32,170 bases of DNA from Clostridia bacterium (GTDB lineage: Bacteria; Bacillota; Sulfobacillia; RBS10-35; Bu92): positions 1-32,170 of the forward strand of contig JADGHN010000004.1 of the NCBI GenBank assembly GCA_019683875.1, written 5' to 3'. Each line of letters begins with the position of its first letter. Within the stretch, counting starts at the first letter, position 1. Positions 1-32,170 of the stretch are shown piece after piece. The notes below the pieces were generated by a model. The model saw only the letters and a list, made by a program, of their open reading frames with translations, was not told where the DNA came from and did no database searches. The translations under genes were made by a program, and so were the position numbers.

Positions 1-2
1 CC

Positions 3-563
3 CCCGCCCCCGGCGCGCGGGCGGCGTCGGCCAGGCCGCACGCGCTGCGTGCGGCGGCGCCCGCCGATGCCGCCCAGGCCTGGCTCGCTGAGACCGTCAC
101 CCGCGATGCCCTGGCCGCCTGGCTGGACGCCCACTACGCGGCGCTGCCTGCCGGGACCCGGGCCTCCATCGCGGAGGCCGTGGTCCGCGAGGCGAGCCGG
201 CGCGGGGTCGACCCGTGGCTCGTCGTCAGCGTCATCAAGGTGGAGAGCGACTTCAACCCGGATGAAGTCGGCTCCGCCGGCGAGATCGGCCTCATGCAGG
301 TGCTGCCGGGCACGGCGCGCCTCGTGGCGCGCAACGTCTTCGGCATCGACGGCTTCGACCCGACCCTGCTCTTCGACCCGGACTGGAACATCCGCATCGC
401 CGTCGCCTACCTGGCCGACCGCCTGCGCGCCTACCGCGGCGACGCCGCCATGGCGCTCACGTCCTACAACGCCGGCGACGGCGTGAAGCGCCCCAACGCC
501 TACGCGCGCGCCGTGCTCGGCTGGTACGCGCGCATCGCGCCGGGTTCGGCCACCACGCCCTGA
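3..563 (+). CDS. Lytic transglycosylase, SLT/Slt70-like domain (5' end outside window)
   Basis: The reading frame is open from the window edge, so the true start lies upstream. The C-terminal half is a lysozyme-like transglycosylase domain that would cleave glycan strands of peptidoglycan outside the membrane. Visible motifs in order are KVESDFNP with the likely catalytic Glu, EIGLMQVLPGTA, then AYLADRL and SYNAGDGV, the usual order of soluble lytic transglycosylase family 1. The preceding 60 or so residues are Ala-rich and resemble a linker or helical stalk. A signal peptide or anchor would be in the missing part. The next gene starts about 50 bases later on the same strand. The domain call is firm; the exact family member and substrate are not decidable from this fragment. 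Confidence 0.85.
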   Translation, partial: PAPGARAASARPHALRAAAPADAAQAWLAETVTRDALAAWLDAHYAALPAGTRASIAEAVVREASRRGVDPWLVVSVIKVESDFNPDEVGSAGEIGLMQVLPGTARLVARNVFGIDGFDPTLLFDPDWNIRIAVAYLADRLRAYRGDAAMALTSYNAGDGVKRPNAYARAVLGWYARIAPGSATTP

Positions 564-616
564 ACCGACAGGGGACAGGCCCCCGCCGTGGAACAGAACG
601 CGTGGAGGCGAATCGA

Positions 617-1984
617 TTGCGACCGATTCCCGACACGTGGCTGCGGCGCGTGCCCGAGCTGGGCGGGGTGGAGGAGGGCCTGCCCCCGATCCGCGTCCCG
701 CTGACGGGTAACGTCGGCACCTCCACGCGGTTGCGCGCGCTCATCGACACGCGCCCGCTCCAGCGCCTGCGCGGCGTGCGCCAGCTGGGACTGGCGAGCG
801 TCGTCTACCCGGGCGCCACGCACACCCGCTTCGAGCATTCCCTGGGCACCTATGAGCTGGCGCGCCGCCTGCTCCTGAACCTCCTGCCCCGCCGCGGGGC
901 GGAGTTCCTCGACCCGGAGGCCTGCGCCACGTTCCTCTGCGCCGCGCTGCTTCACGACGTCGGCCACTACCCGTTCTCGCACACGCTGGAGGACCTGCCG
1001 CCGGACCCGGAGGGGCGGATCCGCATCCAGCGGCATGACGCCCGCGCGCGCTCCATCATCCTGCAGGACGAGGGCGTCGTCGCCGTGTTGCGGGACGCGT
1101 GGGGGCTGGATCCGGAACGCGTCGCCGCGGTGATCGACGAGGAACATCCTCCGGACGACGCGATGGGCCGCCGGCTCGCGGAGATGCTCGCGGGCGCCCT
1201 CAACCCGGACCGCCTCGACTACCTTCAGCGCGACTCGAACCACGTGGGCGTCCCGTACGGGCGCGTCATCGACAGCGAGCGGCTGCTGCAGGCCGTCGAC
1301 TTCACGGAGGACGGGTCGGCGCTCGCCGTGACGCCGAAGGGCGTCTCGGCCGTGGAGACGATCATCTTCGCCTCGTACCTCATGTACCGCGAGGTGTACT
1401 GGCACCACACGGTGCGCGCGGCGCAGGCCATGCTCAAGCGGGCCGCCGCGGACGCGATGCGGCTCGGCGGGCTCACGCAGGAGGAGTGGATCGACCTGGA
1501 CGACGCCCAGGCGCTGAGCCGGCTGGCCGAGGCGCCGGTGGCGTCCACGCGGGAGCTCGTCGCGCGCCTGTCGGCGCCGGGGCGCCAGCTGTACCGGCGC
1601 GTCGCCGACGCCACGCTCGCGGAGATTGAGAGCGGCAAGCTGCCGCGGTCCGTCGGCGAACTGCTCGCGCAGGCCCTGGACGCCGGCTACTGGGAACAGC
1701 AGGCGTTGGCCGAGGACACGGCGCGCGCGCTGCGCGCGGCGGGCGTCGACCTGCCGGACCACGGCCTCTTGTTCGACGTGGCGGGGCGGGGGAAGGAGCT
1801 GTTCTTCGAGGTGCCGGTGCTCGACCGCTTCGGCGGGCGCGTCGCCGGCACGACGGCCGATCCGTCGATCTCGCTCGTCGCGCCGAACCTTTCCCGCAAC
1901 TTCGACCGGCAGGCCAAGCGCGTGCAGCTCCTGGCGCCGGCGGAGCGCCTCGAGGACGTGCGCCGCGCCCTTGGCATCCGTTGA
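617..1984 (+). CDS. HD-domain phosphohydrolase, dGTPase/SAMHD1-like (COG1078 type)
   Basis: A protein of 455 residues with the HD metal-binding signature: TRFEHSLG near residue 74, LLHDVGHYPFSH with the His-Asp pair near 113-114, and NPDRLDYLQRD near 198-206. This pattern is typical of dNTP triphosphohydrolases of the dGTPase/SAMHD1 group, which release triphosphate from dNTPs. I chose the TTG at 617 because a GGAGG at 604-608 sits eight bases before it; an in-frame GTG at 602 would add five residues but has no clear ribosome site. It ends just before tdk, cdd and pdp, so a role in deoxynucleotide turnover fits the neighbourhood. Substrate preference is not visible in the sequence. Confidence 0.82.
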   Translation: MRPIPDTWLRRVPELGGVEEGLPPIRVPLTGNVGTSTRLRALIDTRPLQRLRGVRQLGLASVVYPGATHTRFEHSLGTYELARRLLLNLLPRRGAEFLDPEACATFLCAALLHDVGHYPFSHTLEDLPPDPEGRIRIQRHDARARSIILQDEGVVAVLRDAWGLDPERVAAVIDEEHPPDDAMGRRLAEMLAGALNPDRLDYLQRDSNHVGVPYGRVIDSERLLQAVDFTEDGSALAVTPKGVSAVETIIFASYLMYREVYWHHTVRAAQAMLKRAAADAMRLGGLTQEEWIDLDDAQALSRLAEAPVASTRELVARLSAPGRQLYRRVADATLAEIESGKLPRSVGELLAQALDAGYWEQQALAEDTARALRAAGVDLPDHGLLFDVAGRGKELFFEVPVLDRFGGRVAGTTADPSISLVAPNLSRNFDRQAKRVQLLAPAERLEDVRRALGIR

Positions 1985-2028
1985 CAGCCGGGCGCGGAGC
2001 GCCGCCTATGGTGGCCGCCCGCCGGGGT

Positions 2029-2037
2029 TGGTACGAT
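2029..2037 (+). promoter_or_regulatory. Possible extended -10 promoter for tdk
   Basis: TG-G-TACGAT forms an extended -10 element in the gap after the HD gene. No convincing -35 hexamer lies 16-18 bases upstream, though a TTGACA occurs at 1981-1986, too far away. Initiation would fall near 2044, just before the ribosome site used by the GTG start at 2066, which agrees with that start choice. Confidence 0.35.
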
Positions 2038-2065
2038 GGAACCGCTTCCATGGAGGGAACCCAGC

Positions 2066-2671
2066 GTGCCCGTTGGACACCTTGAAGTGATCACGGGAAG
2101 CATGTTCTCCGGAAAGACCGAGGAATTGATCCGCCGCACGCGGCGGGCGCTCATCGCGCGCCGGCGGGTGCTCATCGTGAAGCCGGCGATCGACGACCGC
2201 TACGCCGCGGAGGCCGTCTTCTCCCATGACGGGCGGCGCGTCGACGCGGTGCCGCTGCCCGTCGGCGAGACGGACCGGATCTTCGTGATGGCGAACGAGT
2301 GCGGCGCCGAGGTCGTCTCGATCGACGAGGCGCAGTTCTTCTCGGAGGAGCTCGTCGAGGTGGTGCAGCGGCTCGTCGACAGCGGGCGGCGCGTGATCGT
2401 CTCCGGCCTCGACCTCGACTTCGCGCGCCGGCCCTTCGGCTGCATGCCGGCGCTGATGGCCATGGCCGACGAGGTCACGAAGCTCAAGGCCATCTGCGTG
2501 CGCTGCGGGGAGCCGGCGATGTTCACGCAACGCCTCATCGACGGCCGGCCGGCGGCGGAGGACGACCCGCTCGTCGTCATCGGCGGCGCGGAGGCGTACG
2601 AGGCGCGCTGCCGCCGCTGCCACGAGGTGGCGCCGGCGCGCCGCCGCGCGGCGGAGGAGGTGGCGTCGTGA
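2066..2671 (+). CDS. tdk: Thymidine kinase, type II
   Basis: A 201-residue cytosolic kinase that phosphorylates thymidine (and deoxyuridine) with ATP in the salvage pathway. The P-loop GSMFSGKT lies at residues 11-18, the DEAQFF Walker B-like segment is present, and two cysteine pairs (CVRC and CRRC) form the structural zinc site. Length is normal for the type II family. An ATG at 2036 would add ten residues, but the GTG at 2066 is preferred because GGAGGG lies eight bases before it and the first strand (HLEVITG) starts right after. It overlaps cdd by GTGA, so translation is probably coupled. It stands in a deoxypyrimidine salvage set with the HD dNTPase upstream. Confidence 0.95.
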   Translation: MPVGHLEVITGSMFSGKTEELIRRTRRALIARRRVLIVKPAIDDRYAAEAVFSHDGRRVDAVPLPVGETDRIFVMANECGAEVVSIDEAQFFSEELVEVVQRLVDSGRRVIVSGLDLDFARRPFGCMPALMAMADEVTKLKAICVRCGEPAMFTQRLIDGRPAAEDDPLVVIGGAEAYEARCRRCHEVAPARRRAAEEVAS

Positions 2672-3162
2672 GCGGGGCGGAGCAGGAGGGCGGCGCGGAG
2701 GGCGCCGGGCGCCCGGTGCCCGAGGAGGAGGCGCGGCGGCTGCTGGCGGCCGCCCACGCCGCGGCGGAGCGGGCCTACGTCCCGTACTCCCGCTTCCCCG
2801 TCGGCGCGGCGCTGCTTACGGGTGACGGCCGCATCTTCGAGGGCGTCAACGTGGAGAACGCCTCGTACGGTTTGACGATCTGCGCCGAGCGCACGGCGGC
2901 GGTGAAGGCCGTGTCCGAGGGCGCCAGGGACTTCCGCGCCATCGCCGTCGTCGGCAAGCGGGCCGCCCCGTGCCCGCCGTGCGGCGCCTGCCTGCAGTTT
3001 CTGCTGGAATTCAACCCGCGGCTCCCCGTCATCCTGGAGGACGCGCGCGGCCGGCCGCTCGTGCGGCCCCTTTCGGACATGCTCGCCGTGCCCTTCCACG
3101 CCGCGCACCTCGCCGGGCCGGATCGCGCCGCCGGGCCGGCCGCCCCGGGGGATCCGTCGTGA
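2668..3162 (+). CDS. cdd: Cytidine deaminase
   Basis: Converts cytidine and deoxycytidine to uridine and deoxyuridine. The 164-residue protein has the family marks NVENASYGLTICAERTA (zinc ligand C72, catalytic E74) and PCPPCGACLQF (zinc ligands C104 and C107). The substrate-binding NVEN segment is intact. The start is the GTG that overlaps the tdk stop as GTGA. The first 17 residues are Gly/Glu-rich and not part of the usual fold, so an internal GTG at codon 17 is an alternative. The stop overlaps the pdp start in the same way, giving a three-gene translationally coupled run. The C-terminal 20 residues are an Ala/Gly/Pro tail not expected in a 130-residue cytidine deaminase. Confidence 0.95.
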   Translation: MSGAEQEGGAEGAGRPVPEEEARRLLAAAHAAAERAYVPYSRFPVGAALLTGDGRIFEGVNVENASYGLTICAERTAAVKAVSEGARDFRAIAVVGKRAAPCPPCGACLQFLLEFNPRLPVILEDARGRPLVRPLSDMLAVPFHAAHLAGPDRAAGPAAPGDPS

Positions 3163-4466
3163 CGTTCGACGTCGTTCGTTTCATCGCGGATAAGCGTGAC
3201 GGCCGCGAGCACGACGAGGCGTCGCTGCGCAGCTTCGTCGCCGGCGTGGCGAGCGGCGCCGTGCCCGACTACCAGGTCGCCGCCTGGTGCATGGCGGCCT
3301 ACCTGCGCGGGCTCACGCCCGCGGAGACGGCCGTGCTGACGCACGCGATGGCGCTGTCGGGCGAGACCGTCGACCTGTCCTCGATTCCCGGCGTGAAAGG
3401 GGACAAGCACAGCTCGGGCGGCGTCGGCGACAAGGCCACGCTCGTCGTGGCGCCGCTCGCCGCGGCCGCCGGCGTGCCGATGGCCAAGCTCTCCGGCCGC
3501 GGGTTGGGCCACACGGGCGGCACCATCGACAAGTTGGAGAGCATCCCCGGCTTCCGCACCGCGCTGCCGATCGACGAGTTCGTCGCGCAGGTGAAGCGCG
3601 TCGGCCTTGCCGTCGCCGCCGCCACCGAGCGGCTCGTGCCGGCCGACAAGCGGCTGTACGCCATCCGCGACGTCACCGCGACCGTCGACAGCCTGCCGCT
3701 CATCGCGTCCAGCATCATGTCGAAGAAGATCGCGGGCGGCGCGGACGTGATCGTGCTCGACGTGAAGGTCGGCGCCGGCGCCTTCGTCAAGGACGTGGAA
3801 CGCGCGCGGGAGCTGGCGCGGACGATGATCGCCCTCGGCCGACGCTTGGGGCGGCGCGTCGCGGCGGTGCTCTCGAACATGGACCAGCCGCTGGGGCGCG
3901 CCGTGGGCAACGCGCTGGAGGTGGCGGAGGCCATCGCCGCGCTGCGCGGCGAGGGGCCGGACGACCTCGTCGAGCTCTCGCTGGAGCTGGCGGGCCGGCT
4001 CGTGGCGCTGGCCACGGGAGAGGCGCCGCCGGCCGCGCGCGAGCGCCTGGAGCGACTGCTGCGGGACGGGTCGGCCGCGGAGCGCCTGCGCCGCATGATC
4101 GAGGCCCAGGGCGGGGACGCGCGCGTCGTCGAGGAGCCGTGGCGCCTGCCCAAGGCGCCGCACGTGCGGCCGGTGGCGGCGCCGTCCGGGGGATACGTGG
4201 CGCGGCTCGACGCCCTGTGCGTGGGCGAGGTCGCGCTGGCGCTCGGCGCCGGGCGGCGCAAGAAGGAGGACGCGATCGACCCGGCCGTCGGCGTCGTGCT
4301 GGCGAAGAAGGTGGGCGACGCCGTCGAGTGCGGCGAGCCGTGGGCGCACGTGCACGCGCGGACCGCGGAAGCGGCCGAGGCGGCGGCCGCCGCCCTGCAG
4401 GCGGCGCTCGTCCTGTCCGAGGATCCGGTCGAGCGGCCTCCCCTGGTGTACGAGGTTCTCGAATGA
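3159..4466 (+). CDS. pdp: Pyrimidine-nucleoside phosphorylase (thymidine phosphorylase family)
   Basis: A 435-residue enzyme that splits uridine, thymidine or deoxyuridine with phosphate to the free base and (deoxy)ribose 1-phosphate. The phosphate-binding stretch GDKHSSGGVGDK and the family signature KLSGRGLGHTGGTIDKLES are complete. The SSIMSKKIAGG segment and the C-terminal alpha/beta domain with GRRKKEDAID are also present. Length matches the Firmicute Pdp group. The start GTG overlaps the cdd stop (GTGA) and the stop overlaps the next gene as ATGA. Together with tdk and cdd it completes pyrimidine nucleoside catabolism and salvage: cdd produces deoxyuridine and Pdp cleaves it. Whether it is Pdp or strict DeoA cannot be settled by eye. 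Confidence 0.93.
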   Translation: MTFDVVRFIADKRDGREHDEASLRSFVAGVASGAVPDYQVAAWCMAAYLRGLTPAETAVLTHAMALSGETVDLSSIPGVKGDKHSSGGVGDKATLVVAPLAAAAGVPMAKLSGRGLGHTGGTIDKLESIPGFRTALPIDEFVAQVKRVGLAVAAATERLVPADKRLYAIRDVTATVDSLPLIASSIMSKKIAGGADVIVLDVKVGAGAFVKDVERARELARTMIALGRRLGRRVAAVLSNMDQPLGRAVGNALEVAEAIAALRGEGPDDLVELSLELAGRLVALATGEAPPAARERLERLLRDGSAAERLRRMIEAQGGDARVVEEPWRLPKAPHVRPVAAPSGGYVARLDALCVGEVALALGAGRRKKEDAIDPAVGVVLAKKVGDAVECGEPWAHVHARTAEAAEAAAAALQAALVLSEDPVERPPLVYEVLE

Positions 4467-5920
4467 AACGCGGCGGAGCGGGCTTTATGGGATGGAAGCG
4501 CGGCTCCGGCGTGGGCGCCGCAGGCCGGCCGGGGACCCGCAGGCGGTTGGAGGTCGCGGCCATGCTGGCCGCGGCCTTGGCGCTGTCGGCATGCGCGCCG
4601 GCCGTCCGCCCGGTCCCGCCCGCGCCGAACGAGACGGCCGCGCCCGTCGAGGTCGTGGTGCTGGCCGAACTCGACCCGATCGAGGCGACCGCGCTCCGGG
4701 TGCTGGCACGCCAGTTCGAAACCGCCCAAGGCAACCGGGTACGGGTTCGGATCGTGGCGCCGGAGTCGTACCTGGACGAGGGGACGTCGACCGCGGGCGG
4801 TACGGGGACGGGGAGCGAAGCGGGGTCTTCGAACCGTAGTAGCGGCCCCGCGCCGTCCGAGAACGCCGCCGGCGGCACGCCTGCGGCCGGCGGGCCCGGC
4901 GCGCGGCTGGTCGCCGCGGCGCTGGGCGCCGCCACGAGCCGGATGCCGGCACCCCAGGCCGTGATGCTCGATGCCGCTTCGCTGGGCGAGCTGGCGGCGG
5001 CCGGCGCCCTTGTGCCGCCCGCGCCATCTGTGGGCCGCGCGCTGCAGTCGGCGGCGGCGCGCGCGGTGAGCGGCGGAGACGAGGGAGCGGGGCCCGGCGC
5101 GGGCGGGACGCTCCTCGCGACGCCCATCGACGTCGACCTCGACGTCGTCTACACCCGCGTGGGCTTCCTGCTCGCTCCGCCGGCGGACTGGTCGCAGCTC
5201 ACCGGACTCGCGCGGGCGAGCGCGTCGGCCGTCGCCCAGTCGGGCGGCCAGCTGCTGCCCGGGCTGGCGTTCGGGCGCGACGACGCCGATCTTGTGGCTG
5301 CGCTCGCCACCGCCGCCGCCACGGGCGCGAAACCCCTTGCGGCGCCGGCGGGCACGCCGACCGCCGCGCCGGGCGCGGACGTGCTCACCGGCGCGGGCGG
5401 AGACGCCGCGGTGGCGCAACTCGCCCGCTGGGTGCACGACGGAGATCTCTGGCCCGCGCAGGATCCGGTCGCCGCGTTCCTGAGCGGCCGGGCGGGCGCC
5501 GTCCTCGCCCGCGCCAGCGACCTCGGCGCGCTGGAGGCGGCCCTCGGGGGGCATGCCGCGTTCATGGTCTCCGCGCTGCCGGGCACGCCGCTGCACGTGC
5601 GCGCGCTCGCGCTGCTGCCCTACGGGGCGCCCCGCAGCCGCGCGGCGGCAGCCGAGTTCGCCGCCTTCCTCTCCGAGCCTTCCCAGCAGGCCGTCTGGGC
5701 CACGCAGGCCGGCCGCCTGCCCGCGTCCACCCGCGCGCTCGACACCGGCACGTGGCGCGCGTACGCGGCCCATCACCCCGAGGTGGCCCGCATGACGGAC
5801 CGGCTCGCGCAGGCGGTGGCCTGGTCTCCTCAAGAGGCCGCGGCGGCCGCGGACGCGGCGCGGGCGCGGCTGGCGCAAGTCGTCGGCTCCGGACGGGGGA
5901 GCGGACCGAACCGGCGCTAG
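4463..5920 (+). CDS. Solute-binding lipoprotein, ABC sugar-binding-like fold (orphan)
   Basis: A 485-residue exported lipoprotein. A basic N-terminus and hydrophobic stretch end in the lipobox LSAC with the acylated Cys near residue 45. The mature part starts with VEVVVLAELDPIEATALRVL and a QFETAQGN helix, and ends with a helix containing FLSEPSQQAVWATQ and GRLPAST. That layout resembles family 1 extracellular solute-binding proteins. A long Gly/Ser/Thr/Ala low-complexity insertion near residues 105-150 is atypical. It overlaps pdp by ATGA, so it is translated with the nucleoside salvage genes, but no permease or ATPase is nearby. Nucleoside binding is an attractive guess from context only. 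The protein could also be a sensor or scavenging lipoprotein. Confidence 0.65.
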   Translation: MKRGGAGFMGWKRGSGVGAAGRPGTRRRLEVAAMLAAALALSACAPAVRPVPPAPNETAAPVEVVVLAELDPIEATALRVLARQFETAQGNRVRVRIVAPESYLDEGTSTAGGTGTGSEAGSSNRSSGPAPSENAAGGTPAAGGPGARLVAAALGAATSRMPAPQAVMLDAASLGELAAAGALVPPAPSVGRALQSAAARAVSGGDEGAGPGAGGTLLATPIDVDLDVVYTRVGFLLAPPADWSQLTGLARASASAVAQSGGQLLPGLAFGRDDADLVAALATAAATGAKPLAAPAGTPTAAPGADVLTGAGGDAAVAQLARWVHDGDLWPAQDPVAAFLSGRAGAVLARASDLGALEAALGGHAAFMVSALPGTPLHVRALALLPYGAPRSRAAAAEFAAFLSEPSQQAVWATQAGRLPASTRALDTGTWRAYAAHHPEVARMTDRLAQAVAWSPQEAAAAADAARARLAQVVGSGRGSGPNRR

Positions 5921-6050
5921 AAATTGGAGCGAACAAGCGCCGGAAACCGGAAGGGTGCGGCGGGCACTTCGGGGAATCGTCATCCGTCCAAATCGCTGAC
6001 ACGCAAATCCAAGGCCACGTTCGGCCGCCCTCCGGAAAAGGTGATGCGCC

Positions 6051-7388
6051 ATCGCCACGACGCCGACCCCTCAACCCAATCCCAGACGGCGCCTGAACCG
6101 GCGTCGCCTTCCGGTCCTCGTCCTGGGGCTTGCCGCGCTGCTCGCCGCCAGCGCGGCCGGGACCTGGTACGCGCTGCCCCACGAGCGCGCAGCGTCGCCC
6201 TCCGCGTCGACGCCCGGTCCCGGCGACCGCCCGGCGGCCGCGAGCGAACCGAGCAGCGCGGCCGCGCGCTCGCTGACGCCACCCCCGGCGCCGCTCTCGT
6301 CGGAAGAGTTCGGCCAGCTCCTCGCCTCGTACAAGGCGAACCATCCGAAGGACTTCCGCGGCATTTACATCTCCGGGGCGGCCGCCGGCACGCCCAAGAT
6401 GTGGAACACGCTCATCCGCCTCGTGGAGCGCACGGAACTCAACGCGGTCGTCATCGACGTCAAGGAGGACGGCCACGTCCTCTACGACAGCCAGGATCCG
6501 TTCGTGCGCTCGGTGGGCGCGATCAAGGTGGAGATCCCGCACCTCAAGGAGCAGTTGCAGGAACTGCACAGGAAGCACATCTACGCCATCGCGCGCATCG
6601 TCACGTTCAAGGACAGCGGGCTCGCGAAGGCGCACCCGGAGTGGGCCGTCCAGGACGCGCGCGGCGGCGTCTGGCGCGACCGCACGGGCGCCGCGTGGAT
6701 GAACGCGTACAACGAGAACGTGTGGAAGTACAACCTCGCCATCGCGCGCGAAGCTGTGCGCATGGGCTTTGACGAGATCCAGTTCGACTACGTCCGCTTC
6801 CCCAGCGACGGCGCCATCAGCCAAGCGCGGTACCCGGGCGCGGACGGCCGCACGCGCGTGCAGGCGATCACGAGCTTCCTTGAGACGGCGCGCGCGGAAC
6901 TGGGCCGGATGGGCGTCCCCGTCTCGGCGGACATCTTCGGGCTGATCCCCACGGCGCTGGATGACCAGATGATCGGCCAGCACTGGGAGGAGGCGGCCGG
7001 CGCCGTCGACTTCGTCTCGCCGATGGCCTATCCGTCGCACTACGCGCCGTACACGTTCGGGCTGCCGAATCCGAACGCCGCCCCGGCGGAGACGGTGATG
7101 CACACGATGCAGGACGCCCTGCGACGGCGGCCCGTGGGCGGGGCGCTCGTACGCCCGTGGCTGCAGGACTTCAGCCTCTACGGCGTGCACTACACCCCGG
7201 CGATGGTGCGCGCGGAGATCGACGCCGCGGAGAAGAACGGCGCGACGGGCTGGCTCCTGTGGAACGCCGGCAATTGCTACAAGCCGGACGCCCTCAAGCC
7301 GGATCCGGACGCGCCGCCGCTGCCGAAGTTCGGCGACCAGAGCACCTGCCAGGCGGCGGTGAGCCAGGCGCTGAACGCGGGGAACTAG
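6051..7388 (+). CDS. DUF4015 putative glycoside-hydrolase-like protein, signal-anchored, AUC start
   Basis: About 445 residues. A basic patch and hydrophobic segment (RRRLPVLVLGLAALL) near residues 13-38 form a signal anchor, followed by an Ala/Pro/Ser linker. The TIM-barrel-like domain starts at FRGIYISGAAAGTP and continues with TELNAVVIDVKEDG, GFDEIQFDYVRFPSDG and VSPMAYPSHY, the marks of the DUF4015 putative glycosyl hydrolase family. The only ATG in frame (6399) would delete the anchor and the first strand. Upstream, after a TGA at 6042-6044, no ATG, GTG or TTG exists. An ATC at 6051 lies five bases after AAGGTGAT and is the best start. A one-base sequence error is the alternative. It is convergent with the MFS gene. 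Confidence 0.75.
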   Translation: MATTPTPQPNPRRRLNRRRLPVLVLGLAALLAASAAGTWYALPHERAASPSASTPGPGDRPAAASEPSSAAARSLTPPPAPLSSEEFGQLLASYKANHPKDFRGIYISGAAAGTPKMWNTLIRLVERTELNAVVIDVKEDGHVLYDSQDPFVRSVGAIKVEIPHLKEQLQELHRKHIYAIARIVTFKDSGLAKAHPEWAVQDARGGVWRDRTGAAWMNAYNENVWKYNLAIAREAVRMGFDEIQFDYVRFPSDGAISQARYPGADGRTRVQAITSFLETARAELGRMGVPVSADIFGLIPTALDDQMIGQHWEEAAGAVDFVSPMAYPSHYAPYTFGLPNPNAAPAETVMHTMQDALRRRPVGGALVRPWLQDFSLYGVHYTPAMVRAEIDAAEKNGATGWLLWNAGNCYKPDALKPDPDAPPLPKFGDQSTCQAAVSQALNAGN

Positions 7389-7415
7389 TGCGGGGCGCGC
7401 GGCCGCCGGCGCGGG

Positions 7416-8738
7416 CTAGAACCCGTCCGGGCCGCCCATGCCGCGCGAGAACGGGCCGCGCGCGGCCGCGGCGGCGCCGCCGGACGCGGTCGAAGAGGCG
7501 TCGCCCGGCGCGGCGGGGACGGGGTCGTGCTCGCCGAACGGCGCGCGCACCACCCAGAGAGCGGCCAGCAGCAACCATCCCGCGACGACCCAGAAAATCG
7601 CGGCCTCGCCCAACGCGCCCGCGATGGAGCCGACCATCGCCGGCATGACGAGCTGTCCCAGCCGGTTGCCGCTCAACCGCACGCCCAGCGCCGTGCCGCG
7701 CTGGTCACGCGGGGCGCGGTTCGCCACCCACGTCATGGTGAGCGGCTGGCCGAGCCCCAGACCCAGCCCGGCGACGGCCATGAGCGCGCAGAGGCCCGCG
7801 ACGCTGGGCATCCACGGCAGCGCGGCCACGGCCAGCGCCGGCAGCGCCATGCAGGCGAAGAGCAGGGGACCGCGCTCGAAGCGCCGGAGCAGCGCGGCCA
7901 TGAAGAGGCGCGACACCATCGACAGGGCGGCCCGCACGGAGAGGAGCAGCCCCACCACGGAGACCGGCAGCCCCCGAATCTCGCCCAGGACGGGCAGATA
8001 GGCGCTGAGGATGTCGATGCTGGAAAGCACGGTGAGGCTGGCCAGCATGGCGGGGATCATGCCCGGCCGGCGGAGGATGCGCGCCACCTGGCCGAAACCC
8101 GCGGGCACCCTCGCGCCGGCACGGCCGGCGCCGGCGCCCGCCGCGCGGGCATGGCCGCGCGCCGCGCCCGCGCCCGCGCTCTTCGCGAGCGGCCACGCCA
8201 GCGCGCCGGCCACGGCCGTGAGCGCCGCCCCCAGCCAGAACGCGGGCTGCAGGTTGCGCTCGCCGCCGCTTCCCGCGACAAGGCTCACCAGCGCAGGACC
8301 CGCGAGCTGCCCCAGGGATGCCATCACCGTGTACAGGCCGACGCGGTCGTCACGGATGGACTCGTCCGTGCGGTTGGCGATGAGCGCCTGGCTGGCGACC
8401 ACCGCCAGAAGGTGGCCGAGGCCGAGAAACGCCTGCGTGGCGGCGAGCATCGTGACCGAACCCGCCCATCCGGCGAGGAGCGCGCCGAGCGTCGTCAGCA
8501 CGCTGCCGGCGAGGATGAACGGCGGCTCGCCACAGCGGTCGACCCACCGCCCCGCCGGCACGGCCATGAAGAAGGAGAAGAGTGCGAACGTCGACGCCAC
8601 GGCGCCGACCTCCGCCGGCCCCGCGTGCAGTTCGAGCGCCCGGTACGTGGCGAGCGGCCGGATGGCGTAGACCGTCGCATGGACCAGCGCGTTCGTGGCC
8701 AGCACGAGCGCGTACCAGGCGGGGAGCCGGACGCGCAA
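7416..8738 (-). CDS. Major facilitator superfamily transporter
   Basis: A 440-residue integral membrane protein with about twelve hydrophobic segments and a central loop near residues 190-215 rich in Ala, Gly and Arg. The first half has the loop motif AGRWVDRCGEP after the second segment, typical of MFS drug/metabolite transporters. No substrate-specific motif is recognised. The start is a TTG placed one codon after the TGA of the GntR gene and in the same frame; an overlapping ATG at 8745 belongs to another frame. It is the last gene of the carboxylate cluster and could export or import a product or substrate of the lyase. The C-terminal 30 residues are Gly/Ala/Ser-rich and probably disordered. 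Confidence 0.82.
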   Translation of the reverse strand: MRVRLPAWYALVLATNALVHATVYAIRPLATYRALELHAGPAEVGAVASTFALFSFFMAVPAGRWVDRCGEPPFILAGSVLTTLGALLAGWAGSVTMLAATQAFLGLGHLLAVVASQALIANRTDESIRDDRVGLYTVMASLGQLAGPALVSLVAGSGGERNLQPAFWLGAALTAVAGALAWPLAKSAGAGAARGHARAAGAGAGRAGARVPAGFGQVARILRRPGMIPAMLASLTVLSSIDILSAYLPVLGEIRGLPVSVVGLLLSVRAALSMVSRLFMAALLRRFERGPLLFACMALPALAVAALPWMPSVAGLCALMAVAGLGLGLGQPLTMTWVANRAPRDQRGTALGVRLSGNRLGQLVMPAMVGSIAGALGEAAIFWVVAGWLLLAALWVVRAPFGEHDPVPAAPGDASSTASGGAAAAARGPFSRGMGGPDGF

Positions 8739-8741
8739 CGG

Positions 8742-9413
8742 TCATCGCCCGCCTTCCGCGGTCAGCACGCGCAGCACCGCGTCGCGGGAGTTCATCACGT
8801 GGCGGTACATCGCCAGCGCCGCGCGGCGCCGCTCGCCGGCCAGGAGAAGCTCGCACATGCGCCGGTGCTCCTTCGCGGCCGCCGCGCTGCGGCCGGGCTC
8901 GCCCTCGGGACCGAGCTTGCGGTACCGCTGCAGTTGGGCGCGGATCACGTCGAGCAGCGCGGACGCCACCTGGTTGCCGCTGACATGATGGACCAGCGCG
9001 TGGAACTCCGCGCCGCGGCGGGACACGTCCCGGTGGCGCCCCTGCTGCGCGGCCAGCTCGATCTCGTCCGCGAGCGCCCGCAGCCGCTCGGCCTGCTCAT
9101 CCGTAAACCGCCCCGCGGCCTCGTACGCGGCGAGCGCCTCCAGCACGGCCCGCACCGAGAAGAGCTGCGCGGCGCGCTCCGGCGTCAGCCGCGCGACGGC
9201 CATGCGTCCGGAGGGCAGGCGCTCCACGAGGCCTTCCTGCTCCAGGCGCTGCAGCGCTTCCCGCAACGGGGTGCGGCTCACCTGGAACCGCTCGGACAGC
9301 CGCATTTCCACGAGTCGCTCGCCCGGGCGCAGCTCGCCCTCGACGATGGCTTGGGCCAGCCGTTCATACGCCCAGTCGCGGGCCATGCTCGTCCTGTTCC
9401 TTGAGATGGACAC
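8742..9413 (-). CDS. GntR-family regulator, FadR/FCD subgroup
   Basis: A 223-residue transcription regulator. The N-terminal winged helix (residues 15-75) has the GntR marks GERLVEMRLSERFQVSRTPLR and LEQEGLVERLPSGR. The C-terminal helical FCD domain has EFHALVHHVSGN, EHRRM and YRHV, giving likely metal-ligand histidines at 139, 183 and 205 for a carboxylate effector. I chose the GTG at 9413 because GGAGGGAGG sits just upstream; an ATG at 9386 would shorten it by nine residues. It lies 25 bases after the PrpB-like gene and directly before the MFS gene. It most likely controls the tct cluster, and the palindrome at 13479-13488 in the tctC promoter is the proposed site. Confidence 0.88.
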   Translation of the reverse strand: MSISRNRTSMARDWAYERLAQAIVEGELRPGERLVEMRLSERFQVSRTPLREALQRLEQEGLVERLPSGRMAVARLTPERAAQLFSVRAVLEALAAYEAAGRFTDEQAERLRALADEIELAAQQGRHRDVSRRGAEFHALVHHVSGNQVASALLDVIRAQLQRYRKLGPEGEPGRSAAAAKEHRRMCELLLAGERRRAALAMYRHVMNSRDAVLRVLTAEGGR

Positions 9414-9438
9414 GCGCCTCCCTCCGCCGCGGCGCTGC

Positions 9439-10317
9439 CTAGACCGACGCGTACCGTGCCTCGCGCTTCTTCCAGCCCGGATAGTCGACGAGCTCGTAGA
9501 GTTCCGCGCGCGTCTGCATGCGGTCGAGGAACCCGCGCTGGGTGCCCTCCGCACGCAGGCGGCGCATCGCCTCCTCGACGGCCTTCAACGCCACGCGCAG
9601 CGAGGTGACGGGGAAGAGCACCACCTTGTACCCGAGCCGTTCGAAGTCGGCCGCGGACAGGTACGGCGTCTTGCCGAACTCCGTCATGTTGGCGACCAGC
9701 GGCCCCGGCACGCGCCGCGCGAAGGCCGCGAACTCTTCCTCGCTCTGCAGCGCCTCCGGGAAGATGGCGTCCGCGCCGGCCGCGCGGTAGCGGAGCGCGC
9801 GCTGCACGGCATCGTCGAAACCGTGCACGGCGCGGGCATCCGTGCGGGCGATGATGAGGAAGTCCGGGTCGCGCCGGGCTTCGACCGCCGCGCGGATCTT
9901 GGCCTCCATGTCCTCGACCGGCACGACGTCCTTGCCGTCCAGGTGGCCGCAGCGCTTCGGCGAGACCTGGTCTTCCAGGTGGATGCCGGCCACACCTGCG
10001 CGCTCGAACACGTCCACCGTGCGCACGACGGCCAAGGGGTTCCCGTAGCCGGTGTCGGCGTCGCTGATCACGGGGATGTCGACGGCGGCGGCGATGCGGC
10101 CGGCGTGCGCCGCCATCTCCGTCCGGTCGACGAGCTCGATGTCCGGCAGGCCGAACACGGCGTTGGCCGTGGCCGCGCCGCTGACGTAGACCGCTTCGAA
10201 GCCGGCCGCCTGCACCACGCGCGCCACCGCCGCGTCGTGCGCGCCCGGGATCACGAGGACCCCCGGCTGGGCCAGGCGCTCGCGCAGCCTGGCCCGCTGA
10301 TCGCGATCACGCGTCAT
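9439..10317 (-). CDS. Isocitrate lyase/PEP mutase superfamily enzyme, PrpB-like
   Basis: A 292-residue TIM-barrel lyase of the PEP mutase/isocitrate lyase superfamily. The metal-binding SDADTGYG (D86, D88), the GIHLEDQ segment (E115) and PKRCGH with catalytic Cys123 are all present, the same numbering as the E. coli methylisocitrate lyase. These enzymes split 2-methylisocitrate or related carboxylates such as 2,3-dimethylmalate. The residues after the motif, HLDGKDVV, are less like true PrpB and more like the mutase/dimethylmalate lyase branch, as far as I recall. The start is the ATG at 10317, seven bases after GGGGG. A GTG at 10335 overlapping the tctA stop is an alternative. No prpC or prpD is seen, so the substrate is uncertain. 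Confidence 0.85.
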   Translation of the reverse strand: MTRDRDQRARLRERLAQPGVLVIPGAHDAAVARVVQAAGFEAVYVSGAATANAVFGLPDIELVDRTEMAAHAGRIAAAVDIPVISDADTGYGNPLAVVRTVDVFERAGVAGIHLEDQVSPKRCGHLDGKDVVPVEDMEAKIRAAVEARRDPDFLIIARTDARAVHGFDDAVQRALRYRAAGADAIFPEALQSEEEFAAFARRVPGPLVANMTEFGKTPYLSAADFERLGYKVVLFPVTSLRVALKAVEEAMRRLRAEGTQRGFLDRMQTRAELYELVDYPGWKKREARYASV

Positions 10318-10331
10318 GCGAGCACCCCCGA

Positions 10332-11837
10332 TCACGCCTCCGCGTCCTCGACGACCACGGTGCCGGTCCGGCGCGCGGTGACGAGCGGGATGATGATGGC
10401 GGCCGCCGCCAGCAGGAGGAGGGTGACGGAGATGGGGCTGCTCACGAAGATTCCAAGAGAACCCTGGCTCGCCTGCAACGCTTGGCGGAACGACTGTTCC
10501 ATTGTGTATCCCAAGATCAGCGCCAGGACCATGGGCGCCGTCGGCACGTCGACTTTCTTCATAAAGTAGCCCAGCACGCCGAAGATGGCCACGAGGAACA
10601 GGTCGGAGACGCTGTAGTTGATGGCGTAGATGCCGATGAAGGCCAGCGCCAGGATGATCGGGTTCAGGATCTTCATCGGCACCTCGAGCAGCTTCACGAA
10701 GATGCTGACGAGCGGCAGGTTCAGGATCAGGAGAATCAGGTTGCCCAGGTACATGCTGTCGATGAGACCCCAGACGAGGTGCGGCTGCTCATGGAAGAGC
10801 AGCGGTCCCGGACGCAGCCCGAACATCATGAGCGCGCCCAGCATCACGGCCGTCGTGCCTGACCCTGGCACGCCGAGGGAGAGCAGCGGAATCATCGCGC
10901 CGACGGACGAGGCGTTGTTCGCCGTCTCCGGACCGGCCACGCCTTCGATGGCGCCTTCTCCGAAGCGTTCAGGCGTCTTCGAGACGCGCTTCTCCACGGT
11001 GTAGGAGAGGATGGAGGCCACGGTGCCACCCGCGCCCGGCAGCGCGCCGACGAGGAAGCCGATCGGCGTCGCCCGCAGGATGGCGGGCCAGGCCTGGCGC
11101 CACTCCTCCCGCGTCAGCCACACGCGGCCGGACTTCAGCGGCTGCCGCAGCTCGCCCTTGGCCACCTTCTCCATGTTCAGCAGGACCTCGCTGACGGCGA
11201 AGAGCCCGACGACGACGACGAGGAAGTCGATGCCGTCCATCAGCGACGGGGACCCGAACGTGAAGCGCTGGACGCCCGTCTGCAGGTCCATGCCGACCGT
11301 GGCCAGCATGAGCCCGAACGCCGTGGCCATGAGCCCCTTGGCGAGGCTCGCCCCGGAGAGCGACGTCACGGCGGACAGCGCGAAGACCATGAGCGCGAAG
11401 TACTCGGCCGGGCCGAACTTCAAGGCGAGGTTTGCGAGCGGCTGGGCCAGCAGGGTGAGCAGCACGACGCATACCGTGCCGGCGAAGAAGGAGCCGATCG
11501 CCGAGATTGCCAGCGCCGCCCCGCCCCGGCCCTTCAGCGCCATCTTGTGGCCGTCGATCGTCGTCATGACCGCCGAGGCGTCGCCGGGCGTGTTGATGAG
11601 GATGGCGCTCGTCGACCCCCCGTACATCGCGCCGTAGTACACGCCGGCCATCATGATGAGCGAGGACGTCGGGTCCATCCCGAACGTGACGGGGATCAAC
11701 AGGGCCACGCCGGTCGCCGGGCCGATGCCCGGAAGCACCCCGATCATGGTGCCCAGGACCACGCCGATGAAGAGATTCACAAGGTTGTGGAATTGCAGGG
11801 CGACGGCGAAACCGTCAAGAATCGCGTGCCAGTCCAA
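10332..11837 (-). CDS. tctA: Tripartite tricarboxylate transporter large permease
   Basis: A 501-residue membrane protein of the TctA family, the large transport subunit that moves carboxylates with the ion gradient. Family marks are GTMIGVLPGIGPATG near the N-terminus, GVYYGAMYGGSTSAILINTPG, and the repeated half with GALPGAGGTVAS and SLGVPGSGTTAVMLGAL. About 10-12 hydrophobic segments are visible. The start is a TTG that follows the tctB stop with no spacer, in the same frame, about eight bases after a G-rich ribosome site. It is encoded with tctB and tctC and immediately before a PrpB-like lyase, so the imported acid is probably that enzyme's substrate or a precursor. Length and motifs are normal for TctA. 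Confidence 0.95.
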   Translation of the reverse strand: MDWHAILDGFAVALQFHNLVNLFIGVVLGTMIGVLPGIGPATGVALLIPVTFGMDPTSSLIMMAGVYYGAMYGGSTSAILINTPGDASAVMTTIDGHKMALKGRGGAALAISAIGSFFAGTVCVVLLTLLAQPLANLALKFGPAEYFALMVFALSAVTSLSGASLAKGLMATAFGLMLATVGMDLQTGVQRFTFGSPSLMDGIDFLVVVVGLFAVSEVLLNMEKVAKGELRQPLKSGRVWLTREEWRQAWPAILRATPIGFLVGALPGAGGTVASILSYTVEKRVSKTPERFGEGAIEGVAGPETANNASSVGAMIPLLSLGVPGSGTTAVMLGALMMFGLRPGPLLFHEQPHLVWGLIDSMYLGNLILLILNLPLVSIFVKLLEVPMKILNPIILALAFIGIYAINYSVSDLFLVAIFGVLGYFMKKVDVPTAPMVLALILGYTMEQSFRQALQASQGSLGIFVSSPISVTLLLLAAAAIIIPLVTARRTGTVVVEDAEA

Positions 11838-12320
11838 TCACTTCACCCCCCAGAGGGGCACGAGGCCGGCCGGCAGCGGAATGCCGAGCAGCACGTCGAA
11901 TCCATAGGCGGCCACCACGGAAAACAGCACCGCCACGGGCACGTTGACCCGCCATTGCCCCGGGTTCGCGTAGGCGAGCACGGCCACGAGCAGGAGCGCG
12001 GTGTCCAGCATGAAGCCGAGCCATTCGAAGAGGGCGGCGTACAGCAGGCACGCCGCGCCCGTGGCCGCGACGAGCGGCCAGCCGGTCCACTCGATCGCCC
12101 CCCTGTCCTCGCTCTCCGCCTTTCCCGGCATATAGGAGGCGACGATCGTCCAGACGCTCGTGGCGATCATCGCGGCGGAGATCACGAAGGGGAAGAGCCG
12201 CGGACCGATGGCGTCGGCGGCGATGGTCGCGCGGATCTGGAACGTCATGAACAGGTAGAAGAGCCCCACGGCCACGCCGATGCCGCCGACGATGCGGTTG
12301 ACTCTCGGATTCAAGGTCAC
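11838..12320 (-). CDS. tctB: Tripartite tricarboxylate transporter small subunit
   Basis: A 160-residue membrane protein with four hydrophobic segments (near residues 10-30, 42-62, 80-98 and 105-145), the usual form of the poorly conserved TctB subunit. The motif GPRLFPFVIS after the first segment is typical of the family. The annotated start is a GTG at 12320. A TTG two codons later (12314) is better spaced from the GGGGGG ribosome site, so the first two residues are uncertain. The stop TGA is followed directly and in frame by the TTG of tctA, so the two are tightly coupled. A strong hairpin separates it from tctC. Confidence 0.9.
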   Translation of the reverse strand: MTLNPRVNRIVGGIGVAVGLFYLFMTFQIRATIAADAIGPRLFPFVISAAMIATSVWTIVASYMPGKAESEDRGAIEWTGWPLVAATGAACLLYAALFEWLGFMLDTALLLVAVLAYANPGQWRVNVPVAVLFSVVAAYGFDVLLGIPLPAGLVPLWGVK

Positions 12321-12328
12321 ACCCCCCG

Positions 12329-12366
12329 AAAAGGGGCGGGCCGCCCTTGGCCGGGCGGCCGCGCCC
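12329..12366 (-). terminator. Intergenic hairpin with T-run between tctC and tctB
   Basis: On the minus strand, an eight base-pair GC stem (arms 12339-12346 and 12353-12360), extended by four more pairs across a small bulge, is followed by TTTT at 12329-12332. It lies between the tctC stop and the tctB start. It probably acts as a partial terminator or a 3' stabiliser, giving more binding protein than permease. It could also be a simple attenuator. Confidence 0.65.
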
Positions 12367-12383
12367 GCATCGTCCTCCTCCGA

Positions 12384-13430
12384 TCAGCGCTTGGAGACGC
12401 CGATTTCCTTGTACAGTTCGCCCAGGGTCTTGTCGGTGTCCTCGAGGTACTGGGCGAAGGTCTTGCTGTCCATGTAGGCGTCCTCCCAGCCGTTGTTGGC
12501 GAGGAGCTGCTTCCACGTGTCGGACTGGACCATCTTGCCCAGCACCTCGTCCCACCACGCGACCTGGTCGGCGGGCATGTCCTTCGGGCCCATCAGGCCG
12601 CGCCAGTGGGCGAACTCGACGTCGATGCCCTGCTCCTTGAAGGTCGGGAAGTCCTTGACGACGTCCCCCTCCAGGCGTTCGGGCGCGCTGATGCCGAGCA
12701 CGCGGAGCTTGCCGGCCTTGGCCTGCTCCTCCGCCTCGGAGACGCTTGCCACCTCGGCGTCGACGTGGTGGCCGATGAGGGCCGTGGTGGTGTCGCCGCC
12801 GCTGTCGTACACGACCATGCGCAGCTTGCTCACGTCCACGCCGTACGCCTTCGCGGCGAGCGCGAACGCGACGTGGTCATCCGTGCCGAGACCCGGCGCG
12901 ACCGCGATCGACACCGAGGACGGGTCCTGCTTGAGCTTCTCAAGGAGGTCCTTCAGCGTCTGGAACGGCGAGTCCGCCGGCACGGCGACGGCCGTGTACT
13001 CGGTGGTCAGCCGCGCGATGGGCGTGAAGTCCTTCCACGTGGTGTCCCAGTTGCCCTGGTAGTAGTTCGAGAAGATCAGCGTGGAGTTCATGGCGACGTA
13101 ATGGCCGTCGCCCTTGTGACCGTTGAGGTAGGTCCACCCGACGATGCCGTTGCCGCCCGGCTTGTCGACGACGTTGATCGCGACCTTGACTAGGCCCTCA
13201 TCCTGAAGAGCCTTCTGGACGGCCCGCGCCGTGAGGTCCCAACCGCCCCCGGGCGAAGCGGGCGCCACGATCTCGATGGCGCCGGACGGAAACTTGGAGC
13301 CGCCCGTGGCGTTGCCCTCGGAAGAGCCGCCCGCGGATTGCGACCCGCCACAGCCAGAGAGCAGCAGGGACGCGACGACGAGCGGCACGGCGAGCGCCCA
13401 CAGGCGCGAAGCGCGCGTTCGTGCCTTCAT
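12384..13430 (-). CDS. tctC: Tripartite tricarboxylate transporter substrate-binding lipoprotein
   Basis: A 348-residue TctC/Bug-family binding protein. The N-terminus is basic, then hydrophobic, ending in the lipobox LLSGC with the acylated Cys near residue 27 and a short Gly/Ser linker. The mature domain opens with IEIVAPASPGGGWDLTAR and contains VVDKPGGNGIVGW, both typical of the two-domain Bug fold that binds a carboxylate through a pair of beta-strand loops. I start it at the ATG at 13430, nine bases after GGAGG; an ATG two codons earlier is too close to the ribosome site. It is the first gene of the minus-strand cluster and carries the proposed promoter and operator. The ligand is a di- or tricarboxylate, not further definable. 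Confidence 0.95.
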   Translation of the reverse strand: MKARTRASRLWALAVPLVVASLLLSGCGGSQSAGGSSEGNATGGSKFPSGAIEIVAPASPGGGWDLTARAVQKALQDEGLVKVAINVVDKPGGNGIVGWTYLNGHKGDGHYVAMNSTLIFSNYYQGNWDTTWKDFTPIARLTTEYTAVAVPADSPFQTLKDLLEKLKQDPSSVSIAVAPGLGTDDHVAFALAAKAYGVDVSKLRMVVYDSGGDTTTALIGHHVDAEVASVSEAEEQAKAGKLRVLGISAPERLEGDVVKDFPTFKEQGIDVEFAHWRGLMGPKDMPADQVAWWDEVLGKMVQSDTWKQLLANNGWEDAYMDSKTFAQYLEDTDKTLGELYKEIGVSKR

Positions 13431-13471
13431 GACCATACTCCTCCCGATCGAAGGTCGATACCCTGCATACC

Positions 13472-13500
13472 TGTATATTTGTATACAAGGCTCTATGGAA
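13472..13500 (-). promoter_or_regulatory. Probable tctC promoter
   Basis: On the minus strand, TTCCAT (13495-13500) and TATACA (13472-13477) are separated by 17 bases. The -10 matches four of six consensus positions and the -35 only three. The palindrome at 13479-13488 fills the spacer, an arrangement that would let a bound regulator block RNA polymerase. Confidence 0.5.
13479..13488. promoter_or_regulatory. Palindrome TTGTATACAA, candidate GntR/FCD operator
   Basis: A perfect ten-base palindrome in the spacer of the likely tctC promoter. GntR/FCD regulators commonly bind short AT-rich palindromes with a TNGTNNACNA core, and this site matches that form. A second TGTATA half-site lies at 13472-13477. 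The GntR gene of the same cluster is the obvious candidate to bind it. Confidence 0.6.
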
Positions 13501-13512
13501 ACGAACGTTCGT
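13501..13512. promoter_or_regulatory. Perfect palindrome in the divergent intergenic region
   Basis: ACGAACGTTCGT is a twelve-base perfect palindrome, centred 23 bases from the TTGTATACAA palindrome. It sits between the divergent tctC and lipoprotein genes. It could be an operator for either side. The binding factor is unknown, and the half-sites lack the four-base spacing of a Firmicute LexA box. Confidence 0.35.
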
Positions 13513-13646
13513 CAAAAGCCGCTGGACTCCTCCTCAGGTATCCCACACCGACGCGTTGGAACCCCGTCAAACCGAGTCCTTGGGCATAGTTGGAACCCGG
13601 CCGCTCCGGTCTCGTCGTAAAGCAACGGATTGGGGGTGTTCTCAAC

Positions 13647-14285
13647 ATGGTGAGGGTCCCGAAGACGGTGATCATTGTGATGTCCGCCGTGGCGGTTCTC
13701 ACCGGATGCTCGTCCCTGACGGCCCGCTCGGACGGACAGCGCATACCGGGCGGCCATCCCGTGAATGTGGCCGATCCAGAACCGGCGTCGGAAATCAGCG
13801 CGCCTATGCCCTCTGAAGTCGAGGTGCACAACGCTCGCATGTTCGACGGCCAAGCGAAGCGTGACGAAGCCTGCATCCAGTCCGAGTGGGTGCCCCGAGA
13901 ATTCCAGGGGGATCCGGCGCACGAGGGCGTATACGATTGTTGGACCGGAAAGGTCCACGGCAAGGCGTTCCGCCTGGTGCTCTGGTACGCGAGCACCGAC
14001 CAAGGCTTCGCCTTGACGATCGGCGACCGGACGGTTGTCAAGACCGCGATCTACCCAAGGGTGTTCGCGTTCAGCGGCGATTACGCGTGCTGGTTCACGC
14101 ACGCGGGCGCCTACGGCGAGGCCCTGAACCTCATGACGGGAGAAAGCATCGGCCCCACGGACGACCGCTTCCGGAGAATTTGTGAGGAACCGTTCACCCC
14201 CGACGCCGTCCCGCCGACGTTCCCTTATGTTCTGGGTTTGGGCGACGCCCGATACTCGATCGACGCGCCTGTATCCATGCCTTGA
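13647..14285 (+). CDS. Lipoprotein of unknown function
   Basis: A 212-residue protein whose first residues (VIIVMSAVAVLTGC) form a signal peptide with a clear lipobox, LTGC. It starts at the ATG at 13647, eight to ten bases after GGGGGTG; longer in-frame starts lack this support. The mature part begins with a Pro/Ser-rich linker followed by a domain with four cysteines (in DEACIQ, YDCWTG, ACWF and ICEE) that could form two disulfides, and several aromatic strands (GKAFRLVLWYAS). I recognise no family. GC content is visibly lower than in the surrounding housekeeping genes. The Asp-box lipoprotein follows after 31 bases on the same strand, so the two may be co-transcribed. Confidence 0.8.
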   Translation: MVRVPKTVIIVMSAVAVLTGCSSLTARSDGQRIPGGHPVNVADPEPASEISAPMPSEVEVHNARMFDGQAKRDEACIQSEWVPREFQGDPAHEGVYDCWTGKVHGKAFRLVLWYASTDQGFALTIGDRTVVKTAIYPRVFAFSGDYACWFTHAGAYGEALNLMTGESIGPTDDRFRRICEEPFTPDAVPPTFPYVLGLGDARYSIDAPVSMP

Positions 14286-14316
14286 TCGATGGGACGGGTT
14301 CCATGGAGGTGTGCGC

Positions 14317-15588
14317 ATGAGGCGGCTGGGCTGGATTGGAGCGAGTGTGGCGGGACTGCACAAGGTGTGGGTGGCCGTCGCTCTGATCAGCAGCATCCCC
14401 TTGGCCGCATGCAGTTGGGTCCCGAGCGGCATGTCCGGAAAGTCCTCATCGGAACCGACCGGAGGACAAAGCGAACGGGCGGTCGCGCAACGCCCTCGGA
14501 GTGAATTCGTACCATCCATAACCCAAGAAGCATCGTTTTCCGAGTCCAAGACGGGCGACGCCCGATTGGGAGATTCGCTGACCCATATCGAAATGTCTGA
14601 TTCTGAACGAGGTTGGGCCGTCTCGATGCGCGGAAGAGTGTTGCGCACCACAAACGGAAGCGGCCATTGGACGGACGTTACCCCGGACCACTTGGGCCGT
14701 TACTTTACCGCGGCGTTTTCCGGCTCCAACGCCTGGCTTTTCGAGTATGACCATGCCCCGCGGATTTACCATACGTTCGACGGTGGTGCGACATGGAAAT
14801 CGTTCGCCTTCACGCCCGTACGGCCACGCACCGGCGGCATCCGCTTGGTGTTTTTGAACGAAGACATTGGCTGGCTGGAGTGGGCCGAATCCGGAAACGG
14901 TCCGAATTTGGCTGACCTCTACCGCACGACGGACGGCGGGCAACATTGGAAACTGGTGTCCAGTACGGAGTCCACGTCGAGCGACCGCCTGCCGTGGGCC
15001 GGGGAACTCAGCTTCCTGGACGCAAAACACGGGTGGCTCTCGGGGCATGCTGGCGCTGGCGGACCATTTCGTGGACCGTACACGTGGCTCTTCAAGACCG
15101 ACGACGGCGGGGCCACGTGGCGGCAGGCGCAGCTGCCGCTGCCGGAAGGCTATGACGACGACAGCATGTGGGCAACGGCGCCGCAGTGGTTTTCTGATGG
15201 GCGCGGCGTGCTCGTGGTGAACTACCGGGCGGCGGATCTGCCCGGGATCGTGTATTCTACCCAGGACGGCGGTCAGACCTGGACCAGGGCTGGAAATGTG
15301 CAACTGCCTGATCGCGGGAATCTCAGTGCGGACTTCGTCAATCCGCTCCACGGGTATGCCGTGGGCGGGGACCCGCTGGGGCTGCTGAGCACCGATGATG
15401 GCGGCAAGACGTGGAAAAAGGTCGACGCGCGGGATGGCATCGACTGGGATGAGGTCACACAGCTTGACTTCGTCGACGCCGACACCGGCTGGCTGGTCGT
15501 CCGCAGTCCCTCTTCGAAACGGTGGACAACCTTCAAGACGGTCGATGGGGGCCATCACTGGGCCGAGGTTCGTTTCGGAGTCAGGTAG
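14317..15588 (+). CDS. Asp-box (BNR) beta-propeller lipoprotein, Ycf48-like
   Basis: A 423-residue exported protein. A hydrophobic segment ends in LAAC with the acylated Cys at about residue 32, then a Ser/Gly-rich linker leads to a propeller. At least six Asp-box repeats are visible: FDGGATWKSF, TDGGQHWKLV, TDDGGATWRQA, QDGGQTWTRA, TDDGGKTWKKV and VDGGHHWAEV. They are separated by segments such as DIGWLEW, HGWLSG, HGYAVGG and TGWLVV. This is the blade pattern of sialidase-like and Ycf48/HCF136-like proteins, which usually act in protein assembly or ligand binding outside the membrane rather than as enzymes. The start ATG lies seven bases after GGAGG. It pairs with the unknown lipoprotein upstream; its role is not known. 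Confidence 0.8.
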   Translation: MRRLGWIGASVAGLHKVWVAVALISSIPLAACSWVPSGMSGKSSSEPTGGQSERAVAQRPRSEFVPSITQEASFSESKTGDARLGDSLTHIEMSDSERGWAVSMRGRVLRTTNGSGHWTDVTPDHLGRYFTAAFSGSNAWLFEYDHAPRIYHTFDGGATWKSFAFTPVRPRTGGIRLVFLNEDIGWLEWAESGNGPNLADLYRTTDGGQHWKLVSSTESTSSDRLPWAGELSFLDAKHGWLSGHAGAGGPFRGPYTWLFKTDDGGATWRQAQLPLPEGYDDDSMWATAPQWFSDGRGVLVVNYRAADLPGIVYSTQDGGQTWTRAGNVQLPDRGNLSADFVNPLHGYAVGGDPLGLLSTDDGGKTWKKVDARDGIDWDEVTQLDFVDADTGWLVVRSPSSKRWTTFKTVDGGHHWAEVRFGVR

Positions 15589-15667
15589 TCCCCGCGCACG
15601 GACGGGAGTGGTGAGGTGCCGCTCCCGCCCCTGAGACGTCAACACGTCGCGCCGCAGACGAAGACCC

Positions 15668-15696
15668 TTGACCAGAAAAGTCAAAAAAGGTAAAAG
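15668..15696 (+). promoter_or_regulatory. Promoter of the ctsR operon
   Basis: TTGACC (15668-15673, five of six consensus bases) and TAAAAG (15691-15696, four of six) are separated by 17 bases. The CtsR heptads overlap the spacer and the -10, as expected for autorepression. The leader to the ctsR start is about 25 bases. Confidence 0.65.
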
Positions 15697-15701
15697 TCAA
15701 A
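15679..15701. promoter_or_regulatory. CtsR operator
   Basis: AGTCAAA at 15679, then three bases, then GGTAAAA at 15689. This matches the CtsR tandem heptad consensus RGTCAAA-NAN-RGTCAAA with one mismatch, in the second heptad. A further intact AGTCAAA follows at 15695-15701, six bases out of the ten-base phase. The position on top of the -10 fits repression of this operon by its own product. Confidence 0.8.
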
Positions 15702-15727
15702 CCGGAGGGACGATGGGAGGTCGAACC

Positions 15728-16213
15728 ATGGCGTCGCTGGCCGATGAAATCCACGACTTCATCGTTCGCCGCCTCCAGTCTTCCGGCGGCCAGGTCACGC
15801 TGAGGCGCGCGGACCTCGCGCAGCGCTTCGGCTGCGCTCCGTCGCAGATCACGTACGTGCTGGAGACGCGCTTCGGCCTGGAGCGCGGCTACCGCGTGGA
15901 GAGCCGGCGCGGCGGCGGCGGGTACGTGCGCATCGAGCGCGTCGAGGTCGAAGGTTGCGACGAGTGGGTCCGACGCTTGGAGCGCCTGATCGGGGAATAC
16001 ATCAGTGAAGAGCGCGCGCGGGGCGTCGTCGACTGGCTCCACCGGGAGTCCTGGATCGACGACCGCGCCGCGGCCATCATGCAGGCCGCCCTGGGGCGGG
16101 AGGCGCTGGGGCTGCCCCTGCCCCTCCGCGACCAGGTCCGCGCGCGTGTGCTGAAGGCCATGGTGCACGCGCTCCTTCCTTATGGAAGAACGTCGGCCGC
16201 GGGCAAACTGTAA
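15728..16213 (+). CDS. ctsR: Class III stress gene repressor CtsR
   Basis: A 161-residue dimeric repressor of clp and related heat-shock genes. The N-terminal winged helix is followed by the glycine-rich wing RRGGGGYVRI (residues 60-69), the signature that inserts in DNA and senses heat. The C-terminal helical dimerisation and McsB-contact domain starts with the segment near residue 80. I start it at the ATG at 15728, seven bases after GGAGG; upstream in-frame starts at 15713 and 15668 are poorly spaced and would lie in the operator region. It is first in ctsR-mcsA-mcsB-clpC, with the operator directly upstream. Heat or McsB-driven phosphorylation should release the operon. Confidence 0.95.
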   Translation: MASLADEIHDFIVRRLQSSGGQVTLRRADLAQRFGCAPSQITYVLETRFGLERGYRVESRRGGGGYVRIERVEVEGCDEWVRRLERLIGEYISEERARGVVDWLHRESWIDDRAAAIMQAALGREALGLPLPLRDQVRARVLKAMVHALLPYGRTSAAGKL

Positions 16214-16236
16214 CGGTTGAAAGAAGGGTCTCACCC

Positions 16237-16815
16237 ATGTGTGAAGAGTGCGGTCAGCGTCCGGCCACCGTGCACGTCACGCGCCGCGTGAACGGCCACC
16301 AGACGGAGATGCACCTCTGCGCGCAATGCGCGATGGAAAAGGGCGAGATCGGGCCGCTCATGCAGAGCCCGGCCTGGATGTTGGAGCAGTTCCTGTCGGC
16401 GCTCGGCGGCTTCGGACCGGGTTCGCCGTCGGCGGCGCCCGCCGCGGCCCCCGCGCGCCCCGGCGCCGCGGGGCGCTGCCCGGCGTGCGGGCTGCCGTTC
16501 CAGGAGTTCGCGCGCACGGGCATGCTGGGTTGCGCGAACTGCTACGAGGCGTTCCGACGCGAGCTCGGGCCGGCCATCCGCCGGATTCACGGCGCCGCGC
16601 GGCATGTGGGGCACCGCCCGCCCGACGGACCCGCCCCGCGACCTGTGGCGGGCACGCGCGGCCTGGCCGGCGCGGCCCCTTCGCCGGGCGCGCCGGAGTC
16701 GACGGCCGAGCGCGTCGCCCGCCTACGAGCCGAACTTCAGAAAGCGGTCGCGGAGGAACGGTACGAGGACGCGGCGCGCCTCCGCGACGAAATCCGCGCG
16801 CTTACGAAGGAGTGA
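16237..16815 (+). CDS. mcsA: McsA, zinc-finger activator of the McsB arginine kinase
   Basis: A 192-residue protein with four CXXC pairs (C2/C5, C28/C31, C81/C84 and C99/C102) that bind zinc in two sites, and a C-terminal UVR domain (about residues 155-190, ending EDAARLRDEIRALTKE) that contacts ClpC and McsB. It is needed to activate McsB and recruit it to CtsR. Between the Zn sites lies an Ala/Pro-rich linker that is longer than in Bacillus. The start ATG is preceded by GAAGGG. Five bases separate it from mcsB. The arrangement and motifs leave little doubt. Confidence 0.93.
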   Translation: MCEECGQRPATVHVTRRVNGHQTEMHLCAQCAMEKGEIGPLMQSPAWMLEQFLSALGGFGPGSPSAAPAAAPARPGAAGRCPACGLPFQEFARTGMLGCANCYEAFRRELGPAIRRIHGAARHVGHRPPDGPAPRPVAGTRGLAGAAPSPGAPESTAERVARLRAELQKAVAEERYEDAARLRDEIRALTKE

Positions 16816-16820
16816 CGGCC

Positions 16821-17894
16821 ATGTCGGCGCACGACGCACCTGGGAACGCGCTCAGCTCTTGGATGCGTGGCGATGGCCCGTCGTCGGACGTCGTCCTTTC
16901 CAGCCGGATCCGCTTGGCCCGCAACCTGAGCGACGTCCCCTACCCCCCGCGCATGGACCGCGCCGCCGCCGAGGGCGTCGTCGCAAGGGTGGCGGAGGCG
17001 CTCCGCGGATGGGTCGATGAGTCGGGACGGCCGCTGCGCATCGTGCGGCTGGACGCCCTGAGCCCGCTGGAACGCCAGGTGATGGTGGAAAAGCACCTGA
17101 CCAGCCCGGCGCACATCCGGCAGGCCGTCGGCGCTCTGGCCCTGTCCGAGGACGAGTCCATCAGCGTCATGATCAACGAGGAGGACCACGTCCGCATCCA
17201 GTGCCTGGCCGCCGGGCTCCAGCTCCGGCCGGCGCTGGACCGCGCGCTGCGGCTGGATTCCGCGCTCGCGGAGCGCTTGCCCTGGGCCTTCGACGCCGAG
17301 TGGGGCCACTTGACGACGTGCCCCACCAACGTGGGCACCGGCCTGCGGGCGTCGGTGATGGTGCACCTGCCGGGCCTGGCGATGGCCAACCAGATCCAGG
17401 GTATCCTCATGACGCTTTCGAACAACGGCATGACGGCGCGCGGGCTCTACGGCGAGGGCAGCCAGGCCGTCGGGAACCTGTATCAGATTTCGAACGCCCA
17501 GTCGCTTGGGCGCGCGGAAGGGGAAATCGTGCAACGCATGGAGGAGGCGGTCCGCCAGCTGGCCGACCGCGAGCGCAGCGTCCGCGAGCGGCTCCTCAAC
17601 CAGATGGGGGAGACGCTCAAGGACCGCATCTGGCGAGCGTACGCCGTCCTCGCGCACGCCCGCCGGATCTCTTCCGCCGAGGCCATGGAGCTGTGCTCCC
17701 TGTTGCGGCTGGGCATCGACCTGCACATATTGCCGCAACTGGACGCGAAGGTGTTCAACGAGCTGATCGTGGCCACGCGTCCCGCGTTCCTGCAGCACTG
17801 GACGGGCCAGGAGGCCGGCCCGGACGAACGCGACATCAAACGCGCGGCGCTGATCCGCGCGGCGCTGCGCAGGGCCGAGGCGCGGGCGTCGTGA
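16821..17894 (+). CDS. mcsB: McsB, protein arginine kinase
   Basis: A 357-residue phosphagen-kinase-like enzyme that phosphorylates arginines on damaged proteins and on CtsR, marking them for ClpC-ClpP. The nucleotide-binding [10 protein letters not shown] is present. The catalytic-loop [12 protein letters not shown] places the conserved Cys at residue 167, the same position as in Bacillus McsB. The RDIKRA segment at residues 337-342 matches the known RDXXRA phospho-arginine pocket. Together these indicate a full, allosterically regulated McsB. It is cotranscribed with mcsA and clpC, so kinase, activator and unfoldase are made together. There is a 64-base gap before clpC. Confidence 0.96.
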
Positions 17895-17958
17895 GCCGCC
17901 GGGCGGCGGGCGACGGCGCGGCCGCGCAGGAGAACGTCGTAAAGGGGGATGGAGAGGG

Positions 17959-20475
<2,517 letters not shown>

Positions 20476-20521
20476 GCCGCTCCGGCGGACCTCCGGCCGC
20501 TTCACAGGCCTTGAGGGACGC

Positions 20522-20562
20522 ACGGCCGCGGATGCGTACGGCATCCGCGGCCGTTTCGTTTT
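20522..20562 (+). terminator. Intrinsic terminator after clpC
   Basis: A perfect 14 base-pair GC-rich stem (arms 20522-20535 and 20541-20554) with a five-base loop is followed by a T-rich tail, TTTCGTTTT. It lies 46 bases after the clpC stop and marks the end of the ctsR operon. Confidence 0.9.
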
Positions 20563-20618
20563 CCCACAAGGATCCAGCCGGAGTGTGGCGAACGTATGTA
20601 CGGGGGAGGAGAGGGCCG

Positions 20619-21092
20619 ATGCGGCTCGCCGGCATTCTTTTGGAGCAGATGGACAGCACGTGGGCGGCATCCCACTGGCACGCCCCGCTCCGCCAGCTTC
20701 TGGAACGGACCACGGCCGCTCAGGCGGCGTGGCGCCCGCCGCAGGGCGGGCACACCATCTATGAGCTCGTCGTCCACCTGGACTACAGCGCGAGGGAAAT
20801 GGCCTCTCGCTGCAAGGGCGGTCCGCGGCAGTGGGACGAGGCGCAGAGCTGGGTCGCCACCCCGGACCCGCTCACGGAATCCGCGTGGCGGGAGGCCGTC
20901 CGCGCATTTGAGGAACATCGCCGCGAGCTGGCGGAGGCTGTGGCCGCGCTGACGGACGAGCAGCTCACGGCGCCCGCCGACCACGGTCGGCCGCTGTATC
21001 GCCACCTGAGCGAGGTCATCCAGCACGAGGCGTACCACGCGGGGCAGATCGCGTACATCCAGCGCCTGCTGGGCGAGGCGCCGCTGATGTGA
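20619..21092 (+). CDS. DinB-family metal-binding protein
   Basis: A 157-residue four-helix protein of the DinB/YfiT-like superfamily. Three metal-ligand positions are visible: His in LVVHLDYSA near residue 52, and HEAYHAGQ near 136-143, the classic C-terminal motif, followed by IAYIQRLLG. Members are often small-thiol-dependent (bacillithiol) transferases or detoxifying enzymes; none is assigned here. The ATG is preceded by GGGGGAGGAG. It sits alone between the clpC terminator and moaDE, an insertion relative to the usual clpC-radA order. Despite the family name it is unrelated to DNA polymerase IV. Confidence 0.85.
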   Translation: MRLAGILLEQMDSTWAASHWHAPLRQLLERTTAAQAAWRPPQGGHTIYELVVHLDYSAREMASRCKGGPRQWDEAQSWVATPDPLTESAWREAVRAFEEHRRELAEAVAALTDEQLTAPADHGRPLYRHLSEVIQHEAYHAGQIAYIQRLLGEAPLM

Positions 21093-21198
21093 GCGCGGAT
21101 GCGCATCGTGACCGGGATTGGATGCGGGCCGCCGCTCGCCCGCCTTCGCCGCCGTGCGGTACGATAGCGACAGCGCACTTGTTCGGGGGCGATCTCGC

Positions 21199-21972
21199 GT
21201 GAACGTGACCGTGCTGGCGTTCGGCGCGGCGGCCGAAGCCGCGGGGATGCGGGAGTGGACCGTGCGCCTGCCGGACGGCGCCCGGGTGGCCGACTTGATC
21301 CGGGAGCTGGCCCGCCAGCACCCGGCCCTGGAGCCGCTGCTGCCGTCGATCGCGGTGGCGGTGGACCTGGAGTACGCCGACATGTCGGTCGGTCTGCACG
21401 ACGGCGCGGAAGTGGCGCTCATCCCGCCGGTGAGCGGCGGCAGCGGGGCCGAGGGCGGGCCCGGCTCCGGCTCCGATGGCCGGGAGGCGCGCCAGGAGGC
21501 GGCCCCGGAGGCCGAGGACGCGGTGTCTCCGGACGGCGCCCAGGGCGGAAACGTGTGGCTCACCGAAGAGCCGCTTTCGCTGGACGCTCTGATCCGGCGT
21601 GTCGCGCATCCGGACGCCGGCGCCGTCGCGACGTTCACCGGCGCGGTGCGCGCACGCACGCGGCAGGGAACGGCGGTCCTGGAGACGGCCGAGCTCCGCT
21701 ACGAGGCGTACGGCCCCATGGCGCTGAAGGAGATGCGCAAGATCGCGCGGGAAGCCGAGGCGCGATGGCCGGGCGCGCGGGTCGCCATGGCGCACCGCAC
21801 GGGCCGTCTCCAGCCCGGCGAGGCGAGCGTCATGATCGCCGTCTCGGCGCCGCATCGCGCGGACGCCTTCGCGGCCTGCCGCTTCTGCATCGACACGCTG
21901 AAGCAGACGGTGCCGATCTGGAAGAAGGAAGTGCGGCCCGACGGCAGCGAAGCATGGAGCCCGCGGCCCTGA
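21199..21972 (+). CDS. Fused molybdopterin synthase, MoaD-MoaE (MoaX-like)
   Basis: A 257-residue fusion of both molybdopterin synthase subunits. Residues 1-81 are a MoaD ubiquitin-like fold ending in PPVSGG, the di-glycine tail that must be thiocarboxylated. A Gly/Ser/Glu-rich linker (82-118) follows, then MoaE with FTGAVR, LRYEAYGPMA, AHRTGRLQPGE and DTLKQTVPIWKKE, where the two lysines match the MoaE active site. In the mycobacterial fusion MoaX, the chain is cut after the Gly-Gly to free the tail; the same Gly-Gly-Ser junction is seen here. The start GTG follows GGGGG by nine bases. No other molybdenum cofactor gene is in the window. Confidence 0.9.
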   Translation: MNVTVLAFGAAAEAAGMREWTVRLPDGARVADLIRELARQHPALEPLLPSIAVAVDLEYADMSVGLHDGAEVALIPPVSGGSGAEGGPGSGSDGREARQEAAPEAEDAVSPDGAQGGNVWLTEEPLSLDALIRRVAHPDAGAVATFTGAVRARTRQGTAVLETAELRYEAYGPMALKEMRKIAREAEARWPGARVAMAHRTGRLQPGEASVMIAVSAPHRADAFAACRFCIDTLKQTVPIWKKEVRPDGSEAWSPRP

Positions 21973-22005
21973 CGCGGCCACCCGCGCGCCGGCGGCCGCG
22001 GACCG

Positions 22006-23391
22006 ATGGAGGGATCCCCGCTGGCCGCTCCCCACACCGTCTTCGTCTGCCAGGCCTGCGGCGCGCAGTCGCCGCGCTGGCTGGGCCGTTGTCCCGATTG
22101 CGGAGCGTGGAACTCCTACTTTGAAGAACGCCTCGCTTCCCGGACGCGGGGAACGGGGCAGCCGGGGCGGGACCGCGCGCGCGTCCCGGAAGCCGCGCCC
22201 ATCACGGAAGTCTCGTCGGTCGCCGAGCGTCGCCTCTCCACGGGCATCGTCGAATTCGACCGGGCCCTCGGCGGCGGCTTCGTCGCCGGCGGCGTGACGC
22301 TCCTGACCGGCGAGCCGGGCATCGGCAAGTCGACCCTCCTCCTGCAGGTGGCGCACGCCGTCGCGGCGTCGGACACCGTGCTCTACGTCGCCGGCGAGGA
22401 GTCGCCGCAACAGATCCGCCTCCGTGCCGAGCGACTCGGCGCCCTGGCGCCGCGCATCCGCGTCCTCCCGGAGACGCACGTGACGGCCGTCGCCGAAGCA
22501 TGGAAAGCGCTGCGGCCCGGGCTGGTCGTCGTCGACTCCATCCAGACGCTGGCCGACGCCGAACTGGAGTCGCCGCCCGGCAGCGTGAGCCAGGTGCGGG
22601 CCGCCGCCGGCCGCCTGATCGCGCTGGCGAAGGAGAGCGACGTGCCGCTCGTGCTGGTCGGGCACGTCACGAAAGAAGGTTCGATCGCCGGTCCCAAGGT
22701 GCTGGAGCACGCCGTCGACACGGTGCTCTACTTCGAAGGCGAGCGGCACGCCGCGTACCGCCTCGTCCGCGCGACGAAAAACCGCTTCGGCGCCGCCAAC
22801 GAGGTCGGTTGCTTCGAGATGCGGGAATCCGGCCTCGTCGAGGTGCCCAACCCCTCGGCGTGGTTCCTCGCGGAGCGGGCCGACGCGCCCGGGGCCGTCG
22901 TCGCCGCGTGCGTGGAGGGGACGCGCCCGCTCCTGGTCGAGGTGCAGGCGCTCGTCTCCGACGCTCGCTACGGCGCGGGCCGGCGCACCGCGAGCGGGAT
23001 GGACGCCAACCGGCTGGCGCTGCTGCTCGCCGTTCTGGAGCGGAGGTGCGGGCTCGCCTTCGGCGACCAGGACGCGTACTTGAAAGTCTCGGGCGGGGCG
23101 CGGCTGGACGAGCCTGCGGCTGACCTCGCCGCCGCGCTGGCGCTCGCGTCAAGCTTCCTCGACCGTCCGATCCCGCCGGACGTGGCGGTGTTCGGCGAAG
23201 TCGGCCTGGGCGGCGAGGTCCGCGGCGTGCAGCACGCCGCCCAGCGGGTTCGGGAGGCGCGTCGCCTCGGCTTCGCCCGGGTGGTCCTGCCGGCGGCAAA
23301 CGAAAGCTCGGCTCGCCTGGCGGAGACCCAAGCTGCCGAGCTCATTCCCATCCGCCGGTTGAGCGACGCAATCGACGCCGTCCTGCGCTGA
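22006..23391 (+). CDS. radA: DNA repair protein RadA
   Basis: A 461-residue RecA-like branch-migration helicase used in recombination repair. The N-terminal zinc finger is CQAC and CPDC (near residues 15-32). The ATPase core has GEPGIGKS (near 103) and LVVVDSIQT. The RadA-specific KNRFG motif is in the segment TKNRFGAANEVG. The C-terminal Lon-protease-like domain starts near residue 285 and includes VSGGARLDEPAADLA and GEVGLGGEVRGV, without a protease dyad, as usual for RadA. The ATG start has only a weak ribosome site. In most Firmicutes disA follows radA; here it does not. The gene is convergent with the small minus-strand gene at 23444. Confidence 0.96.
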   Translation: MEGSPLAAPHTVFVCQACGAQSPRWLGRCPDCGAWNSYFEERLASRTRGTGQPGRDRARVPEAAPITEVSSVAERRLSTGIVEFDRALGGGFVAGGVTLLTGEPGIGKSTLLLQVAHAVAASDTVLYVAGEESPQQIRLRAERLGALAPRIRVLPETHVTAVAEAWKALRPGLVVVDSIQTLADAELESPPGSVSQVRAAAGRLIALAKESDVPLVLVGHVTKEGSIAGPKVLEHAVDTVLYFEGERHAAYRLVRATKNRFGAANEVGCFEMRESGLVEVPNPSAWFLAERADAPGAVVAACVEGTRPLLVEVQALVSDARYGAGRRTASGMDANRLALLLAVLERRCGLAFGDQDAYLKVSGGARLDEPAADLAAALALASSFLDRPIPPDVAVFGEVGLGGEVRGVQHAAQRVREARRLGFARVVLPAANESSARLAETQAAELIPIRRLSDAIDAVLR

Positions 23392-23443
23392 GGCCACCCC
23401 AGGTGCGGTCCGGGGCGCCGGCTCAGGACCGGACGGCCGCCGA

Positions 23444-23836
23444 TCAGATGTTGTAGATTCCGAGCGCGGCCACTTTCTTATGTTCTTTCAACAGGATATC
23501 GTACACGTTTACGTTGAGAATGTTGGCGAGAGCGGCGAGGTAATACAACTGCCGTCCGACTTCTTCTTCAAGGACCTCCTGGCAGTGCGCGCAGAGCGAG
23601 CCTTCCACATGGTCATCCAGGTAGTTCCGAAGTTCACGCAGGGAGATCTCCGGAGGAACCTCCGGCTTGGCGGCGTTGATGCGAATGCACCCACAGGTGG
23701 TAACCGCTTTCGTGACCGAGCGCTGAACCCTGCAAGCCGAATCCTGGAGCTTGGACAAGACATCGAGGATGCTGCGGTCACGTACGAGGCCTTCCTGGAC
23801 AGCTTCCTGGAATTCGTCCCACAGGAGGTCTTTCAT
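23444..23836 (-). CDS. Small conserved-looking Cys-containing protein, function unknown
   Basis: A 130-residue soluble protein, beginning MKDLLWDEFQEAVQEG. The start at 23836 has GGAAGG seven bases upstream; longer in-frame starts would run into the promoter. It has a TTCGCI segment near residue 47 and a CAHC pair near 82, which together could bind a metal. The helical C-terminus (NVNVYDILLKEHKKVAALG) resembles a helix-turn-helix or dimer helix. I recall similar proteins beside disA and carD in Clostridia, but cannot confirm a family. It is transcribed from a consensus promoter, divergent from carD and convergent with radA, in the place where disA is often found. Function is not known. Confidence 0.8.
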   Translation of the reverse strand: MKDLLWDEFQEAVQEGLVRDRSILDVLSKLQDSACRVQRSVTKAVTTCGCIRINAAKPEVPPEISLRELRNYLDDHVEGSLCAHCQEVLEEEVGRQLYYLAALANILNVNVYDILLKEHKKVAALGIYNI

Positions 23837-23878
23837 CGAACGGCCTTCCACCTTTCTGCCCAGCCCCGATGCACAGCC

Positions 23879-23908
23879 ATTATAGGGATCGGCTTTTCGG
23901 GCTGTCAA
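23879..23908 (-). promoter_or_regulatory. Consensus sigma-A promoter of the small minus-strand gene
   Basis: On the minus strand, perfect TTGACA (23903-23908) and perfect TATAAT (23879-23884) are separated by 18 bases. It predicts a transcript start near 23872 and a leader of about 36 bases. Both hexamers match the full consensus, so strong expression is expected. Confidence 0.85.
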
Positions 23909-23981
23909 TGAAACGAAGGGCCCGGAAAGGCTTGTCCTTCAAGGGTTTTCGGCGTTACGTAACCACGGGCGGGCGCGCGCG

Positions 23982-24011
23982 TTGACAGGATAAAATGGGG
24001 AATGATAAACT
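23982..24011 (+). promoter_or_regulatory. Upstream promoter of carD (P1, weaker)
   Basis: Perfect TTGACA at 23982-23987, an 18-base spacer and TAAACT (four of six) at 24006-24011. It lies 38 bases upstream of the second promoter and the same way round, giving carD two tandem promoters. Confidence 0.5.
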
Positions 24012-24019
24012 CATTTTTC

Positions 24020-24047
24020 TTGACATGCGAGAATGCTTCGCTATAAT
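24020..24047 (+). promoter_or_regulatory. Main promoter of carD (P2)
   Basis: Perfect TTGACA (24020-24025) and perfect TATAAT (24042-24047) with a 16-base spacer, one base under the optimum. The start would be near 24054, giving a short leader of about 24 bases to the TTG start codon. Confidence 0.85.
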
Positions 24048-24077
24048 TGAACATCATCGCGGCATGGAGGTGGTCGC

Positions 24078-24569
24078 TTGTTCGGCGTGGGCGACAAGGT
24101 CGTCTACCCCATGCACGGGGCCGGCGTCATCGAGGCCGTCGAGGAGCGGGAGATCCTCGGCGAAAAGAAGGAGTACTACGTGATGCGCATGCCCATCGGG
24201 GACATGCAGGTGCTGATTCCCGTCGACGGCGTCGACCACGTCGGCCTGCGGGAGGTCATCCCTGCGGAAGAGTGGGGTGCGGTCGCCGAAGTGCTCGGCA
24301 GGGATGACCCGGACGCGTACACGAACTGGAACCGGCGCTACCGGGCCAACGCCGAGCGGCTCAAGACCGGCGACATCTATGAAGTGGCCGCCGTCGTCCG
24401 CAACCTCGTGGTCCGGGACAGGCACCGCGGCCTGTCGACCGGCGAAAGAAAGATGCTCGACAACGCGCGGCGCATTCTCGTGAGCGAGATCGTTCTCGCG
24501 TGCGACATCGACGAAGAGTGCGCGTCCCGCTGGATCGAGGAGGCCATCCTCGCGAACCAGTCCGCCTGA
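24078..24569 (+). CDS. carD: CarD/CdnL-family RNA-polymerase-binding regulator
   Basis: A 163-residue protein that binds the RNA polymerase beta subunit and stabilises open complexes. The N-terminal Tudor-like RID domain (residues 1-60) reads FGVGDKVVYPMHGAGVIEAV and YYVMRMPIGDMQVLIPVD, as in CdnL and CarD. The C-terminal helical DNA-binding domain includes TGDIYEVAAVVRNL and LSTGERKMLDNAR. The start is a TTG with a near-perfect ribosome site seven bases upstream; no ATG or GTG is usable. It has its own tandem promoters and terminator, so it is a single-gene unit. In Firmicutes a carD-like gene often lies next to yacL, as here. Confidence 0.95.
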   Translation: MFGVGDKVVYPMHGAGVIEAVEEREILGEKKEYYVMRMPIGDMQVLIPVDGVDHVGLREVIPAEEWGAVAEVLGRDDPDAYTNWNRRYRANAERLKTGDIYEVAAVVRNLVVRDRHRGLSTGERKMLDNARRILVSEIVLACDIDEECASRWIEEAILANQSA

Positions 24570-24614
24570 CGCCCCTTCCCCGCGTGCGGGGGCGGCGTCG
24601 GGCGCTTTCTTTTT
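24568..24614 (+). terminator. Intrinsic terminator after carD
   Basis: A two-part stem, GACGCC with GGCGTC (24568-24573 and 24594-24599) and CCCCGC with GCGGGG inside it, is followed by TTTCTTTTT at 24606-24614. It begins at the stop codon of carD. Confidence 0.8.
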
Positions 24615-24629
24615 CCATCTCCGGCCCAA

Positions 24630-24638
24630 TGGCATAAT
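24630..24638 (+). promoter_or_regulatory. Extended -10 promoter of the yacL-like gene
   Basis: TG-G-CATAAT (CATAAT at 24633-24638) forms an extended -10 close to the start codon at 24663. The -35 region is only a T-run, part of the carD terminator. The start would be about 18 bases before the coding region, with GGGAGGTGA as the ribosome site. Confidence 0.5.
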
Positions 24639-24662
24639 GACCCTGAAGGGAGGTGACGGCGG

Positions 24663-25775
24663 GTGAACCGCGTCATCCGAATCCTCGTGGCCGCGCTGGG
24701 CGGCGTCGCCGGCTACTACCTCAGCATCGAGTGGCTCTACGTCTTCCCCGCATTGGGCGTCACGTTCAACACGTGGGAGGTCGCCGGGTTCGTCGCGCTG
24801 CTGACGATCGCCGGCTTCGCCGCGTTCTACGCGCTCGCGCCGGCGATCACCGACGGCATCGTCCAGCTCACGCGCTGGCTGGAGGCGCGCCTGTTCCGCA
24901 TACCCGCAGGGGAGATGGCGTTCGGGGCCTTGGGCGTCGTGTTTGGACTCATCATGGCTTTTCTACTCGGCCCCTCGCTCGCCAAGATCCCGACGGTCGG
25001 CAACTACCTTCCCGCCATCACGAGCTTCTTCCTTGGATACCTGGGGTGGACCGTCGCCGTAAGGAAGAGAGAGGACCTCATGCAACTCCTGCCGCTGGCG
25101 AGGCTGCGCGACGGCGTGACGGCCGCCGCGGCGACCAAAGCCGCGAGCGACTCGGCCGAGGCCGTCGCGTACAAGGTCCTCGACACCAGCGCGATCATCG
25201 ACGGGCGCATCGTCGACCTCTGCCGCACCGGCTTCCTTGAGGGCGTGCTTGTCGTGCCGCAGTTCGTGCTCGACGAGCTCCGCCACATCGCCGACTCGTC
25301 CGACCCGCTCCGGCGCAACCGGGGCCGGCGCGGGCTGGACGTCCTGAACACGCTGCAGAGCGAGCTGCAGATGCCGGTTATCATCGACGAGCGCGAGATC
25401 AAGGGCGCCGACGAGGTCGACACCAAGCTTCTCCTCCTCGCGCGAGAGATCGGCGGCAAGGTGCTCACGAACGACTTCAACCTGAGCAAGGTCGCGCAGG
25501 TGCAGGGCGTGCCGGTGCTCAACATCAACGAACTGGCGAACGCCCTGAAGCCCGTGGTGCTGCCCGGCGAGGGCATGACGGTGCAGATCCTGCGCGAAGG
25601 CAAGGAGCCGGGCCAGGGCGTGGGCTTCCTGGACGACGGCACCATGGTCGTCGTCGACGGCGGCAAGCGCCACGTCGGCGAGACGATCGACGTGGAGGTC
25701 ACCAGCGTGCTGCAGACCAACGCCGGCCGCATGATCTTCGCGAAGGCCCGGCAAGCGGTGGCGCACGCCAATTAG
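24663..25775 (+). CDS. PIN/TRAM-domain membrane protein, YacL type
   Basis: A 370-residue protein with four N-terminal transmembrane segments (about residues 5-25, 38-60, 82-105 and 108-130), a PIN ribonuclease-like domain (about 160-285) and a C-terminal TRAM RNA-binding domain (about 300-365). PIN acidic residues appear in LDTSAIIDGRIVDL, FVLDELRHIAD, DEVDTKLLLLA and LTNDFNLSKVA. This matches YacL of Firmicutes, a conserved but poorly understood gene between radA/disA and ispD. GGAGGTGA lies before the GTG start. The stop overlaps the proposed AUU start of ispDF, so the two are cotranscribed. Confidence 0.9.
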   Translation: MNRVIRILVAALGGVAGYYLSIEWLYVFPALGVTFNTWEVAGFVALLTIAGFAAFYALAPAITDGIVQLTRWLEARLFRIPAGEMAFGALGVVFGLIMAFLLGPSLAKIPTVGNYLPAITSFFLGYLGWTVAVRKREDLMQLLPLARLRDGVTAAAATKAASDSAEAVAYKVLDTSAIIDGRIVDLCRTGFLEGVLVVPQFVLDELRHIADSSDPLRRNRGRRGLDVLNTLQSELQMPVIIDEREIKGADEVDTKLLLLAREIGGKVLTNDFNLSKVAQVQGVPVLNINELANALKPVVLPGEGMTVQILREGKEPGQGVGFLDDGTMVVVDGGKRHVGETIDVEVTSVLQTNAGRMIFAKARQAVAHAN

Positions 25776-27006
25776 CGCGTGGGCCATCGTCCCCGGCGCC
25801 GGGCGGGGCCGCCGGCTCGGCGCCGGGGAGGCGAAGGCGTGGGTGTCCGTCGGCGGCCGCCCGCTGGCCGCGTACGCCGTCGCGGCGCTCGCGCGGCATC
25901 CGCGCGTGGAGGGTATGGTCTTCGCCGCGCCCGCGGGACAACTGGACGCGGCGCGCCGGGTGCTTGAGCCGCACGCGGGCGGAGCCGAGTTCCGCGTGGT
26001 GGAGGGCGGCGCGGAGCGGGCGGACACGGTGCGCCAGGCGCTGGAGGCCGTGCCCAAGGAGGCCGAACTCGTCCTCGTCCACGACGCGGCGCGTCCGTTC
26101 CTGCCCGCGGACGTCGTCGACCGCGTCCTCGAGGCCGCGAGGCGTGCCGGCGCGGCGGCGCCCGTGCTGCCGGTGGTGGACACCGTCGCGGAGTCGGACG
26201 GCCGCCGCATGGTGGGGGCGCTCGCCCGGGACCGTCTCGCCGCCGTCCAGACGCCCCAGGCCTTCCGGGCGAGCCTCCTGCGGGCGGCGCACGGGTGGGC
26301 GGCGGCGTCGCGCGTCACGGTCACCGACGACGCCGGTCTCGTCTATCGATATCTGCATCAGGCCAGCGCGCCGGAAGCCGAGGAATGGCGCGCGGCGGGA
26401 GCCGAGGTGGCGCTCGTGCCGGGGGATCCCGCGCTGCGAAAGGTGACGTCGCCCGAGGATCTCGCCTGGGCGCGGGAGATGGCCGGCGAGCCGCCCGAAG
26501 GGTTCGACGTGCGCGTCGGCTTCGGCATCGACGTGCACCGCTTCGCCGAGGGGCGGCGCCTGGTCCTGGGCGGCGTGGAGATCCCGCACGACCGGGGCCT
26601 TCTCGGCCACTCCGACGCGGATGTCGTGACGCACGCGATCATGGACGCGCTGCTCGGGGCGGCGGCGCTGGGCGACATCGGCCTGCACTTCCCCGACTCC
26701 GACGCGGCGTACGCGGGGGCTGACAGCCTCGCGCTGCTCTCGCGGGTGCGCCGCCTCGTCGAGGCGGAAGGATGGTCCGTCCGCCACGTCGACGTGATGG
26801 TGCTGGCCGAGGAACCGCGCCTGCGCCCGCACGTCGAGGCGATGCGACGCCGCCTGGCGGACGCGCTCGGCGTCGCCCCGGAGCGCGTCAGCGTGAAGGC
26901 GACCACCACCGAGGGCCTCGGCGCCGTCGGCCGCGCGGAGGGCATCCGCGCGGAGGCCGTCGCCACCCTCATCCGCTGGCATGCGCGTGGTAAACTAGGC
27001 TCCTGA
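25771..27006 (+). CDS. ispDF: Fused IspD-IspF of the MEP isoprenoid pathway, AUU start
   Basis: A 411-residue fusion of cytidylyltransferase IspD (residues 1 to about 240) and cyclodiphosphate synthase IspF (about 247-411). IspD has IVPGAGRGRRLG and K22 for CTP, VHDAARPF and TDDAG. IspF has metal ligands D254, H256 (GIDVH) and H288, plus GHSDADV and TTTEGLGAVGR. The two act on methylerythritol phosphate, two steps apart. The CTP-binding loop lies upstream of the first GTG (25843) and no ATG, GTG or TTG occurs before it in frame. The AUU at 25771, overlapping the TAG of the upstream gene, is the best start. A single-base error is possible. IspE is not in the window. Confidence 0.9.
   Translation: MSAWAIVPGAGRGRRLGAGEAKAWVSVGGRPLAAYAVAALARHPRVEGMVFAAPAGQLDAARRVLEPHAGGAEFRVVEGGAERADTVRQALEAVPKEAELVLVHDAARPFLPADVVDRVLEAARRAGAAAPVLPVVDTVAESDGRRMVGALARDRLAAVQTPQAFRASLLRAAHGWAAASRVTVTDDAGLVYRYLHQASAPEAEEWRAAGAEVALVPGDPALRKVTSPEDLAWAREMAGEPPEGFDVRVGFGIDVHRFAEGRRLVLGGVEIPHDRGLLGHSDADVVTHAIMDALLGAAALGDIGLHFPDSDAAYAGADSLALLSRVRRLVEAEGWSVRHVDVMVLAEEPRLRPHVEAMRRRLADALGVAPERVSVKATTTEGLGAVGRAEGIRAEAVATLIRWHARGKLGS
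26988..26996 (+). promoter_or_regulatory. Possible extended -10 promoter for cysS
   Basis: TG-G-TAAACT occurs at the 3' end of ispDF without a clear -35. A bulged hairpin (27008-27031) with a short TTT follows, so a start here would carry it in the leader. No T-box or other riboswitch is seen before cysS. Confidence 0.3.
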
Positions 27007-27060
27007 ACGCCGCGGAGCGGGCGCTCCGGCGGTTTCATCATTTGGAAGAGGCGTGGTCGC

Positions 27061-28518
27061 ATGACGGAGCTCCGACTGTACAACACGCTGACGCGACGCG
27101 TGGAACCGTTCGTGCCGAGAGAACCGGGCCGGGCGACGATGTACACGTGCGGCCCCACCGTCTACGACTACACGCACATCGGCCACCTGCGTCCGGCGCT
27201 CGTCAGCGACGTGCTCGCCCGCTGGCTGCGCCGGCTCGGCTACGAGGTCCGCTACATCTCGAACTTCACCGACATCGACGACAAAATCATCGAACGGGCC
27301 CAGCGGGAAGGCGTCGGCTACCGGGACGTGGCGGAGCGCTACATCGCGGACTACCTTGAGAACATGCGGGCGCTGGGCATCGACCAGGTCGACCGCTACG
27401 TCCGCGCCACCGACCACATCCCGCAGATCGTCCGCATGATCGAAACGCTCGTCGAGAAGGGCTACGCCTACCCGCTCGACGGCGACGTCTACTTCGACGT
27501 CACACGGGACGAGGACTACGGCAAGCTCAGCGGCCGCTCGCTGGACCAGATGATGGCGGGCGCCCGGGTGAAGGTCGACGAGCGCAAGCGCAACCCGATG
27601 GACTTCGCCCTGTGGAAGGCCGCGAAGCCGGGGGAGCCGGCGTGGCCCAGCCCCTGGGGGCCCGGCCGCCCGGGTTGGCACATCGAGTGCTCGGCGATGA
27701 CCCTCGAGTACCTCGGCTCGGGCCTGGACATCCACGCCGGCGGCGACGACCTCATCTTCCCGCACCATGAGAACGAGATCGCGCAGTCGGAGTGCTTCAC
27801 CGGCGAGGCGCCGTTCGCGCGCTACTGGCTGCACAACGCCATGGTGCAGATCAACGAGGAGAAGATGTCGAAGTCGCTCGGCAACATCGTCGCGCTGCGC
27901 GACCTCGTCCGGCGGCACCCGGCGCCGGTGCTGCGCATGTTCATCCTCTCCACGCACTACAGAAAGCCACTCAATTACTCCGAGGCGGCGATTGAAGAGG
28001 CCCGGCGGGCGTGGGAGCGTCTGGCGAACGCGCGGGCCGCGGTCGCGGCGGCCCTCGCGGAGGGGGCGGCGCCGGCCGGCTCCGCGGCGTCCGGCGAGGG
28101 CGAGGCGGACCTCGGGCGGGCGGCGGCGGAGGCCCGGGAGGCGTTCGCGGCCGCCATGAACGACGATCTCAACACGCCGCTGGCCCTGGCCGCGCTGTTC
28201 GAGCTGGCGCGCGCCGCGAACAGCGCGCTCGTCGCCCCGGGAGCGCCGGGCGCGGCGCCGGAGGATCTGCGCGCCGCCCTGTCGGCGTTCGACGAGCTCG
28301 GCGACGTCCTCGGCCTCTGGACAGGCGCCGGCACCACCGCGGCCGCCTCGCGCGACGGGGTGGCCGACCGTCTCGTGGAGATTCTCGTGCGGCTGCGCGC
28401 GGAGGCGCGCGCCGCACGCGACTGGTCGCTCGCGGACCGCATCCGCGAGGATCTGGCATCTGTGGGCGTGGTGCTGGAAGACCTGCCGCAGGGCACGCGC
28501 TGGAAGTGGCAGGCGTGA
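27061..28518 (+). CDS. cysS: Cysteinyl-tRNA synthetase
   Basis: A 485-residue class I aminoacyl-tRNA synthetase that charges tRNA-Cys. HIGH is seen as HIGH at residues 39-42, the zinc Cys as C30 in TCGPTVYD, and KMSKS at 268-272. The zinc site is completed by [19 protein letters not shown] and the following Glu. The DALR and anticodon-binding C-terminus contain a long Ala/Gly-rich insertion (about residues 325-360). The start ATG follows a purine-rich GGAAGAGG about nine bases away. Its stop overlaps the rlmB start (GTGA); the mrnC gene that sits between them in Bacillus is missing. Confidence 0.97.
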
Positions 28519-29387
28519 CGCCGCCGCACGGCTCCCGAGGCGCGCGCCCGGGCGACGCGCCCGCGCGGCGCGGCGGCCGCGGTCCCGGGCCAGGCGGGAC
28601 GCGCGGCGGGAGCCCCTGGCGGGCGGCACGGCGCGCGCAGGCCGCAGGTGCGCGGGAAATCGCCGTGCCGGGCCGCCATCCGGCGGAAGAGGCCCTCGCC
28701 AGCGGCCGCGCGCGCCGGCTCCTCGTGGCGGAGGGCCAGCGGAACGCTCGCCTGCGGGCGCTGGTCGAGCGGGCCGAATCCGCCGGAGTGGCCGTGGAGA
28801 CGGTGCCGCCCGCCGAGCTCGACCGCCTCTCCGGCGGCGCCCGCCACCAGGGGGTCGTGGCGCTCGCGGAACCCTATCCCACGGTCGACGTCGACGCGAT
28901 GCTCGACCTCGCCCGCCGGCGCGGCGAGGCGGCGCTGCTGGTCGTCGCCGCGGGCGTCGAGGATCCGCGCAACCTGGGCGCCATCGCGCGCAGCGCCGAA
29001 GGCGCCGGTGCCCACGGGCTCGTCCTTCCCGCGCGCCGCGCCGCGCCGCTCTCCCCCGCCGCGGCCAAGGCGGCCGCCGGCGCGCTGGAGCACCTGCCCG
29101 TCGCGGTCGTGGCGAACGTGGCGCGCACGCTGGCTAACTTGAAGAAGCGCGGCATATGGGTCTACGGGACGGACGCCGCGGCCCCGAAGATCTACTGGGA
29201 GGTCGACTGGACCGCGCCCGTGGCGCTGGTGATCGGAAACGAGGGCGAGGGGTTGTCGCGTCTCGTGCGCGAGTCTTGTGACGAACTTGTACGCATACCC
29301 ATGAACGGGCGGGTCTCGTCCTTGAATGCGTCATCAGCGGCCGCGGTTCTCTTATATGAGGTTGTGCGACAGCGCTCGTCACGTTGA
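28515..29387 (+). CDS. rlmB: 23S rRNA 2'-O-methyltransferase RlmB/TrmH family
   Basis: A 290-residue SPOUT-fold methyltransferase that would methylate a guanosine ribose of 23S rRNA with SAM. The N-terminal substrate-binding domain begins at IAVPGRHPAEEAL, and the SPOUT motifs are NLGAIARSAEGAG, VALVIGNEGEGLSRLV and IPMNGRVSSLNASSAAAVLLYE, including the trefoil knot. Residues 1-48 are an Arg/Gly/Pro-rich extension that may bind RNA or be disordered. The GTG start overlaps the cysS stop by four bases. A later GTG at codon 50 would give the core alone. The stop overlaps the -35 of the sigH promoter. Which RNA is methylated is not proven from sequence. Confidence 0.9.
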   Translation: MTPPHGSRGARPGDAPARRGGRGPGPGGTRGGSPWRAARRAQAAGAREIAVPGRHPAEEALASGRARRLLVAEGQRNARLRALVERAESAGVAVETVPPAELDRLSGGARHQGVVALAEPYPTVDVDAMLDLARRRGEAALLVVAAGVEDPRNLGAIARSAEGAGAHGLVLPARRAAPLSPAAAKAAAGALEHLPVAVVANVARTLANLKKRGIWVYGTDAAAPKIYWEVDWTAPVALVIGNEGEGLSRLVRESCDELVRIPMNGRVSSLNASSAAAVLLYEVVRQRSSR

Positions 29388-29413
29388 CCCAAGCTTCGGC
29401 TTTGTCCTATACT
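29384..29413 (+). promoter_or_regulatory. sigH promoter
   Basis: TTGACC (29384-29389, overlapping the rlmB stop) and TATACT (29408-29413, five of six) are separated by 18 bases. The start would be near 29420 and the leader about 57 bases to the GTG. Confidence 0.65.
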
Positions 29414-29476
29414 AGCGCCGCTGTTGAACGTTTGAGACACGCTTCGGAGCCCAGCGGGATCAGGAGGCGGTGCCGG

Positions 29477-30136
29477 GTGGCGGTGAACCCGAACGTCCAG
29501 TTGTACGGCGGCTTCGAGGATCTCGCCGACGAAGACGTGGTCGCGGCGGCACGCGAAGGGGATACCCTGGCTCTGGAGTATCTCATCACGAAGTACAAGA
29601 ACTTCGTGCGCGCCAAGGCCCGCTCGTACTTCCTCATCGGCGCCGACCGGGAAGACATCATCCAGGAAGGCATGATCGGCCTCTACAAGGCCATCCGGGA
29701 CTTCCGCAGCGACAAGCTTTCCTCGTTCCGCGCGTTCGCGGAGCTGTGCATCACCCGCCAGATCATCACCGCGATCAAGACGGCGACGCGCCAGAAGCAC
29801 ATCCCGCTCAACTCGTACGTCTCGCTCAACAAGCCCATCTACGACGAAGACTCCGACCGCACCCTGCTCGACGTCATCTCGGGCGCGAAGGTGAGCGATC
29901 CGGAAGACCTCGTCATCAGCCGCGAGGAATTCGGCGACATCGAGCAAAAGATGGGCGAAATCCTGAGCGACCTCGAATGGCGGGTCCTCATGGCCTACCT
30001 CGACGGCAAGTCGTACCAGGAGATCGCCGACAGCCTCGAGCGCCACGTGAAGTCCATTGACAACGCCCTCCAGCGCGTGAAGCGCAAGCTGGAGCGCTAC
30101 CTGGAAACGCGCCGCCTGGACGACTCGGCGAAGTAG
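29477..30136 (+). CDS. sigH: RNA polymerase sigma-H factor
   Basis: A 219-residue sigma-70 family factor of the SigH/Spo0H type, which directs early stationary-phase and sporulation genes in Firmicutes. Region 2 includes LEYLITKYKNFVRAKARS, DREDIIQEGMIGLYKAIRDF and FAELCITRQIITAIK. Region 4 includes LSDLEWRVLMAYLDGKSYQE and the helix-turn-helix RHVKSIDNALQRVKRKL. Length is typical. The start chosen is the GTG at 29477, with AGGAGG nine bases before it; upstream starts would add about 30 residues and overlap the promoter. It has its own sigma-A promoter and follows rlmB, as in Bacillus. YacP, usually between them, is absent. Confidence 0.95.
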   Translation: MAVNPNVQLYGGFEDLADEDVVAAAREGDTLALEYLITKYKNFVRAKARSYFLIGADREDIIQEGMIGLYKAIRDFRSDKLSSFRAFAELCITRQIITAIKTATRQKHIPLNSYVSLNKPIYDEDSDRTLLDVISGAKVSDPEDLVISREEFGDIEQKMGEILSDLEWRVLMAYLDGKSYQEIADSLERHVKSIDNALQRVKRKLERYLETRRLDDSAK

Positions 30137-30137
30137 G

Positions 30138-31385
30138 ATGAGCGGCGCGGCCGAGCACGTTCTCTTCCAAGTCGGCCTGCTCTTCCTCGCCGGTTTGGCC
30201 GCAGGGAAGGTCGCCGACTGGCTCCGCGTCCCCGACATCGTCCTCTACCTCCTGGCGGGGATCGCGCTCGGACCGGCGGCGCTCGGCTGGATCGACATTC
30301 CCGGAGAGTCCACGACAAGCGCGCTGATTCTCGTCTTCGGCGCCGCGTTCATGCTGTATGAGGGCGGGCGCGAGGTCGACCTGCGCGTCCTGAGCCAGGT
30401 GTGGCGCACGGTGACGCTGCTTTCGACGACCGGCGTCCTCGTGACGGCCCTGCCCGTGGCGCTCGCCGCGGCGTGGCTTCTCCACCTCCCGTTCCTCGTC
30501 GCGTTCCTTCTGGCCGCCGTCCTCGCACCGACGGATCCGGCCACGATCATCCCGATCTTTCAACAGGTCCGGCTCGTGCCGCGGCTCGCCCAGACGGCCC
30601 AGTCTGAATCGGCGTTCAACGACGCGACCGGCTCCGTGCTCGTCGTCAGCCTCCTCGCCGTGCTGTCGGCCGGCGGCCTCTCCGCCGGAGACATCGCGAC
30701 CAAGTTCCTGCTGCTCATCGGCGGCGGGATCGGGGTGGGCCTGCTCGTCGGGTTCGTCGCGTCGGCGCTGATCGCCCACGGCAGCCGCATCCCCCGCGTC
30801 TTCGGGGACCACGAGACCGGCTCCGTGATGTCGCTCGTGATCATCATCGGCGCGTATCTCCTGGCAGAAGCCGTCGGGGCCAGCGGCTTCATGGCCGTGT
30901 TCGTCGCCGGCATCGTCAACGGCAACAAGCCCTCCTTCGGCCTCCGCGTGGAGGACGAGCACGAGCGCGTCCACCGGACCTTCTTCAGCGTCAACGCGCT
31001 GATCATGCGCATGTTGATCTTCATCCTGCTCGGCACGCACGTGGACTTCCGCGTCCTGGCGCGCCACGCCTGGCCGCTCCTCGGCGTGATGGTCGTCTTC
31101 ATGTTCGTCGCGCGACCGCTGACGGTGCTGTTGAGCGCCGGCCTCGACCGCGCCGTGCGCTGGACGCGGAACGAGCTGCTGTTTCTCATGTGGGTGCGCG
31201 AGACCGGCGTCATCCCGGCGGCCATGGCGGGCATCCTCATGGCGGAGCGCGTGCCGCACGCGGAGCTCATCCAGGCTGCCGTCTTCGCGGCGATCCTGTC
31301 GACGCTTCTCTTGCAGGCGTCGACGACGGCCTGGGTGGCGCGACGCCTCGGCGTGCTCGAAGACGCGGATGCGGCGAGCGCGTGA
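30138..31385 (+). CDS. Cation/proton antiporter, CPA1/NhaP type
   Basis: A 415-residue membrane protein with about 12-13 hydrophobic segments. The CPA signatures are present: LAPTDPATIIPIF and SESAFNDATGSVLVV, where the Asp pair and Asn-Asp form the ion-binding site, with FMLYEGGREVDL and VRETGVIPAAMAGIL further along. NhaP-like members exchange Na+ or K+ for protons and handle pH or turgor. No cytosolic TrkA-C regulator domain is attached at the C-terminus, making it shorter than NhaP2. The ATG lies two bases after the sigH stop, so it may be read with sigH. The cation is not decidable by sequence. Confidence 0.85.
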   Translation: MSGAAEHVLFQVGLLFLAGLAAGKVADWLRVPDIVLYLLAGIALGPAALGWIDIPGESTTSALILVFGAAFMLYEGGREVDLRVLSQVWRTVTLLSTTGVLVTALPVALAAAWLLHLPFLVAFLLAAVLAPTDPATIIPIFQQVRLVPRLAQTAQSESAFNDATGSVLVVSLLAVLSAGGLSAGDIATKFLLLIGGGIGVGLLVGFVASALIAHGSRIPRVFGDHETGSVMSLVIIIGAYLLAEAVGASGFMAVFVAGIVNGNKPSFGLRVEDEHERVHRTFFSVNALIMRMLIFILLGTHVDFRVLARHAWPLLGVMVVFMFVARPLTVLLSAGLDRAVRWTRNELLFLMWVRETGVIPAAMAGILMAERVPHAELIQAAVFAAILSTLLLQASTTAWVARRLGVLEDADAASA

Positions 31386-31391
31386 AATCGG

Positions 31392-31421
31392 TTGCGTCGC
31401 GAAACGGCCGTGTGCTATAGT
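31392..31421 (+). promoter_or_regulatory. Promoter of the tRNA operon
   Basis: TATAGT (31416-31421) preceded by TG-C forms an extended -10, with TTGCGT (31392-31397) as a weak -35 at 18 bases. The first tRNA starts 36 bases after the -10. Confidence 0.6.
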
Positions 31422-31456
31422 ATCGACTGCGATTGCGGAGCGGCGCGCTTGAACAG

Positions 31457-31531
31457 GCTGGCGTAGCTCAATGGCAGAGCATCCGCCTTGTAAGCGGAAG
31501 GTTGTCGGTTCAAGTCCGTCCGCCAGCTCCA
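31457..31531 (+). tRNA. tRNA-Thr (UGU)
   Basis: A complete cloverleaf: acceptor GCTGGCG with CGCCAGC, D-stem GCTC/GAGC, anticodon stem TCCGC/GCGGA, TGT anticodon at 31489-31491, T-arm GGTTCAAGTCC and a DNA-encoded CCA. Reads ACA and other threonine codons. Confidence 0.95.
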
Positions 31532-31546
31532 AGATGGCTTACACAC

Positions 31547-31631
31547 GGAGAGGTACCGAAGTGGCCAAACGGGGCGGTCTGTAAAACCGTTGGGTCTCCC
31601 TTCGGAGGTTCGAATCCTCCCCTCTCCACCA
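31547..31631 (+). tRNA. tRNA-Tyr (GUA)
   Basis: A class II tRNA of 85 bases with acceptor GGAGAGG/CCTCTCC, GTA anticodon at 31581-31583, and a long variable arm as expected for tRNA-Tyr in bacteria. CCA is encoded. Fifteen bases separate it from tRNA-Thr(UGU). Confidence 0.95.
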
Positions 31632-31659
31632 AAAGTTTGAGAGATTTCCAGCTTTATAC

Positions 31660-31737
<78 letters not shown>

Positions 31738-31742
31738 ATTTG

Positions 31743-31771
31743 GCGCCGGCACGCGGGTGCCGGCGCGTTTT
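31743..31771 (+). terminator. Intrinsic terminator between tRNA-fMet and tRNA-Thr(GGU)
   Basis: A perfect ten-base-pair stem (31743-31752 with 31757-31766), a four-base loop and GTTTT follow tRNA-fMet directly. It splits the tRNA block or works as a partial attenuator. Confidence 0.8.
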
Positions 31772-31811
31772 GCGAAGCGCGCCGCGGGCGTGGACGCCGA
31801 ACGGTTTGCGG

Positions 31812-31887
31812 GCTGCCGTAGCTCAGTCGGCAGAGCATCTCCATGGTAAGGAGAAGGTCGCCGGTTCGATTCCGGCCGGCAGCTCCA
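31812..31887 (+). tRNA. tRNA-Thr (GGU)
   Basis: A complete cloverleaf: acceptor GCTGCCG/CGGCAGC, D-stem GCTC/GAGC, anticodon stem TCTCC/GGAGA with GGT at 31845-31847, T-arm GGTTCGATTCC and encoded CCA. Reads ACC and ACU. It is the last tRNA before tuf. Confidence 0.95.
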
Positions 31888-31898
31888 GTCTTTTGAGG

Positions 31899-31926
31899 AA
31901 CGGCGCTCGGTTGGGGCGCCGTTTCC
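31899..31926 (+). terminator. Weak terminator-like hairpin after tRNA-Thr(GGU)
   Basis: An eight-base-pair stem AACGGCGC/GCGCCGTT (31899-31906 and 31916-31923) is followed by TCCTTGTG, a poor T-run. It may stop or slow the tRNA transcript or serve as a processing site. Confidence 0.45.
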
Positions 31927-31953
31927 TTGTGCGCGCGCGTTCGTGGAAGTCCA

Positions 31954-31982
31954 TTGCCCCGCGGACAGGGATTGGCTAGAAT
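31954..31982 (+). promoter_or_regulatory. Probable tuf promoter
   Basis: TTGCCC (31954-31959) and TAGAAT (31977-31982, five of six) with a 17-base spacer. The start would be near 31989, just at the base of the hairpin described next. Confidence 0.55.
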
Positions 31983-31988
31983 AAATGC

Positions 31989-32012
31989 GCTTGCCGTCCG
32001 GCAGGCTTTTTT
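31989..32012 (+). terminator. Hairpin with six T residues in the tuf leader
   Basis: A seven-base-pair stem (31989-31995 with 32000-32006, one G-T pair) with loop GTCC is followed by TTTTTT. It lies between the tuf promoter and its start codon. It may end tRNA transcripts from upstream, or attenuate tuf. Confidence 0.6.
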
Positions 32013-32086
32013 GGCGCGCCTGGACGGCGTCGGAATTCGCCGCGCGCGCGGCACACTTTCCTCGTAAAGGCGGGGGGCGAAGGCCA

Positions 32087-32170
32087 ATGGCCAAGCAGAA
32101 GTTTGAGCGCACAAAGCCGCACGTGAACATCGGGACGATCGGTCACGTGGACCACGGGAAGACGACGTTG
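32087..32170 (+). CDS. tuf: Elongation factor Tu (3' end outside window)
   Basis: The first 28 codons of EF-Tu, the GTPase that brings aminoacyl-tRNA to the ribosome. [16 protein letters not shown] and the P-loop GHVDHGKT (residues 19-26) are unmistakable. A purine-rich GGGGGGCGAAGG lies upstream of the ATG. It follows the Thr-Tyr-fMet-Thr tRNA block, an arrangement like the E. coli thrU-tyrU-glyT-thrT-tufB unit. The rest of the gene is beyond the window edge. Confidence 0.97.

Follow-up and report, generated by a model that had tools for sequence, protein, structure and literature searches.

The window analysed here is a stretch of 32,170 nucleotides of a Clostridia bacterium, an uncultured member of the Bacillota (contig JADGHN010000004.1, positions 1 to 32,170), and the locus of interest lies on its plus strand. 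A gene for an SBP_bac_8 solute-binding lipoprotein (4466..5920, PF13416) is followed there by a DUF4015 (PF13200) coding sequence with an N-terminal signal anchor (6051..7388, 445 aa), recognised by its Pfam match and by a third-position-biased divergence from the sister species. In two relatives, G002 and G011, a similar solute-binding gene also ends just 5' of the DUF4015 gene, as far as the translations can be read by eye. The DUF4015 frame is open from 6045, right after the TGA at 6042-6044, to the stop at 7386-7388; the TGA is followed by TGC GCC ATC (6051-6053) GCC ACG ACG, and the first in-frame ATG, GTG or TTG is the ATG at 6399, within the domain. The rereading of the sequence agrees with the earlier note, which had described the frame as open from 6045 and devoid of these three codons before 6399. 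A run of 116 codons without any of the three has a chance of about 3e-4 under the codon frequencies of the genome, a rough figure given the unusual Ala/Pro/Ser-rich composition of the linker.

The PF13200 profile matches the product over its entire length (model positions 1-313 of 313; 3.8e-107, 358.5 bits against a curated cut-off of 27), the domain occupying residues 106-412 of the 447 in the main frame, and a second match of the product is to 4s1a (E=1e-53), a protein of solved structure and unknown function. The domain is preceded by RRRLNRRR, a 19-residue hydrophobic stretch (maximum Kyte-Doolittle mean 2.0) and a linker. The Arg-rich segment and the hydrophobic helix RRRLNRRRLPVLVLGLAALLAASAAGT are encoded at 6084..6164 on the plus strand, where the codon-position pattern of mismatches to the sister species marks them as coding, and together with the linker they have the make-up of a normal signal anchor. 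The claim that both this anchor and the first strand of the domain are encoded ahead of 6399 holds, since the hydrophobic stretch is there and PF13200 begins at residue 106 while the ATG at 6399 is residue 119. The product is predicted to be an anchored, outward-facing protein, putatively of the glycoside-hydrolase type.

The proposed initiation codon, ATC 6051..6053, lies behind the Shine-Dalgarno (SD) sequence AAGGTGAT (6038..6045), the AGGTGAT part of which pairs with the 3' tail of 16S rRNA. The two are separated by five bases (GCGCC), exactly as had been proposed. The strength of this site was compared with that of 131 genes with conserved canonical starts, in which the median duplex energy is -11.9 kcal/mol and the median spacing 7 (10-90%: 5-10); all these energies were calculated with an assumed anti-SD sequence GAUCACCUCCUUUCU, which is the standard 16S 3' tail and may not be the genome's own. 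The ATC at 6051 has a duplex of -12.1 kcal/mol at spacing 9 in the AGGAGG register, and the corresponding ATC codons of the sister species and of G002 have -11.5 kcal/mol at spacing 9 and -11.7 kcal/mol at spacing 10, values that only 2.6-4% of random in-gene codons equal. The other codons at which translation could be thought to begin in the window pair less well (ATG 6044, -5.6; CTG 6093, -2.0; ATG 6399, -4.8 kcal/mol), as do a TTG in the sister (-2.1 kcal/mol) and a GTG in G002 (-4.1 kcal/mol). Thus, the ATC codons match canonical starts in both pairing energy and spacing, whereas the rival codons do not. The same region may form a 7-bp hairpin, GGUGAUG-CGC-CAUCGCC (6040..6056, plus strand, -7.4 kcal/mol), in which the SD is paired with the AUC codon. 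This hairpin is present in the sister too, and infC in the window's genome has a similar one (GGUGC/GCAUC). The opening energy of the window's hairpin is, however, average for the genome and its significance is unproven; AUC starts behind SDs of the GGUG type lead naturally to pairing of the SD tail with the CAUC around the start. An Rfam search returned only four tRNAs, with no riboswitch or other RNA near 6051.

A DUF4015 match was found in seven of the 13 genomes of the order: the window's own genome (G000), its sister species G001, the closer G002, G011 and G012, and two distant copies. The G012 copy is cut by a contig end at the start, and the comparison of start sites covers four species in three lineages. 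The sister, the second species of the genus (JADBKN010000022.1, a separate assembly), has a protein 84% identical to that of the window. Its start region, AAAGGTGATGCGTCATCGCCACG against AAAGGTGATGCGCCATCGCCACG in the window, is identical at 22 of 23 bases, the SD being unchanged and the UGA/AUG overlap and the in-frame ATC common to both, while the sequence upstream of the SD-ATC region has diverged. From 6084 on, the mismatches between the two species fall on codon positions 1/2/3 as 5/1/17 and every indel is in-frame, which argues that the main frame is coding from at least 6084, that is, already upstream of the CTG at 6093. Over the 11 codons after the ATC the distribution is 4/1/5, the divergence there being too high to prove coding.

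The N-terminal segments of G002 and G011 are too diverged for a base-by-base alignment. In G002 (63% identity) the frame opens after a TAA, and the first canonical codon in it is a GTG inside the transmembrane (TM) helix; an in-frame ATC follows AGGAAAGGGG and precedes the TM region by 19 codons, the same distance as in the window and the sister. In G011 (58% identity) the start reads GTG AAG CAC GGA AGG AGC GGA TCG CCC ATC CTG CGC CGC. The ATC behind AAGGAG has a duplex of -19.1 kcal/mol at spacing 8, exceeding 99% of canonical genes, and the sole upstream in-frame GTG is poor (-6.2 kcal/mol at spacing 2); the product from the ATC would be (M)LRRHLALFLVAWSLFLVGC, with a lipoprotein-type signal (MLRRHLALFLVAWSLFLVGC). 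Hence the comparison of the start codon in close relatives, which the earlier note had proposed, gave an in-frame ATC behind an SD in all three of them, and in the four species taken together this near-cognate codon lies at functional spacings of 8-10 with energies typical of canonical genes or stronger. Given that about 4% of codons are ATC, we estimate that its presence at the one or two in-frame positions best placed for the SD, in each of three lineages independent of one another, would arise by chance with a probability of the order of 1e-4. In those class members outside the order whose in-frame codons were listed, canonical codons are available before the domain, and most of these lie before the helix too.

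Of the two possibilities originally put forward for this locus, a real AUC start and a one-base assembly error, the former has stood and the latter has not. The window's genome is a draft of 1.87 Mb in 202 contigs and the ATG at 6044 is just one base out of frame, so that a sequencing or assembly error might have hidden a normal start, by separating this ATG from the main frame or by altering an ATG at 6051. Nevertheless, the same frames, the same UGA/AUG overlap and the same ATC recur in the separately assembled sister at 84% identity, with no base that would join the ATG to the main frame, and the ATC is found again in G002 and G011, which makes such an error extremely improbable. It could also be supposed that ribosomes start at the AUG at 6044 and shift by +1 into the DUF4015 frame, the more so as this ATG and its first codons (MRHRH...) are conserved in the sister and their frame overlaps the gene start. 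The ATG (6044..6046, plus strand) overlaps the in-frame TGA 6042-6044, and its spacing of 2-3 nt from the SD and its weak pairing do not fit a start; the sister's out-of-frame ATG has -8.1 kcal/mol at spacing -1, and that of G002 shares the pairing of the ATC but at spacing 2. Moreover, the G002 ATG lies in a relative frame different from that of the window and the sister and could be joined to the gene only by another shift, so that one conserved frameshift does not account for all of them, and the conserved upstream frame and shift direction expected of programmed frameshifting are lacking among the three species. The AUG-frame product also diverges in sequence and in length, with 242 aa in the window and about 108 aa in the sister, and inspection by eye revealed no known slippery site; we regard the frameshift as very improbable.

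A start closer to the helix, whether at the CTG at 6093 or at codons peculiar to one species (a TTG in the sister, a GTG in G002), would in all three cases leave a short N-terminus just before or in the TM helix, and CUG starts seem to be present elsewhere in the genus. We nevertheless consider it improbable: the CTG at 6093 is replaced by CTC in the sister, the SD pairing of all three codons is at background level and the protein would lack the conserved RRR encoded just upstream. Translation of the domain without its membrane anchor from the ATG at 6399 has in its favour that this is the first canonical codon of the frame, but the first PF13200 strand would be cut off, the ATG is devoid of an SD and G002 has no Met at the position; this reading is hardly credible. 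The absence of a canonical start, the conserved SD-AUC pair and a main frame that is coding from at least 6084 all point to a real AUC start, and on this sequence evidence the DUF4015 gene very probably begins at the AUC codon at 6051.

The infC genes of the order provide the natural frame for this reading. Their start is ATC in nearly all 13 genomes, including G000, G001, G002, G011 and G012, and ATT in G005, with strong SDs (loci L118, on contig 15 of the window's genome, L119, L120 and L121-L130). In the window's genome the infC start, AAGGAGGTGCAGCCGCATCAGC, has a duplex of -14.9 kcal/mol at spacing 9. AUC initiation is evidently tolerated in the order, as infC starts at this codon with, in the window's genome, an SD spacing equal to that of the DUF4015 gene. 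We infer initiation at AUC, a low yield and IF3 sensitivity for the latter. In such a mechanism the AGGUGAU SD, of which UGAU is a start-proximal extension of the usual motif, would position the 30S subunit, and fMet-tRNA would pair with AUC through the first two bases, giving the product (M)ATTPTPQPNPRRRLNRRR-[TM]-linker-DUF4015. IF3 accepts AUG, GUG and UUG as start codons and rejects others; translation would for this reason be weak, by precedent about 10% of that from an AUG start, and, as with infC, would increase at low levels of free IF3. IF3 appears to be complete in G000, G001 and G002, and IF3 sensitivity of the DUF4015 start is plausible because infC of the same genomes also begins at AUC with the same spacing. 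By analogy, the conserved AUC arrangement suggests that the output may be kept low or controlled by IF3.

The DUF4015 start would belong to an already known kind, that of genes with a conserved near-cognate start. The prototype is infC itself, with AUU, AUC or AUA starts, which resembles the DUF4015 gene in its conserved AUC behind a good SD, at spacing 9 nt in this genome. However, infC autoregulates its own factor, whereas DUF4015 is predicted to be a surface protein on which any effect of IF3 would be one-way. Deinococcus deserti, in the work of Baudet of 2010, reportedly has several genes with non-canonical initiation codons in one genome; the likeness lies in this multiplicity, while the phylum is unrelated and the evidence there is proteomic. 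The infC gene of Streptomyces also uses ATC, such codons being repressed by IF3, and Streptomyces sigR has a GTC start for which IF3 repression was shown experimentally (PMC5472188). The sigR start is likewise conserved across species, provided with a strong SD and prone to misannotation, but its codon is GTC and its IF3 repression experimental, whereas for the ATC of DUF4015 the repression is inferred. Closer in phylogeny are infC, cvfC1 (AUU) and ccpN (AUA) of S. aureus, non-canonical starts with extended start-proximal SDs, and in poor medium the non-canonical starts tested in that species reached about 10% of the expression obtained with AUG (PMC13009471). The ccpN and cvfC1 genes share with DUF4015 the Bacillota background, the extended start-proximal SD (AGGUGAU in DUF4015) and the conserved non-canonical start; they differ in codons and genes, and in having ribosome-profiling evidence. 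E. coli pcnB, with its AUU start (Binns & Masters 2002, as cited in PMC13009471), appears from that citation to be likewise a gene other than infC in which a poor start codon is limiting, with another codon and another function. The earlier statement that AUC and AUU starts are mainly known for infC was roughly right, although pcnB, sigR, ccpN and cvfC1 are further described examples.

Other starts of this kind were sought in the genus among 227 ORF pairs, from about 1.03 Mb of G000 and 0.80 Mb of G001. A first filter, which relied on an alignment reaching upstream of the first canonical codon, was useless, as upstream neighbours align too; a codon-position filter and a filter on SD and coding boundary were better but still noisy, and for this reason the list given here is a manual selection, which does not estimate a rate. 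The survey recovered infC as a positive control and the automatic filters found no better start for DUF4015. Among the genes without a canonical candidate there were four with ATC and four with CTG, an enrichment that is suggestive only. In both species the SD energies of five further candidates, with AUC or CUG, fall within the range of canonical genes. In a rhomboid-family gene (L149:9933, plus strand) a CTG stands in both species behind the SD GAGGAGG at spacing 7, and the relatives G002, G011 and G012 (L260, L261, L262) have ATG at the aligned first residue; it offers the strongest cross-check, indicating that the genus probably starts genes at codons where its relatives have ATG. A rodA/ftsW-like gene (L134, about 1371-1373, minus strand; ATC GAA CTG CGG) has a candidate ATC start in both species, while among its counterparts (L247, L248, L249) G002 has an ATG one residue away and G011 a GTG. 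The remaining three are amj (alternate to MurJ; L209 near 19550, and L170), with an apparent CTG start behind GAGGTGA, a spermidine-synthase-like membrane gene (L139:4576, plus strand, and L156), with an apparent CTG behind GGGGGTGA, and a DUF2007 gene (L243 near 1290, and L163), with an apparent ATC or adjacent CTG behind GAGGAGG, each in both species. With infC and DUF4015 these hand-picked genes make up roughly 3% of the about 227 ortholog pairs. It is possible, though doubtful, that AUC and CUG starts are unusually frequent in the genus, many of them in membrane or envelope genes, and that IF3 activity adjusts an envelope regulon or the lineage discriminates less strictly between start codons.

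Gene finders accept only ATG, GTG and TTG, so that genes such as that of DUF4015 stand in the databases truncated or without their membrane anchor, and the other candidate starts in the genus suggest that non-canonical starts may be commoner than annotation shows. What the DUF4015 start would add to the known cases is that it is conserved in three families of a single order, together with the accompanying candidates. An AUC start outside infC with such a distribution would offer a clean natural test of the regulation of ordinary genes by the level of IF3.
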